From positions 1,736,001-1,800,000 of the forward strand of contig LR778114.1 of NCBI GenBank assembly GCA_902809825.1: a stretch of DNA of 64,000 nt. Direction: 5' to 3'. The translations under genes and the position numbers were made by a program. Below the pieces are notes generated by a model, which did no database searches, was not told where the DNA came from, and was given only the letters and a program-made list of their open reading frames with translations. How positions within the stretch are numbered: position 1 is the first letter of the stretch; each line of letters opens with the position of its first letter. Source of the DNA: Candidatus Hydrogenisulfobacillus filiaventi. GTDB lineage: Bacteria > Bacillota > Sulfobacillia > Sulfobacillales > R501. Of the stretch, positions 1 to 64,000 are shown one piece after another.

Positions 1-2165
<2,165 letters not shown>

Positions 2166-2196
2166 CTTCTGCCGCTGAAGTTGTCAAGGGTCGTGC

Positions 2197-2272
2197 TGGT
2201 GGGCCGAGGTGGATTTGAACCACCGGCCTCCCGCTTATCAGGCGGGTGCGCTTACCCCTGCGCCATCGGCCC
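2197..2272 (-). tRNA. tRNA-Ile (anticodon GAT) in the rRNA spacer
   Basis: A full cloverleaf on the minus strand: a 7-bp acceptor stem pairs 2266-2272 with 2201-2207, the anticodon loop reads CTGATAA, and CCA is encoded at 2197-2199. It lies between 16S and 23S, the usual place for tRNA-Ile(GAT). The spacers are short: about 50 nt to 16S and about 30 nt to 23S. No tRNA-Ala is present. Confidence 0.97.
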
Positions 2273-2320
2273 CCCCGGGGCCCCGGCCCCTGAAACCCGC
2301 ATCGCGCAAGCCCCACTCCC

Positions 2321-3858
<1,538 letters not shown>

Positions 3859-3974
3859 GGCCTCCCCGGCCTGGCGCCGGAGAGGCGGCGTTGTGACTGC
3901 GCGATGCGGTTTTCAAGGACCGGCGCCCCCCGGACGGTCCCCCGCCCGGGCTGCCCTCCCGGACAGCAAGACGC

Positions 3975-4003
3975 AGTATAGCGCGGCTATCCCCGGTTGT
4001 AAA
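3975..4003 (-). promoter_or_regulatory. Promoter of the rRNA operon
   Basis: On the minus strand a -35 TTTACA (3998-4003) and a -10 TATACT (3975-3980) are separated by exactly 17 nt, about 120 nt upstream of the 16S 5' end. The surrounding 150 nt are clearly more AT-rich than the rest of the region, as expected for an rrn promoter and leader. A second TATA-like box near 4055-4060 may be an additional promoter. Confidence 0.7.
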
Positions 4004-4074
4004 GGACAAATTTCGAAGTCCGGAATTTGCCTGACGGACAGCCATTTTGCAGGAGCTTATACTAGTTGGAAAGT

Positions 4075-4103
4075 TTTCGACAGAGCAGGGCAAATTTTAT
4101 ACT
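4075..4103 (+). promoter_or_regulatory. Possible promoter of the TadE-like gene
   Basis: A -10 TATACT at 4098-4103 is preceded, at 17 nt spacing, by a weak -35 TTTCGA at 4075-4080. The next gene starts at 4160. Position and spacing fit, but the -35 is poor. Confidence 0.4.
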
Positions 4104-4159
4104 GGCGGTCGGCCGACAGGGTTTTCAGGGTAGGCGTTCATGGAGGGAGAGCTCCGGTT

Positions 4160-5005
4160 ATGCATCCAGAGGCACTGCGCAGCCGGCTTGCCAACGGCCT
4201 CGGCCGTCTGGCTCATCTGCTCCGTCCCCGCCGCAGCCGCCGGGGGCGTCTGGGGCAGGCGCTGGTGGAGTTCGCGTTGATAGCGCCGGTGCTCTTCTTG
4301 CTCATTCTCGGTGGTATCGGGCTGTTTCTCTTCAGCGACGCCAACAGCACCGTGCTGCGGGCCGCCCAGGCCGGTGCCCAAGCTGCAGGCACCGGTCAAG
4401 ATTGCAATACCATTCAGAGCGTGGTGTTCTCTGACATAAACCAAGGTCTCGGCATGACGAGCCGAAACATTCAGTCGATCACTGTCGATGAAAGTAACAC
4501 ATCGGTGGTGGCTAATGCCAACTTGAGCCCGTTACTCGGAAACCTAATCGGATCCACCGGGGTTCAATTAGGTGACATCGTAAACGCCCTCGAACAGTCC
4601 ATTCTCAGCATGGGCACGACGCAATGGACATGGACCTACACCGGAGGCTGGTCTCCTCCTCGCACTCCCCCGGACTCGACTACCGTCCTCAGCACTCTAA
4701 GTGGTCTGTTAGGACAACTTCTGGGTTCCGGGTCCAGTCAGGGTATCACCGGAACCCTTTTGACCGGGATACTCTCCGATCTCGGGGTAACATCTCCAAC
4801 CTCGTCAGGTCCCAATGAGAGTTGCCAGGTATCCCTTGGTCCCCTCGTAATCCCACCCCTACTGGAATCGGGAACCGTCACAGTCACGGTCACCTATAGC
4901 TACACCCTGCCGATCCCTCTGCCCGGCATCGGCAGTCAAGCCCTCATAACCCGGTCGTGGTCTGCTCCCTACGGGAGTAATGCGCTAAATATTCAAACGG
5001 AATAA
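4160..5005 (+). CDS. TadE-like membrane-anchored pseudopilin/assembly protein
   Basis: Predicted 281-residue protein. After a basic N-terminus it has the TadE signature: a Gly-Gln-Ala-Leu-Val-Glu-Phe-Ala block at about residues 29-36, then a single hydrophobic helix (about 37-58) and a Gln-Ala-Gly-Ala-rich segment. TadE/TadG-family proteins are minor pseudopilins of Flp/Tad pili. The C-terminal 200 residues are Ser/Thr/Gly-rich, probably extracytoplasmic, and I do not recognise them. The ATG at 4160 follows GGAGGGAG. The gene stands alone: no TadA/B/C or prepilin peptidase is in the window. Its lower GC and Ser/Thr-rich composition differ from the neighbours. Confidence 0.75.
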   Translation: MHPEALRSRLANGLGRLAHLLRPRRSRRGRLGQALVEFALIAPVLFLLILGGIGLFLFSDANSTVLRAAQAGAQAAGTGQDCNTIQSVVFSDINQGLGMTSRNIQSITVDESNTSVVANANLSPLLGNLIGSTGVQLGDIVNALEQSILSMGTTQWTWTYTGGWSPPRTPPDSTTVLSTLSGLLGQLLGSGSSQGITGTLLTGILSDLGVTSPTSSGPNESCQVSLGPLVIPPLLESGTVTVTVTYSYTLPIPLPGIGSQALITRSWSAPYGSNALNIQTE

Positions 5006-5180
5006 GAAGAAAACCATTTGCACTTAGCATCGCCACAGCGCTCCCACAAAGATCTCCTGTAAAATGCGAGACAACTCCCTCCGGGGACCATACACCATCT
5101 TTGCTATCCTGAGATCCGAAACACAATCGGCCATGGTTCCCGGAGGATTTCACTGTACCGACAGTGGGGGGAGGGGCATC

Positions 5181-6374
5181 TTGCCGGAAACCACCCTTAA
5201 AGTGCTCCGCACCCCGGCCCGCCCGCCCTGGACGGACCGGCGTTATCCGGAAGCGGGGGAGGATCCGCGCTCCCCCTTCCAGCGCGACCGCGACCGCATT
5301 CTGCACGCCGCAGCCTTTGAGCGGCTGCAGCACAAGACCCAGGTCTTCATCGTCAGTGAGGGGGACTACTTCCGCACCCGCTTGACCCACAGCCTGGAGG
5401 TCGCCCAGATTGCGCGCGGCCTGGCCGGATGGCTGGGACTGGACACCGACCTGGCGGAAGCCATCGCCCTCGCCCACGACCTTGGCCATACCCCTTTCGG
5501 CCACGCGGGTGAGGAGACCCTTAACCGGGTCCTGCAGGAGCATGGGGTGGAGGAGGGCTGGAATTCCAACACCCACTCCCTGGTGGTCGTGGACGAGCTG
5601 GAGGTCGCCTACCCCGACCACCCCGGCCTCAACCTGACCTTCGCCACCCGCCAGGGCATCGCCCGCCACCAGTCCCCTTTCGACCGGCCGGCCCCTGCCT
5701 TTGACCGTTACCCGCAACCCACCCCTGAAGCTCAGGTGGTTAACCTGGCCGACATGATCGCCTACGCCGGCCATGATGTGGAGGATGCGGTAGCGGCCGG
5801 GCTCCTGGACCCCGCCGCCCTTCCCCCGGACAGCCCCTGGCAGGTCGCCTGGCGGCGTGCTCAGGAGGAATGGAAGACCGCCGCCCCCGCCCGGCGCCCC
5901 GCCGGTAGCCGCACCCTGCTCCTGGCCCGTCGGGCCCGCCGCCACCTCATCGACCAGGCGGTGCGGGCCGCCTACGCCTACAGCCTGCAGCGGGCGCGGG
6001 CGGCCGGCATCACCACCCACGCCGCGGCTGTAGCGGCGGACGCACCCGTGGTGGCCCTGCCGCCGGAGGAGGCGGCGGCCTTCGAGGCCCTGGTCCGGCA
6101 CCTGACGGGGGCGGTCTACGGAAGTGCCCTGGTTGCCCGTCAGAACTACAAGGGGGAGACGGTGCTGGAGCGGCTCTTTGACATCCTAGCCACGCGTCCC
6201 AAGCTGCTACCCCCGTCGGTGCAGGCCCGCATGGAAGCCTGCCCCCAGGAGGCCGACCGCCTGCGGGAGGTAGCCTACTACCTCGCGTCCCTCACCGATC
6301 GGGGCGCCTTCGACCTCTACGCCGAGCTGACCGATCCCCGGGAGCGGGCCATGGGCCACCGGCGGGAACCCTAA
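5181..6374 (+). CDS. dgt: HD-domain deoxyguanosinetriphosphate triphosphohydrolase-like protein
   Basis: Cytosolic dNTPase of the dGTPase-like HD family, which removes tripolyphosphate from dNTPs. The HD metal ligands are visible: His in the RLTHSLEVAQ block, the His-Asp pair in ALAHDLGHTPFGH, and the later Asp in NLADMIAYAGHD. The early block with RDRDRILHA and RLQHKTQVF is also typical of the family. I prefer the TTG at 5181, which follows GGGGGAGGGG, giving about 397 aa. An ATG at 5064 in the same frame has no ribosome site and would add an unlikely extension. The stop overlaps the converging next gene by 4 nt. Confidence 0.88.
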   Translation: MPETTLKVLRTPARPPWTDRRYPEAGEDPRSPFQRDRDRILHAAAFERLQHKTQVFIVSEGDYFRTRLTHSLEVAQIARGLAGWLGLDTDLAEAIALAHDLGHTPFGHAGEETLNRVLQEHGVEEGWNSNTHSLVVVDELEVAYPDHPGLNLTFATRQGIARHQSPFDRPAPAFDRYPQPTPEAQVVNLADMIAYAGHDVEDAVAAGLLDPAALPPDSPWQVAWRRAQEEWKTAAPARRPAGSRTLLLARRARRHLIDQAVRAAYAYSLQRARAAGITTHAAAVAADAPVVALPPEEAAAFEALVRHLTGAVYGSALVARQNYKGETVLERLFDILATRPKLLPPSVQARMEACPQEADRLREVAYYLASLTDRGAFDLYAELTDPRERAMGHRREP

Positions 6375-7282
6375 AACCGCCAACGGCTGCCCACCGCGTT
6401 TACCGCGGTCGCCTCCGGCAGCCGTTCGGCAAAGCGTTGCCACGCCTGCAGCCCCGTGCAGTGCATGGGCACCAGGCGCGCCGGCTCCAGCACCGCCAGG
6501 GCATCCACCGTGGCCTCCACCCGTTCCCGGGGAGCCCCACTCAAATGGAAGCCGCCCAGCACCGCCGCCACCCGCTCCACACCCGTCACCGCCTGCAGAT
6601 GCCGCACGGTGTTGACGATGCCGGCGTGGGCGCAGGACGAAATCACCACCAGACCCTCCGGGGTGGGGAAGGCCAGCGCCTGCTCGCCGGGGAAGGTGTC
6701 CGCCACCACCCCTGCCGGCGTCTCCACCAGGAGGTAAGGGGAACCGGTCTCAAAGGGGGTGGTGCGGGCAATGGGACCGCTCAACCAGGCCCCCGGCAGC
6801 ACCTCCCGCGGCGCCTCCAGCAGTTCCACCCGGAATCCCTCCACCAGCCCGGGGTCCAAGGCCCCCACGTCCGCGCGGACCCCGCCCGCCACCAGGTAGC
6901 GGTGCCGGAACACATCGGCGCCGGCGTAAAAGGGAATGCCGGCGGGCAGCAGGGGCCGGAGGGCGGCCAAGCCCCCGAAATGGTCGAAGTGGCCGTGGCT
7001 CAGCACCAGTGCCTCCACTCGGCCCGGGTCGAGGCCCAGCTGCTCCAGGTTGTGGCGCGTTCCGCCGGCCGAGAGGCCGAAGTCCAGCAGCAGATGGTGG
7101 CGCTCTCCCTCCGCGGTCCAGGAGATGAAATAGGAGAGGCCATGCTCAGACACCAGCGGGACGGACAGGCTGGCGCCCCCGGTGAGGCCGTACCGGTCCA
7201 CCTCCGGGCCCGACGCCAGCAGCCCGTCGGAGAGGTTGTCCATCACCACCGTGATCTCGAGGTCCCGGACTGTGGTCAACAC
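6371..7282 (-). CDS. Metallo-beta-lactamase-fold hydrolase, MptE/dihydropterin-synthase-like subfamily
   Basis: About 303 aa. It carries the metal motif SHGHFDHFGG, a later metal-binding Asp (VADTFPGE region), a Ser-Ser-Cys-Ala-His-Ala-Gly block and a terminal Pro-Met-His-Cys-Thr-Gly block. That arrangement is characteristic of the subfamily annotated as 7,8-dihydropterin-6-yl-methyl-4-(beta-D-ribofuranosyl)aminobenzene 5'-phosphate synthase-like. In bacteria the substrate is generally unknown, so the archaeal reaction should not be assumed. The GTG at 7282 has GGGAG 6 nt upstream; an in-frame ATG at 7336 is possible. It converges on the dNTPase gene and overlaps it by 4 nt. Confidence 0.85.
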   Translation of the reverse strand: MLTTVRDLEITVVMDNLSDGLLASGPEVDRYGLTGGASLSVPLVSEHGLSYFISWTAEGERHHLLLDFGLSAGGTRHNLEQLGLDPGRVEALVLSHGHFDHFGGLAALRPLLPAGIPFYAGADVFRHRYLVAGGVRADVGALDPGLVEGFRVELLEAPREVLPGAWLSGPIARTTPFETGSPYLLVETPAGVVADTFPGEQALAFPTPEGLVVISSCAHAGIVNTVRHLQAVTGVERVAAVLGGFHLSGAPRERVEATVDALAVLEPARLVPMHCTGLQAWQRFAERLPEATAVNAVGSRWRF

Positions 7283-7493
7283 CCTGTGCTCCCGCCCTTC
7301 CGGCCGCGCCCCCGGGGGCGCTTCCGGGGGCAGCATACGCCGGCGCCCGCCTCCGGCCTAGCCCCTTCCGGCGGAATTGTCCGGGGGCTGCTGGACCCCG
7401 GGGACCGGTCCTGTCCGCCTATCGCCGCCCGCCGCGCGCCATGGCATAATAACGCCCACCACACCGGTTACCGGCGGCTCGCCCGGCAGGGGG

Positions 7494-9256
7494 ATGACGG
7501 GGATGGCACGGAGGATGCGGGCAGGCGCGGGACTGCTGGCCCTGGCCGGGCTGCTGGGCGGGTGCGGGCTGCCGGCCGCCCCCGCGCCGCCGCCGTCCGG
7601 CAGCCTTTCCGGGTCAGCGGGCGGGTCGGGCCCGCCGTGCATCCGGCCCGCCCCCTGGAACCGGCCGCCTTTTCCGCCCTGGCCGCCCCTACGCCCGACC
7701 GCCTGGTAGGGGCGGTGCCGCTGGCGGATGGGGATAGCCTGGTAGCAGTGAGCCGGGACGGAGGCATCAGCTGGTCCGCCCGCGCCAACCTGCCCGGCCG
7801 GGTGTCGAGCCTGTCCTTCCCGAAGCCGGGGACAGGATTCGCCCTTCTCAGCCGCCCCGGTTCCGGGAAGGCACCCGGACTCTGGGTCACCCGCGACGGG
7901 GGCCGGCATTGGCAGCCGGTCGCCCGCAACGACTTCAACCAGGTACAGTTCTTCACCCCGCAGACGGGATACGCGCTGCTGCCGCCCAACGCCTCATCCA
8001 TGGTGCTGGCCACCCGCGACGGCGGACACACCTGGACCCCGCTGCCGGCCTCCCCGTTCCCAGGCCCCACCTGGTCCGACCGTATGTTCTGGGCCAATCC
8101 GGCCACCGGCTGGCTGCTGTTGGGAATGGAGCCCGCGGCCGGCAATCAGGGCAAGATCCTGTGGGCCACCACCGACGGCGGCCGGCATTGGACCCCGGTG
8201 GCGCGCAGCCCGCTCCTGGGGATGGCCGGGTATCAGCCGGGAGGGACGCTGCCCCTGGCCGGTTACCTGGCCGGCGGTTCCCTGCTGAGCCCCTCCCTGG
8301 GCTGGTTGACCTTCGTGCACGGCCCGGTGCTAGTATCCCAGGACGACGGCCGCAGCTGGCAGGCGATATGGACCCGCACCTTTGCCCCGGGGCTGCGGGA
8401 GGTCGGCACCCTTTTGATGCAGGATCCCCGGCACGGCTTGGCCCTCACCACCCGGGGGTCCATCTGGGCCACTACGGATGGCCGCCGCTGGACGCGGCGC
8501 TATCCCCCCGGCCGCTGCACCGCCCTGGCGGCGGGCCCCGCCGGCCCGGTCGTCCTCACCGCCGCCGGCCGTGTCCTGACCGCCGCCGGGTCCCTGCCGG
8601 CCCCCACCGGGACCACCGCCCTGGCCCGGGGTCCGGGCCCGCTGCTGGCCTTCGGGACCCGGACCCTTGCCCTCCGCAACGGCAGGGGGTGGCAGCAACA
8701 GACCCTGCCCGCCGGCTGGACGCTGGTGCATGCCGCCTTCGCCTCCCCCCGGGACGGCCTCGCCGCCGTCGACCCCGGCCGTCCGCCGGGGCAGACCGAA
8801 CTGGCGGTGACCCGGGATGGGGGCCACCGGTGGCGCCTCCTTGCCACCCCCTTCCGCCCCGGGGCCGTCGCCGTCCTCGGCGCCCGCACCTGGTGGGTAG
8901 CGGGCGGCGTGCCGGCGCGCCCGGCCCGGCCGGGAGCCCGACCCGCCCTCCGCTGGAACCTCTACCAGACCCGGGATGGAGGCCGCAGCTGGACGGAAAT
9001 CACCGCCGGGCGCCGCAGCATCGCCGGCCTCGCCTTCGTCTCCTCCGGCCAGGGGTGGTTCTGGACCCCCGCCACCCTCTACCGCACCAGCGACGGCGGC
9101 CGCAGTTTCACCGCCTATCCCTTGCCGCCGTCCCTGGCCGCCGGACGCTTCGCCTTCGGCGGGAGCGGCCGTGGCTGGGCCCTGGCTGCTGCCGGCTACC
9201 CCCTCTATACCACCACCGACAGCGGCACCGTCTGGACCTCCGCCCCCCTGCCCTGA
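7494..9256 (+). CDS. Ycf48/BNR-repeat beta-propeller lipoprotein, apparently frameshifted near its N-terminus
   Basis: The body (about 7630-9256) encodes about ten Asp-box/BNR-type repeats of the form DGG-x-x-W (for example RDGGRHW, TDGGRHW, RDGGRSW), typical of Ycf48/sialidase-like propellers. The lipoprotein leader, with lipobox Leu-Gly-Gly-Cys, starts at ATG 7494 but is in a different frame. The switch must fall at about 7590-7660. Without it the body has only a weak GTG start near 7635. Ycf48 homologues assist photosystem II assembly; in a non-phototroph such proteins are usually surface proteins of unknown role. A second propeller lipoprotein lies opposite (9565-11421). Confidence 0.72.
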
Positions 9257-9355
9257 GCCCGGTCCCGGAGGCCAGCGGGCAGGCGGACACCTGGGCCTGA
9301 ACCCGGCGGGCGCCCACAGGCCCCCCGCGCAGGCCGGGACGGCCCCTCAGGCGGG

Positions 9356-9564
9356 TTACAGCAGGGGACGCCGCCAGCCGGGCGGGTCCGGTTGCCGCTC
9401 CCATCCGCCCGCGCGCAGTATGCCGGCCCGCACGGCCCACGGCCCCGGATCGGCCGCCGCTACCGTAACCGGACCGGCGCCGGCCCCGTCCCGGTGCAGC
9501 CAGCCCTGGAGCCGCTCCCCGCCGGTCCGGCCCCGCTTGCCGCCCGTGGGGCCGGCCCGGTCCC
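9356..9564 (-). other. Unassigned coding-like tail downstream of the second propeller gene
   Basis: A minus-strand frame of about 70 codons ends with a stop at 9356 and follows the propeller gene's stop directly, in another frame. Its composition (GC-rich third positions, several Trp, a Trp-Arg-Arg-Pro-Leu-Leu end) looks protein-coding, but it has no usable start codon or ribosome site. It could be a C-terminal extension lost to a frameshift or the stub of another gene. Nothing else is evident in the roughly 300 bases between the two converging propeller genes. Confidence 0.3.
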
Positions 9565-11421
9565 CTATCCGCCGGCCACCGGCGTCCAGACCGCTCCCCC
9601 GTCCCGGGTGCGGAACAGGAGCCCGCTGCCGGTCTCCAGCCAGCCGTCCTGCGGGGTGGCGAAGGAGAGGCTGGCGGCACCCCCGTGCTCCTCCACCGCC
9701 GCCGGGAAACGGCGCACCACCCACCCGGCCCCGCCGTTCCCGGACCAGGCCCACTGCTGATCGTTGAACAGCAGCCAGAGCACCCCCTCGCCCCCGGACC
9801 CGGCGTCCATAACGGCGAGATTGCCCAGGCGGGCGGCCTCGGCATGTTCTGCAGGGCTGAGCTCGCCCAGGGTCGCGTTGAAGTCCGCGTGCCGGGCCTC
9901 ATTCCAGGTCCGTCCCCCGTCCGCGGTCCACCAGAGGGTCCGGGATATGGGGGAACCCGCTACCCCCTCCGCCCCCACGAAGGCCACCTGGGTGAGGGGA
10001 TGCCGGGGCGTGTCACCGGGCAGGGTCACCGCCTGCCAGTGGCGCCCGCCGTCAGCCGTGTGCCACAGGCGGTTGTCCCGCACCGCCCAGCCCCGGTCCG
10101 GCGCCGGGAAGACCAGCGCCGGCATCAGGTACTCCCAACGGCTGGCGCTGCCGGCCGGAATGCGGCCCTGCACCATCCACCGGCGGCCGCCGTCGGTACT
10201 GACCAGCACCGCATCCGGCTCCCCCGGCCAGCCCAGGCCGTAGCCGCGGCCGGGGGAGGGGAAGCTCACCCCCCGCACCGGCACGGCCGGGGCCGGGAAG
10301 ACCTGCCGCCAGGTGCGGCCGCCGTCCCGGGTGGCCAGCAGCTGGACCCCTTGCACCCCATCCAGCAGCCAGCCCTGGCGGGCGTTGATGAAGCTCAGGG
10401 CGTGGGGGCCGGGGATGCCGGCGGCGCCGTAGACGGGCGGGTAGGCCGTCCAGCCGGATCCCCCCGGGCCCGATCGCCATACCTGGACGGTGCCAAAGCC
10501 GCAGGCCCGGCACTCGCCGGCCAGAAAGACCGTGCCGGAGGCGGTAACCGCCAGCGGTCCCGGCGAGGTGCCGGGACCCGCGGGGGCGCCCGCCGGGGCA
10601 TCGGGAGCCGGCCCCGCCCCGGCGGTGGAGACCGCCGCCGCCACCCGCCAGCCCTGACCGGGGGCGTAGCGGAGCACGGTGTAGGAGGTCTGGTTCATGC
10701 CCGAGCCCCCGGCCAGCAGCGCCCACATCTGCCCGGTCCCGCCCGGGGCCAGGTGCACCGTCCAGGGCACCTCGGAGCCGGCATAGCGGTAGGCGGCCGT
10801 CCAATGCCGCCCTCCATCGCGGGTCTGCCAGAGGGCGTGGCGCCCCGCCGCCCATCCGTCCGTGCCCGACCGGAAGGCGACCGCCAGGGGATGAAAGGGC
10901 GTCGCCACCAGCTGCCAGGTGCGGCCGCCATCGGTGGTCCGGTAGAGCCGGCCGCCGGGGGCGCCGGGGCCAGGCGGGGAGCTGCGGGCGCCCCGAACCG
11001 CAAAGGCGGTGCGGGCACCGGTGGGGGACAGGGAGACAATGGGCCGGACCGCGTTCACCGGCGGCCCGCTCCAATGGCGGCCGCCGTCGGTGGTGGCGAG
11101 GAGGCTGTAAGGCCCCCAGGCCCAGCCGTCACGGGGGTTCAGGAAGTGCACCGCCGTGAGGTCGTCGGGGCCGTGATACACGGCGATCCAGTGCCGGCCG
11201 CCATCCAGGGTGGCCCACAGCGCCCGGTTGCCGGCCAGCCAGCCGCGGCGGGCGTTGACGAAATCCACCGCCGCCATGGGCGTGCGGCCCGCCTCTGCGG
11301 CGGTGACGGCCGGACCGGTGAGGACGGGGGTTGCCGGAGGGACCGCCGCCGGGGCAGTCCCGCATCCCGCCAGCAGCAGTCCTGCTGCCGCCGGCACCAG
11401 CCAGCATACGGCCTTGGCCAT
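9565..11421 (-). CDS. Ycf48/BNR-repeat beta-propeller lipoprotein
   Basis: Predicted 618-aa exported lipoprotein. The leader is Met-Ala-Lys followed by a hydrophobic stretch and the lipobox Leu-Ala-Gly-Cys at about residues 17-20. The mature part has at least nine DGG-x-x-W repeats (LDGGRHW, TDGGRHW, RDGGRTW, ADGGRTW and others) spaced about 45-70 residues, as in a multi-bladed Ycf48/BNR propeller. It is intact, unlike the converging paralogue at 7494-9256. The ATG at 11421 has AAAGGGAG about 12 nt upstream. It sits about 90 nt downstream of the NCS1 permease on the same strand, so the two may be cotranscribed. Function unknown. Confidence 0.8.
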   Translation of the reverse strand: MAKAVCWLVPAAAGLLLAGCGTAPAAVPPATPVLTGPAVTAAEAGRTPMAAVDFVNARRGWLAGNRALWATLDGGRHWIAVYHGPDDLTAVHFLNPRDGWAWGPYSLLATTDGGRHWSGPPVNAVRPIVSLSPTGARTAFAVRGARSSPPGPGAPGGRLYRTTDGGRTWQLVATPFHPLAVAFRSGTDGWAAGRHALWQTRDGGRHWTAAYRYAGSEVPWTVHLAPGGTGQMWALLAGGSGMNQTSYTVLRYAPGQGWRVAAAVSTAGAGPAPDAPAGAPAGPGTSPGPLAVTASGTVFLAGECRACGFGTVQVWRSGPGGSGWTAYPPVYGAAGIPGPHALSFINARQGWLLDGVQGVQLLATRDGGRTWRQVFPAPAVPVRGVSFPSPGRGYGLGWPGEPDAVLVSTDGGRRWMVQGRIPAGSASRWEYLMPALVFPAPDRGWAVRDNRLWHTADGGRHWQAVTLPGDTPRHPLTQVAFVGAEGVAGSPISRTLWWTADGGRTWNEARHADFNATLGELSPAEHAEAARLGNLAVMDAGSGGEGVLWLLFNDQQWAWSGNGGAGWVVRRFPAAVEEHGGAASLSFATPQDGWLETGSGLLFRTRDGGAVWTPVAGG

Positions 11422-11513
11422 CCCGGATCCGCTCCCTTTCCCGGGGCCGCCGGGGTCCGCCCGGCGGCCGCTATTACCGGCCATAACGCCAACGGGCGCG
11501 GACAGGTGGCACC

Positions 11514-12857
11514 TCAGGCGGTGCGGCGGGTCCAGACCAGGTAGAGGACGAGGGCGGCCAGGAAACCCACGTAGAAGGTGAGGTCGGCCCCGCCCAGGGC
11601 GGCGGCCACCGGACCGGTGTAGAGGACCGAGCTCATGAAGGGCACCGAAAGCAGGATGCCGGCCAGGAAGCTGCCCAGCCCCGGCCAGAAGACCCGGGGC
11701 GCCGCCGCCGGGTCCCCCCGCCGGCGGCGGAGGTAAAAGTCCGCGAACAGCACCCCCATCCAGGGGGTAATCCAGTACCCGAGCAGGAGCAGGAAGTTGG
11801 AGTAGTAGGTCTCGAACGACCCCGATCCCAGCAGACTCAACCCCAGCCCGATCACCCCCGCCGCCGCGGCCAGGGTCCAGCGCGGCAGCCGGATGTCGAG
11901 GGCGCCGGCGGAGAGGGCGTTGGAGTACAGGTTGAGGGCGTCGGCTGCGGTCCCGCCCAGGATCACAGCCACCACCGCCGCATCCCCGAAGCCCCCCATC
12001 ACCCCGTGCAGGGCGGTGAGCGGGTTGGAGGCCGCCTTGCCGGCCAGCACCGCCACCGCCGCGCCGACCAGTTCCAGCCAGACGGAGGCCAGGAAGGCCT
12101 CCAGAAAGCTCCAGCCCAGAATGGCCCGCCGGGGCGTGTCCGCAGGCAGGTAGCGGCTGTAGTCGGCGGCGTAGGGCCCCCAGCTGCCCAGGTAGGAGAA
12201 GCTGGCCGCCACCAGGATGGCGAAAAAGGCCCAGGGGCTCTTGAGGACGGGATGGTAGGCCGCCAGGGCGCGGCCGTGGGCCAGGGCCAGGCCCGTGACC
12301 CCCAGGAAGAGCACCCCCAGCACCACCGACATCAGGCGCTCGTAGGCATGGATGAGGTTGTGCCCGAACACGGCGATGAGACCCTGCACCACCACCAGCA
12401 GCAGGGCCGCCTGCCAGAAGGCCAGCCCCGGCCACAGCACCCGCAGCCCGAAGGCGCCCAGGATGTTGTTGACCGAGAACCAGCCGATGGTGCTGATGTA
12501 GTTGAGCAGCCCGGGCAGGTAGCCCCCCGCCCGCCCGAACATACTGCGGCTGATGATGAGCTGGGGCCGGCCGTAGGCGGGACCCATGGCTGCACACAGG
12601 CCCAGCGCCCAGGCCCCCAGCAGGTTGCCGAGCAGGATGGCGGTCAGCGCCCAGCTCCAGGGCAGACCCAGGGATACGGGCAGGAAACCCAGGGCGTAGT
12701 CGGCGATGGTGAGGTTGCTGCCCAGCCAGAGGGTGAACTGCCCCCAGGGCCGCCCGTGACGCTCCGCCGCCGGGATGGGCTCCACCCCGTACGGTTCCAC
12801 CTGCAGCACCCGCTCCCCGTAGCGGGCGCCGGGCGTAGACAGCGGGGTACCGGCCAT
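11514..12857 (-). CDS. NCS1-family cytosine/purine/hydantoin-type permease
   Basis: 447-aa polytopic membrane protein with about 12 hydrophobic segments and the NCS1 hallmarks: a PxPxxERHG-like entry before TM1, the NLTIADYALGF segment in TM1, and the PQLIISRSMFG region after TM2. The family symports nucleobases, hydantoins, allantoin or thiamine-like compounds with H+ or Na+. The substrate cannot be read from sequence, and no catabolic genes are adjacent. The ATG at 12857 follows GAGGAGG by 8 nt; a longer start at 12920 is less likely. It is upstream of the propeller lipoprotein on the same strand. Confidence 0.88.
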   Translation of the reverse strand: MAGTPLSTPGARYGERVLQVEPYGVEPIPAAERHGRPWGQFTLWLGSNLTIADYALGFLPVSLGLPWSWALTAILLGNLLGAWALGLCAAMGPAYGRPQLIISRSMFGRAGGYLPGLLNYISTIGWFSVNNILGAFGLRVLWPGLAFWQAALLLVVVQGLIAVFGHNLIHAYERLMSVVLGVLFLGVTGLALAHGRALAAYHPVLKSPWAFFAILVAASFSYLGSWGPYAADYSRYLPADTPRRAILGWSFLEAFLASVWLELVGAAVAVLAGKAASNPLTALHGVMGGFGDAAVVAVILGGTAADALNLYSNALSAGALDIRLPRWTLAAAAGVIGLGLSLLGSGSFETYYSNFLLLLGYWITPWMGVLFADFYLRRRRGDPAAAPRVFWPGLGSFLAGILLSVPFMSSVLYTGPVAAALGGADLTFYVGFLAALVLYLVWTRRTA

Positions 12858-12972
12858 GCTCCGCCCCTCCTCTGCGCAGGCGGACGGCCCCGACGGAGGC
12901 CGTCCGGGATTTGCGCCCATTGTGGTCCCCCGCCTGCACAGCTGTCAAGACAGGAGACGGCCCCGCCGTGGT

Positions 12973-13911
12973 TCAGGGCACCGCGATCCGCACCACCGCC
13001 CCCGCCGCCGGGGCACTCCGCCCGGGCGGCCAGGAGGCCAGCACCCAGTAGCTGGTGCCGGGCGGGGGCTGAATGACGAAGCCCTGCACCTGCTGGTACA
13101 TGGCCATGGCCCCGAACCCGTCCTGGATGGCCGCCTCTGCTGCCGCCCGGCTGGTAAAGGGGCCCAGCAGCACCGGACTGCGGCTGCGGGCGGCGGGGTC
13201 CGGCAGCAGGGCCACCGCCTGCCCCGGTTGCGCCTGCAGGGCGGCGGGGCCCGTCACCGCCCCCGTGGCCGCGATGTGCCAGGCGGCGGTCAGGGCCCCC
13301 GCCGGAACCGTGGCGGCCAGGCCCAGCCCGGTTGCCTGCAGGTGCCCGCCCTGCCAGCGCAGGGTGTAGTGCTGATCCGCGAACCACTCCTGCCGCCCGG
13401 GCCCGAAGGCCGGGTCCACCCCCGGCAGTTCCCCGGCCAGGTGCACCTGGCCGCCAGCCTCCACCAGGTTGTAGAAGGCCCCCGCCTGGTCGCTGCCCCC
13501 CGACAGCCCCAGGCAGAGCACGCTCTCCTGCCCCTGCGGCCCCGCCGGCCCGGCCTCCACCGCCTGGATCTGATTGGTGACGTTGCCCTGATAGGCCAGG
13601 GTCCAGCGCCCGCCGGCCGGCACGTACACCTCCAGGAACCAGGGCAGCTGGAAGCCGGTGGACCAGGCCACCAGCAGGGGGACCCGGCCCGCGATCAGGC
13701 GGTCCGCCCCCGGCCGCAGCCCGAGGGCGGCCGGATCCGGGACCGGGGGCACCGCCGGCGCCCGGGTCCGCACGGCCGCAGCCCGGCTGCGCGCATGCGG
13801 GGGCGGGGCCCCGCCGCCGGCCGCGGGCCCGCCCCCGAATCCCGCCAGCACCCATGCCCCCAACGCCGCCCAACCGGCCAGTACCCGCCGCCTCCGCCGT
13901 CCTGTCTGCAC
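12973..13911 (-). CDS. Secreted protein with a SPOR-like C-terminus
   Basis: About 312 aa from GTG 13911 (AAGGAT-type site upstream). An Arg-rich n-region and a hydrophobic helix at about residues 6-22 make an export signal or anchor. The body resembles a beta-rich secreted domain that I cannot name. Near the C-terminus a segment reads Gly-Pro-Phe-Thr-Ser-Arg-Ala-Ala-Ala-Glu-Ala, which resembles the SPOR pattern (septal peptidoglycan binding), but this is weak. It lies about 115 nt upstream of the permease on the same strand. Confidence 0.55.
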   Translation of the reverse strand: MQTGRRRRRVLAGWAALGAWVLAGFGGGPAAGGGAPPPHARSRAAAVRTRAPAVPPVPDPAALGLRPGADRLIAGRVPLLVAWSTGFQLPWFLEVYVPAGGRWTLAYQGNVTNQIQAVEAGPAGPQGQESVLCLGLSGGSDQAGAFYNLVEAGGQVHLAGELPGVDPAFGPGRQEWFADQHYTLRWQGGHLQATGLGLAATVPAGALTAAWHIAATGAVTGPAALQAQPGQAVALLPDPAARSRSPVLLGPFTSRAAAEAAIQDGFGAMAMYQQVQGFVIQPPPGTSYWVLASWPPGRSAPAAGAVVRIAVP

Positions 13912-14039
13912 GTGGCCACCATCCTTTGCCCGGCCTGCTGGCCCGGCCCGCCGCACCGGGGACCGGGATCCGCCGGGTTCATCATAGCCAAGCAGGCCGG
14001 CGGCAGCGACAGGGGATTCCGGACAGGGCCGCCTCCCCC

Positions 14040-15095
14040 CTACCGGCACAGGATGAGGTCACCGGCCAGAACCGGCGGCCCGTAGGGCCCGGTGGCGGAA
14101 CCGGACACGGTGGGATAGACCGTCACCACCGCCTTGGGGATGGTATGCACCCCGGGCGAGAAGCTGCCCGCCCCGTCCCCCGGTACCGTCCCCGCGCTGA
14201 TGGGGACCATGAGCCCCACCGCCAGCGGGGTGCCCGAGCCGGAGCCGGCGAGGGGGAAGGCGTAGGCCCCGAAGTTGCTGCCGTAGACCGCGGGGTCGGG
14301 CAGCCGATTGCCGGCCACGTCCAGGCTTTCGAAGCCGTCGGTCTCGTTGATCACCAGCGAGGCCATGCCGTAGAGGTGCAGGTCGCCGGTCTGGGAAAGG
14401 AGCCCGATGCTGCAGACGCTCACCGAAGGCACCGCGGTGAGCGGCCACGGCACCCCCAGGGGGCCGGGGCCGTGTTGTGATTGGCCAGCCCCAGGTGATA
14501 AAAGGTGACCGGCCCCGCCACCCCGTCCACGGCGATGCCGGGCTGGCGTTGGAAGGTCTCCACCGCCATGCGGGTGGCGATGTCGTAGTAGCCGGTGATA
14601 CGGCCGCAAAGAGGGTCAGTTCCAGCAGGACCACCTGCAGGAAGACCACATCGAAATCGTTGCGGCCGGGGAAGATGGCCCGGCCGCCGGCGCAGGTGAT
14701 CAGCCAGCTGGCGTCGTAGAACCCGAAGCCGGCGATGGGATGGGCGGGCAGGCTGGGGCGCCGTTGCTCTCCGTCTGCCGTTTGAAGGCCAGCACGGCCT
14801 CGGCGCTGGCGTTGTCGAAGGTGCCGGGGGCAGGACGGCCAGTGCTGAAAGCCTGGAAGCAGTTGAGGCGGTTTTGCAGAATGATCCCCTCCTTGCCGCT
14901 CGTTCCCGGCCCCAGCTGGCGGCTGCCGTACACCGGCCCGCCGTAGGTGGTATGGGGACCGACCCCCTGCCCGAAGAGGAAGTAGGTGTCCGGGCCGGCC
15001 ACGCCGTCCGCGGGCAGCCCGAAGTAGCACGGGATGTTGGCCACCGCCCGGGCGGGTGCAGACGGCTGGCCCCCGCCGCCGCCACGTGTTACCAT
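14040..15095 (-). pseudogene. Broken peptidoglycan-binding-domain protein (three frame changes)
   Basis: Coding similarity moves through four overlapping minus-strand frames. A first segment from ATG 15095 contains a peptidoglycan_binding_1-like motif (Gly-Leu-Pro-Ala-Asp-Gly-Val-Ala-Gly-Pro) and runs to about 14745; the next runs to about 14605. A third holds a second copy of the motif (Gly-Ile-Ala-Val-Asp-Gly-Val-Ala-Gly-Pro) up to about 14465. The last runs to the TAG at 14040. Joined, they give a plausible protein of about 345 aa. All junctions lie in or near G/C runs, so either decay or assembly indels could be the cause. The two repeats suggest a cell-wall-associated protein. Confidence 0.65.
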
Positions 15096-15112
15096 CGGGA
15101 CAAACCCCGATG
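15093..15112. repeat. Short inverted repeat in a divergent gene junction
   Basis: CATCGGG (15093-15099) and CCCGATG (15106-15112) are perfect 7-bp arms around a 6-nt loop. They sit exactly at the start codon of the minus-strand gene and about 20 nt before the start of the plus-strand gene. It could be an operator or a translational hairpin. Confidence 0.4.
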
Positions 15113-15132
15113 CCGCAAGGGAGGAGCCGCCC

Positions 15133-15819
15133 GTGCTGCAGATCCGCCTTCCGGATCCGCCTGCGGGCCTCAGCCTGCGCACCCTGTCCGGCCTCCTGCT
15201 GCGGGTGGACGAGCTCCTGACCGCCGTAGTGCGGGAGACCGCCGGAGCCCGGGCCCCCGCCGGCTGGACGGTCACCGCCCTCAGCCTGCATCCCCCGACG
15301 GTGAACCTGGTGCCGGACCCGCCCCTGCCGGTGGCGGTGGAGACGGTGCTGGACTTCCTGGACTGGGTCCAGCGCCTGCCGGACCAGGACCGCCTGCCCC
15401 TTTCCCTGCCCGCCCTGGAGCACCTGCGCGAGCTGCTGCACCAGCTGGACCGGCAGGGGCTCCACCTCTCCCTGGCCTGGGAGGACCGGCCGCCGGCGGT
15501 GATGGACGGGGGGACCGGCCGCCGGCTGGCCGCCCTCACCGGCCGGGAACCGCCGGAAGCGGCGGCCTGGGTGGGCCGGCTGGAGATGCTGAACGTCCAC
15601 AGCGACCCCTGCCGGGCCGCCCTTTATGAGGAGGGCACCGCCTTGCGCCTGCCCCTGGAGTTCGCGCGCCCCCTGCTGCCGGCCATGAAGGCCCTGCTCG
15701 ACCAGCGGGTGCTGCTGGAGGGCACCGCCGCCTGGGCCGACCGCAGCCACAGCGTGCTGCAACGGGTCACGGTGACCCGGGTGACCCCCTGGGAAGCCGG
15801 GGAGGAGGCGACCCCATGA
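15133..15819 (+). CDS. Conserved-looking protein of unknown function, cotranslated with a PIN protein
   Basis: 228 aa from a GTG preceded by GGGAGGAG 7 nt upstream. It is cytosolic by composition: rich in Leu/Pro/Arg, no signal or membrane segment. I do not recognise the family. Its stop overlaps the next gene's start by 4 nt (ATGA), so translation is likely coupled. The partner at 15816-16247 is a PIN-like nuclease, so this could be a large cognate antitoxin or an RNA-handling partner, but no DNA-binding motif is visible. Confidence 0.6.
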   Translation: MLQIRLPDPPAGLSLRTLSGLLLRVDELLTAVVRETAGARAPAGWTVTALSLHPPTVNLVPDPPLPVAVETVLDFLDWVQRLPDQDRLPLSLPALEHLRELLHQLDRQGLHLSLAWEDRPPAVMDGGTGRRLAALTGREPPEAAAWVGRLEMLNVHSDPCRAALYEEGTALRLPLEFARPLLPAMKALLDQRVLLEGTAAWADRSHSVLQRVTVTRVTPWEAGEEATP

Positions 15820-16247
15820 ACCGTACCCGCTGGCTGGTGCTGGACCCCGGCCTGCTGGCCGCCCTGCTGGAGCCGGACCACCCCCGCCATGGCGAACTGG
15901 AGGAGCTGGCGGCCGACGGCCGCTTCCGGCTGGCCGCCTCCGCCTGGTCCTGGGCCGAGCTGATGGAGGCCTCCCCCGCCCGCGACTGGCCGCGCCTCCT
16001 GCGCGAGAGCCGGGTGCTGACCCGGGCGGTGGATGTGGCGGTGCTGGATGAGGCGGCCGGCTTGATGCGGACCTACGCCCGGCCTCTGCGGGAAGCAGTC
16101 CTGGTGGCCACCGCCCTGCGCCTAGAGGCGGAGGCGGTGGTTACCGGCGACCCCGGCCTGCGGGCGGGCTGGCCCCAGCCGCCCGTCGGTCTGCGCCTGG
16201 CCGACCCCGTCGACTTCCTGGGCCCCCGCCAGGTGCGCTTCTTGTGA
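15816..16247 (+). CDS. PIN-domain-like ribonuclease (VapC-like)
   Basis: 143 aa. PIN-fold acidic residues can be placed: Asp in VLDPG (about residue 10), Glu in WAEL (about 47), and a C-terminal Asp in VVTGDPGL (about 110). PIN proteins are Mg2+/Mn2+-dependent ribonucleases, often VapC toxins. The length fits VapC (about 130-140). The upstream coupled gene is much larger than a classic VapB antitoxin, so assignment as a toxin-antitoxin pair is uncertain. Confidence 0.6.
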   Translation: MNRTRWLVLDPGLLAALLEPDHPRHGELEELAADGRFRLAASAWSWAELMEASPARDWPRLLRESRVLTRAVDVAVLDEAAGLMRTYARPLREAVLVATALRLEAEAVVTGDPGLRAGWPQPPVGLRLADPVDFLGPRQVRFL

Positions 16248-16309
16248 GCCTGAAGGCGGCCCGGCCCTCCCGGGACCCCCGGCCCCGCCCGGCCGGGCGG
16301 CTGCTGTTG

Positions 16310-17113
16310 TCAGCGGTCGTGGAGGTCGAGCAGGACCGGGATGGTATCCGGCAGCCGGGAGCCGGCACCGGTGGGGGCCACCGCGGTCCCGATGGCCAGG
16401 AACTCGATGATGTGAGGCGCCCAGCCCCACGACCCCTCCTCGATGCGGGGGCCCACCACCCCCGCCGCCTTGGCGTCTACCGCCTCCGCCTGCATGCGCT
16501 CCATGGCGATCTCGCGCGCGTCGTAGAGGGCCTGGGTGAAGTTGAGCAGCTCCGCGTTGCGGCCTAGGTTGGCCAAGGCCGTGCGCACCCCCTGGTGGGC
16601 GACAGGGTAGACGCAAGCCCCCATCACCAGCGCGACCGGCCCGTAACCGGCCTGGAACAGGGCCCAGAAGTCCTGCCCGGAGAGGTCGGACGTGAAGGGC
16701 CCGGTACCGTGGGCCCAACGCGTCGCCTCCGGCAGCCGCTGGGCGGCCGTGCCCAGAGCCAGGAATTCGGCCAGGTGCTCCCCCCATTCCACCGACTTGA
16801 CGGTCAGGCGGACCCCCACCACCCCGTCGGCATCCAGACCCGCCGCCTCCGCCTCCACCCGGCTCGTAGCCAGGGGCACGGGCATCGTGCATAGCCTGGC
16901 TCAGCACATCCAGCTCCTGGTTCTGGCTCCAGCGGCCGATCTGCACCCCGATGTGATAGATGGAGGAGCCCATCACGAACCCCAGCCGCTCCAGGCTGGC
17001 CTCCCACACCAGAAGGTACTCGTTCACGTTCAAATCGGACGTGAACACCCGCTGCCCGTCTCCACCTGCCGGAGCCGCTCCCGCGACCGGGTGAGATCGA
17101 GTCCGTCCGCCAT
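16310..17113 (-). CDS. Tandem YbjQ/DUF74-type protein, frame disrupted twice
   Basis: Two YbjQ-like (heavy-metal-binding fold, PF01906) repeats are visible. Each has an FTSDL start, a Gly-x-Val-Met-Gly-Ser/Ala-x-x-Tyr core, an Ala-x-x-Asp-Ala-Arg helix and a Gly-x-x-Gly-Val-Val-Gly strand; the closing Glu-Phe-x-Ala-x-Gly-Thr-Ala block is clear. The proposed start ATG 17113 follows AAGGGGGG. Reading must change frame near 17048 (just before the first FTSDL) and again near 16885 (between HDAR and the Glu-Ala-Glu-Ala segment). The longest intact piece is 16310-16885. YbjQ proteins form pentamers of unknown physiological role. It follows a related gene at 17133. Confidence 0.65.
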
Positions 17114-17132
17114 CCTGTGCGCCCCCCTTCCC

Positions 17133-18026
17133 CTATTGCCGGCCGCCGTTGAGACGCAGCCCCGGCCCTACCGCCGGCAGCAGCACGCGGGGCCCCGCCT
17201 GCATGGCGGTCCCCGTCACCGCAAACTCCACCACAAAGTCGGTCCGGTGCCCCCCGCCGCCGCTATCCACCGCCACCGGATGCACCGCGCGCTCCACCGC
17301 ACCGGTCAGCACCCCCTCCGCCCCCAGGCTGTGGGCCTGGCAGCGCAGGTCCTCCACCACCCGTTCCCGACCCAGGGAGAGAGCCCGGGAGAGACCGGCC
17401 ACCTCGCGATTGGACCAGGAGCGCAGGGCCGCCTGCTGCGCCCATCCCGACGTCAGGTAGCGCACTGCCACCCCCATCACCAGCCCCCGCGGCCGCACCC
17501 CGCTGCCCAGCAGGCGGGCCAGGTTCGGCACCGGCCCCGGGCAGAGCAGGGACGGCTGCCCGGCCGGGCTGCCGTCCTCCGGCCCCGCCAGTATTCCCAG
17601 GGCCAGCACCTCCCCGCCCTCAGGGTAAAAACCAGGCCCGGTTCGGCGCAGGCGCTGGTCCACCGCCGCCAGCGCCCCCGTCGCCTCCGCCTGCAGGCGC
17701 GCGAGGGCATGGCGGCGGGCGGTGCGCATCACCTGCTCCACCGCGGCCATGGGCGTCACCCAGCCGCCGCCGGTCCAGGCCCCGCTGCCCCCGTACCCCG
17801 GCAGCCAGGTACTCAGGCGGGTGTGGAAGACCGCTGAGCCCATCGCCTGGCCCAGCCGCACCAACTCCATCCAGCGCAGCAGCCAGAGGTCCCCGGCCGC
17901 CAGGGTGCTGACACAGGGGCCGCCCTCCCGCTGCCGCCGGGCCCGTTCCAGGATGTCGGCCGGCAGCTGGCCGTCCGCCAAATCGGCTGCCCGGTCGCGG
18001 TAGCCCCATCCGCCCGCCCCGGCCAT
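17133..18026 (-). CDS. Divergent tandem YbjQ/DUF74-like protein
   Basis: 297 aa from ATG 18026 (GGGAGG 7 nt upstream). The N-terminal half has a Gly-x-Ala-Met-Gly-Ser-Ala-Val-Phe-His segment; the C-terminal half has Gly-Leu-Val-Met-Gly-Val-Ala-Val-Arg-Tyr and ends with Phe-Val-Val-Glu-Phe-Ala-Val-Thr-Gly-Thr-Ala. This matches the two-repeat plan of the next gene downstream, but the sequence is much more divergent. The intact frame and 20-nt spacing to the next gene indicate one operon. Function unknown; a scaffold or metal-binding role is only inferred from fold. Confidence 0.6.
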   Translation of the reverse strand: MAGAGGWGYRDRAADLADGQLPADILERARRQREGGPCVSTLAAGDLWLLRWMELVRLGQAMGSAVFHTRLSTWLPGYGGSGAWTGGGWVTPMAAVEQVMRTARRHALARLQAEATGALAAVDQRLRRTGPGFYPEGGEVLALGILAGPEDGSPAGQPSLLCPGPVPNLARLLGSGVRPRGLVMGVAVRYLTSGWAQQAALRSWSNREVAGLSRALSLGRERVVEDLRCQAHSLGAEGVLTGAVERAVHPVAVDSGGGGHRTDFVVEFAVTGTAMQAGPRVLLPAVGPGLRLNGGRQ

Positions 18027-18046
18027 CCTGCCGCCTCCCTTCCGGC

Positions 18047-18437
18047 CTATTCCGGCAGAAACCGTTCCAGCATGGCGGCGCAGGGCCTCATGCCCCTGCG
18101 CCAGCACGTGCAGGGCGCGGGACAGCTTCTGCAACCAGCGCTCCAGGTCCAGCGCCTCGCAGTGCAGGCACACCCCGCGCGCCAGCCGGGCCCGTTCGGC
18201 CCGGATGCTCCGGCCGGGCTGAAAGTGCAGCACCAGCTCCACTGCCTCCAGGGCCACCCGTAGCTCCCGCGGCAGGGACGACCGTCCCAGCAGGCGCCGG
18301 GGCCGCACCACCTGCACCCGGCCCGACAGGGCCTGTTCCAGGCGACCGGCCAGGGCCTCCACCAAGGCCGCCTCATCCTGAACCGCCGCCTGCCAGGCCG
18401 TCGCCGACAGGTCCAAATCGCCACCTTCCGTGGCCAT
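18047..18437 (-). CDS. Hypothetical helical protein at the head of the YbjQ operon (C-terminus frameshifted)
   Basis: Starts at ATG 18437 after GGGAGGGAAAGGG and encodes about 125 aa, mostly helical with many Leu/Arg and a Cys-Leu-His-Cys pair. The frame needs a shift at about 18070 so that the Arg-Arg end joins a Met-Leu-Glu-Arg-Phe-Leu-Pro-Glu terminus and stops at 18047, 21 nt before the next gene. Without a shift the frame would run on through the next gene. No family recognised. Confidence 0.5.
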
Positions 18438-18653
18438 GTTCCCTTTCCCTCCCGGGTGGCGGGCCCCGCTCCGGCTCCCGCCCCCCCGGCGGCGGGCCCG
18501 GCAGGGAACTCGCCGCCGGCGCGCCGCTTTCCTTTCCCCGCCCGGGCCGCCGGCGGCCGTCCGGCAGGATGCCCGGGGGCCCTTCCGCCGTCGCCCCCCA
18601 ACCCTTCAACCGTTAAAATATCGGTATCCGGGCAGTCGAGGAGGGAACGGGCG

Positions 18654-20090
18654 ATGGCGACGCGGCTCTTGCACGAGGAGGCTCCGGGCCTGGCGGTATC
18701 GCGGCAGGCCGCCCCGGCCAGGGAAGCGGGCACACCCCCCACCGCCGTCCCCGGAAGCGGGCCGGCCCGGGCTCCGCTGCTGCTCCCGGGCCTGGTGTGG
18801 GCGGGCAGCCGTGCCACCCCCCACGGCAGCGGGCTGGCCCTGGCCGCCGGCGGGGTGCTGCTGGCGGGCCTGCGCCGGCGGGAGCCGCAGTGGCGCCCGG
18901 ACCTCCTCCTCTTGCGCCTGGCCGTGGCCGCCGGGCTCACCGCCTATGCCCGCACCGCCCACCGGGTGGTGATGCTGGGCCACTTCCACCGCCAGACCCA
19001 TCCCACCCTGGTGGTGAGCAACCACAGCCATGACCTCGACGGTATGGTCATAATGCCCTATCTCTACCTACACGGGCCCCTGAGCCGGGTGCCACGGGCG
19101 GTGGCCTCCCAGCGCCTGTTTGAGCCCGGCTTCCTGGCCTCCCGCAGCCCGGCCTGGCTGGCGGCGCTGGTGCGGGGCTGGAACCTCGACCGCATCCTGC
19201 GCGCCCTAGGGGCGCTGCCGGTGGAGGACTACCCCCGCCGGCGACCCCTGGCCAGCTATGCGGCCGAGATCCGGACCCGGCATGGGAACCTGCCCCTGGC
19301 AGCGGTGCTGGCGCCGGGCTGGCGGGAGCAGGTGCCGCCGGGTGCCCGCCTGACCGCCCTCTGGGGCCCGCGCCTGTTCCGGCTGGGCCAGTCCCCCCTG
19401 CCCCTGTCGGCCCTGGCCGATCCCTACCGCCAGGAAATCCGCCAGGCCACCCGCCCCCGCATCGAAGCCCAGCTGGCGGCGGCCGCGGACGCCCTGGCGG
19501 CGGGGGACACCGTCTACCTCACCCCCGAGGGGGAATTCAGTGACGACGGCTACCTGCGCCGCTTCCGCGAAGCCCTCCGCCGCCTGCAGCCGCTGGCGGC
19601 CGAGGTGGTGCTGGCCGCCTCGGCCTACGATCCTTTCCGCCCTGGCCGCCTCACCCTGTACGTCCACCTGTGCCGTCTCGAGGCAGGCCGGGACCTGCGC
19701 ACCGCCCTAGCCGCCGCCCGCCCGGTGACCTTTAGCCAGCTGTTGGGCGCCGCCTGGGCCGGGGACGAACCCCTGTCCCCCGACATCGTCCGCCGGCGTC
19801 TGGAGGCCCTGCGCGCCGCCCTGCCCCCAGCGGCGGTCCTGGCCCCCGGCCTCGACCGTCTGCTCGGTCCGGGGCTGGAGCGGATGCTGGCGGCCCTCAC
19901 CGCCCGGGGTATCCTCCGCCCGGGGCCGGACGGGCTACGCCCGGGCCGCCGGCATGATCCCCGCTTCGCCAACGTGCCCGACCTCTTCACCTACCAGGCC
20001 GCGTTCCTGGCCGAGACCCTGGACGCCCTGGGGGCCGGCCTGCCGGCCCGCCCCGGTCCCGCCCGCCGGGCCGCCGCCCGCCGCGGGTAG
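18654..20090 (+). CDS. PlsC-like lysophospholipid acyltransferase
   Basis: 478 aa from ATG 18654 (GAGGAGGG upstream). The acyltransferase motif NHxxxxD appears as NHSHDLD at about residues 122-128, with a hydrophobic segment just before it. The substrate-binding block shows as Thr-Pro-Glu-Gly-Glu-Phe-Ser at about 286-292. The family acylates sn-glycerol phosphates or lysolipids at the inner membrane. The protein is longer than PlsC (about 240), with an extra C-terminal region of about 150 residues that I do not recognise, so the acceptor is unknown. It stands alone, divergent from the YbjQ operon. Confidence 0.75.
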   Translation: MATRLLHEEAPGLAVSRQAAPAREAGTPPTAVPGSGPARAPLLLPGLVWAGSRATPHGSGLALAAGGVLLAGLRRREPQWRPDLLLLRLAVAAGLTAYARTAHRVVMLGHFHRQTHPTLVVSNHSHDLDGMVIMPYLYLHGPLSRVPRAVASQRLFEPGFLASRSPAWLAALVRGWNLDRILRALGALPVEDYPRRRPLASYAAEIRTRHGNLPLAAVLAPGWREQVPPGARLTALWGPRLFRLGQSPLPLSALADPYRQEIRQATRPRIEAQLAAAADALAAGDTVYLTPEGEFSDDGYLRRFREALRRLQPLAAEVVLAASAYDPFRPGRLTLYVHLCRLEAGRDLRTALAAARPVTFSQLLGAAWAGDEPLSPDIVRRRLEALRAALPPAAVLAPGLDRLLGPGLERMLAALTARGILRPGPDGLRPGRRHDPRFANVPDLFTYQAAFLAETLDALGAGLPARPGPARRAAARRG

Positions 20091-20127
20091 CGCCTCCCGG
20101 ACCAGGGGCCGGTGCAGCCAGTCGGGG

Positions 20128-20913
20128 TCAGGCATAGGGATGGGTGGCCGCGGCCATGGCGAAGGCCGCGAGGTAGCCGCCGCTGAGATTGGAGTTCCAG
20201 GGACCGGAGGCCGCGGCGGAAAAGGCCTGGCGGCCGCGGCTCCAGTGGAGGTAGCTCCAGGCTTCGTCCTCGCCCTCCAGCACGGTCACCGCCCATCCCG
20301 TCCCCGCCGGGGCGGGCAGGGCGACGCCGGGGAGATAGCGCCGGATCCGGCGGGCCACCTCCCGGGCGTGGACGCCCTGCCCGGGCCCGTACACCACCGC
20401 CATCCGCCAGCGGCCCGTGGTCCAGACCAGGGCCCGCAGGCCGCTGGCGGCAGCCACAGTCTCCTCCACCGCCCGCACCCCGGGCACCAGGGGGACCGCC
20501 ACGCCCCGGGGCGGATAGGGCGGGAACGGCACCGGCAGGGCCGGCCGTGCCCGGGCCGCAGCCGCCGCATCCGGCCAGCGGGCCACCGCGAAGCTACCGA
20601 TGAGGCCGCCTCCGCGTTCAAAGCGGACCTGATAGAAGGGGACGGGGCGGCTACCGGTCTGCACGGCCGCCGTCACCGGCAGGGGAGTGTGGGCCGCCCC
20701 CGGATAGGTGGCGGGGGCATAGAGGGGAACCGGACCGGGATGGGCGGCCAGCGGCTGCAGCGCCTGCCGGATCAAGGACGGAAAGGCGCTGCGGGGATAA
20801 GGGGCAGTGACCGGCCGGGCTGGGGGCGAGGCGGCCGGGCGGGCGGCACCGCAGCCGCCGCCCAGCAGACCGGCCGCAGCCAGGAGCAGGGCCGGACCCC
20901 AGCGGGTAGGCAT
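20128..20913 (-). CDS. Lipoprotein of unknown function
   Basis: 261 aa. Signal peptide Met-Pro-Thr-Arg followed by a hydrophobic core and a Gly-Gly-Gly-Cys lipobox at about residue 21. The ATG at 20913 has AAGGAAGG 8 nt upstream. The mature part is Ala/Pro-rich, with no motif I recognise. It lies divergent from the EamA exporter across a 160-nt gap. Confidence 0.65.
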   Translation of the reverse strand: MPTRWGPALLLAAAGLLGGGCGAARPAASPPARPVTAPYPRSAFPSLIRQALQPLAAHPGPVPLYAPATYPGAAHTPLPVTAAVQTGSRPVPFYQVRFERGGGLIGSFAVARWPDAAAAARARPALPVPFPPYPPRGVAVPLVPGVRAVEETVAAASGLRALVWTTGRWRMAVVYGPGQGVHAREVARRIRRYLPGVALPAPAGTGWAVTVLEGEDEAWSYLHWSRGRQAFSAAASGPWNSNLSGGYLAAFAMAAATHPYA

Positions 20914-21075
20914 GAGATCGCCTTCCTTGCCGGACAGGATGGGAACCTGCCGGTTGCAACGCCGTCCGGGGCCGGCGCGTTACGGCGCCCGGCAGCAGCC
21001 GGGGGGCCGGCCGGGAACCAGGGGGGTACAATCAAGACGGTGCCGGGCAGGGCCCGGCCGGAGGAGGGATGCCGG

Positions 21076-22038
21076 GTGTCGCGCCGCGTGCAGGGCGGCC
21101 TCTATGCCGGGCTGGCCGCCGCCATCTGGGGCGGGATGTATGTGGTGAGCAAGGCGGTGCTGGCGGTTATCGGGCCGCTGCCCCTGGTCTGGTTGCGATA
21201 CGTAACCGCCCTCCTCCTGCTGGCGCCCTGGGCCTGGAGGGAGCGGAGCCAAGTCCGCCTCACCCCCCGGGCCGGCCTCCTCATCGGCATCGTGGGAGTG
21301 TTGGGCTACGGGGTCTCCATCCTGGCGCAGTTTGCCGGTACCGCCCGCGCCGGTGCCGCTTGGGGGGCGGTGGTCACCGCCACCACCCCCGCCTTCCTGC
21401 TCCTCCTGGCGCACGGGATCCGGCAGGAGCCGGTCTCCCGCCGCCAGTTACTGGGACTGGGCCTGGCCCTGGCAGGGGTATGGGCCCTGACCGGCGCCGG
21501 CGGGGGCCGTTTCCTGACCGGAACCCTCCTCCTGCTGCTGGCAGCGGCAACCTGGGCAGGAGCAGCCGTAGCCGTGCAGGCCCTGCCCGCGGCCGTGCCC
21601 CCCGCCACCGTCACCGCCTTCGGCATCGGGCTGGCCACCCTGCTCCTGACCCCGGCCGCCCTGCCGACCGTGATCCGGGACGCCACCAGCATGCTGCGTC
21701 CCCTCATCCTGGCCGGGGTGCTCTACCTGGGCCTCGTGGCCACTGGTCTCGCCTTCTTGTGGTGGAACCGGGGGCTACAGCTGGCCCCGGCCGCCGTAAG
21801 CGGGGCCGCCTTCTTCCTGCAGCCCCTGACCGGCTCCCTCCTGGGCTGGACCTGCCTCGGCGAACGGCCCACGGCCGCCTTCCTGGCCGGCCTGCTGGGG
21901 ATTGTGGCCGGCGGCCTGCTGCTGGTGCAAACCCCGGCTGCGGCCCGCCCGGCGCAGCCGAGGCCCGCCCCGGTTCATCCCGCCGGCCCGGGCACCCCTG
22001 TCCCGCCCTCGCCCCGGCAGCAGGAACCGACCACCTGA
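21076..22038 (+). CDS. EamA/DMT-family transporter
   Basis: 320 aa with ten predicted membrane helices in two EamA halves. The first half has the typical Ala-Ala-Ile-Trp-Gly-Gly-Met-Tyr opening; the second has the Leu-Trp/Trp-Trp-Asn-Arg-Gly-Leu and the final Gly-Glu-Arg-Pro-Thr segments. DMT proteins mostly export metabolites or amino acids; the substrate cannot be inferred. GTG 21076 follows GGAGGAGGG. The Pro-rich tail of about 35 residues is probably cytoplasmic and disordered. Confidence 0.85.
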   Translation: MSRRVQGGLYAGLAAAIWGGMYVVSKAVLAVIGPLPLVWLRYVTALLLLAPWAWRERSQVRLTPRAGLLIGIVGVLGYGVSILAQFAGTARAGAAWGAVVTATTPAFLLLLAHGIRQEPVSRRQLLGLGLALAGVWALTGAGGGRFLTGTLLLLLAAATWAGAAVAVQALPAAVPPATVTAFGIGLATLLLTPAALPTVIRDATSMLRPLILAGVLYLGLVATGLAFLWWNRGLQLAPAAVSGAAFFLQPLTGSLLGWTCLGERPTAAFLAGLLGIVAGGLLLVQTPAAARPAQPRPAPVHPAGPGTPVPPSPRQQEPTT

Positions 22039-22152
22039 ATGCCCCGTGCCCGGTCCCGCCGTGCGCGTGTGCCCCGTGCCCGATACGCCGTACGGGCTCT
22101 GTCACAAGGAACCGCAGGCAGCCTGCCGCCACCGGGACTACCGCCCCGGGCC

Positions 22153-22655
22153 CTAGTCCTCGTCCAGCTCGGCCGTCCAGCCGGCGGCCTGGATGCGGGC
22201 GTCCAGACGTCGGTAGGCGGCGGCCGTCTCCTCGATGGCCTGATGCAGGCGGGCCGGGTCCAGCCCGGGCGCCAGGCGGGCCCCGCCCCCCATGCGGGCG
22301 GCCATCATGGCCGGCGGCATCACCGGCACCCGCTCCGGCACCCCCGGCGGCCGGCCGGCGCTGGCATTGGCGATGTTTTCCAGGATCTGCCGCCGCTTGC
22401 GCAGGCGGTCCCGCTCCGCCAGTGCCTCGGTAAGGGTCAACCCGTCGGCTGTCTGCACGCGGCTGTTGGTGCGGTTGATGCGCACCACCAGCTGCGCCCA
22501 GGCGGCCAGCGCCGCATCCAGGGCCTGCAGCAGCTCGGATCCTCGGCGGGGCGATCCCCCTCCACCACCAGCGCCCCTTGCGTCAAGCGGTTGCTGAGGG
22601 CCTGAATGCCCTCCTCCAGGCCCTTGCGTTCGGATAAAGCTTCCGCCAGCTTCAT
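22153..22655 (-). CDS. DIP1984-family protein, frameshifted
   Basis: The N-terminal piece (ATG 22655, GGAAGGAGG 9 nt upstream) opens Met-Lys-Leu-Ala-Glu-Ala-Leu with a Glu-Gly-Asp-x-Pro-Ala-Glu-Asp-Pro block. The C-terminal piece has Arg-Ile-Asn-Arg-Thr-Asn, Asp-Gly-x-Thr-Leu-Thr-Glu-Ala-Leu-Ala-Glu-Arg-Asp, and ends in a Leu-Asp-Ala-Arg-Ile-Gln segment. Both halves match the small coiled-coil DIP1984 family (about 150-160 aa, function unknown), but they lie in different frames with the switch near 22540, in a CG-rich stretch. One indel would restore a protein of about 167 aa. Confidence 0.7.
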
Positions 22656-22750
22656 CGCGCAGCCTCCTTCCGCCCTTCCCCGGCTCCAGCGTACCAGATG
22701 GGAGCGGGGCCGCCGCCGGGAGGCTTCCCCATCCCCGCTGCGGCTTTCCC

Positions 22751-24179
22751 CTACCCGCCGCTGCGCATAAGCCCCGGCACGCGGTCCAGGCCTCGCCCGG
22801 CCAGGTGCCAGAGCGGCAGCGCCTCCAGCAAGGCCAGGCCCGCCGCCGCCGTCAGGGCGCCGGGAGCCACCCCCAGCGCCGGCAGCAGGCGTGCCGCCCC
22901 CAGAGGCAGGGCAGCCACCAAGGGCAGGCCCGCCATCCGGGCCAGCCACGTCACGATACGGCCGTCATAGGGGTCAGGGAAGACGGTCCACAGCCTAGCC
23001 GCCAGCCCCCGGCTCAGCACCTGGCCGCCGGCGGCCAGGAGGGCGGTGCCGGCGGCCAATCCTGCCGGCAAACGCCTGCTCAGCGCCGCCGCCAGGGGCG
23101 GCAGGGCCCGGAAAGGCCAGGTTGAAGACCAGCCCCGGCAGCTGCACCGCCAGCAGCCGGCGGTGGATGCTGCCGCCGGCGGTCCCGCACACCCCGGCGC
23201 ACCAGGCCAGGGTCACCCAGGCCCCGGTCAGGAAGCGGGGACCGAAGGCCAGGGCCGCCGTGCCCCCCGCCGCCACCACCAGCTGCAGGCCGTAGAGCCA
23301 CCCGGCCTCCTGGCGCCGGCGGCCGCGCAGGTCGGCCTCCGCCAGTGCCCACAGCCCTTGCAGCCGGAAGGAGTGGCTGGCCGGGGGGAGCTTTTCCCCC
23401 CGCCGCCGCGCCCGCGCCCAGGCCACCACCACGGCCGGACAAGGGTCAGCCCCGGTACCGGCACCGCCAGCAGCACCCCCGCCAGCAGCAACGTTCCCTC
23501 CAGGCCCACCAGCACCGCCACCCCGCCCCAGTGCCCGCTCACCAGGGTACCCAGGGCCTGGAACGCACCCGCCAGCAGGGCCGGCAACGCCCGGCCCGCC
23601 CCGGCCGGGCCCACCCGGGCGGCCGCTGCGCCGGCCCCGACCAGCACCGTCAACCCCGCCCCGGCCGCCTGGACCGGCAAACCCCGCCGCGCAGGAGGTC
23701 GCTCAGGTCGCGGATGCGGTCCAGCACCACCCACACCAGCAGCGCGGTCACCAGCCACCGTACCACCGCCGGTTCCAGCAGGAACAGGTAGAGGCCCATC
23801 AGCAGGCCGCCGCTGAGACCGGCCGCCAACTGCGTCACGCTGCGCAGGATGACCAACATGGCCAGAGTCCGGGCCGCGCCCGCCCCGCCGGGCAGGAGGT
23901 AGAGGTGGGCCGGTTCCTGATAATACAACGGCGGTTTGGGATGCCAGACCCCCCAGGCCCACAGCGCCACAGGGTCAACCCCAGCGGCAGCTGCCAGCCG
24001 GCCGGCAGCCCGCCGAAGGGCAGCGCGGGATGAGTGAGGTGCCGTTGCAGGACCCACAGCCGGAGGACGGCCTAAAGGGCCTGTATCCCCAGCTGGCGGG
24101 GGTTCCGGAGGATCCGCTGCCAACGGTGCAGCAGGGTCCGCCCCTCCAGGAACCATAAGGCGAACAGGGTCTGCAACAC
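22751..24179 (-). pseudogene. Disrupted polytopic membrane protein (ABC-2-type exporter-like)
   Basis: Starting from GTG 24179 (GAAGGAGG 6 nt upstream), hydrophobic coding segments continue across five interruptions: an in-frame TAG at 24072-24074, then frame changes near 23965, 23690, 23440 and 23105, ending with a stop at 22751. Joined, they give about 475 aa with about ten membrane helices. The soluble opening (Leu-Gln-Thr-Leu-Phe-Ala-Leu-Trp-Phe) and overall plan resemble putative ABC exporter membrane subunits, but I see no ATPase gene next to it. Several other genes nearby show the same kind of damage. Confidence 0.5.
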
Positions 24180-24265
24180 GGGCATCCTCCTTCCCCTCTC
24201 CCCAAGAGGGAACAACCTCCCGCCGCTGGGAAGGCCCCCTCACGACTCGGCCGCGGGGCCATGCA

Positions 24266-24904
24266 TCAGCCCAGTCGCCAGGTGACTTCTGGCTCTAACA
24301 CCGCCTGCAACCGTTCCAGGAGACGCAAGGCGTCCCCCCGACGTAAAACGGGGTGCAAGTACTGATTTTGATAGGTGCGCGGGCAGCCGTAGCAGGAGCT
24401 GTCCGCGTCACAGCCACATGCCCCGCCCACTGGTTCCAGGCCGAGGTGCATGGCTTGCGCTAAGACACCTTCATCCACCAACTGGGACACCAGACCCGCG
24501 CCGCCGGGGACGGCATCGTACAAGACCACCGTCGGCAAGCCGCTGGCGGGCGTCTGACGCACCGTCACTGCCAGGTCGCTAAGGGGGACCTCTAGGGCTT
24601 GCGCCACGCCGGCTTGCACGGCATAGGCCAGTGAGTACACCGCCCCCATATCCGCCATCACGGTACCCCAGACGGACCCGAAGGTCATGCAAACGGTGTC
24701 GGTTTGAAAGGTGTGCGCCAGGGCTACGGACAGCAGCGTGCGTTCTGGGCAGGCTCCCCCATAGGCCGTGGAGTGTGAACGCCGGCGTGGGCCAGAGGCG
24801 CGGCCTCTTTTCTTCTCTGCCCACATGACTCGAGCCAGAAAAACCAGTTTCCCACTCATGGGGCAATTCGCCTCCTTCGGCACAACTCCTGCTGGCGATA
24901 TCAC
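24266..24904 (-). pseudogene. Helicase remnant: DUF1998 C-terminal zinc-binding domain only
   Basis: The frame ends at 24266 and encodes the end of a DUF1998-type (MrfA/DrmB-like) helicase-associated domain. Visible blocks are Tyr-Gly-Gly-x-Cys, Thr-x-Thr-Val-Cys-Met-Thr-Phe-Gly, Leu-Tyr-Asp-Ala-Val-Pro-Gly-Gly-Ala-Gly, and a Cys-x-Cys-Asp...Cys-Tyr-Gly-Cys-x-Arg-Thr-Tyr-Gln-Asn-Gln zinc cluster. The DEAD/DEAH motor that should precede it is absent; to its right lies the defence pair on the other strand. This is most likely the 3' stump of a DNA-repair or DISARM-like helicase cut when the island formed. Confidence 0.65.
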
Positions 24905-25031
24905 GAACCATCAGGGCCATCCGTAGTGCTCGGACAGTATGCTGTACCATTTTTTAACATACCCCAACCCTGGGTTTTCAGCAGGGAACCTGGGACTCCC
25001 TGTCGAAGAACAGCTTAGAAAAGGCTCGGGT

Positions 25032-25060
25032 GACTCTCGCGAAAGCACTACCCTATAATT
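25032..25060 (+). promoter_or_regulatory. Likely promoter of the McrBC-like pair
   Basis: A perfect -10 TATAAT (25055-25060) with -35 TGACTC (25032-25037) at 17-nt spacing lies about 200 nt upstream of the ATPase start. The 24905-25260 stretch holds no gene that I can support and is AT-rich for this window. Confidence 0.5.
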
Positions 25061-25260
25061 ATTGGGCCGATGCGACGACCGGCGGTTCGCTAAGGTCACC
25101 TGGACCGGTGCTGAATCCTTGAGGACATTTACCTTGGCAATCCGTAGCTTCCAAGTGTTCAGGGAGTACGGAAAGAAGATGGCCCATGTCTCAAGTACTG
25201 GGAAGCTACAAAATCCCCTTTCATCTCCATTGGTCCGAGTTTTGTTTAAGGAGTTTGGCC

Positions 25261-26928
25261 ATGCCACAAGCTTGGGTAGAGACGACTGAACAGCGAAATC
25301 AGCTGCACCGGATTGAGGGCAAATACGCTGTTGGAAAGGCATTATGGGCTCCAAAATATGATGAAAATGGTCGCAAGAACGCTTCATGGACATTGCTACC
25401 ACAAATCGCGGTAGGGGACATCATTTTGCACTTGGTGGACGGTAAATTTACGGGAATCTCAATCGTCGACCAAACAGCAAGGGACTTTCGTTGTTTAGAA
25501 GGAACCAGGTGGTCCAAGTATAAAGATTGTTATCTAGTAACCCTAAAAAACTACCAGGCATTTGCGCAACCATTAGATCCCAGGATTTTGTTCCAGCCCC
25601 CATATCGCGAACGTGCTCAACAAATAGTAGAATCCGAGAGCCGTCTCTTCTATACAAAAGCCCTAACGATGCAGGAAGCTTACCTAACACGGCTGCCTCC
25701 GCCTTTAATACGCCTGATTCTAGATGCTTATCATTTGAACCTTCCCGTCCTAGCCCAGATTGGCGGCCAGGAGGTGACGCGCGCCGTGGACCCCAATAGA
25801 GGTGAATACGAGGCCGACCCCACCTCCATCATCCGAGAGGCGGCGGGGCGCATGCAGGCCGCGGGTTATGTTATGGAAGTCCGCGATTTGGCCAGCATAC
25901 TCATCGCGCTCACCGTGCGCCCTTTCGCCATCTTTTCCGGCCGTTCGGGCACTGGAAAAACTGCATTAACCCGACTGTTGGCAGAGGTGTTTGGTTTCTA
26001 CTATTTGAACGTGGCGGTCAACCCTGCTTGGACCGACCCAACCGACCTGGTGGGTTATATTAGCCCCACCACCCACCAGCCCGTGCAAGGCGCGCTTCAT
26101 GACCTGCTAATCCGGCACGTAGACGATGCCATTTTGTGTCTCGATGAGTTCAATACCGCTAAGGTTGAGCATTACTTCTCGGATTTTATGAGTGCGATGG
26201 AGACCCGGCAACGGGAATTTTGGGGGCCCCTGCCGGCCTTGGACCAGTTGGCGCGCGCACAACCAAGCCAGGAAGACCGGCTCCAACTTCCCCGTCGCTT
26301 GCGGGTCATCGGCACCATGAACTTTGACGACTCGGTCCAATCCCTCACTCCCCGCTTGCTCGACCGGGCCACGGTGTTCGAATTCCAGCCAGTGACACCG
26401 GAACAGATCCTCCTCTCGGATCACCCCGAACGCTACGGGCTGGCCTGGGACAGCCTGAAAGATCAGCCGTCCTTACGATGGCCATTTGACGGCATCCCAC
26501 CGCTGCCGGACACAGTTCGGGCCTGGTTTCTGGACCAATTGCGCCAGCTGGAGCCGGGCCTGCGAGCATCGCGGGGGGAGCTCTCCCCTCGCTTAGTGGT
26601 GGAGTTCGGATCGGCGTTGGCCTTAGGCAACGGGGTGCATGACCTCTTCGGGGCCACCCCTGAAGCGGCGTGGATGGCGCTGCTGGATCAGCTTCTTCTC
26701 ACGCGGGTTCTGCCCAAGTTTCAAGGCGCCAGCCGACAGGGAGACCTTCGGGCCCTGGTTCGTCTGGCAGGCGTACTTACCGGGAGTACGCCGCCAGAGG
26801 AGCCCGAACGGTGGGTCGCCTTCCTGCATGACCAGGGACCAAGTAGCCATTATCCTCGCACCTTAGCCAAGATCGCTACCCTGCTCACCAGCGCCGAGGA
26901 GGATGGCTATGCCGTCTATTGGCAGTGA
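25261..26928 (+). CDS. EVE-like domain fused to McrB-type AAA+ GTPase/ATPase
   Basis: 555 aa. ATG 25261 follows AAGGAG by 7 nt; an upstream ATG at 25186 lacks such a site. The N-terminus (about 1-100) resembles an EVE/PUA-like modified-base-reading domain (Trp-Val-Glu opening, Asp-Ile-Ile-Leu-His-Leu-Val-Asp core). The AAA+ module has Walker A Gly-Arg-Ser-Gly-Thr-Gly-Lys-Thr at about 223-230, Walker B Ile-Leu-Cys-Leu-Asp-Glu-Phe-Asn and the Gly-Thr-Met-Asn-Phe sensor-like block typical of McrB. It overlaps the nuclease gene by 20 nt, as in McrB-McrC operons, and probably powers restriction of modified phage DNA. GC is lower in its first 500 bases than in the neighbours. Confidence 0.85.
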   Translation: MPQAWVETTEQRNQLHRIEGKYAVGKALWAPKYDENGRKNASWTLLPQIAVGDIILHLVDGKFTGISIVDQTARDFRCLEGTRWSKYKDCYLVTLKNYQAFAQPLDPRILFQPPYRERAQQIVESESRLFYTKALTMQEAYLTRLPPPLIRLILDAYHLNLPVLAQIGGQEVTRAVDPNRGEYEADPTSIIREAAGRMQAAGYVMEVRDLASILIALTVRPFAIFSGRSGTGKTALTRLLAEVFGFYYLNVAVNPAWTDPTDLVGYISPTTHQPVQGALHDLLIRHVDDAILCLDEFNTAKVEHYFSDFMSAMETRQREFWGPLPALDQLARAQPSQEDRLQLPRRLRVIGTMNFDDSVQSLTPRLLDRATVFEFQPVTPEQILLSDHPERYGLAWDSLKDQPSLRWPFDGIPPLPDTVRAWFLDQLRQLEPGLRASRGELSPRLVVEFGSALALGNGVHDLFGATPEAAWMALLDQLLLTRVLPKFQGASRQGDLRALVRLAGVLTGSTPPEEPERWVAFLHDQGPSSHYPRTLAKIATLLTSAEEDGYAVYWQ

Positions 26929-28534
26929 ATTGATTCGGGCCCAATTCGGTTCCCGTGCCGTCCTCAGCGTGCATGGGCCTCGACAACCCCGGGTGGTGGG
27001 ACCTGCCCGCCCCGCACCACCGTCCCCGCGGCCGCTGGGGCACGGAGTACGCGTGGATCCCCCAGAGCCCTTAGCCCTGTTTGAAGACGTCCCCTACGAA
27101 ATCCGAATTTATGCCCCCCAACCGATCGCCCTGGAACTGGGCGACCACTCCCTGCCGCTTGATTGGGGTGGCCCGCTCAGCGCGGATGCCTGGGTACTGG
27201 GAACCGCTCGTGTGACACTGCGAGCCCTAGGCTGGGCGCGGTTTTACCTGCCGGAACTCCAGCAAGGCCTGGCTATCCCTGTGCGAGCGCGCAAGCTGGA
27301 CTATGACCAGGACTACTGGGCCATGTTGTACGACCTGGAAGAGACCGCCCGCGGCCTGGCCGCACGCCTTCACAGCACCAGCCGCGAGGAGGTGCTCGAA
27401 GCCTCCGTGCCGATAGATTTAGGTGCCTATTGGCGTCGGATGCTAGAGGCGCTCTGGGAAGACATGGCCCAGGCCATCAGCCGTGCCTGGGCCCAGTTGC
27501 CAGTCCAAGCCCAAAGGTTGGACACCGTCGCGGCCTTTGACCGCTTGAAGCGGCCGCGCCCAGCGGACGTTCGGCTGTGGCATCAGCGGCAGCCGCCTCG
27601 CCAAGCGGTCACGCGTTTAGAATGGGTGCACCGAATCCCCGAACGGCAATACCTGCTGGACCTGCTCGACTACCTGCTCACCCGTCTCAAAACCCTGCCT
27701 AGCAGCCCCCCGCTGGCACGTATGCGCCGCTCCGTCAAGCGCCTCCGTCTACAGCTATGTGCCGAGCTTCCCGCCAACCGGCTACAGCCGCCCCCGATTC
27801 CCCAAGGGGTGCTGGCCCAAACCCTGGCCCCGCTGCAACAGGTCATCCAGCTCCATCGCCGCCTGAACCATGGCCTGCTGTTGAGTGCCGGGCCCATTGG
27901 CGTCGCCCTAGAGGATGTGCATCGCCTGTATGAGTACTGGGTTTACCTGCGCTTGGTCGCCACCGTAGTTACGGAAACCGGCGGTACCCTCCAAGATGGG
28001 ATTGGCATCCGACGGGCCCGGCACCCCCTGGAAGTGGTGTTTGCCGAGGGGCAAGACCAGGCTACCATTCGCCTGCGGGATGGGCGGCGGCTACAAGTGG
28101 GCTACCAGCCCTATTATCAGAGGTTACCAACCGTGGACCAACAGCCCGATAACGTCATCACCGTTACCGGCGACGATACCCTGCTCATCTTCGATGCCAA
28201 ATACCGGTTTGAGCACAATGAGACGGCTCGCCAGAAGTACGCCGAGCCTGGGCTGGAAATCCCCCCCATTGAGGCTATCAACCAGATGCATCAGTACCGG
28301 GATGCTATCGTCATCCCCGTCCCCCCCTCTGCTCTGACCTGGGAGCGGCGGGTGCGGGCGGCAGTCACCGTCTTTCCCCTACCCGCCGACCAGCACCCTC
28401 GCTTTGCCGACCACCGCTTCTGGCATAGCATCGGCAGCGTCCAGGTGGGTGCCGTGCCACTATTACCCGGCCACGATACCCTGTTTCGACAGGTCGTGCG
28501 CGACCTGTTGGCCCTGGTTAACCCTGGGGCGTAA
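26909..28534 (+). CDS. McrC-like DUF2357-type protein with a PD-(D/E)XK nuclease domain
   Basis: 541 aa from ATG 26909, placed 6 nt after GAGGAGG, which lies inside the ATPase gene; an ATG 6 nt earlier is less well spaced. The N-terminal part resembles DUF2357. The C-terminal part has the nuclease core: Leu-Leu-Ile-Phe-Asp-Ala-Lys-Tyr (Asp-x-Lys) preceded by an acidic position, then a helix with Gln-Met-His-Gln-Tyr-Arg-Asp-Ala. Such proteins pair with McrB-like motors as the endonuclease of a type IV-like restriction system. Its 3' end overlaps a helicase remnant on the opposite strand by 17 nt. Confidence 0.8.
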   Translation: MPSIGSELIRAQFGSRAVLSVHGPRQPRVVGPARPAPPSPRPLGHGVRVDPPEPLALFEDVPYEIRIYAPQPIALELGDHSLPLDWGGPLSADAWVLGTARVTLRALGWARFYLPELQQGLAIPVRARKLDYDQDYWAMLYDLEETARGLAARLHSTSREEVLEASVPIDLGAYWRRMLEALWEDMAQAISRAWAQLPVQAQRLDTVAAFDRLKRPRPADVRLWHQRQPPRQAVTRLEWVHRIPERQYLLDLLDYLLTRLKTLPSSPPLARMRRSVKRLRLQLCAELPANRLQPPPIPQGVLAQTLAPLQQVIQLHRRLNHGLLLSAGPIGVALEDVHRLYEYWVYLRLVATVVTETGGTLQDGIGIRRARHPLEVVFAEGQDQATIRLRDGRRLQVGYQPYYQRLPTVDQQPDNVITVTGDDTLLIFDAKYRFEHNETARQKYAEPGLEIPPIEAINQMHQYRDAIVIPVPPSALTWERRVRAAVTVFPLPADQHPRFADHRFWHSIGSVQVGAVPLLPGHDTLFRQVVRDLLALVNPGA

Positions 28535-28740
28535 ACACATCCGCATACCGCGCGAACTGCTCGGCAAATGGCATATCACACCGAATCACGACGATACGGT
28601 AGCCCCAACTACGCAGCTCCTCGCGTTCGGCTTGGTCATGCGCCTAGCGCACCGGCTGGTCATGCTGAGGCCCATCCACAAACACACAGACCCCCGGGCG
28701 CCCCGCCCGCTCATAGTAGAAACCTATGCCGGCGGTGCCC
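28518..28740 (-). pseudogene. Remnant: C-terminal nuclease-like tail of a helicase
   Basis: Reading leftwards from about 28740, the frame gives Gly-Phe-Tyr-Tyr, Val-Cys-Val-Phe-Val-Asp-Gly-Pro-Gln-His-Asp and, after an in-frame TAG at 28644-28646, Arg-Glu-Glu-Leu-Arg-Ser-Trp-Gly-Tyr-Arg-Ile-Val-Val-Ile-Arg, ending at 28518. This order (DG-x-x-HD...R-x-x-L-x-x-x-GYR) resembles the very C-terminal domain of some DEAD/DEAH helicases with DUF1998 and of DUF559-type proteins. The rest of the gene is missing; about 28730 is a junction where plus-strand coding of another gene begins. Confidence 0.45.
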
Positions 28741-29418
28741 GGCCGTTGCGCCAGGCGCTCGCCCCCCTGCTGGGGCCGGGCGGGCACCTGGCGGTGAGTC
28801 TTACCCCCTCCCTGCTGGCGGCAGGCCGTTTCGAGGGCCGACCGGCTCTTCTGGCCGCCTATGTCAGCGGCCACCGGAATACGTTGGGCCTCCTGACCTG
28901 GAACGGGCACACCTGGAGCCGGACCGGGTCCCTCTCCGAGCCACCCCAGTATGCCCTCACCCCTCTCAGCGCCGACCGCTTCCGCCTGGGGCTGGTGCCC
29001 CCGGTCACCTACCCCCTGGCCGCAGCTGCCGGCCGGATCACGGCCCTGCCGGCCGTACGCCCCGGCACCATCCCCAACTGGATCCTCACCCCCGCCTCAG
29101 GGACGGTGGGCGGGCCCGTCAGCCCGGTTCCCGCCTCTCCATCAGCGGCTGGGTGCCCTACGCCTGGACCCGGGGCTACCTCACCCTCAACTGGGAGGAC
29201 CCGGAGCGGGCGACCTCATTACCCGGTGGAACGTCCGCACCGCTCCCAACGGCACCTTCCGGACCACGGTCACCATCCCCGCCCGCCTGGACGGCCGGCC
29301 CGTCCCCGCCGGCGACTACCGCCTGACTGCGGTGCTGGGCCGGGGCAGCACCAGCCTCCTGGAACTGAAGTCCTGGATCCCGGTGCGGCCGGCGTCCGCT
29401 GAAGCCGCTGGCGGTTGA
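28722..29418 (+). pseudogene. 5'-truncated, frameshifted secreted beta-sandwich-type protein
   Basis: Coding character on the plus strand starts abruptly near 28730 and passes through three frames: one to about 29120, a second to about 29205, and a third to the TGA at 29416. The last part has a Gly-Thr-Phe-x-Thr-x-Val-Thr-Ile-Pro and a Gly-Asp-Tyr-Arg-Leu-Thr-Ala-Val pattern, typical of bacterial Ig-like/FlgD-like folds. It has no start, and its upstream part has been replaced by the defence island. Confidence 0.5.
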
Positions 29419-29470
29419 ACCGGAGCAGTGATCCCGGTGATCCTTCCGAATTGGTCCACAAGGTCCCAAG

Positions 29471-29530
29471 GGGCTTGTCCGGCGTCACAAATTCCCCACA
29501 GGGACTTGTACGCGGTCACAATCTTTCCCC
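29471..29530 (+). repeat. Two near-identical direct repeats upstream of the ADH gene
   Basis: Units of about 27-30 nt at 29471-29497 and 29501-29530 share CTTGT, CGG, TCACAA and TTCCCC elements with small changes. They lie 150-200 nt before the ADH start and could be tandem regulator sites. I found no clear promoter boxes beside them. Confidence 0.35.
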
Positions 29531-29676
29531 CATTCCGGCGCCCTTTCCCCCGGGGTGGACTTAACTGGAGCCGATCGCCCCGTCCCCCCGGGCGCCGGCG
29601 GCCTGCCGGGAGCGGGGCGGTCACTGCTTGCGGGCATCCGGCTATCCGGTGGATTGGAACGGGGAGGGAAGCATCC

Positions 29677-30807
29677 ATGAAGGCTGTGGTATATGAGGCC
29701 CCCTTCAAGGTCGGCGTCCACGACGTTCCGGAACCGAAGATAGAACACCCCTCCGATGCCATCGTCAAGATCACCACCACCGCCATCTGCGGATCCGACC
29801 TCCACATGTATGAAGGCCGCACCGCCGCCCAGCCCGGCATCATCTTCGGGCATGAGAACATGGGCGAGATCGTGGAGGTAGGATCCGCCGTCTCCCGCCT
29901 CAAGGTCGGCGACCGCGTGGTCATGCCCTTCAATGTGGCCTGCGGCCACTGCCAGAACTGTGAGGCCGGCTACACCGCCTTCTGCACCGAAGTGAACCCG
30001 GGCTTCGCCGGCGGCGCCTACGGCTACGTGGCCATGGGCCCCTACGCCGGAGGTCAGGCCCAGTACCTGCGCGTGCCCTGGGCGGACTTCAACGCCCTCT
30101 CCCTGCCGCCCGGCCGGGAACATGAAAGCGATTTCGCCCTTCTGGCCGACATCTTCCCCACCGGCTGGCACGGGGTCTCCCTCTCCGGCTTCAAGCCGGG
30201 CGAGTCCATCGCCATCTTCGGCGGCGGGCCCGTAGGCCTGATGGCCGCCTACAGCGCCCTCCTGCGCGGCGCCTCCGAGGTCTACGTGGTCGACCATGTA
30301 CCCGAACGGCTGGAGAAGGCCCGCTCCATCGGGGCCATTGCCGTCAATTTTGACGAAGGCGACCCCGTGGACCAGATCCTGAGCCTGCATCACGGCATGG
30401 TGGACCGCGGGGTGGACGCGGTGGGCTACCAGGCCACCCAGGGCGGCAAGGAGGTGCCCAACACCGTCCTCACCTCCCTGGTGCGGGTGGTGCGGCCTAC
30501 CGGAGGCCTGGGCATCCCCGGCCTATACGTGCCCTCCGACCCCGGTGCCCCGGACGCCGCCGCCCGCGAAGGCCTGCTCATGTTCCCGGTGGGCAAGTTC
30601 TTCGAGAAGGGCCTCACCATGGGGACCGGGCAGTGCAACGTGAAGATGTACAACCGCCAGCTGCGCGACCTCATTATCGCCGGGCGGGCCAAGCCCAGCT
30701 TCGTGGTCTCGCACGAGATCCCGATTGAAAAGGCCCCCGAGGCCTACGAGAAGTTCGACAAGCGGGTCGAAGGCTACACCAAGGTCCTCATCCACCCCAA
30801 CGGTTAA
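29677..30807 (+). CDS. Zinc-dependent alcohol dehydrogenase, glutathione-independent formaldehyde-dehydrogenase-like
   Basis: 376-aa MDR-superfamily enzyme. Catalytic zinc ligands are in Cys-Gly-Ser-Asp-Leu-His (about 38) and Gly-His-Glu-Asn (about 59-62). The structural-zinc lobe is reduced: Cys-Gly-His-Cys-x-x-Cys and a fourth Cys at about 102. The Rossmann motif Gly-Gly-Gly-Pro-Val-Gly-Leu is at about 183-189. The long GGAYGYVAMGPY segment is characteristic of the PfpFaldDH/dismutase-like branch that oxidises formaldehyde with tightly bound NAD; other aldehydes or alcohols are possible. ATG 29677 follows GGGGAGGGAA. It could feed formate to the FDH operon at 44-49 kb. Confidence 0.85.
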   Translation: MKAVVYEAPFKVGVHDVPEPKIEHPSDAIVKITTTAICGSDLHMYEGRTAAQPGIIFGHENMGEIVEVGSAVSRLKVGDRVVMPFNVACGHCQNCEAGYTAFCTEVNPGFAGGAYGYVAMGPYAGGQAQYLRVPWADFNALSLPPGREHESDFALLADIFPTGWHGVSLSGFKPGESIAIFGGGPVGLMAAYSALLRGASEVYVVDHVPERLEKARSIGAIAVNFDEGDPVDQILSLHHGMVDRGVDAVGYQATQGGKEVPNTVLTSLVRVVRPTGGLGIPGLYVPSDPGAPDAAAREGLLMFPVGKFFEKGLTMGTGQCNVKMYNRQLRDLIIAGRAKPSFVVSHEIPIEKAPEAYEKFDKRVEGYTKVLIHPNG

Positions 30808-30898
30808 CCGCGGCCGCCGGGCCGGGGGCCGTAGCCGGACCGCAGGTCCCCGGCCGGCCGGGTCAGCCGCTTTTGCCGCAGGAGGAAGGGATCCGGTC

Positions 30899-31768
30899 GT
30901 GGCATCCCCTGTACCGTCCATCCGCGCCGCCGCCACGGCGGAGGCGTCCCCCCCGCCGGCCCCGCCCGGGCCGGCCGGCAGCGCCGGGGCTCCCGCCGGG
31001 GAGGAGGAGGCCCGGCGCGCGGCTGCCGGCGCCCCCACCCTCTGGCAGCGGAGCGCGGCCGAGTTCGTGGGCACCGGGCTGCTGGTCCTGATCGGGCCGG
31101 GCACCGCCGCCTTCAACGCCCTCATCGTGGCCCATACCCACCAACCGGCCAACCTGGCCGATGTGGGGGTGGTCAGCCTGGCCTTCGCCATCATCGTGAT
31201 GGCCCTGGTCTACTGCTTCGGGCACATCTCCGGCTGCCACATCAACCCCGCCGTCACCCTGGGCCTGGCGGTAGTGGGCCGCTTCCCCTGGCGTGACGTG
31301 CCCGCCTACCTGCTGGCACAGTTCCTGGGAGCCGTACTCGGGGCGCTGGGCATCGTGCTGGTGCTGGGCCCGCCCGGCGCCGCCATCGGCAATCTGGGCG
31401 CCACCGTGCTGGCCCCCACCACCGGCTATCTGCAGGGTATCGCCATTGAGGCGGTGGAGGCCTTCGTGCTGATGCTGGTCATCATGGGCACCGCCGTGGA
31501 CGGCCGTGCTCCCCGGGGCATGGCGGGCCTGGCCATCGGCTTCACGGTGGGCGCCATCATCATGATGACCGCCGCCCCCACCGGCTCCTCCTTCAATCCC
31601 GCCCGCACCTTCGGCCCTTACGTGGGCGACAGCCTGTTCGGAGGCCACATCCACTGGATCCAGTTCCCGGTCTACCTCATCGGCCCCATCCTGGGGGCAC
31701 TGATTGCGGCCTGGGTCTACAGCTTCATCGCCTGGGGCCGCGCCACCGCCCCCCCGCCCGGCAGCTAG
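30899..31768 (+). CDS. Aquaporin / MIP-family channel
   Basis: 289 aa with six membrane helices and both NPA boxes: His-Ile-Asn-Pro-Ala-Val-Thr in the first half and Ser-Phe-Asn-Pro-Ala-Arg-Thr in the second. His and Ile near the filter and the final Arg point to a water/small-solute aquaporin rather than a large-pore GlpF, but this is a rough judgement. GTG 30899 follows AGGAGGAAGGG. The first 50 residues are Ala/Pro-rich and cytoplasmic, which is unusually long. It follows the ADH by 91 nt and may be cotranscribed. Confidence 0.9.
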   Translation: MASPVPSIRAAATAEASPPPAPPGPAGSAGAPAGEEEARRAAAGAPTLWQRSAAEFVGTGLLVLIGPGTAAFNALIVAHTHQPANLADVGVVSLAFAIIVMALVYCFGHISGCHINPAVTLGLAVVGRFPWRDVPAYLLAQFLGAVLGALGIVLVLGPPGAAIGNLGATVLAPTTGYLQGIAIEAVEAFVLMLVIMGTAVDGRAPRGMAGLAIGFTVGAIIMMTAAPTGSSFNPARTFGPYVGDSLFGGHIHWIQFPVYLIGPILGALIAAWVYSFIAWGRATAPPPGS

Positions 31769-31795
31769 CCGGTGCCGGCCCATCGCCAGCGGGCG

Positions 31796-31814
31796 GGGCC
31801 CCCGATCGGGGCCC
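31796..31814 (+). terminator. Hairpin after the aquaporin gene
   Basis: GGGCCCC (31796-31802) and GGGGCCC (31808-31814) form a 7-bp stem with a 5-nt loop, 28 nt after the stop. There is no clear T tract, so termination is only likely. Confidence 0.45.
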
Positions 31815-31822
31815 TTGCCTGC

Positions 31823-31828
31823 TATAAT
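31823..31828 (+). promoter_or_regulatory. -10 box upstream of the PucR-type regulator
   Basis: A perfect TATAAT at 31823-31828 lies 61 nt before the start at 31889. No good -35 is visible at the right distance; the terminator-like hairpin occupies that space. Confidence 0.4.
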
Positions 31829-31888
31829 CGGGAAAACGGCACGGTTCCGCAGGCATGGCTGGCTGGTCCCGGGGCGGGAGGCGGTACC

Positions 31889-33019
31889 ATGTCGATGGTG
31901 GCCGGTGAAGACAGCTGGGTAAATCCGTTTGCGGGCCTGCCGGCCGAGGCCGAAGGTCGCATCCGGGAGATGCTGGGCGCCCTGGAGGCGCTGGCCGCCC
32001 AATGGCAGGCCTTTGTGGGCGCGGTCCCGTTCCGCATCCGTGACCCCTACGGCGTCGACCTCATCAGCGCCGGGGACGGGGATGCCGGCCTGTGGTACAC
32101 CACCCCCCTCACCATCTCCGGGCTGCCCTGCGCCACCCTGCTCACCCCCCTGCCCCCGGAAAACCTGGGGCCCCGCGCCACCCTTAACGCCCTCACCCTG
32201 GAGCTGGGCTTCATCCTGGCCCGCCTGCAGGACTGGGTGCAGACGGAGGCCGAACGGCGGGGGGAAAAGGTGCGCCGCTTCGAGGAGGCGGGGCCGGTCC
32301 CAGAGGTGCTACATCTCTTCGCCCTCTGCGGCCTGTCCGCCGCGGACGGTCCCCTCACCCTGGTGGCCCTGGAGATGGCGCCCGAACGGCCTCCCTTCCA
32401 GGAGATGGAGGTGCTGCGGCGTTTCATGCTGGCCCATCTGTGGGCCTACCGCCTGCCCCTGCCCTTCGTGGCCTTTCGGCCCAACGGCCTGCTGGCCCTG
32501 TATCCGGGCAACCGGGTGGCCGGCTTCACCCGCCGCGCCCACGCCTGGATGGACGCCTGGGAGCGCTACCGGCCCGACCTCCCCGCCTGCGCCTACGTGA
32601 CCGCCGTCGAGGACCTCTACCACCTCGGCGACGGGCTGCGGGAGACCGCCAACCTGATGCGCTACGCCGGGCAGTGCCGGCGGGCGGGGGTGCTCAACAT
32701 CCACTTCCACCGCCAGCTGCTGCCGGTGCTGGCCACCCTGCCCCCGGCCGCCCTGCGCAGCCTGGTGCAGAGTACCCTGGGGCCCCTGCTGGACCCGGCC
32801 CACCGCGAACTGCTCGACACCCTGGGCGCCTACCTGCGCCACGGGCAGTCGCCCGGCAAGGCCGCGCAGGTTCTCTATGTCCATCGCAATACCGTGCTGT
32901 ACCGCATCCGCCGTGTGGAACGCCTGCTGCAGATGAAGCTCAAGGACCCCGAGGCCCTGGCCCAGCTGTGGGTGGCCATCCAGGCCTGGGAGCTCCTCGA
33001 GGGGCCGGCCGCACCCTAG
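31889..33019 (+). CDS. PucR/CdaR-type transcriptional regulator
   Basis: 376 aa. The C-terminal helix-turn-helix (PucR HTH_30 type) is clear: a Gly-Ala-Tyr-Leu-Arg-His-Gly-x-Ser helix, then Ala-x-x-Leu-Tyr-Val-His-Arg-Asn-Thr-Val-x-Tyr-Arg-Ile at about 325-355. The middle region is GGDEF-degenerate, as in CdaR-family regulators. The N-terminal 150 residues look like a GAF-like sensor, unassigned. ATG 31889 follows GGGCGGGAGGCGG. The target is unknown; the neighbouring DJ-1 and aquaporin genes are candidates. Confidence 0.8.
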   Translation: MSMVAGEDSWVNPFAGLPAEAEGRIREMLGALEALAAQWQAFVGAVPFRIRDPYGVDLISAGDGDAGLWYTTPLTISGLPCATLLTPLPPENLGPRATLNALTLELGFILARLQDWVQTEAERRGEKVRRFEEAGPVPEVLHLFALCGLSAADGPLTLVALEMAPERPPFQEMEVLRRFMLAHLWAYRLPLPFVAFRPNGLLALYPGNRVAGFTRRAHAWMDAWERYRPDLPACAYVTAVEDLYHLGDGLRETANLMRYAGQCRRAGVLNIHFHRQLLPVLATLPPAALRSLVQSTLGPLLDPAHRELLDTLGAYLRHGQSPGKAAQVLYVHRNTVLYRIRRVERLLQMKLKDPEALAQLWVAIQAWELLEGPAAP

Positions 33020-33043
33020 ACCGGCCGCACATCCGGGAGGTAT

Positions 33044-33598
33044 ATGGACATGGGTAAGCTGGACGGCAGCCGCATCGCCCTCCTGATCGGCCCCGGCTTC
33101 GAAGATTCGGAAGCCCTCTATCCCTACTGGCGTCTGCAGGAGGAGGGAGCCACGGTGGAGGTGGTGGGACTCGACTCGCCCGGCACCGCCGTCCGCGGCA
33201 AGCACGGCGTGCCCCTCATCGTCGGCCGGCGGGTGGCGGAAGCGGCGGCGGAGGACTATGACGGCCTGGTCATCCCCGGCGGACAGGGGCCCGACGCCAT
33301 CCGCGCCCATCCCGACGTCATCCGCTTCACGCGCGGCTTCTTCGCGGCCGGCAAACCGGTGGCGGCCATCTGCCACGGTCCCCAGGTGCTGATCAGCGCC
33401 GACGTGCTGCGGGGGGTGCACTGCACCGCCTGGCGCAGCATTGCCCCCGACGTGCGCAACGCCGGCGCGATCTTCGAGGACCGCCCGGCGGTGGTGGACC
33501 TCTCCGCCCGCCTGGTCACCGCCCGCCAGCCCGCCGACCTCCCCTCCTGGCTGCCGGCGGTCATCGACCTCTTCGGCAGTGCGGGCGAGACCGACTAG
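33044..33598 (+). CDS. DJ-1/PfpI-family protein (YhbO/glyoxalase III-like)
   Basis: 184 aa with the PfpI fold: a Gly-Phe-Glu-Asp-Ser-Glu opening (catalytic Glu), a Leu-Val-Ile-Pro-Gly-Gly-Gln turn, and the nucleophile Cys in Ala-Ile-Cys-His-Gly-Pro. The family covers stress-protective deglycase or glyoxalase-type and chaperone activities, so the substrate is open. GGGAGG lies 3 nt before ATG 33044 and 9 nt before ATG 33050, so the second Met may be the true start. It is 24 nt after the regulator, so an operon is likely. Confidence 0.85.
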   Translation: MDMGKLDGSRIALLIGPGFEDSEALYPYWRLQEEGATVEVVGLDSPGTAVRGKHGVPLIVGRRVAEAAAEDYDGLVIPGGQGPDAIRAHPDVIRFTRGFFAAGKPVAAICHGPQVLISADVLRGVHCTAWRSIAPDVRNAGAIFEDRPAVVDLSARLVTARQPADLPSWLPAVIDLFGSAGETD

Positions 33599-33819
33599 CC
33601 GGCCCGGACGGACGCCCGCACGCCCAGGCCCAGCGCCGCCCCCAGGGCCACCGAGGCCAGCAGGACCACCAGGTGGGGCACAAACCAGCGCGAGCGCCGG
33701 TAGGCGAGCGCTAGCAGGATAGCGAAGGAGACCAGCAGGAAGGGCGGCAGAACGGCGTTCAGTAGGAGCCTCCCGGCCAGCAGCAGGTAGATCTTCCAGG
33801 CAGGCAGCGCACGGGGCAA
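33595..33819 (-). CDS. Small membrane protein
   Basis: 74 aa with two hydrophobic helices (about 10-38 and 48-66). The start is a TTG at 33819 preceded by an AAGGGGG-type site. It converges on the DJ-1 gene and shares the CTAG stop overlap. No family recognised; it may be cotranscribed with the MFS gene 48 nt upstream. Confidence 0.5.
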   Translation of the reverse strand: MPRALPAWKIYLLLAGRLLLNAVLPPFLLVSFAILLALAYRRSRWFVPHLVVLLASVALGAALGLGVRASVRAG

Positions 33820-33867
33820 GGGGAGGCCCCCTTTCCCTCTTTGCCGCCTATTATCCCATCACCGGGG

Positions 33868-35100
33868 CTAACGTGCGCGCCCGGGCACCTGCTCCCGCTC
33901 CTCCGCCCGCAGCCGGCCCTGGGCCCGCCAGGCCACCAGCGCTCCCAGACCATAGATGACGGCCAGGAACACCCAGCCGGGGCGGTAGGAGCCGGTCACC
34001 CGTACCAGCCCACCGAATACCGGCAGGGCCATTACCACCCCCAGGAAGCCGGCCATGCCCACCAGTCCCAGGGCCAGCCCCCGCTGGCTGCTGCTGGTCA
34101 CCTCGGTGGTCCACGCGGTGAGGAGCGCATTCCAGCCGTCCACCCCCGCCCCCAAGCCCAGGAACAGCAGCATCAGCCAGGGCAGGGCCAGGGGCCGCGG
34201 CAGCAGGGCCCATAGCACCAGCCCGCCCAGCCCGGCTAGGGCAGTCAGGGCGATGAGACGGACCGGGTTGCGATGCACGTCGCTCACCCGGCCCAGGCCG
34301 ATGCGGGCCAGGAAGCCGCCCAGCAGGGCCAGGGCCAACAGAGGCCCCGCCTCCCCCATCGGCACCTGCCAGCGGTCGTGCAGGTCAAGCAGGGAATAGG
34401 TGAGCAGGGCATATTGCCCGGGAGCCAGCAGGAAGTCCACCACCAGCGGGTCGCGCAGCCGGCGGAGCAGACGGCCCAGGGCGGCGGGCGCCGGTAGCGG
34501 CGCCCCCGCCCGCGGAGGCCGCGGGGGCAGGATGCGGGCGAAGGCCAGGGTCCAGAAGCCCACGTTGGCCGCAATGAGCAGCAGCACCGCCCGCAGGGAC
34601 CAGCGGTGGACTAGCCAGGGGAAGAGGGCGGCGGCCAGGATGCCGCCCAAGGGGGTGGCCGCCTGCCGCACCCCGATGGCCAGCCCCTCGCGCCCGCTGC
34701 CGTCGAAACGGTTGGTGACGGCGGTGGCGCCGGTGAGGGACAAGGCCGGCAGCAGCAACCCCACCAGCCCCAGCAGCAGCTCCAGGAGCCAGAAGTGCCG
34801 CGGGACCGCCACCCCCAGGCTGCCCAGCACCAGCAGGATGGCCGCCCCCGAAATCCAGGCCAGCCGTTTGGGCCCCAGGCGATCGGCGGCCAGGCCCGCC
34901 GGCAGCATGCCCAGCACCGCCCCCAGGGCCACCGTGGAGAACAGGAGCCCCATCTGCGCTACGCCCAGACGGGCGTAGGCGCGGAAGGCCACGCTCAGCA
35001 CCGCCAGTCCCTGCTGGGACATGGTGATGGCGACCTGGTCCAGCGTGGCCACCGCCAGCATCCAACCCGGGGACCGGGTTGCCTCCCGCACGCGCCCCAA
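33868..35100 (-). CDS. MFS transporter
   Basis: 410 aa with 12 hydrophobic segments and the MFS loop motif between TM2 and TM3 (Gly-Leu-Ala-Ala-Asp-Arg-Leu-Gly-Pro-Lys-Arg, about 70). The second half has a Gly-Arg-Val-Ser-Asp-Val motif in the corresponding loop. Start TTG 35100 or a GTG 9 nt downstream; GAGGGAAAG lies about 15 nt upstream of the first. Substrate unknown. Confidence 0.85.
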   Translation of the reverse strand: MGRVREATRSPGWMLAVATLDQVAITMSQQGLAVLSVAFRAYARLGVAQMGLLFSTVALGAVLGMLPAGLAADRLGPKRLAWISGAAILLVLGSLGVAVPRHFWLLELLLGLVGLLLPALSLTGATAVTNRFDGSGREGLAIGVRQAATPLGGILAAALFPWLVHRWSLRAVLLLIAANVGFWTLAFARILPPRPPRAGAPLPAPAALGRLLRRLRDPLVVDFLLAPGQYALLTYSLLDLHDRWQVPMGEAGPLLALALLGGFLARIGLGRVSDVHRNPVRLIALTALAGLGGLVLWALLPRPLALPWLMLLFLGLGAGVDGWNALLTAWTTEVTSSSQRGLALGLVGMAGFLGVVMALPVFGGLVRVTGSYRPGWVFLAVIYGLGALVAWRAQGRLRAEEREQVPGRAR

Positions 35101-35202
35101 TGTCCGCCCCGCTTTCCCTCGGTCTTCCGCCTATTATGCCGTCCCTGCGCCGCCCCGGCACCGGCCGGGCGGCCCCGGGCGGCGGGACAGGCGGGGCGGC
35201 TT

Positions 35203-35763
35203 TCAGAAGACGAAGGGGATCATCCGCCAGCTGCGGCGCCGGTACTGCTCGTAGCGGCTCCCGAAGGCGGCAGCCAGCGCCGCCTCCTCCACCCGGATGC
35301 GGCGGGCGAAGCCCCACAGGCTGAACCCCGCCATGACCAGCACCGCCGGCCAGCTGCGCAGGGTGAGGGCCGTCCCCACCAGCGCCAGCCAGCCGCCGGT
35401 GTAGGAGGGATGGCGCAGAAAGCGGTAGGGCCCGTGCTGGATGAGCGGCTGCCCGGGCCGGATGCGCACCCGGGGGGTGAAATTGCGGCCCAGTACCCCG
35501 ATGGCATAGTGCCGGAAGGCCACCCCCGCCACCAGCAGGCCCACCCCCGCCCAGCCCGCCCAGGCCGGCAGGCGCCCGGCCGGGCCGGCCTGGGCCGCCG
35601 CCGCATCCGCCCCCACCAGCCCCAAACCCACCCCCAGCCCTACTGCCCAGAAGGACCCGCGATCCTGCAGCGTCCCCTCCGCCCGGCTTCGGAGGGCGGC
35701 CCCTAGCTCCAGTACCACCCAGGCCGCCAGCAGCAGGTTGGTCACCAGGTTTAAACGCGTCAT
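35203..35763 (-). CDS. Isoprenylcysteine carboxyl methyltransferase-like membrane protein
   Basis: 186 aa with about five membrane helices and the conserved ICMT/PEMT C-terminal region: Arg-x-x-Pro-Gly-Gln-x-Leu-x-x-x-Gly-Pro-Tyr-Arg-x-x-Arg-His-Pro-Ser-Tyr-Thr-Gly (about 115-140), then an Arg-Ile-x-x-Glu-Glu block binding SAM. Bacterial members methylate unidentified small or lipid substrates. It is upstream of the MFS gene on the same strand. Confidence 0.8.
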   Translation of the reverse strand: MTRLNLVTNLLLAAWVVLELGAALRSRAEGTLQDRGSFWAVGLGVGLGLVGADAAAAQAGPAGRLPAWAGWAGVGLLVAGVAFRHYAIGVLGRNFTPRVRIRPGQPLIQHGPYRFLRHPSYTGGWLALVGTALTLRSWPAVLVMAGFSLWGFARRIRVEEAALAAAFGSRYEQYRRRSWRMIPFVF

Positions 35764-35950
35764 GCCCTTCCCGCCCCCGCACCCGTTTCCTCGACCATAG
35801 CCCGCCCGGCCAGGTCCTGCAATACGGATTGTAGGAAGCGGGCTGCCTGTCAGGAATTTTCCGCCCTGGTGCAAGGACTTTCCCTCGCCATGTCGAATGG
35901 TGCTGGTGTAATCGGGCTGAACCCGGATACAGGAAGGAGGGCGGAGCGGG

Positions 35951-36418
35951 GTGCACCAGCCCATCGGCCGGTCGGCCGCGCCCCCGGAGCGGCCACGCGG
36001 CGTCCTCCATCTCCTCTTGCCCGCCCTGCTGCTGACGGCGGTGATGGTCACGGCGCTGGCGCCCCCGCTGCACCTCCCCGCCCCCGCCACCGTGGCCCGC
36101 GCGCTGCGCACGGCGCTGCGGCCCTGGCTGCCGGGCACCTACCGCCCCGCCGGCCCGGTGGCCCCTCCGCCCGACGTGGTGCAGCGCTTCGATACCCGGC
36201 TACACCGCGACTTCCTGCGCCTGGGCCGCGTGCTCGGCGCCGGGCCCGCCCAGGTCGACCAGGCCCTGGCCCCCACCGACCGCCTGCTAGGCGGCCTCGA
36301 CACCCTGCTGGGCGGACGGGCGATCTATCCCGGCCCCGGCGGCGCCCCCGCCCGTCCCGGCGCCGCGGCCCTCACCGCCGCCCTGGCCACCGCCTGGCGC
36401 AAGACCTGGGGACCGTAA
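35951..36418 (+). CDS. Hypothetical membrane-anchored or secreted protein
   Basis: 155 aa from GTG 35951, after GGAAGGAGGGCGG. A Pro/Arg-rich start is followed by a hydrophobic helix at about 19-37 and an Ala/Pro/Gly-rich body with an Asp-Thr-Arg-Leu-His-Arg-Asp-Phe-Leu segment. No family recognised. It is bounded by an otherwise empty 288-base region on its right. Confidence 0.55.
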   Translation: MHQPIGRSAAPPERPRGVLHLLLPALLLTAVMVTALAPPLHLPAPATVARALRTALRPWLPGTYRPAGPVAPPPDVVQRFDTRLHRDFLRLGRVLGAGPAQVDQALAPTDRLLGGLDTLLGGRAIYPGPGGAPARPGAAALTAALATAWRKTWGP

Positions 36419-36668
36419 GCCTCCACGCCTCCTGGTCCCGTCACCTCCACCGCTAGACCCCAAACCGGATCCGCACGCGGCATGGGCGCCACCCGCGTCA
36501 AGCAGGCGGCGGAAGTCCCGGATGGGAGCGGCCGCCAAAATGCGCCCGGGCATGCGGGCTCTCAACAGGAGGGGCGCGGCCTCCCGGCCGGCGTGCCCCG
36601 AGAACCGCCGGGACGTCCCCCAACCCTGCCGGTCCTGCGGCGGGACCGGCAGACCCCCCGGGTCCGGG

Positions 36669-36674
36669 TATAAT
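36669..36674 (+). promoter_or_regulatory. -10 box upstream of the APC permease
   Basis: TATAAT at 36669-36674, 33 nt before the permease start. The rest of 36419-36706 is GC-rich with no gene I can support; I see no c-di-AMP (ydaO-type) riboswitch, although related KimA genes often have one. Confidence 0.45.
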
Positions 36675-36706
36675 GAGGCGTCGACACCTTGTGACCGGAG
36701 GCGACC

Positions 36707-38512
36707 GTGCGGATGGTGTCCCGTTGGCTGCTGGGGCGGCCCTTGCGTGATGACGAAGCGGAACGGGCGCGGGTGGGGGTGCTGGGCGGGCTGGCCGCCC
36801 TGGCGCCGGACGCGCTCTCCTCCGTCGCCTACGGTCCCCAGGCCCTCCTCATCCCCCTGGCCGCGGTCTCCGCCGCCGCCCAGTGGAATGTGCTGCCGCT
36901 CACCGCGGTGCTGATCCTGCTCCTGGCCACCCTCACCCTCTCCTACCGCCAGGTCATCGCCCGCTACCCGGAAGGCGGCGGCGCCTACGTCATCGGCCGC
37001 GACACCCTGGGCGCAGGGGTCGGGCTGGTGGCCGGGGCCGCCCTCCTGGTGGACTACACCCTCACGGTGGCGGTGAGCGTCACCGCCGGTGTGCAGGCCC
37101 TGGGGGCGGTGTGGCCGGCGGCGGCCGCGCACACGGTGCTGGTCTCCATCCTGCTGGTGGTGCTGCTGACCTGGATCAACCTGCGGGGCATCCGCGAGTC
37201 CTCCCGGGTGCTGGCCCCCATCACCTTCCTGTTCGTGCTGCTGGTGCTGGTGACGGCGGGGGTGGCACTGGCGGTGCCGGTGCCCGCCCCCGCGCCCCTC
37301 CCCGCCCCGGCGGGGGCGGCCGTTCCCACCCTGGTCCTGTTGCGGGCCTTCAGTTCCGGGGCCTCGGCCCTGACCGGCGTGGAGGCCCTCTCCAACGGCG
37401 TGCCGGTGTTCGCGGAGGTGGCCTGGAAACGGGCCCGTACCGCCATGGCCCTGCTGGGCATCTCCCTGGGCCTCATGCTGGCGGGGGTGGCGGCCGCCTC
37501 CTGGCGCGACCACGTCCAGCCCGTCTCCTCCCTGCCCCTTTTGCAGCAGCTGGCGGAACGGGCCTTCGGGCGCGGCGCCCTCTACGACCTGCTGTCGGTG
37601 GTCACCCTGGCCATCCTGGCGGTGGCGGCCAACACCAGCTTCACCGGCTTCCCCAACCTCACCCACGTGATGGCCGAGGACCGCTGGCTGCCGCGCATGT
37701 TCCTGCCCAAGGGCGACCGCCTGGTCTACCGCAACGGCATCCTGGCCCTCTCCCTGCTGGCGGCGCTCCTCATCTGGCTGTTCCACGGCAACCCCCAGGC
37801 CCTCATTCCCCTCTATGCCATCGGGGTATATGTGAGCTTCACCGTCACCCAGCTCTCCCTGGCCCGCGTGGCCTGGCAGGCCGGCCGCCGGGCCGAGGCC
37901 GCCCTGCCCGCCCTGGGCGCGGTGCTCACCGCCACGGTGGCGGTGGTCAGCGCCATCGCCAAGTTCCTGGCCGGAGCCTGGATCGTGCTGGTGGCTATGC
38001 CGCTGCTGCTGTGGATGTTCGTCCGCATCCGCCGCCATTACCAGGCAGTGGCCGATCAGCTGCGGCTGGCGGTGCCGCCCGCGCCCCTGCCACCGCCGGC
38101 GCCGGTGACGGTGCTGCTGCCGGTGGCGGGCATCAACCGCATGACCCTCGAGGCCCTCACCTACGCCCGCTCCCTGTCCCCCACCGTCATCGCCCTGCAT
38201 GTGGCCTTGAACGGGGAACGGGCCGAGGTGGTGCGCCAGCGCTGGGCCACCCTGAACCTGCCGGAGGACATCCGCCTGATGGTGCTGCCCTCCCCCTACC
38301 GTTCGGTGCTGGGTCCCATCGTCCGCTACATCGACCACTACCGGGCCCGCCATCCCGACACCCGTCTCCTGGTCCTCATCCCGGAACTGGTCCCCCGCCG
38401 CCTCTGGCAGCATGCCCTCCACAACCAGACCGGTCTGCTGCTGCAGGCGGTACTGGCCTTCCGCAAGGACCTGGTGGTGGCCTCGGTCCCCTTCCCTCTC
38501 TCCGGCGAGTAG
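36707..38512 (+). CDS. APC-superfamily permease, KimA/YdaO-like potassium uptake type
   Basis: 601 aa, the length of Bacillus KimA (607). The first ~440 residues are 12 membrane helices with the opening Leu-Ala-Pro-Asp-Ala-Leu-Ser-Ser-Val-Ala-Tyr-Gly and a Glu-Gly-Gly-Gly-Ala-Tyr block at the TM2/3 loop. The C-terminal ~150 residues form a soluble domain. KimA is a high-affinity K+/H+ symporter; this close-length homologue may do the same, but other APC substrates are possible. GTG 36707 (GGAGG 5 nt upstream) or ATG 36713. Its stop forms part of a hairpin shared with the next gene. Confidence 0.8.
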   Translation: MRMVSRWLLGRPLRDDEAERARVGVLGGLAALAPDALSSVAYGPQALLIPLAAVSAAAQWNVLPLTAVLILLLATLTLSYRQVIARYPEGGGAYVIGRDTLGAGVGLVAGAALLVDYTLTVAVSVTAGVQALGAVWPAAAAHTVLVSILLVVLLTWINLRGIRESSRVLAPITFLFVLLVLVTAGVALAVPVPAPAPLPAPAGAAVPTLVLLRAFSSGASALTGVEALSNGVPVFAEVAWKRARTAMALLGISLGLMLAGVAAASWRDHVQPVSSLPLLQQLAERAFGRGALYDLLSVVTLAILAVAANTSFTGFPNLTHVMAEDRWLPRMFLPKGDRLVYRNGILALSLLAALLIWLFHGNPQALIPLYAIGVYVSFTVTQLSLARVAWQAGRRAEAALPALGAVLTATVAVVSAIAKFLAGAWIVLVAMPLLLWMFVRIRRHYQAVADQLRLAVPPAPLPPPAPVTVLLPVAGINRMTLEALTYARSLSPTVIALHVALNGERAEVVRQRWATLNLPEDIRLMVLPSPYRSVLGPIVRYIDHYRARHPDTRLLVLIPELVPRRLWQHALHNQTGLLLQAVLAFRKDLVVASVPFPLSGE

Positions 38513-38535
38513 ACCGCCGGCCTCAGCCGGCGGTC
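38512..38535. terminator. Bidirectional terminator with both stop codons in it
   Basis: GACCGCCGGC (38512-38521) and GCCGGCGGTC (38526-38535) form a perfect 10-bp stem with a 4-nt loop. The TAG of the permease ends at the left foot and the TGA of the converging gene falls in the loop (38523-38525). Confidence 0.6.
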
Positions 38536-40010
38536 CCCGGCAGCTCCGCCGCCTCCGCCTCCAGGGGCGGGGCCTCAAAGGCCAGCCGCCAACGGCCCCA
38601 AACGGTCAGGAGCAACGCTCCCCCGCCCAGGGCGGCCAGGGCCAGGGCCGCCGCCTCCACCCGCGACCCGAGGGCCCCGGAGAGGGTGAAGCGCAGCACC
38701 CGCACTGCCCAGCTCATCGGCAGCCAGGGATGGAGCCGGCGGAAGAAGCCGGCGGTTAGGGCGGGGGGATAGGTGCCGCCCGAGCCCGCCAGCTGCAGGA
38801 CCAGCAGCACGATCCCCAGCAGGCGGCCGCCGTCCCCCAGCCGCTCGACCAGCAGCCGCATCACCGCCCAGTCCACCGCCCCGATGCCGGCCAGGGCCAG
38901 GAGCAAGGCCGCCGGATACCGGGGGTGGAGGGGCAGCAGCAGCAGGGCTCCCGCCGCCAGCAGCGTGACCTGCAGCCCCGCGATGAGGGCGCTGGCGGCC
39001 AGCCGGCGCCCGCGCCCGCGGGCCGGCCCTCCGCCCACCAGCACCGTGGCCACCAGCGCCCCCACCCATAGGGAGAGCCCCAGGAAGTAGGGGGCCAGGC
39101 CCTGGCCATAGGAGGACGAGCCCCCGTCCACGGCCGTCACCTGCAGGCGGAGGGGGGACGCGGCCCGCGGCAGGAACCAGGTCACGCGCCCGCTACCCGC
39201 AGCCAGCCGCCCGGCCGCCCCGGCCGCGGTCTGGAGACCCGCGCTCAACGCCGCATTCCCAGCCGCCAGCTGCCGGCCGCCTGCAGCTAGGGCATCCGCG
39301 CGACGGGCGGCCGTCCCCGCCCCCTGCGCCAGGGCCGCCGCCTGCCCTGCCAGTCCCTCCAGGGCGGGGTCGGAGGCCGCGGCCGCCTGCAGGGCTGCCG
39401 ACAACCGGTTTGCGCCGCCTGCCAGCTGCCCGTCGGCGGCGGCGAGGCCGGCCGCCCCCGTTGCCAGCCCCGCCGCGTCCCGGGTCAGGGCCCGGCTGGC
39501 CCCCGCCGCACGGTTCAGCTGATCCCCCAGGGCCCCGGCGCCAGCCCGTGCCTGCTGCAGCCCGGCCGCCGCCCGCTGCAGCAGCTCCCGGCGCAGGCGG
39601 GCGGCCACCCCCCGGGCGAAGGCCTCCGCCTCCCGCTGCGCCAGCACGGCACCCAGGTAGTTGCTGCCCGGGTCCACCGCCACCTGCAAGGGTGCCGGGC
39701 GACCTTGCGCCAGCGCCGCCCCGAACCCTGCCGGCACCGTCAGCACCCAGCTCACCCGCCCCGCCCGCAGGGCGCGACGGGCCCCGGCCGCCGTCTCCCG
39801 CCGCACCGGCCACCGGCGGGGCAGCGCCGCCGCCACCGCCCGGGCGGCGCCGCTTTGGTCCTGCAACACCAGGGCCACCGGCAGATGCGGCACCAGACGG
39901 TAGGGGTTCCAGAAGGCACCCAGGTAGGTCACCGTGTAGAGGAGGGGCACCAGCCCCACCGCCAGCAGCGCCAGCCAGCCCTTCCGGGTGGTCAACAAGG
40001 GCGAACCCAT
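38523..40010 (-). CDS. YhgE/Pip-family membrane protein (phage-infection-protein/ABC-2-like)
   Basis: 495 aa. The first TM (about 12-30) is followed by a YhgE-type soluble region with the Pro-His-Leu-Pro-Val-Ala-Leu-Val-Leu-Gln-Asp block. Next comes a long extracytoplasmic coiled-coil-like Ala/Gln/Arg-rich section (about 150-270), then five or six helices at the C-terminus. The family is a distant relative of ABC-2 exporters and ESX-linked EsaA; it often lies next to a TetR regulator, as here. ATG 40010 follows AAGGAGGGGG, placed right after the palindromic operator. Confidence 0.75.
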   Translation of the reverse strand: MGSPLLTTRKGWLALLAVGLVPLLYTVTYLGAFWNPYRLVPHLPVALVLQDQSGAARAVAAALPRRWPVRRETAAGARRALRAGRVSWVLTVPAGFGAALAQGRPAPLQVAVDPGSNYLGAVLAQREAEAFARGVAARLRRELLQRAAAGLQQARAGAGALGDQLNRAAGASRALTRDAAGLATGAAGLAAADGQLAGGANRLSAALQAAAASDPALEGLAGQAAALAQGAGTAARRADALAAGGRQLAAGNAALSAGLQTAAGAAGRLAAGSGRVTWFLPRAASPLRLQVTAVDGGSSSYGQGLAPYFLGLSLWVGALVATVLVGGGPARGRGRRLAASALIAGLQVTLLAAGALLLLPLHPRYPAALLLALAGIGAVDWAVMRLLVERLGDGGRLLGIVLLVLQLAGSGGTYPPALTAGFFRRLHPWLPMSWAVRVLRFTLSGALGSRVEAAALALAALGGGALLLTVWGRWRLAFEAPPLEAEAAELPGTAG

Positions 40011-40024
40011 GGCATCCCCCTCCT

Positions 40025-40044
40025 TATACTGACTGGTCAGTATA
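40025..40044. promoter_or_regulatory. Palindromic TetR-type operator
   Basis: TATACTGAC (40025-40033) and GTCAGTATA (40036-40044) form a perfect 9-bp inverted repeat with a 2-nt centre. It is just upstream of the YhgE/Pip start and 37 nt downstream of the tetR stop, and matches the TGACTGGTCA-type operators of TetR regulators. It overlaps the likely promoter region of the YhgE/Pip gene. Confidence 0.75.
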
Positions 40045-40080
40045 ATAGGAGCACGCCCTTCCTCCCGCCGTCAACCAGGT

Positions 40081-40605
40081 TCAGACGCCGGCGAAATGGT
40101 GGGCAATCCGCTCGGCCAGGCGGTAGAGGGGGGTCCGGCCCGCCTCAGGCCGGGTCTTCATGAGGTGCAGGGCGGGAACCGCCATAGCCCCGAAGGCGGC
40201 CATGCCCAGCAGGCGCACGGACAGGTCCCGGTCAGGCATGAGGGGCAAGCCGTCCACCACCCCGGTCAGCACCGCCCGCACCTGCTGCTCCCGGGCCTCG
40301 TCCCGCCAGGCCTCACTCAGCAGCAGCTCCAGAAAGGCCCGTTCCTCCCAGAAAAAGTCCACCCAGCCCTTGAGCACCGTCTCCAGGTCGCCGCCGGCGC
40401 TGGCCCGGGCCAGCCGCCGGCCCCGTTCCTCCACCAGCGCCGCCCAGACCCCGTCCTTGCTGCCGAAGTGGTAGTAGACGCTGCCCTTGGCCACCCCCGC
40501 CTCACGGGCGATGGCGTCCACGGTGGTGCGTTCGTATCCCAGACGGGCGAAGGCGGCCATGGCTGCCTCCAGGATGGCCGCCCGCACATCCCGGCCCTCC
40601 GTCAC
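40081..40605 (-). CDS. TetR-family regulator of the YhgE/Pip gene
   Basis: 174 aa from GTG 40605 (GGGGGAGG upstream). The N-terminal HTH is typical: Ile-Leu-Glu-Ala-Ala, Thr-Thr-Val-Asp-Ala-Ile-Ala-Arg-Glu-Ala-Gly-Val-Ala-Lys-Gly-Ser and Tyr-Tyr-His-Phe. It lies upstream of and in line with the YhgE/Pip gene and presumably represses it through the palindrome at 40025-40044. Start could be farther upstream at 40698, but the extension lacks TetR-like sequence. Confidence 0.85.
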   Translation of the reverse strand: MTEGRDVRAAILEAAMAAFARLGYERTTVDAIAREAGVAKGSVYYHFGSKDGVWAALVEERGRRLARASAGGDLETVLKGWVDFFWEERAFLELLLSEAWRDEAREQQVRAVLTGVVDGLPLMPDRDLSVRLLGMAAFGAMAVPALHLMKTRPEAGRTPLYRLAERIAHHFAGV

Positions 40606-40707
40606 CGGCCTCCCCCTTTCGCCCGGCCGGACGCTGCCGGCCTTGTCCCCGGCTATGGTAGCACGGCGGCCCCGCCTTGCCTGCAGGCACCGGGGCACGG
40701 TAGGGCA

Positions 40708-41376
40708 TCAGGGCCGGCTCAGCACCGCCAGACGGTCCAGACTGGCCCGCCAGTTCTCCTCGATGGCGGCGATGACCTGGTCGTGACGCCCGGCCCGGAA
40801 GGCATCCAGGATGGCCTGGTGCTCCTCCACCGAACGGCGGGAGGCAAAAAGGCGGTCGAAGTACGCAATCTCCATCCGCTGCAGAGGGGTCTTGAGCTGG
40901 GCCAGGATCTTGGCCAGCTCCCGGTTGCCGGAGGCCTCCACCGGGATCTGGTGGAAGCGGAAGTCGGCCTGGGCTGCGGCCACCGCGTCATGACGGTCGA
41001 GGGCGTCGGCCAGCTCGGCGTTGGCGGCCTCCATGGCCGCCAGCTCCTCGGCGGTAAGGCGGCGCGGCAGCATGCGCACCGCCAGCGCCTCCAGGGTCCA
41101 GATGATGGGGTAGCGCTGCACGGCCGCATCCACGTCCAGGCGGGTGACCTGCGTCCAGCGGTTGGCCTTGGTCTGTACCAGCTCCTCGGTCTCCAGCTTG
41201 AGGAGGGCTTCCCGCACCGGGGTGCGGCTCACGGCATAGCGGCTGGCCAGCTGCTGGTCCTTCAGCACCGTACCCGGCGGGATTTCGCCCGTAATGATCT
41301 GCCGCCGGATGAGCTGGTAGAGGTCGCGGGAGATAAACCGCCGCCGTACTTCCCCCGGCTGTTCCTCCTCCGCCAT
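40708..41376 (-). CDS. GntR-family regulator, FCD subfamily
   Basis: 222 aa. N-terminal winged helix with Leu-Tyr-Gln-Leu-Ile-Arg, Gly-x-Ile-Pro-Pro-Gly-x-x-Leu and Ser-Arg-Thr-Pro-Val-Arg-Glu-Ala-Leu; C-terminal FCD domain with its Asp/His metal-binding positions (Asp-x-x-Phe-His and His-x-x-Ile). FCD regulators respond to small carboxylates or amino-acid products. It is divergently transcribed from the ammonia-lyase, which it probably regulates. Confidence 0.85.
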   Translation of the reverse strand: MAEEEQPGEVRRRFISRDLYQLIRRQIITGEIPPGTVLKDQQLASRYAVSRTPVREALLKLETEELVQTKANRWTQVTRLDVDAAVQRYPIIWTLEALAVRMLPRRLTAEELAAMEAANAELADALDRHDAVAAAQADFRFHQIPVEASGNRELAKILAQLKTPLQRMEIAYFDRLFASRRSVEEHQAILDAFRAGRHDQVIAAIEENWRASLDRLAVLSRP

Positions 41377-41411
41377 GACACCCGCCCTCCCCGCTGGCCA
41401 CCGCGCTCGGT

Positions 41412-41451
41412 ATGTGATATACTACACATGACCAATCGCTTACATTGTAAG
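41412..41451. promoter_or_regulatory. Inverted repeats in the gntR-dpaL intergenic region
   Basis: Two dyads sit in an AT-rich patch. ATGTG/CACAT arms at 41412-41429 surround an ATATACTA centre with -10-like TATAC on both strands. CTTACA/TGTAAG arms at 41439-41451 surround a single central T. Both could be binding sites of the divergent GntR protein. Confidence 0.5.
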
Positions 41452-41544
41452 GCTTTTCCGCCCCGGTCGCAAGGCTGCCCGCCCCCGGCCGCCGGAGGCC
41501 GCCGATCTGCCGGGGATCCCCGGAAAACCTGCCATACCGCGGAT

Positions 41545-42801
41545 GTGGAGGGGATCGCCATCGGCACCGCACCCAAGAGCCCGGCCAGCCTGGCCGCCCT
41601 GATTGAAAGCCGGCCCAACCCGGCCGGCCGGCGCCGGCCCCTGCCCCTGCTGGAGGACCTGGGGCCGGAGGCCGCCGGGGCCGTGCGCGCCTATCACCGG
41701 ACGTGGGAGGCCTACCGCCCCACCCCGCTGGTAGCCTTACCAGCCCTGGCCCGCTATGCGGGGCTGGGGGCCATCTACGTCAAGGACGAGGCGCAGCGCT
41801 TCGGCATCGGCGCCTTCAAGGTCCTGGGCGGGACCTACGCCCTCGGCCGCTACCTGATGACGCGCTGGCAGCTGCCGCCGGGGACCGGGTTCCCCGACCT
41901 CCAGGCCGCCGCCCGCCGCCACCCGCCCCTGACGGTGGTGGCGGCCAGCGACGGCAACCATGGGCTGGGAGTGGCCTGGGCCGCCCGGGCCCTGGGCCAG
42001 CAGGCGGTCATCTTCCTGCCGGCGGGCACGGTGACGGAGCGGGTGGCGCGCATCCGCGCCCTAGGCGCGCGGGCCGAAGTCAGCGACCGTAACTACGACG
42101 ACACGGTGCGCCTGGCTGCGGCCTGGGCCGCCGCCCACGGCGACCCCCTCATCCAGGACACCGCCTGGCCTGGCTACACGGAGATCCCCTTGCGGGTGAT
42201 GCAGGGATACCTGACCATGGCCCTGGAGGCGGACGAACAGCTGGCCGCGGCCGGGGAAGAGCCCCCTACCCACGTGGTCCTGCAGGCGGGGGTGGGCTCA
42301 CTGGCGGCGGCGGTCACGGGCTACTTCGCCGCCCGCTACGGGTCCCGCGCCCCCCGCATCCTGATTGCAGAGCCGGCAGCCGCTCCTGCCCTCTACCGGT
42401 CGGCTGCCTCCCCCGACGGCCGGCCCGCCGCCGTAGGCGGGCCGCTTACTACCATCATGGCCGGCCTCGCCTGCGGCGAGCCCAATCCGCAGGCATGGCC
42501 CCTGCTGCGGGAATGGGCCTCCGCCTTCCTCATCTGCGGGGAGGCGGTGGCGGCCCGCGGCACCCGCATCCTGGCCGGCCCCCTGCCTGGCGACCCCGCC
42601 CTCCGCGCCGGCGAGTCGGGCAGCATGCCGCTGGGCCTCCTGGTGACCCTGTGCGACCAGCCCGCTTACACCGGCCTGGCCCACGCCCTGGGGCTGGGCC
42701 CGGAGGCGAGAGTGCTGCTCTTCAATACCGAGGGCATCACCGACCCCGACCTGCATCGGGCCATCGTCTGGGACGGCGCCTTCCCCCTGCCCGCCGGCTA
42801 G
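41545..42801 (+). CDS. dpaL: Diaminopropionate ammonia-lyase (PLP-dependent)
   Basis: About 418 aa. It matches E. coli YgeX/DpaL along its length: Tyr-Arg-Pro-Thr-Pro-Leu, Lys-Asp-Glu-x-x-Arg-Phe-Gly-x-x-Ala-Phe-Lys (PLP-lysine), Ser-Asp-Gly-Asn-His-Gly, the Gln-Ala-Gly-Val-Gly block, and Met-Ala-Gly-Leu-Ala-Cys-Gly-Glu. The enzyme deaminates D/L-2,3-diaminopropionate to pyruvate. Start is uncertain: GTG 41545 has no good ribosome site, while a GGAGGGG (41547-41553) is 6 nt before an ATC at 41560, giving a possible non-canonical start. Confidence 0.88.
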   Translation: MEGIAIGTAPKSPASLAALIESRPNPAGRRRPLPLLEDLGPEAAGAVRAYHRTWEAYRPTPLVALPALARYAGLGAIYVKDEAQRFGIGAFKVLGGTYALGRYLMTRWQLPPGTGFPDLQAAARRHPPLTVVAASDGNHGLGVAWAARALGQQAVIFLPAGTVTERVARIRALGARAEVSDRNYDDTVRLAAAWAAAHGDPLIQDTAWPGYTEIPLRVMQGYLTMALEADEQLAAAGEEPPTHVVLQAGVGSLAAAVTGYFAARYGSRAPRILIAEPAAAPALYRSAASPDGRPAAVGGPLTTIMAGLACGEPNPQAWPLLREWASAFLICGEAVAARGTRILAGPLPGDPALRAGESGSMPLGLLVTLCDQPAYTGLAHALGLGPEARVLLFNTEGITDPDLHRAIVWDGAFPLPAG

Positions 42802-42814
42802 ACGGCCGCCAACG

Positions 42815-42849
42815 CCGCCGGGCCCGGGGGATTCCCCCGGGCCCGGCGG
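42815..42849. terminator. Strong bidirectional hairpin between converging genes
   Basis: A perfect 16-bp GC stem pairs 42815-42830 with 42834-42849 around the 3-nt loop ATT, lying between the dpaL stop and the stop of the converging small gene. Confidence 0.65.
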
Positions 42850-42858
42850 TGTCCGGAC

Positions 42859-43137
42859 TCAGGCCAGCGCCAGATCGGCGGTAACATGCTTTTCGGGGCT
42901 CGGGTTCCACTCCGCGAACCGCCCCAGCCATAACGGCCAGTAAGGCCGCCCGAAGGCCCGGTGGTAGCTGCCGGTGCGGTGGACCGCCTCCCATACCGTG
43001 CAGGCGGTGTCCGCATCCAGCCCCAGCAGGGTCCGGAAATCCTCCTGATCCCGGAAGCGGTGCACCACCGTGCGGTCCCAATGGGTAATCTCGCCGCAGC
43101 GGTTGCGACGGGGGTGGGTGACAACAATGGCAAGAAT
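42859..43137 (-). CDS. Small protein of unknown function with no AUG/GUG/UUG start
   Basis: The minus frame is open from 43203 to its TGA at 42859 and has no ATG, GTG or TTG until an internal GTG-GTG pair at 43074-43069. GAGGGAG lies 6 nt before an ATT at 43137, so initiation at ATT (92 aa) is the best fit. The protein is Trp/His-rich (His-Trp-Asp-Arg, Tyr-Trp-Pro-Leu-Trp, Glu-Trp-Asn-Pro) and has no signal or membrane segment. No family recognised. Confidence 0.5.
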   Translation of the reverse strand: MLAIVVTHPRRNRCGEITHWDRTVVHRFRDQEDFRTLLGLDADTACTVWEAVHRTGSYHRAFGRPYWPLWLGRFAEWNPSPEKHVTADLALA

Positions 43138-43269
43138 GGCGATCTCCCTCTTTCCGTTCTCCCCCGGTCGCGGGGCCTTGCTGGGATTGTTCTCTTTATC
43201 GCGCTAAATCATCCCGGCCGGCCAGAGGAAAACGGGCCGCCCCCAAAGGCCCGGACGGCCGATCCCTAC

Positions 43270-43278
43270 ACAATGTAA
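43270..43278. promoter_or_regulatory. Motif shared with the gntR-dpaL region
   Basis: ACAATGTAA at 43270-43278 is the reverse complement of TTACATTGT inside the dyad at 41439-41451. It lies about 130 nt upstream of the small gene and 140 nt upstream of marR. A common regulator is possible. Confidence 0.35.
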
Positions 43279-43420
43279 CATGCCCGGGAATTCAGGGCTG
43301 CTAGTGCTTCCGGGGGGATCCGGGAGGCCCGGAGGGCCCGCCCCTGAAGGCCGGGCCGGTTCCGGAAGCAAGGCGGGCGTGCTAGGCTTAAAACCGGTAG
43401 CCGCGGAAGGGAGATGGAGG

Positions 43421-43867
43421 ATGGAAGACCTGCTGGAGGAGGTGGTGGCAGGGCTCGAACAGCTCTGGCGCCTGCGCTGGCGGCCGGGCCCGGTGGCCGA
43501 GGCCGACGGCCGGCCCGTGCACGGCGCGGAATGGCGGTGTCTCTGGGCCATCCGGCGCCACGGCCCGTTGGGTAACCGTGAGCTGGCAGAGGTCCTGGGC
43601 GTCGGGGCCCCGGCCGCCTCCCTGACCGTGCGGCGGCTGACCGACCTCGGCCTGGTGGAGCAGCGACCGGACCCCAACGACCGCCGTCGCATCCTCGTTC
43701 AGGTGGCCCCGGCCGGACTCCGGCTGCTCGAGGAGGCCCGGCAGGCCCGGCAAAGCCTGGTGGCGGAGCGGCTGCGACGCCTCTCCCCCTCGGAGCTGGC
43801 CACCCTCAAGACCCTGCTTGACAAACTGACCGCCGACCGGGACCGGGAACCCCGCAGCCGCGCCTAA
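43421..43867 (+). CDS. MarR-family transcriptional regulator
   Basis: 148 aa from ATG 43421, after GGAAGGGAG. The winged helix shows Glu-Trp-Arg-Cys-Leu-Trp-Ala-Ile, Leu-Gly-Val-Gly-Ala-Pro-Ala-Ala-Ser-Leu-Thr-Val-Arg-Arg-Leu and the Asp-Pro-Asn-Asp-Arg-Arg wing. Its stop overlaps that of fdhD by 4 nt. Regulon unknown. Confidence 0.85.
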   Translation: MEDLLEEVVAGLEQLWRLRWRPGPVAEADGRPVHGAEWRCLWAIRRHGPLGNRELAEVLGVGAPAASLTVRRLTDLGLVEQRPDPNDRRRILVQVAPAGLRLLEEARQARQSLVAERLRRLSPSELATLKTLLDKLTADRDREPRSRA

Positions 43868-44724
43868 GGCAGGGCGGGCGCCCGCCCGCCAACCCCGGCC
43901 GGGGTACGCAGGCGCCAGGGATGAGTGTACAAGGTGGCGCCGCCCCCACGCACGAACCCGGCCACGGTCAGGTTGAGCATCTCCGCCAGTTCCAGCGCCA
44001 GGGCGGTGGGGGCGGCGTTGGACACGATCCAGGCGGCCCGCAGGCGGGCGGCCTTAATCACCACCTCTGAGGAGACCCGGCCCGAGAACACCACCACCCG
44101 CCCGGCCGGGGAACGCCCGTGCAGCAGACACCAGCCCACCACCTTGTCGAGCGCATTGTGACGGCCCACATCCGCCCGCCGCACCCAGAGGCCGCCAGCG
44201 TCGCCCACCGCCGCCCAGTGCAGGGCGCCCGTCTCCCCCAGCACCGGCGGCCGCACCTCCAGGGCCGCCATCAGGCGCAGCACCGCTGCCCCGTCCAGCT
44301 CCTCCCCGGCCGGCACCGGCTCCAGGTCGGCATCATTGGCAAAGTACAAAGTCGGCCGCGCGCGGCCGCAACAGGCGGTGAGCCAGCGGCGGCCCAGCTC
44401 CGGCGGCCGCTCCAGCAGGGCCGGCACCCGCAGGCGGACCTGCCCGCTCTCCGCCCCCACCACGCAGACCGTAACCTCCTCCGCCCGGCGGATGAGGCCC
44501 TCATCAGCCAGGTAGCCGTAGGCCAGCTCCCGCAGGTGGTCGGGGGTGGCCACCACCGTCACCAGCTCCTGCCCGTTAAGGAACAGGGTCACCGGCCGCT
44601 CCACCGCCAGCAGGCGCTCCTCTACCTCGAGGCGGCCGTCCGGCCTCAGCACCCAGGCCGTGCGCCGGGTGCAGGCGGCGGCCGCGGTGCCGGCGGTCTC
44701 CTCCTCCGGCTCCCGCCCGTCCAC
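43864..44724 (-). CDS. fdhD: FdhD, sulfurtransferase for formate dehydrogenase
   Basis: 286 aa. FdhD moves sulfur from IscS to the Mo/W-bis-MGD cofactor of FDH. Visible: Asn-Gly-x-Glu-Leu, Thr-Pro-x-x-Leu-x-Glu-Leu-Ala-Tyr-Gly, the Cys-Cys-Gly loop (about 166-168; the CxxC pair of E. coli is replaced by adjacent cysteines), Asp-Val-Gly-Arg-His-Asn-Ala-Leu-Asp-Lys-Val, and Phe-Ser-Gly-Arg-Val-Ser. GTG 44724 has AAGGGAGG upstream. It ends the FDH operon, 31 nt after the Fe-S gene. Confidence 0.93.
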   Translation of the reverse strand: MDGREPEEETAGTAAAACTRRTAWVLRPDGRLEVEERLLAVERPVTLFLNGQELVTVVATPDHLRELAYGYLADEGLIRRAEEVTVCVVGAESGQVRLRVPALLERPPELGRRWLTACCGRARPTLYFANDADLEPVPAGEELDGAAVLRLMAALEVRPPVLGETGALHWAAVGDAGGLWVRRADVGRHNALDKVVGWCLLHGRSPAGRVVVFSGRVSSEVVIKAARLRAAWIVSNAAPTALALELAEMLNLTVAGFVRGGGATLYTHPWRLRTPAGVGGRAPALP

Positions 44725-44755
44725 GGCCGCACCTCCCTTCGTTTCCGGCCCCCGC

Positions 44756-45688
44756 TCAGGAAGCCGGGTCCGCTTGCGGCCCCTCCACGAACGCAAACCC
44801 GTATCGGCCCTTCACGCACAGATGGCCATGGGTCACCGGGGACTCCAGGGGCGAGGTCACCTTGATGATGCGGTTGTCCTGCACGTGCAGCTCCAGGGTG
44901 CAACCCACCCCGCAGTAGGGGCAGATGGTTGCCGTCACCGTCTGGCGGGCCGGGTCCCACCGGCCCTCCCGGCGCAGGACCGCCTCCCGTAAGGGCATCA
45001 GGGCCCCGGTGGGACAGACGCCGACGCAGTTGCCGCAGTACACACAGGCCGACTCCGGCAGGGGGACGTCGAACTCGGTGGTGACATGGGCATCGAATCC
45101 CCGCCCCCCTACTGCAATGGCAAAGGTGTGCTGGGCCTCTTCCCCGCAGGCCTCCACGCATTTGTAACAGAGGATGCAGCGGCTGTAGTCGCGCACATAG
45201 AGCGGATTATCCTCCTTGACCGGCTGGCGCAGCACCGCCCGCGCCCCCGGATCCGTGGCCGGCGCCTGCCCTGCCGGCGCCGGCTGCCAGGCCGGGCCCG
45301 CCGGGCCGTACCGGCCGGGATCGGCGCCGTAGGCCGCCATCCAGCCCGCCACCGCCTCCCCGGCGGCGGAGAGGTCCACGGCCGAGGCCAGCAGCTCCAG
45401 CACCATGCGCCGGCTGTGACGGACGCGGGGGGTATCGGTCCGGACCACCATGCCCGGCTCCAGCACCCGCGAACAGGAGGGCACCAGGGTGCGGCTGCCT
45501 TCCACCTCCACCACGCACACCCGGCACACGTTGACCGGGGCCAGGTTCTCCAGGAAGCACAAGGTGGGCACCTCAATGCCCAGGGCGGCGCAGGCCTCAC
45601 GGATGGTGCTCCCCTCCGGCACCGCCACCGGCCGCCCGTCAATGGTCGCCTCTACCATCCGGCCCGTCGGGGTGGCTGCCATGTTCAC
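44756..45688 (-). CDS. NAD-formate dehydrogenase Fe-S subunit carrying the detached N-terminal [4Fe-4S] domain of the catalytic chain
   Basis: 310 aa. Residues 12-80 form a [2Fe-2S] ferredoxin (Cys44, 55, 58, 72). Residues 171-181 and 215-225 form two 4Fe-4S clusters (Cys171, 174, 177, 181; Cys215, 218, 221, 225). Residues 256-300 are the opening MopB [4Fe-4S] domain of formate dehydrogenase: Cys-Pro-Tyr-Cys-Gly-Val-Gly-Cys plus Cys291-Val-Lys-Gly-Arg. In FdhA these parts precede the Mo/W domain on one chain; here the chain ends just after Gly-Phe-Ala-Phe-Val. It overlaps the NuoEF gene by 4 nt. Confidence 0.9.
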   Translation of the reverse strand: MNMAATPTGRMVEATIDGRPVAVPEGSTIREACAALGIEVPTLCFLENLAPVNVCRVCVVEVEGSRTLVPSCSRVLEPGMVVRTDTPRVRHSRRMVLELLASAVDLSAAGEAVAGWMAAYGADPGRYGPAGPAWQPAPAGQAPATDPGARAVLRQPVKEDNPLYVRDYSRCILCYKCVEACGEEAQHTFAIAVGGRGFDAHVTTEFDVPLPESACVYCGNCVGVCPTGALMPLREAVLRREGRWDPARQTVTATICPYCGVGCTLELHVQDNRIIKVTSPLESPVTHGHLCVKGRYGFAFVEGPQADPAS

Positions 45689-47532
45689 TGCCCCCCTTCC
45701 CCGAACACGCCCAGGCGCAGGGCCGATTCCACTGCGTTAGCGGCGGTCTGGCCCAGGCCGCAGATAGAGGCGTCCCGCATCACCGCCGCCAGGTCCCGGT
45801 GCAGGGCCTGCTCTGCGGCCAGCGACCCCAGGGGCCGGCCGGCCGCCAGCCGCTCCACCAGTTCCAGCTGCCGCTGGGTGCCGATACGGCAGGGCACACA
45901 CTGCCCGCAGGACTCCTCCCGGAAGAAGCGGGCGATGCGGCGCACCATCCCGCGCAAGTCCGCCTGCTGGTCGAAGACCATCACCGCCCCCGACCCCAGG
46001 GTGGCCCCGAAAGCCGCCGCCCCCGCCGGGGTCAGGGTCATATCCAGGGCCTCGGGACCGACGAAGCTGCCGGCTGCCCCGCCCAGCAGGATGGCCTGCA
46101 GGCGGCGGCCGGGCGTCAACCCCCCCGCCCGTTCCAGCAGGTCCCCCAGCCGGGTGCCCAGGTCCGCCTCGTACACTCCCGGCCGCCGCACCGTCCCGGA
46201 AACAGGGAACAAGCGGGTGCCGGGGGCGCCGGCCGTCCCGCGGGCGGCATAGGCTGCCGCCCCCAAGCGCAGGATGGCGGGCACCGTGGCCAGGGTCTCC
46301 ACATTGTTGACGGCGGTAGGGCGGCCGAACAGGCCATGCACGGCCGGGAAGGGCGGCTTGTTGCGGGGCTCACCGCGCCGGCCCTCGATGGCGTTGAAGA
46401 GGGCGGTCTCCTCCCCGCAGACATAGGCACCGGCCCCCACCCGCACCTCCACCTCAAACCGGAAGGCGCGGCCCAGGATCTCCTCCCCCAGGAAGCCACG
46501 GGCGCGGGCCTCCGCCAGGGCTGTCTCGAGCCGCTCCCGGGCCAGGGGGTACTCGGCGCGCAGGAACACGTAGCCCTGGCGGGCCCCGGTGGCCCACGCG
46601 GCGATGGTCAGGCCCTCCAGCACGGCGTAGGGGTCCGTCTCCAGCAGCAGGCGGTCCTTGAAGGTGCCGGGCTCCGACTCATCGGCGTTGCAGACCACGT
46701 AATGGGGGGTGAGGGTCTGCTGCGCCACCGCCGCCCATTTAACCGCGGTGGGGAAGCCGGCGCCCCCCCGCCCCGTCAGTCCGGCCTCCCGGATCTCCCG
46801 TACCACGCCCTCCGGGCCCAGCTCCAGGGCCCGACGCAGGGCCTGATACCCGCCGCGGGCCCGGTAGGCGTCGAGGTCGAGGGGATCCCCGCCCCTGCCT
46901 CCTCCCAGCAGGATGCCGCCGGCCGGAGCCGGATCCGCGGCCAGGGGCGGGCGGTCGCCGCCATCCCCGGGGTCTACGGCCCGGGCCGCAGCCGTCGCCG
47001 GGTCGGCCGGGGCCAGCACCGCCTCCCCCGCGGCTTCCCCGCTGCGGGTGACCAGAACGGCCGGCGCGGCGGCGCACTGGCCCAGACAGCCGGTGCGCTG
47101 CCAGATGGCCGGGGCCCCCGGCCGCGGCTGTCCGGCCGGGCCCCAGGCTGCTGCCAGGGCCCGGGCCACCGCTTCCGCCCCCGCCTGCGCACATACCACG
47201 TCGTCACACACGTGCACCGTCACCGGGGGCCGGGGCTCCAGCGGCAGCAGGGCGTAAAAGCTGGCCACCCCGTAGACCTCCGCCGCCGGCAACCCCAGGC
47301 GCCCGGCCAGGTAGGCCACCGCCCCCGGGCTGATGAACCCGCGGCGGGCCGCCACCGCCCGCAGGGCAGGCAGCAGCAGATGGCGCCGGTCGGGGGGCCG
47401 GCGGGCCACATGCAGGTCCGGACCCGCCCGGGCCCCGCCCGTCCAGGCCGATTCCGGCGTCCCCAGTACCGCATCCACCGCCGCCCGCTCGGCCGCGTCC
47501 GCCTCCCCCCCTGACGGGGGCCGTTCCATCAT
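45685..47532 (-). CDS. NuoE-NuoF fusion: NADH/NAD-oxidoreductase subunit of formate dehydrogenase
   Basis: 615 aa. The N-terminal NuoE thioredoxin-like domain has four cluster cysteines (Cys109, 114, 149, 153). The NuoF part has the FMN/NADH loop Gly-Arg-Gly-Gly-Ala-Gly-Phe-Pro (254-261), a Glu-Ser-Glu-Pro-Gly-Thr block, and the C-terminal Cys-Gly-Gln-Cys-Val-Pro-Cys cluster. It resembles FdsB+FdsG/HndA-C-type diaphorase subunits, which pass electrons from the [2Fe-2S] subunit to NAD(P)+. ATG 47532 overlaps the upstream catalytic gene's stop by 4 nt and the downstream start by 4 nt. Confidence 0.92.
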   Translation of the reverse strand: MMERPPSGGEADAAERAAVDAVLGTPESAWTGGARAGPDLHVARRPPDRRHLLLPALRAVAARRGFISPGAVAYLAGRLGLPAAEVYGVASFYALLPLEPRPPVTVHVCDDVVCAQAGAEAVARALAAAWGPAGQPRPGAPAIWQRTGCLGQCAAAPAVLVTRSGEAAGEAVLAPADPATAAARAVDPGDGGDRPPLAADPAPAGGILLGGGRGGDPLDLDAYRARGGYQALRRALELGPEGVVREIREAGLTGRGGAGFPTAVKWAAVAQQTLTPHYVVCNADESEPGTFKDRLLLETDPYAVLEGLTIAAWATGARQGYVFLRAEYPLARERLETALAEARARGFLGEEILGRAFRFEVEVRVGAGAYVCGEETALFNAIEGRRGEPRNKPPFPAVHGLFGRPTAVNNVETLATVPAILRLGAAAYAARGTAGAPGTRLFPVSGTVRRPGVYEADLGTRLGDLLERAGGLTPGRRLQAILLGGAAGSFVGPEALDMTLTPAGAAAFGATLGSGAVMVFDQQADLRGMVRRIARFFREESCGQCVPCRIGTQRQLELVERLAAGRPLGSLAAEQALHRDLAAVMRDASICGLGQTAANAVESALRLGVFGEGGQ

Positions 47533-49457
47533 GGCTGCCGCACCTCCGTTTCCGCCCCCACCCCGCCGCCGATCCGCTCCACCCGGATCGCGGTGGCCTT
47601 GAACTCAGAGGTCCCCGACTGGGGATCCCAGGCATCCAGGGTCAGGCGATTGGTATTGACCTCCTCGGGGAAGTGGATGGTCATGAAGGCCAGGCCCGGC
47701 CGCAGGCCTGCCTCGCCCCGCACCGGCATTTCCAGTGCCCCCCGCCGGGAGACCACCCGCACCTGCTCCCCATCGTGGAGCCCCAGCGCGGCCATGTCCT
47801 CCGGGGCCAGGCGCAGGTATTCGCCCTGCGCCAGCGGGACCCGGTAGCGCCCGCTCTGCACGCCGGTGTTGAAGGATTCGAGACTGCGGCCGGTGGTCAG
47901 CCGGATGGGGAACTCGGGGCTCAAGGGGTCCACCGGGGGGTCGTAGACCACCGGCCGGAAGGGGGCCTTGGGTCCGGTCACCGGCTCGTCCCATAGGCGC
48001 CCATGCAGAAAGGGGGTGCCAGGATGGCTCTCATCCGGACAGGGCCATTGGATGCCGCCCAAGGCCTCCAGGCGGGCGTAGCTCATGCCCCGATGCATAG
48101 GGGACAGGCGGCGGCACTCGTCCCATACCGCCTCCGCGCCGGGCTCGCCCCAGTCGTGGCCCAGCCGGGCCGCCAGCCGGGCCAGGATCACCAGGTCGTC
48201 CCGCGCCCCCGGCGGCGGCTCCACCGCCTTGCGCACCCGCTGCACCCGCCGCTCGCTGGAGGTGACGGTCCCCTCGGTCTCGCACCAGGAGGCGGTGGCA
48301 GGCAACACCACTTCCGCCAGCTCGGCCGTGCGGGTGAGAAAGAGGTCCTGCACCACCAGATGGTCGAGGCCGGCCAGCAGACGTTCCGCGCGGCCGGCGT
48401 CCGCCTCCGAACGGGCCGGGTTCTCCCCGATCACCAGCAGCCCCCGCAGCCGCCCCGCCTCCATGGCATCGAACATCTGCGAGAGGTGCATCCCCCGCCG
48501 GGGCGGGATGCGGCAGCCCCACGCCTCCTCGAAGCGACGGCGGGCCCCGGCATCCTCCACATCCTGGAATCCGGGCAGTTTGTTGGGCAGGGCGCCCATG
48601 TCGCCGCCCCCCTGCACGTTGTTCTGGCCCCGCAGGGGGTTGAGCCCCGAACCGTACCGCCCCACATGGCCGGTGAGCAGGGCCAGATTGATGAGGGCGA
48701 ACACATTGTCGACGGCGTTGTGATGCTCGGTGATGCCAAGCGTCCAGCAGAGCTGGGCGCGGTCGGCGCGGGCGTAGTCGTGCGCCAGCTCGCGGATGAC
48801 CGCAGCCGGTACCCCTGTCACCCCCTCCGCCCACTCGAGGGTGCAGGGTTCCACCGCCTCCCGGTAGGCCTCAAAGTCGAGGGTGGCGTTCCGGATAAAG
48901 GCCCGGTTCTCCAGGCCTGCCGCCAGGATTTCCCGCCCGATGGCATTGGCCAGGGCGATGTCGCTACCCACATCCAGGCCCACCCACAGGTCGGCATGGG
49001 CCGCAGCCGCCGTCCGGCGCGGGTCGACCACCACCAGGCGGGCGCCCTTGCGCCGGGCTCGCAGCACATGATGGAAGAAGATGGGATGCGCCTCGCGGGC
49101 GTTGGATCCCCATAGGATGACGAGGTCGGCGTCCTCGACCTCCTGATAGGAGCTGGTTCCGCCTCCGGCCCCGAATACCGTCGCCAGACCGACGACGCTG
49201 GGGGCGTGTCAGGTGCGGTTGCAGCTGTCGATGTTGTTGGTGCCCAGCACCACCCGCGCGAACTTCTGGGCCAGGTAGTTGACCTCGTTGGTGGCCTTGG
49301 AGCAGCTGAAGACCCCTACCGCCTCCGGCCCGTACCGGGTCACCGTCTCCCGCAACCCGGCTGCCGCCCGATCGAGGGCTTCGTCCCAGGTCGCCTCGCG
49401 CAGCCGTCCGCCGCTATCCCGCACCAGCGGCTGCGTCAACCGCCCGCCATATCCCAT
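47529..49457 (-). CDS. fdhA: Formate dehydrogenase catalytic subunit, selenocysteine-containing (Mo/W-bis-MGD), without its N-terminal Fe-S domain
   Basis: 642 aa including Sec83. The frame runs from ATG 49457 (GGGAGGGA 6 nt upstream) to 47529 with one internal TGA (49209-49211), in the FDH context Cys-Asn-Arg-Thr-U-His-Ala-Pro-Ser-Val. The same frame continues on both sides, so TGA is best read as selenocysteine, the Mo/W ligand, followed by catalytic His. Later blocks include Leu-Trp-Gly-Ser-Asn-Ala-Arg and Gly-Leu-Asn-Pro-Leu-Arg-Gly-Gln-Asn-Asn-Val-Gln-Gly, both typical of FdhA. The chain starts at Leu-Thr-Gln-Pro-Leu-Val-Arg, where full-length FdhA is already past its [4Fe-4S] domain; that domain is encoded at 44756-45688. 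Confidence 0.92.
49179..49197 (-). promoter_or_regulatory. SECIS-like hairpin after the selenocysteine codon
   Basis: Eleven nt after the TGA the mRNA forms a 7-bp stem (49191-49197 with 49179-49185, including one U-G pair) closed by the loop GGTCT. E. coli fdhF has the same loop (GGUCU) read by SelB. Distance and loop both agree with a bacterial SECIS. Confidence 0.7.
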
Positions 49458-49606
49458 GGCCGGTCCCTCCCTGCCGGCAGCAGCCCCGGCGCCGCGCCCG
49501 GTTCCGCCGCCACCGTCGTGATCGCGGCTTCACTGTACCACAGCCGCCGGGCTATATACGGATTTGCGGCCGGTTTTAGTGGTCCTGCACAAGCGCTGGG
49601 CCGGCC

Positions 49607-50575
49607 TCAGGCGTCATCCGCCCCTGCCGCCGGCGGAATCCGGCCCATGCGCCCGGCCTCGAAGTCCCGGAAGGCCTCCACGATCTCAGCATGGGTGTTC
49701 ATGACAAAAGGCCCGTAGGCGGCCACCGGTTCCCGCAGCGGCTGCCCGCCCAGAATCAACACCTCAAGGCGCCCGGTGCTGCCCCCGGGCCGGGAGGCGG
49801 CAGCGAAGCAGAGGCGATCCCCCGCCCCGAAACGGATGCCCTGCCCGTCGTGTACCAGCACCCGCTCCGGTCCCGCAGTGCCCGAGCCCTCCAGTACGTA
49901 GGCCAACGCGTTGTAAGCCGGCGGCCACGGCAGGGAGAGTTCCGCCTCCGGTTCCAGGCTGACATGCACCACCGTCACCGGCGTCCAGGTCCGCCCCGGC
50001 CCGCGTACCCCTGCCACCGCGCCGGCGATGACCCGCACCAGGCCGTCCCCCCGCGCCGTGGTCAGATATTTCACCTCTGCGGCCGCCAGGCTCTGATAGC
50101 GGGGCGGGGTCCACTTGAGCACCCGCGGCAGGTTGACCCAGAGCTGCACCCCGTGAAACCGCCCGCCCCGGGCCACCAGCTCCCCGTCCGGCATCTCATC
50201 ATGCAGGATGCCGGCCCCCGCCGTCATCCACTGGGTATCCCCGCCCGCGATGACCCCGCCCCCACCGTGGGAGTCCTGATGCCGCAGGACCCCCTCCAGC
50301 ATGTAGGTTACGGTTTCAAACCCACGGTGGGGATGCCAGGGTGCGCCCTTGGCCTCCCCCGGCCCGTAGTCCACCGGGCCCATATGGTCCAGCAGCAGGA
50401 AAGGATCCGCCTCCCGGAAGCCGATGCCGGGGCCTGGAAACGGCCGCCGTACCGGAAACCCGGCCCCCTCCAGCAGCCGGGGGGCAGTCACCACCGCCTG
50501 CACCGGCCGGGACACTCCACCCGCCGCCGGTATCCGGGGCAGACGATTCCAACCTTCGGGGGGCGCCGCCGCCAT
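49607..50575 (-). CDS. Pirin-family protein
   Basis: 322 aa from ATG 50575 (AAAGGAGGT 7 nt upstream). Two cupin halves. The N-terminal half has His-Pro-His-Arg-Gly-Phe-Glu-Thr-Val-Thr-Tyr and His-Asp-Glu-Met metal ligands, with the Gly-Gly-Asp-Thr-Gln-Trp-Met-Thr-Ala-Gly-x-Gly block typical of pirin and YhhW quercetinases. Role in bacteria varies (quercetinase, regulatory). Lies upstream of the FDH operon on the same strand, separated by 149 nt. Confidence 0.88.
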   Translation of the reverse strand: MAAAPPEGWNRLPRIPAAGGVSRPVQAVVTAPRLLEGAGFPVRRPFPGPGIGFREADPFLLLDHMGPVDYGPGEAKGAPWHPHRGFETVTYMLEGVLRHQDSHGGGGVIAGGDTQWMTAGAGILHDEMPDGELVARGGRFHGVQLWVNLPRVLKWTPPRYQSLAAAEVKYLTTARGDGLVRVIAGAVAGVRGPGRTWTPVTVVHVSLEPEAELSLPWPPAYNALAYVLEGSGTAGPERVLVHDGQGIRFGAGDRLCFAAASRPGGSTGRLEVLILGGQPLREPVAAYGPFVMNTHAEIVEAFRDFEAGRMGRIPPAAGADDA

Positions 50576-50721
50576 CGCCGGACCTCCTTTCAATTTCCTT
50601 AGGGTTATTATATGCCTTGTGGGAACTCGTACACGGCCGGACGCTGCCCCGACCGCATCCCTTTCGACCGTCCCCCCTTGACTGCCGGCGGTGCGCTTGC
50701 TAGGATAGTTCGCGGCGACGC

Positions 50722-50796
50722 TCCTCGATAGCTCAATGGTAGAGCACCCGGCTGTTAACCGGGTGGTTGCAGGTTCGAGTCCTGCTCGAGGAGCCA
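50722..50796 (+). tRNA. tRNA-Asn (anticodon GTT)
   Basis: Full cloverleaf, 75 nt, with a 7-bp acceptor stem (50722-50728 with the seven bases before discriminator G793), the anticodon loop CTGTTAA and CCA at 50794-50796. Confidence 0.95.
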
Positions 50797-50803
50797 TTTA
50801 CAT

Positions 50804-50878
50804 GGGCCCATAGCTCAGCGGTAGAGCTGCCGGCTCATAACCGGTTGGTCGGAGGTTCGAATCCTTCTGGGCCCACCA
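50804..50878 (+). tRNA. tRNA with anticodon CAT (elongator Met or Ile2)
   Basis: Cloverleaf with acceptor 50804-50810 paired to 50868-50874, anticodon loop CTCATAA, CCA at 50876-50878. Not the initiator: the acceptor 1-72 pair is G-C. The loop context GGCTCATAACC is also seen in lysidine-modified tRNA-Ile(CAT), so identity needs the TilS determinants. Confidence 0.9.
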
Positions 50879-50907
50879 GCGAGAGCCAGGAATCCGCAAT
50901 TGCATAC

Positions 50908-50982
50908 GGGCGCGTAGCTCAGTGGCAGAGCGCTTGACTCACATTCAAGAGGTCAGAGGTTCGATACCTCTCGCGCCCACCA
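50908..50982 (+). tRNA. tRNA-Val (anticodon CAC)
   Basis: 75-nt cloverleaf: acceptor 50908-50914 with 50972-50978, anticodon loop CTCACAT, CCA at 50980-50982. Its 3' end is the last chromosome-type feature before the mobile element, so it is a candidate attachment site. Confidence 0.93.
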
Positions 50983-50985
50983 TAT

Positions 50986-51017
50986 GAACCCCGTATCCGG
51001 CAAGGGAGGCGGGGTTC
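50986..51017 (+). terminator. Hairpin after the tRNA cluster
   Basis: GAACCCCG (50986-50993) and CGGGGTTC (51010-51017) pair over a 16-nt loop, 4 nt after tRNA-Val. Possible terminator or attachment-site structure; there is no T tract. Confidence 0.4.
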
Positions 51018-51404
51018 GCCGTTTCCAGGCGGCTGGAAACCCGCCCACGGCGATCCCCACGACGATCCCCGCGAGCCGCCCCAAAGACACCCGCAGATAA
51101 TCCGTCCATATCCGCCCCTCCCGCACCCGATTCCGGGATTCCGGAGCATACCCGGCGGCCCCCGGAGCCGGTCCGCCGCAGCGAAAAACGCGGGAAGGTT
51201 CTCATCCGCGGAACCGGACATGGGACTGGCGATATGCACGCGCAAAGCGAAAGGGCGCACAGGGCGCGGCCCGACGGACAATCCCCGCACACCCGGTGGC
51301 AGGCGGTCGAGTGCCAGACGGCCGGGCCGGCGGATGGCGCATTGGCGGGTCCGGGCAACGGATCATCCGGCTGAAACCGCAAAAACCGTGGCAGGCATTA
51401 AGGA
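51018..51404. other. Gene-free boundary of the mobile element
   Basis: About 390 bases without a convincing gene. The long minus-strand frame here ends in the Gly-Ile-Glu-Pro-Leu-Thr-Ser signature that arises from tRNA antisense and is false. A short ATTCCGG doublet occurs near 51130-51147. This is where an integration site or origin of transfer could lie, but I cannot place one. Confidence 0.3.
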
Positions 51405-51629
51405 TCAGGCATCCGAGGCGAGATAGGACCGGAACCACCGGGAGAAGCGGGCCAGCGCCTCCGCCTGCTCCTCTGGCGTGAGGAGGGCAAGCCGACGGCT
51501 CGCCTCCTCGCGCGCGGCGTCGTACCGCGCGAACGGGTTCGGCGCGCCCCAGTCCGGCGGATCGGAGTCTCCAATCTCGGTGCGCCGACGCAGAGCCTCG
51601 ACGCATGCCTGCACCAGATCCTCGCGCAT
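51405..51629 (-). CDS. Small protein of unknown function in the mobile element
   Basis: 74 aa from ATG 51629 (GAGAGGAG 8 nt upstream). Acidic and helical, with Glu-Glu-Ala, Ser-Arg-Trp-Phe-Arg-Ser-Tyr near the C-terminus. No family recognised. It faces away from the restriction gene. Confidence 0.5.
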   Translation of the reverse strand: MREDLVQACVEALRRRTEIGDSDPPDWGAPNPFARYDAAREEASRRLALLTPEEQAEALARFSRWFRSYLASDA

Positions 51630-51792
51630 GGCCGTGCTCCTCTCCATCAGCCCGTATGCGGCAGCCTTTCCTCCCGCTTCCTCCTCATGATGGCGCAAGA
51701 TCGCCGCCGTCGGAAGGCCGCCGTCGGTTTGGCAGGAAAACGCCTCCCGGCATTGAACATGTCCAGAGACAGGATGGGGGGAGGCGGGGACT

Positions 51793-52686
51793 GTGCGTCG
51801 GGACCGTCCACAGCGATCGCTGCCACTGATAGACCATTTGCGGCAAATCGTGGAGGAGATCAAAGGATTGGGCGAGAGCGCCAATCCCCGGGTCGCACGA
51901 CGCCTGCGACGAGCCGTGCGGCCAGAAATCCAGAACCTCCTGGAGGCGATCGACGCGCTGGATCCGGTGGCCAGGCCCAGATCCTTCTTTGATCCAACAG
52001 ATCCGCGGACGGCGGGCACGATGGCGGCCTTGCTGCTGGTCGCCCAGCCTCGATATGCGCTGGAGGGCCTACCCGCCTTCTACGGGGCCGGTGTCTATGC
52101 GCTCTATTACACGGGCGCATTCCCCGCATATGCGCCAATCTCCGGCACCGATCACCCAATCTACATCGGCAAGGCGGATCCTGTCGACCCATCGGCGAAG
52201 CTCCCCGAGGCCCAAGGCACCGCGCTATATCAGCGGCTGCGAGAGCATGCGGAAAGCATCGGGATGGCGGCGACCACTCTCCGCTTGGCGGATTTCGAGT
52301 GTCGCTTCCTCATCACGCAGAGCGGGTTTCAGAAAGCGGCCGAGGATTCCCTCATCCGGTTTTTCAGGCCGATTTGGAACTCAGAGACGCAGATCTGCTT
52401 TGGCCTAGGCAAGCATGGGGATTCTGCCAAAACCAGAAGGAACAAGCGATCCCCGTGGGACACCATGCATCCCGGGCGCCCATGGGCGACGTCTATCGCC
52501 ACGGACCAAAAGCCGCCGGAGCTGATCGAGCGGCAAATTTCGGAGCACTTCCTGTCGAATCCGATCTACAAGGATTTTCGACAGATTCTGGATTTGTTCC
52601 TCAAGGATACCCTGCAGCTGGTGGCTCCCGCTGTCTTCTCCTCGCGGATCACGACAAAGGACGAAGATCGGGCGGAGGATGACTAG
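51793..52686 (+). CDS. Eco29kI-family type II restriction endonuclease (GIY-YIG nuclease)
   Basis: 297 aa from GTG 51793 (GGGGGAGGCGGGG upstream). GIY-YIG features: Gly-Val-Tyr-Ala-Leu-Tyr-Tyr (about 97-103) and His-Pro-Ile-Tyr-Ile-Gly-Lys-Ala (about 119-126), then Leu-Arg-Glu-His and Glu-Asp-Ser-Leu-Ile-Arg-Phe-Phe-Arg-Pro-Ile-Trp-Asn (catalytic Glu). Eco29kI cuts CCGCGG; the specificity here is assumed only by family. It converges on the vsr and C5-methylase genes and overlaps vsr by 38 nt. It is longer than Eco29kI (about 214), with an extended C-terminus. Confidence 0.82.
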   Translation: MRRDRPQRSLPLIDHLRQIVEEIKGLGESANPRVARRLRRAVRPEIQNLLEAIDALDPVARPRSFFDPTDPRTAGTMAALLLVAQPRYALEGLPAFYGAGVYALYYTGAFPAYAPISGTDHPIYIGKADPVDPSAKLPEAQGTALYQRLREHAESIGMAATTLRLADFECRFLITQSGFQKAAEDSLIRFFRPIWNSETQICFGLGKHGDSAKTRRNKRSPWDTMHPGRPWATSIATDQKPPELIERQISEHFLSNPIYKDFRQILDLFLKDTLQLVAPAVFSSRITTKDEDRAEDD

Positions 52687-53173
52687 AAGCTCCGCGATCG
52701 GGCGCGCCTTTGCCCGGATTGCAGGCAAAGGCGATACGAGCCACGTTCGCGAGAGCTTGCGCAAGGGCCTCCGGAGATTCCGTCTCGCACTCCCATATGA
52801 TGGTCACCGCCCATCCGGCCGCTCGGACGGCTTCCGTCACCCGCGCATCCCGGGCGCGATTGGCGCGGATTTTCTGTTCCCACCACATGGAGTTGGTCTT
52901 GGGAATGCGATGCCTGGGGCATCCCTCATGCCCGTGCCAAAAGCATCCATGCACGAAGATCACCTGCCGGCTGCGCGGCAGGACGATGTCGGGACGGCCC
53001 GGCAGCCTCGGATCATGCAGGCGATATCGGACGCCCATGGCCCAGAGCGCCCGCCGCACCCGCCACTCCGGCTTGGTGTCCTTGGAGCGGATCCGCGCCA
53101 TGATCTCGGATCGGCTCAGCGGACGGGCACGGCGTCGATGCGGGCCGCCCTGTCCAGCGCTCCGCGCAGCCAT
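52649..53173 (-). CDS. vsr: Very-short-patch (Vsr) mismatch endonuclease
   Basis: Family motifs: Met-Ala-Arg-Ile-Arg-Ser-Lys-Asp-Thr-Lys-Pro-Glu, Pro-Gly-Arg-Pro-Asp-Ile-Val-Leu-Pro (catalytic Asp) and Phe-Val-His-Gly-Cys-Phe-Trp-His-Gly-His-Glu-Gly-Cys (zinc ligands). Vsr repairs T:G mismatches from deaminated 5-methylcytosine. ATG 53101 would remove the N-terminal helix, so a start inside the methylase gene (up to 53173) is preferred; the gene overlaps that methylase by up to 58 nt and the nuclease by 38 nt. Confidence 0.85.
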   Translation of the reverse strand: MAARSAGQGGPHRRRARPLSRSEIMARIRSKDTKPEWRVRRALWAMGVRYRLHDPRLPGRPDIVLPRSRQVIFVHGCFWHGHEGCPRHRIPKTNSMWWEQKIRANRARDARVTEAVRAAGWAVTIIWECETESPEALAQALANVARIAFACNPGKGAPDRGASSHPPPDLRPLS

Positions 53174-54255
53174 CGGCCCATCGCCTCCGCCAGCTGGATT
53201 GGCACCGCGTTGCCAATCTGCCGCATGCTCTCCGTCCAGGATCCGGCGAACGCCCAGTCGTCCGGAAAGCCCTGCAGCCGGGCGGCCTCGCGGACGGTGA
53301 AGTACCTCATCGACCCGTCGTCCAGCACCACCATGTTCTCGCCGCCCGGGACGCCGTGATCCCCAGCCTTGATGGTCTTGGCTGGCTCGTCCAGCCGGCT
53401 GCCGGTATGGCCGGGGTAGGCCCGGGCGCCGGGCTGGAACACATGGCCGTTAACGCCGTTGGGCGGGCCCAGGTCCGAGATGGCGTCCCGGACGGTGCGC
53501 CACGGCCGCCCAGGCGGAGCCAGGGCGTGGCGCGACAAGCGCTCAACAGCGGCGATCTGATCCCGGGGAGGCTCCCGACCGGCCACCCGCAGGCCGTGTC
53601 GCGCCCAGTAGGCTCCGTCGATCCACTGATCCCACAGCAGCCGATCCCTGGAATGGGTGGGGGTCGGCGCCTCCAGCGTCACGCCCAGGGAGCGCCGCAC
53701 GCCCGCGATGAACACCCGCCGCCGTCGCTGGGGGGCGCCGAAGTCGGCGGCGTCCAGCAGGAACCATCGCACCTGGTATTCGCCGACCCCGGGACAATCC
53801 GGGGGCGCCTCATCCGGCAGGATCTCCACATCCGGGTCCGCCAGACTGCGGAGCACCCATCGCAGGTAGCCTCTGAACGCGGGTCTCGCCAGGCCGGCCA
53901 CGTTCTCGAACAGGAACGCACGGGGGCGCAGCTCGCGCACCGCGCGGATCGCCTCCGGCCACATGTCGCGAGGATCGAGATGCCCCGCATGCTTGCCTCC
54001 GATGGAGAACGGCTGGCATGGCGGGCCGCCCGCCACCAGATCCACGTCCAGCCCCATGTGCCGCCACCGGACCGCGCGGACGTCGTCCTGCCGGATCGGC
54101 CACTCCATGCCGCGGTTCGCGCGCAGGGTTGCGCAGGCGTGCGTGTTCCAGTCGATCAGGAAGCGATGCTCGAAGCCGGCCCGGGCGAGGCCCAGCGCCA
54201 TCCCGCCGCCGCCACTGAACAGCTCCACGCTGCGCCAAGGGCGACCATCCGCCAT
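53116..54255 (-). CDS. C5-cytosine DNA methyltransferase (Dcm-type)
   Basis: 379 aa from ATG 54255 (GGAGGAGG 9 nt upstream; a GTG at 54273 has no ribosome site). Motif I Leu-Phe-Ser-Gly-Gly-Gly-Gly, motif IV Gly-Gly-Pro-Pro-Cys-Gln-Pro-Phe-Ser (catalytic Cys), motif VI Phe-Glu-Asn-Val, motif VIII Gln-Arg-Arg-Arg-Arg, motif X Gln-Ile-Gly-Asn-Ala-Val-Pro. It protects host DNA from the Eco29kI-like nuclease; together with Vsr it forms a compact R-M set. Confidence 0.92.
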   Translation of the reverse strand: MADGRPWRSVELFSGGGGMALGLARAGFEHRFLIDWNTHACATLRANRGMEWPIRQDDVRAVRWRHMGLDVDLVAGGPPCQPFSIGGKHAGHLDPRDMWPEAIRAVRELRPRAFLFENVAGLARPAFRGYLRWVLRSLADPDVEILPDEAPPDCPGVGEYQVRWFLLDAADFGAPQRRRRVFIAGVRRSLGVTLEAPTPTHSRDRLLWDQWIDGAYWARHGLRVAGREPPRDQIAAVERLSRHALAPPGRPWRTVRDAISDLGPPNGVNGHVFQPGARAYPGHTGSRLDEPAKTIKAGDHGVPGGENMVVLDDGSMRYFTVREAARLQGFPDDWAFAGSWTESMRQIGNAVPIQLAEAMGRWLRGALDRAARIDAVPVR

Positions 54256-54413
54256 GGCCCGCGCCTCCTCCACCTTGCGTTACGTTACCTATAGCATATG
54301 CCAGCCTATCGACCGCGTCCATGCGGTGGCGCAAGCGTTCGCTGCGCTCGCGGTGGGTGCGCCGCGGAATCGCTTTTTTGCCTTAAGCCGCCGCCCAACA
54401 AAGTGGCGACTGG

Positions 54414-54701
54414 TCACGGTGCCAGCCACGGCCATCGATCGAGCCACGCCTCCGGGGCCGTGCCCTGGGAGATGGCCTCCCGCACGACCCGCTCTCCCTC
54501 TTCGGCCAGCGCGGAAGGCAGGAAGCGCCCGCAGGCGTCGCAGTGGGCCGGGGCGTCCAACGCCTCGGCCCCGAACATGGGCCACACCTCATTGCCCTCG
54601 CGATCCAGCCGGCCCGACCGATCCGGGCCGTACAGGCGCTCCGCGCATTCGGGACAGTACAGCGCCGCATCCGCGGCGAACGCGACTGGCGTCGAGATCA
54701 T
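54414..54701 (-). CDS. Small zinc-ribbon protein
   Basis: 95 aa from ATG 54701 (AGGAGG 8 nt upstream). Two Cys pairs, Cys-Pro-Glu-Cys (about 15-18) and Cys-Asp-Ala-Cys (about 52-55), make a probable zinc ribbon. Trp-Pro-Met-Phe and a C-terminal Trp-Leu-Asp-Arg-Trp-Pro-Trp. No family recognised. A 160-nt gap upstream of the methylase holds its possible promoter. Confidence 0.6.
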   Translation of the reverse strand: MISTPVAFAADAALYCPECAERLYGPDRSGRLDREGNEVWPMFGAEALDAPAHCDACGRFLPSALAEEGERVVREAISQGTAPEAWLDRWPWLAP

Positions 54702-54742
54702 GGGCGCGTCCTCCTGGTTTTGGGTTTTCCATGCCCAAGCCG

Positions 54743-55216
54743 TTAATCCCGTCCCTCGACCGTTTCCTGCTCCGACAGTCGCAGGATGCCGGCAGGCGTG
54801 GCCCACCACGCCTCGGCCCCGGTCGCCCGGGCCAGCGCCAGCAGCGCGGCGCGGTCATCGGCGGATGGCGCGCGATCGGATCGCCTGCACTGGATCAGCG
54901 CCCATCGACCGTTCTGGCAGGCGATGAGATCGGCCGAGGATCGGCTGCCCGCCGATCGCCAGACAATCCATCCATCCCGCACCAGTCGATCCCTCACCCT
55001 GCGTTCCCAGGCGGCTCCGGTGCGGTAGGCCCGCCCCCCGCCGGATCGTCCCCGTCTGGATTCCGGCGCCGCTCCGCCTCCAGGCGACGACCCTTGAGGC
55101 GCGTCGCTCCTGCCCGCCTTCTTCCCACGATGATCCTGGGAGCCGGCAAGGGAACGCCCCGTCCTCCCGGCAGCCGACCGTCCCGCCGGACGCGATCGGA
55201 CAGGCGCATGGCTCAT
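54743..55216 (-). CDS. Hjc/VRR-like PD-(D/E)XK-fold protein with altered active site
   Basis: 157 aa from ATG 55216; an ATG at 55219 sits directly on GAGGAGG. The N-terminal 70 residues are basic and disordered. The core (about 70-150) follows the Holliday-resolvase/restriction fold: Ala-Trp-Glu-Arg-Arg-Val-Arg-Asp-Arg-Leu, Ser-Ala-Asp-Leu-Ile-Ala (catalytic Asp), then Leu-Ile-Gln-Cys-Arg-Arg where Glu-x-Lys is expected. The Glu and Lys are replaced, so it may bind but not cut DNA. It belongs to the mobile element. Confidence 0.55.
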   Translation of the reverse strand: MSHAPVRSRPAGRSAAGRTGRSLAGSQDHRGKKAGRSDAPQGSSPGGGAAPESRRGRSGGGRAYRTGAAWERRVRDRLVRDGWIVWRSAGSRSSADLIACQNGRWALIQCRRSDRAPSADDRAALLALARATGAEAWWATPAGILRLSEQETVEGRD

Positions 55217-55240
55217 CATCCTCCTCCTCATCCTCCCGCA

Positions 55241-55450
55241 TCATGGGTTGGACGCCTTGCCCGCACTGGAGATCCCCGGCGGCTCGTCCAGCAGCTCGCC
55301 GTAGTAAATGCGCCACTCGTCCATGGCCAGATCCGGAAAGCCGTGTTCCCGCAGCCATTGCCAGGTGTGCTGTGGACTTTTGCGCTCCTCCGCCGCCGGA
55401 ATGCGGACCAGGATGTGATCCCGCACCAGAATGAGCACGGTGCCCTCCAT
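55241..55450 (-). CDS. Small protein of unknown function
   Basis: 69 aa from ATG 55450 (GAGGGGG about 10 nt upstream). Contains Trp-Gln-Trp-Leu-Arg-Glu-His-Gly-Phe-Pro-Asp and a Glu-Trp-Arg-Ile-Tyr-Tyr-Gly-Glu block. No family recognised; 25 nt from the next gene and likely cotranscribed. Confidence 0.55.
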   Translation of the reverse strand: MEGTVLILVRDHILVRIPAAEERKSPQHTWQWLREHGFPDLAMDEWRIYYGELLDEPPGISSAGKASNP

Positions 55451-55506
55451 GCGCAAGCGCCCCCTCTTGATCAGATGCGCCGATAGGCGCCTGCCAATGG
55501 CGGAGA

Positions 55507-55539
55507 ACGGGGGCCCCGCCCAACAGGCGGGGCCCCCGT
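55507..55539. terminator. Perfect hairpin inside the element
   Basis: A 14-bp GC stem (55507-55520 with 55526-55539) with a CAACA loop, between the wHTH gene and the small gene downstream. Possible intra-operon terminator or attenuator; no T tract is seen. Confidence 0.5.
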
Positions 55540-55554
55540 CTGGGTGATCGTGGC

Positions 55555-55968
55555 TCAGCGCCGGATCCAGATCTGTCGCTCCGCGCGCTGGGTGCGCCAG
55601 GTCTCCACCCGCAGCACCCCGTCGTCCGACAAGCGCCGGAAGGTGCGCCACGCCAGACCCCGGGAGACTCCGGGCACAGCCCGGGCGGCGTCGGACAGGG
55701 TGATGCGGGAGCCAGGCGGTTGGATCTCCACCCATCGGCGCAGTCGCACGGCGGCCGCCCTGGAGGCGGGGCTGGCCGTGAAACGCGGCGGTGCCATCGT
55801 CCGGGCCGAGGTCGGCTTCTCCGCGACCGTGGAGCGGGGAGGGGCGACCTGCACGGGAGTGGGCGCTGATCGGGTCCAGCGCCGATGCACCACGCTGACC
55901 GCCTCCCGCCGCAGCCAGCGGAGCCAGTCCCGCATGGATGGCAGCCGGAACTCCGGTGCGGATGCCAC
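55555..55968 (-). CDS. Winged-helix-like protein of the mobile element
   Basis: 137 aa from GTG 55968 (GGAGGGGG about 8 nt upstream). The second half looks like a winged helix: Ile-Thr-Leu-Ser-Asp-Ala-Ala-Arg, Ser-Arg-Gly-Leu-Ala-Trp-Arg-Thr-Phe-Arg-Arg-Leu and Asp-Asp-Gly-Val-Leu-Arg-Val. The N-terminal half is basic and Ser/Pro-rich. Possibly an element regulator. It begins 68 nt after the FtsK gene ends. Confidence 0.5.
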   Translation of the reverse strand: MASAPEFRLPSMRDWLRWLRREAVSVVHRRWTRSAPTPVQVAPPRSTVAEKPTSARTMAPPRFTASPASRAAAVRLRRWVEIQPPGSRITLSDAARAVPGVSRGLAWRTFRRLSDDGVLRVETWRTQRAERQIWIRR

Positions 55969-56035
55969 AGGTCCCGCCCCCTCCTGTCCAAAAACCCGGT
56001 GGCGCGAGCCGTTGTTCAACGATGAGTATAGCTCG

Positions 56036-58066
56036 CTACCTGGCCTCCACATCCGGAGAGGCCGACCCGACCGCATCAGACTCGCTAGGTGGATCGCCCG
56101 CGTGGTCCCGACACCACTCCACGACGCGGCGAGTGTCCTGTTCCCGGACGAACGCCGTCTGCACCCGCTGGGTCTCCCCCCCGATCGGCTTCCACAGAGC
56201 GTCGCCCTTGCCGGCCAGCAGCTCGGCCCCGCCCTCGTCCAGGATGATGTTGGAGTCGGTGCCCTTCTGGACCGCCATGGCGAGGCGGGAGGGGACGTTG
56301 GATCGGAGGATCGACGGTACCGCCTCCACGGTCGGCTTCTGGGTGGCGACCACCACATGCACGCCCGCCGCCCGACCCTTCTGGGCGATCCGGGTCAGCT
56401 GGTCGTCCAGCGCCTCGGCGGCCCGCTTGTCCATCGCCTTGGCCATCAGGCGCAGATCGTACAGCTCATCGATGTGCAGAATCCAAACCGGCAGGCGATC
56501 CTTGGCGGGGCGGGAGGCGTTGTAGGTGGCCAGCTTGCCCGTCGCCGCCTTGGACATCAGATCGTAGCGCCGCTCCATCTCCTCGATCGCCGCCTCCACG
56601 GCCGCGATGGCGTCCTGCGGCTCAACGGCCACCGGGCGCTCCAGCAATGGGCTGCCCTCGAAAAACGGGAACAGGTCCACCCGCTTGGGGTCCACCAGGA
56701 GGAGGCGGAGCTGGGCGGGCGTGTACAGCATGTGCAGGGCGGTGAGGTAGCCCAGGCTGAACACGCTCTTGCCGCTGCCGGTGGTGCCTCCGACCAGCAG
56801 ATGCGGCAGCTCGGTCAGATCCGCCACGACCGGGGAGCCGTCCACCGCCACTCCCACCGGGAACCACGCGGTGGACCATTTGGGCTTGGGCAGGGCGGGC
56901 AGCAGGGATCGCAGGGCCACGATCTCCCGGTGCTCCCGCACCACCTCCGCAGTCAGGCCGGCGCGCGCGAAGCGGAGGCCGCGCAGCCGTCCCTCCGAGG
57001 CCGCCACCAGATCGGGCGCCATGGCCACGATGCGGCTGGCTGGCAGGCCCTTGGGATAGCGCAGCCCCAGCCGCACCACCGTGGGGCCGACCCCCTGCAC
57101 CCGCACGGCGACCCGGTCGAAGCCGAAGCTCGCCAGCGCCTCCTGCAGGACCCTCGCCATCTGCTCGCCTTCAGCCTTGGATCTGGTGGCGGGCCCCCCT
57201 GCGGGCAGGAGGGTCAGAGGGGGCCCGTTTGGACGCAGTGTCTCAGGAACCGGGTCGGACGATTGGTTGGGAATCCCGGGTTGCGCCTCCTCTTCCTCAT
57301 CATCGGCGATGCTTTGCAAAAACCCATAGGCGTCTAGGGACCAGCGCCCAGGCACCCCCGCGTGGTACAGCGCCATGGCGGCCTGCTGCTGCGCCCACTG
57401 GCGCCAGATCTGCCACGTGCCGGCGTGATAGCCATGCGGCCAGACTGGGCCGACCCCCCTGGGGGTGGCGGCGATCTGCACCCGGCGGACCCGCCCAGCG
57501 GATCCGTCCTGCATCCACACGGCGTCCGGTTCGGAGATGGCGAACGAGGCGTCGAGGACAGCGGCGGCTCGCTTGGCCACGGCTGGCGCCACCCGCTGGG
57601 CCGCTGTCGCGTGGGCGGCGTCCATGGCGGCCCAGTGCCGCTCCCAGGCGTCGTGGACCCACTCCGGCCGATGCGCCAGGAACCCCGCCACCACCACCGG
57701 CCATCGCCAGAGAATCCAGTCCAGCCATGCCCTGGGAGATCGGCGGTCCGGCGGAGCGTTGTAGGCCCACAGGGCGGAGCCTGTGACGACCCAGGCCGTG
57801 AGCGCCATCCATCCCATCGTCCCCAGCCAATGGGACCATGGAATGGGATGCGTGGCCACCGGGCTGGCGGCTTGGGTCTGGGAGGAGGTTGACCGGATCG
57901 TGCCAATCGGGGTCCGCGCCGGATGGGTGGGCCCCTGCCAGAAGGCGTGCCAGGCCCGTCGCCACGAGAAGCCGAGCGGATCCGCTACTCCGATGTGGCG
58001 CAGGGCGACCTGCGCCACCATCAGAGCCAGCACCACCGCCACGATGCCGAGCATCCAGGTTGCCAT
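56036..58066 (-). CDS. FtsK/SpoIIIE-like DNA-translocating ATPase (conjugation coupling-type)
   Basis: 676 aa. Three or so hydrophobic segments in the first 140 residues, then an FtsK ATPase: Walker A Gly-Gly-Thr-Thr-Gly-Ser-Gly-Lys-Ser (about 418-426), Leu-Leu-Val-Asp-Pro-Lys-Arg-Val-Asp (about 455), Ile-Asp-Glu-Leu-Tyr-Asp-Leu and Val-Ala-Thr-Gln-Lys-Pro. The middle (about 290-380) is FtsK-alpha-like. In mobile elements such proteins couple DNA to the transfer channel or pump double-stranded DNA. It lacks an obvious gamma DNA-binding domain. Same-strand neighbour of the lytic transglycosylase. Confidence 0.88.
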   Translation of the reverse strand: MATWMLGIVAVVLALMVAQVALRHIGVADPLGFSWRRAWHAFWQGPTHPARTPIGTIRSTSSQTQAASPVATHPIPWSHWLGTMGWMALTAWVVTGSALWAYNAPPDRRSPRAWLDWILWRWPVVVAGFLAHRPEWVHDAWERHWAAMDAAHATAAQRVAPAVAKRAAAVLDASFAISEPDAVWMQDGSAGRVRRVQIAATPRGVGPVWPHGYHAGTWQIWRQWAQQQAAMALYHAGVPGRWSLDAYGFLQSIADDEEEEAQPGIPNQSSDPVPETLRPNGPPLTLLPAGGPATRSKAEGEQMARVLQEALASFGFDRVAVRVQGVGPTVVRLGLRYPKGLPASRIVAMAPDLVAASEGRLRGLRFARAGLTAEVVREHREIVALRSLLPALPKPKWSTAWFPVGVAVDGSPVVADLTELPHLLVGGTTGSGKSVFSLGYLTALHMLYTPAQLRLLLVDPKRVDLFPFFEGSPLLERPVAVEPQDAIAAVEAAIEEMERRYDLMSKAATGKLATYNASRPAKDRLPVWILHIDELYDLRLMAKAMDKRAAEALDDQLTRIAQKGRAAGVHVVVATQKPTVEAVPSILRSNVPSRLAMAVQKGTDSNIILDEGGAELLAGKGDALWKPIGGETQRVQTAFVREQDTRRVVEWCRDHAGDPPSESDAVGSASPDVEAR

Positions 58067-58093
58067 GGTGCGCCTCCGACAAGTGGAATGGGA

Positions 58094-59083
58094 TCAGGCG
58101 GCCGCCGCGGCTGCGGTCGCGAGGCCGGAGACAACCAGGGCGATTCCCTCCGCCGCGGCGGCACCAAGGCCGGCGGCCTCCAAGAGCTGCGCCACGTGGC
58201 CGCTCGACCACGAGAACGTGGTTTGAATGGATCCAGTGATGTCCTGGCTGGTGGTGGCCATGGCGGAGATGAGAGCGCCCGCCGCCTGCTCCAGCAGCTG
58301 CGTCGGAGTGGCCAACAGCTTGGGCCGCTCCGACGCTGGCGCGGTGTTCGGATGCAGGAGCCACTGCACCACCCGCATGCTGGTATCGTCTGGAATCCAG
58401 AGGTGATGGCGGGCGGCGTAGGCCAGGATTTTGCTGGTGGACGCGGCCATGCCTTCGGCGTAGGCCGTCATGGTGATGGTGTTGCCGGCCTGGGGATCCG
58501 GCACCCAGTTCAAGCGCACGGCCGCCTCGCTCCACGGCGTGCCGGGGCCCACCCCGCTCGCCTCCAGGCTGCCCGGCCCCCCATAGTAGGCGGCGAACGC
58601 GGCGCGCCAGGATCCGAATTTCGCATGCTGATCCGCGAGATACTCAGCTCCCATCAGCAGGTTGTCCCTGGCGTTGAACCGCATGCCCGGCGTGTAGGTC
58701 ATGCCCAGCTTCTCGGCCATGGAGACGGCGGTGCTGTGGATGAGCTGCATGAGCCCCGCCGCGCCACCCCGGGCGTTGTAGGCGCTCACCCTGCCTCCGG
58801 ACTCGTGCAGCATGACCACGACGATGTCCTCCACCGGCACCCCAGTGCGAAGGCTGGCGTACACCAGATCCGGCCACAAGGCCACGAGGGATCGCTGCTC
58901 CTGGCCATTCAGCGCCACCGCATAGGCCGGCCCCTCCGCCAGCAGCGCCTCCCGCTCCTCCTGATCCCATCGGTAGGTCTGGGGCACCAGCGAGATGAAC
59001 AGCCAGGGAATCAGCAGCAACAGCCACAGCCAGCGCCAGCGATGGCGATGGGTGGGCTCCAGCGCGACCAGATAGTACGACAA
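58094..59083 (-). CDS. Lytic transglycosylase (conjugation-associated, SLT-type)
   Basis: 329 aa from TTG 59083 (GGAAGGAGGG 6 nt upstream). One N-terminal membrane anchor (about 17-34). The SLT fold shows the catalytic Glu in Leu-His-Glu-Ser-Gly-Gly, Tyr-Asn-Ala-Arg-Gly-Gly-Ala-Ala-Gly-Leu-Met-Gln-Leu, and Ala-Ala-Tyr-Tyr-Gly-Gly. It opens peptidoglycan for the channel. The Ala-rich C-terminal helix may be a second anchor. Confidence 0.85.
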   Translation of the reverse strand: MSYYLVALEPTHRHRWRWLWLLLLIPWLFISLVPQTYRWDQEEREALLAEGPAYAVALNGQEQRSLVALWPDLVYASLRTGVPVEDIVVVMLHESGGRVSAYNARGGAAGLMQLIHSTAVSMAEKLGMTYTPGMRFNARDNLLMGAEYLADQHAKFGSWRAAFAAYYGGPGSLEASGVGPGTPWSEAAVRLNWVPDPQAGNTITMTAYAEGMAASTSKILAYAARHHLWIPDDTSMRVVQWLLHPNTAPASERPKLLATPTQLLEQAAGALISAMATTSQDITGSIQTTFSWSSGHVAQLLEAAGLGAAAAEGIALVVSGLATAAAAAA

Positions 59084-59104
59084 GCGTCGCCCTCCTTCCA
59101 ACGC

Positions 59105-60955
59105 CTAGAAGCGGCGCGATCCCTTGGTGGCGTAAAGGGCGGCCTCCTCTGGAGGCACATCCGCCCTCACCATCACCCATGGCAGGCCGGGTGCCCGGAG
59201 CCACGCCATTTGCGGCAGCAGAGACCCGGGTTGCACAGCGGGGGGGAGGACCAGATGTTGGGCCATCTCCGCCGCGCGATCCGGCTCCAGGCCGAACAGC
59301 ACCTTGACAGGCGTGTTGTCCCAGATCGTCTGGCCGGCGGCCAGCGACCACAGCTGCTTGGGAGCGTTGGTGGCGAACAGCAGGATCCCGTTCCATTTGC
59401 GGATGGTGGTGGCGAGGTCGGCGATGCTGGCCCCCAGATACGACTGCGGCAGGGCGCGCTGCCCCTCGTCGACGACCACGGCCGTCCAGCGGCCCGCCTT
59501 GCGCTGCGCCCGCAGCCATTCCCAGGTGGTGCGCCACACGAGGATATAGCGTCCGGCTTGTTCGGGAGACAGATCCTGCCCCTGCTGCACCTGGATGTTG
59601 CCTAGATGCCAGACCACCAGCCGACCCGGGGGCACCACCCACGCCACCGGCCGCCCTTGGAACAGATGCCGCTGGGATCCGTGGATGAACCGCCACAGGC
59701 GGCGGGCGGCCGTGATCGAGAACTCGTCCTGAGCGTGATGCAGCTCCTCCCAGACGTTCAGCATGGAGGGCCGTCCAGATGGGGCATCCCACGTGGCGGG
59801 ATTGTCCGGGTCCACGCCGTGCTCGCGCCACGCTCTCTCCACCGCCTGCTCCACGGCGGTCTTGCCGTCCTGGTCCAACCCCCCCAGCACGGCGGCGAGA
59901 CTGGCCACCGTCTCCTGCATCCGGGAGAACCGCCTGGCATCCTCCTCGGGGCGTCCCTCCTCGGGAGGGATCGTCAGGGGGTCCGGATAGGACCCCACTC
60001 GATCCCCCGTCACGTCCAGCCATACGCCACCCATCGCCTCGCACAAGGAGCGATACTCTCCGTCGATGTCCAGCACGATGACGGTCCAACCCTCGGCCAG
60101 CAAGCCCGCGATGACGACTTTTTGCCAGAAGGACTTGCCATAGCCGCTTTGCCCGATCACCAGCACGTTGGAGGCGCGTCCGTCCTCCTCCATCCGCAGG
60201 TCGAGGCGCACCGGATGCCGGGTCCGGGTGGAGCCCGCATACACCCGGCTGCTGTTTTCCACGGGAGGATCCGGCACGGACCCCAACCCGGGCCAGATCC
60301 ATTCCGCCGCGCGTCGGGCCGTCACCACTCGGGGCTCCCAGCTGGGCCCCTCCTGAATCAGCTGGCGCAGCCACTGTCGCCATCCGCTGGCGAATTCGCT
60401 GGACTGGTAGGGCTCCGCTCCCCATGCCCGGAGCGCCGCTGGCAGATGGTCCTCCGTCAGCTCCACGGTCCGGATGCCGAGGGCCGCCAGCCGGGATGAG
60501 ATTTGCCGCGCCTCGTCGTTCAGCAGTTGAGGAGTTGTGGTGAGCACCAGCAGACTTTCCGCCTGGACCATGGTCTCATCGCCGAACACCAGCGCATCCC
60601 GCAACGCCCGGAGCCCCTGGAGCGCCACCCACTCATCCCGGCGCGGCCCCAGCTCGGAGGTGGCCGACCCGACCGCCTGCTTGAGTCGTCGGATCTTCGT
60701 GGCCAGCGTTTGGTCCAAGCCGAACGGGGGCGGCGTCACACGCCAGACCCACTGCAGCATGGGGCGGGATCCGGACGAGAGGGGACGGTACAGCAGGCCC
60801 AATCGTGCCCCGATGGCTCCAGGGGGCCATTCCCGGATCGCCCAGGCGCAATGGGCCACCGCTTGCTCGTCCTCGCGATCGGGCGCCATCCAGACCACCC
60901 GATCCGAGTGCTCCACCCACCCCACCCCTGTTGCCCGCAGGACGGATCGAGTCAT
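59105..60955 (-). CDS. VirB4-like conjugative ATPase
   Basis: 616 aa from ATG 60955 (GAGGAGG 9 nt upstream). The C-terminal half has Walker A Gly-Gln-Ser-Gly-Tyr-Gly-Lys-Ser (about 280), Val-Leu-Asp-Ile-Asp-Gly-Glu-Tyr after it, Walker B Val-Val-Val-Asp-Glu-Gly-Gln (about 460), and a late Ala-Thr-Asn-Ala-Pro-Lys-Gln sensor block. This order is that of TrsE/VirB4/TcpF hexameric motors. Expected at the cytoplasmic face of the type IV channel. It overlaps the upstream gene by 4 nt. Confidence 0.85.
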   Translation of the reverse strand: MTRSVLRATGVGWVEHSDRVVWMAPDREDEQAVAHCAWAIREWPPGAIGARLGLLYRPLSSGSRPMLQWVWRVTPPPFGLDQTLATKIRRLKQAVGSATSELGPRRDEWVALQGLRALRDALVFGDETMVQAESLLVLTTTPQLLNDEARQISSRLAALGIRTVELTEDHLPAALRAWGAEPYQSSEFASGWRQWLRQLIQEGPSWEPRVVTARRAAEWIWPGLGSVPDPPVENSSRVYAGSTRTRHPVRLDLRMEEDGRASNVLVIGQSGYGKSFWQKVVIAGLLAEGWTVIVLDIDGEYRSLCEAMGGVWLDVTGDRVGSYPDPLTIPPEEGRPEEDARRFSRMQETVASLAAVLGGLDQDGKTAVEQAVERAWREHGVDPDNPATWDAPSGRPSMLNVWEELHHAQDEFSITAARRLWRFIHGSQRHLFQGRPVAWVVPPGRLVVWHLGNIQVQQGQDLSPEQAGRYILVWRTTWEWLRAQRKAGRWTAVVVDEGQRALPQSYLGASIADLATTIRKWNGILLFATNAPKQLWSLAAGQTIWDNTPVKVLFGLEPDRAAEMAQHLVLPPAVQPGSLLPQMAWLRAPGLPWVMVRADVPPEEAALYATKGSRRF

Positions 60956-61830
60956 TCCGTGGCACCTCCTCGTTTTGCGCGCCAGCGAGACGGAGGGGAG
61001 TCGGCCACCGCTTGCCACCATCGTCGGAAGCCCTCCGCCGGATTGGCCGCTGTGCGGATCGCCTCCAATGCGAGATCCGCCGAAAGCCAGTGCCACGTGC
61101 CTAGACGAGCACCCAGGCTTTCCCAAGCCTGCTGGCCAGCCTCGCAGGCGGCCCAGAGGGCGTCTCGATCCAGGGTGCGGGCCCCCATGCGCAGCAGCAG
61201 GCTCGAGGACACGGATGTGGTCGCATGGTTCCGCCACCAGGTCTCGCGTTGGGCGATCAGGCGGGACGCTGGGGTCGCGTCCGGAGTCCAATCCGGCAAC
61301 GGCCAGAGGTGGAGCAGCACGTCTGTGCGCACCCCGTATCCGACCAAGCTCCGCAGCACTGCGGCCATGGCGAGCCGGAATCGGGCGTCCGTCTCATCGT
61401 CCCACGCCTCGGTCGGCTGCAGGCGGATTTCCGCCACAGTCCACGTGGCTCCATCCGCCGTGGTCCACACCGGATCGGCCCTTTGCGTGGTCACCACCGG
61501 GACGACGAGCTGCCACGAAGGGGGGTCCGCATCGTGCCCCAGCTTGGCGCGGCGAGCCTCCCACCGTCGATGGCGAAGCCATCGGCTGGGCCCCTGGGTC
61601 ATGACCCAGTACGTGACCAGCGCTGGGCCGGAGCCGCCAAGCAGCAGGGCCAGCAGCAGGCCGGCCAGCCCACCCACCAAGGCGGAGGCCAACGGCAGCA
61701 GGAGAAAGACCAGCACCACGCCAACCAACCACACCGGCAGCAGCGCCAGCCCTTCCGCCAACGTCACGCTGCCGAACCAGTGGTAATCCTCGCGGGGATC
61801 CAGATCCGGGATCCGGGGGGTGTCAGCCAC
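60952..61830 (-). CDS. Membrane protein preceding VirB4 (TcpE/PrgI-like position)
   Basis: 292 aa from GTG 61830, which overlaps the upstream gene by 8 nt. Two hydrophobic helices (about 26-46 and 50-70) with a short soluble N-terminus and a large cytoplasmic C-terminus. Many T4SS operons place a two-helix protein just before VirB4, so the role is inferred from order and topology. No motif recognised. Confidence 0.55.
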   Translation of the reverse strand: MADTPRIPDLDPREDYHWFGSVTLAEGLALLPVWLVGVVLVFLLLPLASALVGGLAGLLLALLLGGSGPALVTYWVMTQGPSRWLRHRRWEARRAKLGHDADPPSWQLVVPVVTTQRADPVWTTADGATWTVAEIRLQPTEAWDDETDARFRLAMAAVLRSLVGYGVRTDVLLHLWPLPDWTPDATPASRLIAQRETWWRNHATTSVSSSLLLRMGARTLDRDALWAACEAGQQAWESLGARLGTWHWLSADLALEAIRTAANPAEGFRRWWQAVADSPPSRWRAKRGGATE

Positions 61831-64000
61831 GTCCCTCGCCTCCCCCCATCTTCGGCGTCTTCGTGGGGTTTGGAACCCGGACCCAGACGCCGTTGCGCCA
61901 CTCCTCGCGGACGCCGTTGCGGGTGCGGATCAGCCGATCCGGCGCCCTCGTTTTGCGCAGCCAATCACCGGCGTTGGCTGGCAGGGATCCGGATGCCGGA
62001 TGGGGCCGGATGATGACGTCGGCCCCGACGGTCTCAACGCGGGGCGAGACGCTGGTACGCAAAATGGCGTCGGCCCGCTGCCGCACCCATGCCTCGCGGC
62101 GCTCGTCGCCCTGCGGCAGATTCCACAGGGGATCGTCCGGGTTCTTCTCCAGAGCCTGGCGCCGCTGCTCGGCCAACAGCGCGCTGGCCCGCTCCTGCAC
62201 GGCCGCATCCCTGTACGATGGCTCCTCGAACGACTGGTCCCGGAGATCCAGGCGGGCCCGGGCTCTGGCCTCCTCCTCCATCCGCCGCCGTTGTTCGTCC
62301 AGGCGTTTCAGCTCGCTCTCCGCCCGTCGTCGGGCCATCTGCTCCGCCTCACTCCAGGAAGAGGGGTCCTCCGGCACAATCCACTCCATCTTGGCGGCTC
62401 GGCTCAGCAGATCCTGTTGCACCAGGTTGGCCTGCTCTGGGGTGGCCAGATGCGCCCGGACCCCGCCATCGGGCATGGCCTGCCAGGCGACGGGAATGCC
62501 TCCGGGGCCGTTTCCGGAGGTGTTGTCGGCCCTCGTGCCGGGCAGGTGCTCGGCCGCCCATCGCGCGGGGTTGAGGGCCGGATGGCCCAGCCGCTCATCT
62601 GGCACCCCATGGGCTTGCAGGGCCTTGGCCGTGATGTTCCCGGACTCCCGCCAGCCCTGCGCCATGGCCTCCACCGCGGCGGCGTCCATGCCCAGCATCG
62701 ACCCAGCGGTCTCGACCAGCCCCGCCGCTCGGCCCACCGTCTCTCCGCGCCCCGTCAGCTCGGCGCCGACCCGGGAGGCGATGTCCCCCGCGCCGCGCAG
62801 CGTCGATCCCGCCCAACGCACCAGCGGCTGCTCACTCGTCGACCATTCCTCGCCCATGGCCGCCCAGGCGGATCCGCGGTCGGCGATGCGCTGGCCCTGA
62901 TTGATCAGGGCAGAGGACACCCCGGCCATCGCCTCGGCTCCGCCATGAAACCATACGCCGACGCGCTGTTGCGCCATCGCCACCGTGCGCAGCCAGACGG
63001 CCCACCATGGCCGCCACCACCAATGCCATGCGACGGACACCGCCCCCACGGTCCAAGTCAGGGACAGCAATGGCGTCACGCTGGCCATCCAGACGGGAAG
63101 CCCGAACGGTCCGGATGGCCCCGCCCCCAGGATCAGCTCCCCGATCGTCCACAACCAGGCGCCCAGCTCCAGGGCCAGCCCCCGCAGCAGGACGCCTCCC
63201 ACCGCCATCGTCAACTCCGGGTTATCAGCCTCCAGCAGCACGATCCAGACCCAAAAAGGGGACAGGCCCAGCCACAGGCTGAGCAGGGTGAGCAGCGTCG
63301 TCCAGATTGCCAGGACGACCTGCAACGGGATGGTGATGAGCGCCACGGGATGAAGGAAACCGTACAGCAGATTGGACAGCAGCCGGTAGACGGAGAACTG
63401 GCCGCCTTGGATGCTGTGCACCAGCCAGACGGCGGTCTGGCCGATGGCCAGCAGGCCAGCGGGCAGCTCCGCCAGCACCGCCTTGCCCGCATCCAGGCCA
63501 GAGGGGCCGGAGACCCCGAACACCGCTCCCCAGATCCAGAAGGGGTTGACAGCGGCCGGGACGCCGTTGGCCCTGGGCAGGATCGCCCCCGCGTTGGCCA
63601 GGGAGGGCAGCAGGCTCGGCGTGGTGCGCAGGGCGGTGATGACCGCATGCCCAATGCGGGGCAGCATGGCGGACTGCCAGATCGCCAGCGCCTCCGGCGT
63701 CGCCAGGGCCAGCGCCCCCACGACCAGAGGCCACAACGCCGGGGGCACGACCCAGAACCCCTGGCCGGCCGGCTTGCCGGCGACCGCCCGATGCGCGGCC
63801 CGCAGGATGCCAAGGATCCACCAGCCCGCCACCACGACGAGCAGGAGCGGAGCATGGCTCCACGTTAGCCCTCCGCCCAGCACCCCGGTCATGGGTGCCC
63901 AGGGGTCCCACTGCGGAGGCTGGGGCGCGGTGGCGGCGGTCCCCACGACGGCCTGGGCGTGGCCAAGCAGCACACCCGGCCCAGCCTGCAGCGCCGAGAT
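61823..64000 (-). CDS. Polytopic conjugation protein, TrbL/VirB6-like (5' end beyond the window)
   Basis: At least 716 aa are visible; the frame stays open to the edge and its start may lie outside. About 8 hydrophobic segments occupy the first 340 residues, with paired Trp-rich helices. A long soluble Ala/Glu/Arg-rich C-terminus (about 490-716) with coiled-coil character follows. TrbL/VirB6 and Gram-positive homologues build the inner-membrane pore. The last part is Arg-rich with Trp-Arg-Asn-Gly-Val-Trp-Val-Arg. Confidence 0.75.
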   Translation of the reverse strand: MSALQAGPGVLLGHAQAVVGTAATAPQPPQWDPWAPMTGVLGGGLTWSHAPLLLVVVAGWWILGILRAAHRAVAGKPAGQGFWVVPPALWPLVVGALALATPEALAIWQSAMLPRIGHAVITALRTTPSLLPSLANAGAILPRANGVPAAVNPFWIWGAVFGVSGPSGLDAGKAVLAELPAGLLAIGQTAVWLVHSIQGGQFSVYRLLSNLLYGFLHPVALITIPLQVVLAIWTTLLTLLSLWLGLSPFWVWIVLLEADNPELTMAVGGVLLRGLALELGAWLWTIGELILGAGPSGPFGLPVWMASVTPLLSLTWTVGAVSVAWHWWWRPWWAVWLRTVAMAQQRVGVWFHGGAEAMAGVSSALINQGQRIADRGSAWAAMGEEWSTSEQPLVRWAGSTLRGAGDIASRVGAELTGRGETVGRAAGLVETAGSMLGMDAAAVEAMAQGWRESGNITAKALQAHGVPDERLGHPALNPARWAAEHLPGTRADNTSGNGPGGIPVAWQAMPDGGVRAHLATPEQANLVQQDLLSRAAKMEWIVPEDPSSWSEAEQMARRRAESELKRLDEQRRRMEEEARARARLDLRDQSFEEPSYRDAAVQERASALLAEQRRQALEKNPDDPLWNLPQGDERREAWVRQRADAILRTSVSPRVETVGADVIIRPHPASGSLPANAGDWLRKTRAPDRLIRTRNGVREEWRNGVWVRVPNPTKTPKMGGGEGRG

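What the first reader, a model, noticed from the sequence alone, without database searches (positions are those of the whole stretch)
24266..28740. EVE-McrB plus DUF2357 nuclease island between two helicase fragments
A probable type IV restriction pair in a lower-GC block is flanked by a DUF1998 helicase stump on the left and a helicase C-terminal remnant on the right, both on the other strand. The two remnants may come from one helicase system or two, suggesting a defence hot spot with repeated replacement.
Basis: partly seen in the sequence, partly recalled or inferred. Interest (0 to 1): 0.6.

Follow-up and report, generated by a model that had tools for sequence, protein, structure and literature searches.

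The report
EVE-McrBC restriction pair between helicase stumps
An apparently intact two-gene bacterial defence system, of a known kind thought to cut DNA with chemically modified bases, sits between the leftover 3' ends of two different anti-virus helicase genes, and its DNA-reading domain seems to come from a different source than the rest of the gene.

Summary
mcrB (start 25261, not 25186) encodes an N-terminal EVE domain plus a McrB AAA+ domain with an NxxD motif. mcrC encodes DUF2357 plus a PD-(D/E)xK nuclease. Catalytic motifs are intact and the genes overlap by 26 bp. The pair recurs in 17 of 41 genomes (including this one) of the order. The flanking stumps come from two helicases, not one: each carries its own native C-terminus. 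The left (24266-24784) is the last ~155 aa of a Druantia-type YprA/DUF1998 helicase without a C-terminal nuclease. The right (28518-28757, one internal TAG) is the Vsr-like end of another YprA helicase, whose intact relative sits in a complete ARMADA operon. No other piece of either exists in the 2.57-Mb genome. mcrB itself is mosaic: GC3 jumps from 43% to 70% at the end of the EVE domain, and the EVE and AAA+ parts have different nearest relatives, which points to a swapped reader domain. A recurrent hot spot could not be shown: seven relatives with the conserved right flank carry no homologue of these genes there. Known kind of Type IV system in an eroded defence island. Targeting of modified cytosine is inferred; the host appears to encode its own 5mC methyltransferases.

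The parts
24266..24784 (-). Left stump: native C-terminus (~155-165 aa, MZB/DUF1998 with CxC...CxxC cysteines intact, no internal stop) of a Druantia-type YprA helicase; the ORF runs on to 24904 without homology
   Evidence: Pfam MZB 2e-10; DruE models; BLASTP to L031/L033/L032/L030/L034 C-termini; only residues 1389-1543 of 1546 present in the genome
24790..25260 (.). Low-GC (53%) intergenic segment upstream of mcrB, no recognised RNA family
25261..26928 (+). mcrB: EVE reader domain (about residues 1-158, 25261-25734) fused to McrB-type AAA+ domain (Walker A GRSGTGKT, Walker B CLDEFN, NxxD as MNFDD)
   Evidence: SD before ATG 25261; AAA_5; EVE tests; motif conservation
25261..25734 (+). EVE domain with distinct composition (GC3 43%) ending at a change point at 25735
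   Evidence: change point LLR 17.5 against a maximum of 9.5 in 2000 permutations
26903..28534 (+). mcrC: DUF2357 + PD-(D/E)xK nuclease (PD...FDAKYR intact), overlapping mcrB by 26 bp
   Evidence: alignment A2; 17 of 41 genomes of the order incl. this one
28518..28757 (-). Right stump: C-terminal ~80 aa (Vsr/DUF559-like nuclease end) of an ARMADA-type YprA helicase, one in-frame TAG at 28644-28646; native stop overlaps mcrC 3' end by 17 bp
   Evidence: DUF559 0.005 for the same region of L029
28751..29418 (+). Truncated, apparently frameshifted host-composition gene fragment marking the right edge of the island
   Evidence: ORFs in shifting frames; GC 73%; no homologue beside the conserved ADH in relatives

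Best explanation
An intact EVE-McrBC (Type IV-like) restriction system is the surviving core of an eroded defence island that earlier also held a Druantia-type and an ARMADA-type helicase system. Inferred mechanism: the EVE domain flips and reads a modified base, probably a modified cytosine, in incoming DNA; the McrB AAA+ ring hydrolyses nucleotide (GTP by homology) and translocates; the DUF2357 stalk of McrC stimulates the ring, and its PD-(D/E)xK domain cuts. Shown here: the genes, domains, intact motifs, native 3' ends of two different helicases, and the composition break. Inferred: the modified base, nucleotide choice, phage restriction, the order of losses, and acquisition of the EVE reader (with upstream DNA) from a lower-GC donor.
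For: Domains and motifs; EVE by three routes: profile against VcaM4I 6yex E=1.7e-16 (mostly carried by the relatives in that profile), direct BLAST to EVE-bearing McrB and EVE-HNH proteins, window-free profile E=5.5e-9. VcaM4I pocket residues W22/P24/W82/Y130 (PMC7897488) have apparent counterparts W29, P31, W84, Y141. Same mcrB-mcrC pair in 17 of 41 genomes incl. this one, 36-55% identical over the AAA+ part. Helicase stumps are two different native C-termini and the only remains of those helicases in the genome. The G001 homologue of the right helicase lies after a DrmD/DpdE/BrxHII-like helicase and a DrmMI/PglX-like methylase, i.e. the ARMADA layout (PMC12458937). GC3 break exactly at the EVE boundary; body closest to the order's McrBs, EVE closest to Agrobacterium/haloarchaeal McrBs whose bodies are far away.
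Against: No activity is shown. The host encodes two PF00145 C5-cytosine methyltransferase genes, one in an intact Eco29kI-like system with Vsr in this window, so a reader of any 5mC would attack the host. If that methylase acts like M.Eco29kI (CmCGCGG, PMC3039593) the context is CmC, which a context-limited reader could spare, but this is untested. The AlphaFold model of the EVE domain was poor (pLDDT 48) and gives no structural support. The place of the McrB body in the tree is weakly supported (90/73, long branch).
Confidence: 0.78

Rival explanations
1. The EVE reader was not recently swapped; the low GC3 of the first 158 codons reflects weak selection or AT-rich domain composition in a gene acquired as one piece.
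For: The whole gene and mcrC are also below host GC3 (70-72% against 88-94%), so the block as a whole is foreign; EVE domains are divergent everywhere.
Against: The step is abrupt, at the domain boundary, and far beyond permutations. Orthologous bodies in the order carry at least three other reader sets (Mrr_N+EVE, EVE-like+MrcB_N, EVE-like+DUF3427), so readers do change on this body.
Confidence: 0.25
2. The left stump is not a remnant but a functional small DUF1998 protein, as DISARM encodes DUF1998 in a separate gene (DrmB).
For: Open frame with no stop and intact cysteines.
Against: It lacks the OB and connector parts and any helicase partner of that family in the genome; its homology begins abruptly at what is residue ~1352-1415 of relatives.
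Confidence: 0.07
3. McrBC and the ARMADA-type helicase were functional neighbours in one composite system (McrBC with DISARM-like genes is a reported association), not unrelated successive arrivals.
For: The helicase native stop overlaps the mcrC end by 17 bp, as in a settled convergent pair; PMC11090510 reports a McrBC clade associated with a DISARM-like system; GC3 of stump and mcrBC bodies is similar (70-74%).
Against: In the order the pair and the helicases were never seen together: in G020 and G021 they are on different contigs, and the seven fetched mcrBC neighbourhoods hold none.
Confidence: 0.25
4. One helicase gene was split by insertion of mcrBC.
For: Both stumps are on the minus strand and flank mcrBC.
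Against: Both are C-termini with their own native ends, in the wrong order for a split, and match different families; the left stump has only weak similarity to the ARMADA-type helicases (E=3e-5 and 0.07) and the right stump matches no Druantia-type one.
Confidence: 0.01

Closest known systems
EVE-McrB / DUF2357-McrC Type IV restriction systems (PMC7641849, PMC11090510)
   Same: EVE fused to NxxD McrB GTPase-like AAA+, followed by overlapping DUF2357-PD-(D/E)xK mcrC
   Different: Single reader only, short (555 aa), reader of different composition and kinship from its body; NxxD motif, so not a CoCoNuT
E. coli K-12 McrBC
   Same: Two-gene architecture, NxxD, DUF2357 plus PD-(D/E)xK
   Different: EVE in place of DUF3578/ADAM; sequence similarity to the solved E. 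coli McrB is marginal (E=0.03)
VcaM4I, EVE-HNH endonuclease (6yex; PMC7897488)
   Same: EVE domain and apparent pocket residues
   Different: HNH nuclease on one chain, no AAA+ motor
ARMADA YprA helicase (PMC12458937)
   Same: Right stump equals the C-terminal Vsr-like end; [quoted passage not shown]
   Different: Only ~80 aa left, with a stop
Druantia III-like YprA helicase (PMC12458937)
   Same: Left stump equals the MZB/DUF1998 end of a helicase with no C-terminal nuclease; intact relatives L030, L033 and L034 follow a ~1050-aa gene
   Different: Only ~160 aa left; the two partner genes tested have no PADLOC DruH match

Membership tests
EVE-McrBC Type IV restriction | McrB-type AAA+ with Walker A/B and NxxD signature | tested here: met
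   GRSGTGKT, CLDEFN, MNFDD conserved with relatives; AAA_5
EVE-McrBC Type IV restriction | EVE-superfamily reader fused to McrB | tested here: met
   no Pfam EVE hit and poor fold model noted
EVE-McrBC Type IV restriction | Adjacent McrC with DUF2357 and PD-(D/E)xK | tested here: met
   P415-D416 and D431-x-K433 invariant
EVE-McrBC Type IV restriction | Restricts DNA with modified bases | not testable with these tools
   needs an assay; host has its own C5 methyltransferase genes
CoCoNuT | NxD motif and coiled-coil domains | tested here: not met
   NxxD (NFDD) present; coiled coils were not computed
[quoted passage not shown]
   met by the homologous operon in G001; in the window only the helicase C-terminus remains
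Druantia III-like (source of left stump) | DruE-type helicase with DruH partner | tested here: inconclusive
   DruE models match; partner of relatives not recognised as DruH

The most novel reading that the evidence does not exclude
mcrB is a recent chimera: an order-typical McrB body had its reader replaced, together with upstream DNA, by an EVE domain from a low-GC donor, so Type IV systems may change targets by reader exchange much as Type I systems change HsdS; the new reader would have to spare the host's own methylated cytosines.
Probability: 0.55. Interest if true: 0.45.

Novelty: new member of a known kind. Interest (0 to 1): 0.33.

Why it matters
It records, in one 4.5-kb stretch, loss of two defence helicase systems beside a retained McrBC pair, and a clean composition boundary between reader and motor in a McrB. 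That offers a test of whether modification-dependent systems retarget by swapping reader domains, and of how such a system coexists with host-encoded cytosine methylases.

Tried and rejected
A single split helicase: rejected by orientation and family. Pfam and PADLOC for the EVE domain and NCBIfam for the whole McrB: no EVE hit. AlphaFold of the EVE domain with 5 sequences: pLDDT 48, not used for a fold search. Viral contigs and phages for this EVE domain: none. GTDB contig scan with the whole McrB: only distant AAA matches. Direct repeats bounding the island: only weak matches, none convincing. Rfam: none. Right-edge fragment elsewhere in the genome: only 30-50 bp chance-like matches. Conserved site in relatives: the alcohol dehydrogenase block is conserved but its left side varies and carries no homologue of the helicases or mcrBC; the left-flank gene has no homologue in the 40 relatives.

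Full report
Setting. The window is C1:1736001-1800000 of a 2.57-Mb single-contig genome; the window averages about 71% GC. All 40 relatives used are from other families of its order, so no congener was available.

The pair. mcrB starts at ATG 25261, preceded by AAGGAG, and overlaps mcrC (26903-28534) by 26 bp. McrB residues ~160-555 are McrB-type AAA+ (AAA_5 4.8e-11), with Walker A, Walker B and the NxxD signature conserved with relatives. McrC has DUF2357 and PDDEXK_7, with P415, D416, D431 and K433 invariant. 17 of 41 genomes of the order, this one included, carry the pair. This is the established architecture of McrBC Type IV systems (PMC11090510).

The EVE domain. Pfam does not call it. 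The single sequence finds only one solved structure, weakly (E=1.3), and that is VcaM4I, an EVE-HNH endonuclease. A profile with four order relatives finds the same protein at 1.7e-16, though that score is mostly carried by the relatives. Tblastn finds McrB-like proteins of Agrobacterium and haloarchaea over residues 2-143 (3e-8 to 2e-7) and, weakly, HNH endonucleases; BLASTP aligns the former over 160-170 residues. A profile trained without the window sequence scores it at 5.5e-9, with 2000 shuffles and several hundred other window ORFs far behind. The VcaM4I base pocket (W22, P24, W82, Y130; PMC7897488) has apparent counterparts W29, P31, W84 and Y141.

A mosaic gene. GC3 is 43% before and 70% after codon 158 (25735); the likelihood gain of 17.5 exceeds every one of 2000 permutations (maximum 9.5). 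Host genes sampled run at 88-94%, while mcrC, the mcrB body and both stumps lie at 70-74%. Upstream intergenic DNA is also low (53%). The body's best matches are the order's McrBs, whereas this EVE has only fragmentary matches there and its full-length matches are in far-off McrBs. Orthologous bodies carry Mrr_N+EVE, EVE-like+MrcB_N or EVE-like+DUF3427 readers (the 'EVE-like' label of the last two is by eye). I infer reader exchange; the tree support for the body is modest.

The stumps. Left: residues 1389-1543 of a 1546-aa helicase (L033) are all that the genome holds of it; relatives of 1510-1578 aa end without a nuclease domain, and L033 matches DruE models over its length. Three of them (L030, L033, L034) follow a ~1050-aa gene; the two tested have no PADLOC match. 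Right: residues 1594-1680 of a 1683-aa helicase, with one TAG. That helicase in G001 follows a DrmD/DpdE/BrxHII-like helicase and a DrmMI/PglX-like methylase, the ARMADA layout of PMC12458937, and G021 has a second, 53% identical helicase. Both stumps reach the native C-terminus, so they are two genes; a single split gene is excluded. The right helicase's stop lies inside mcrC, a 17-bp convergent overlap, which suggests an established tail-to-tail neighbour rather than a random cut. Two stumps of one superfamily flanking the genome's only match to this McrB are unlikely to be coincidental; the literature reports joint ARMADA/Druantia islands (PMC12458937) and a McrBC-DISARM-like association (PMC11090510).

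Hot spot. Not demonstrated. The ADH-aquaporin-PucR block to the right is at least partly conserved in the seven relatives fetched, but its left side differs among the four inspected, and none of the seven holds a homologue of these helicases or mcrBC there.

Self-tolerance. The genome has two C5-methyltransferase genes. One belongs to an intact Eco29kI-like REase/Vsr/MTase set at 51793-54273. This is the sharpest constraint found on the mechanism.

Noticed in passing
window 51793-54273: Intact Eco29kI-like restriction endonuclease (PF09517), Vsr and C5 methyltransferase, near a tRNA-Asn/Met/Val cluster (50722-50982) and an FtsK/SpoIIIE-like gene (56036-58066): possible tRNA-integrated element; implies 5mC in host DNA.
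   Followed up: partly
G000:C1:1864032-1865057: Second C5 methyltransferase match, with what looks like another DNA methylase ORF next to it in L077 (8211-9173, by eye only).
   Followed up: no
window 22751-24243 (-) and 28751-29418 (+): Flanking genes on both sides appear frameshifted (pseudogenes or indel errors in the assembly); left one weakly M50B-like.
   Followed up: partly
L041:7524-9704 and L033:877-4014: A DUF3427 domain is shared by a McrB reader region and by the ~1045-aa gene before the Druantia-type helicase, suggesting a common reader module.
   Followed up: no
L028:1025-5590 and L051:9775-14001 (G001): Beside the G001 ARMADA operon lie a reverse-transcriptase-nitrilase-like (DRT) protein and a HerA/DndH/MADS8-like protein: a dense defence island.
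   Followed up: no
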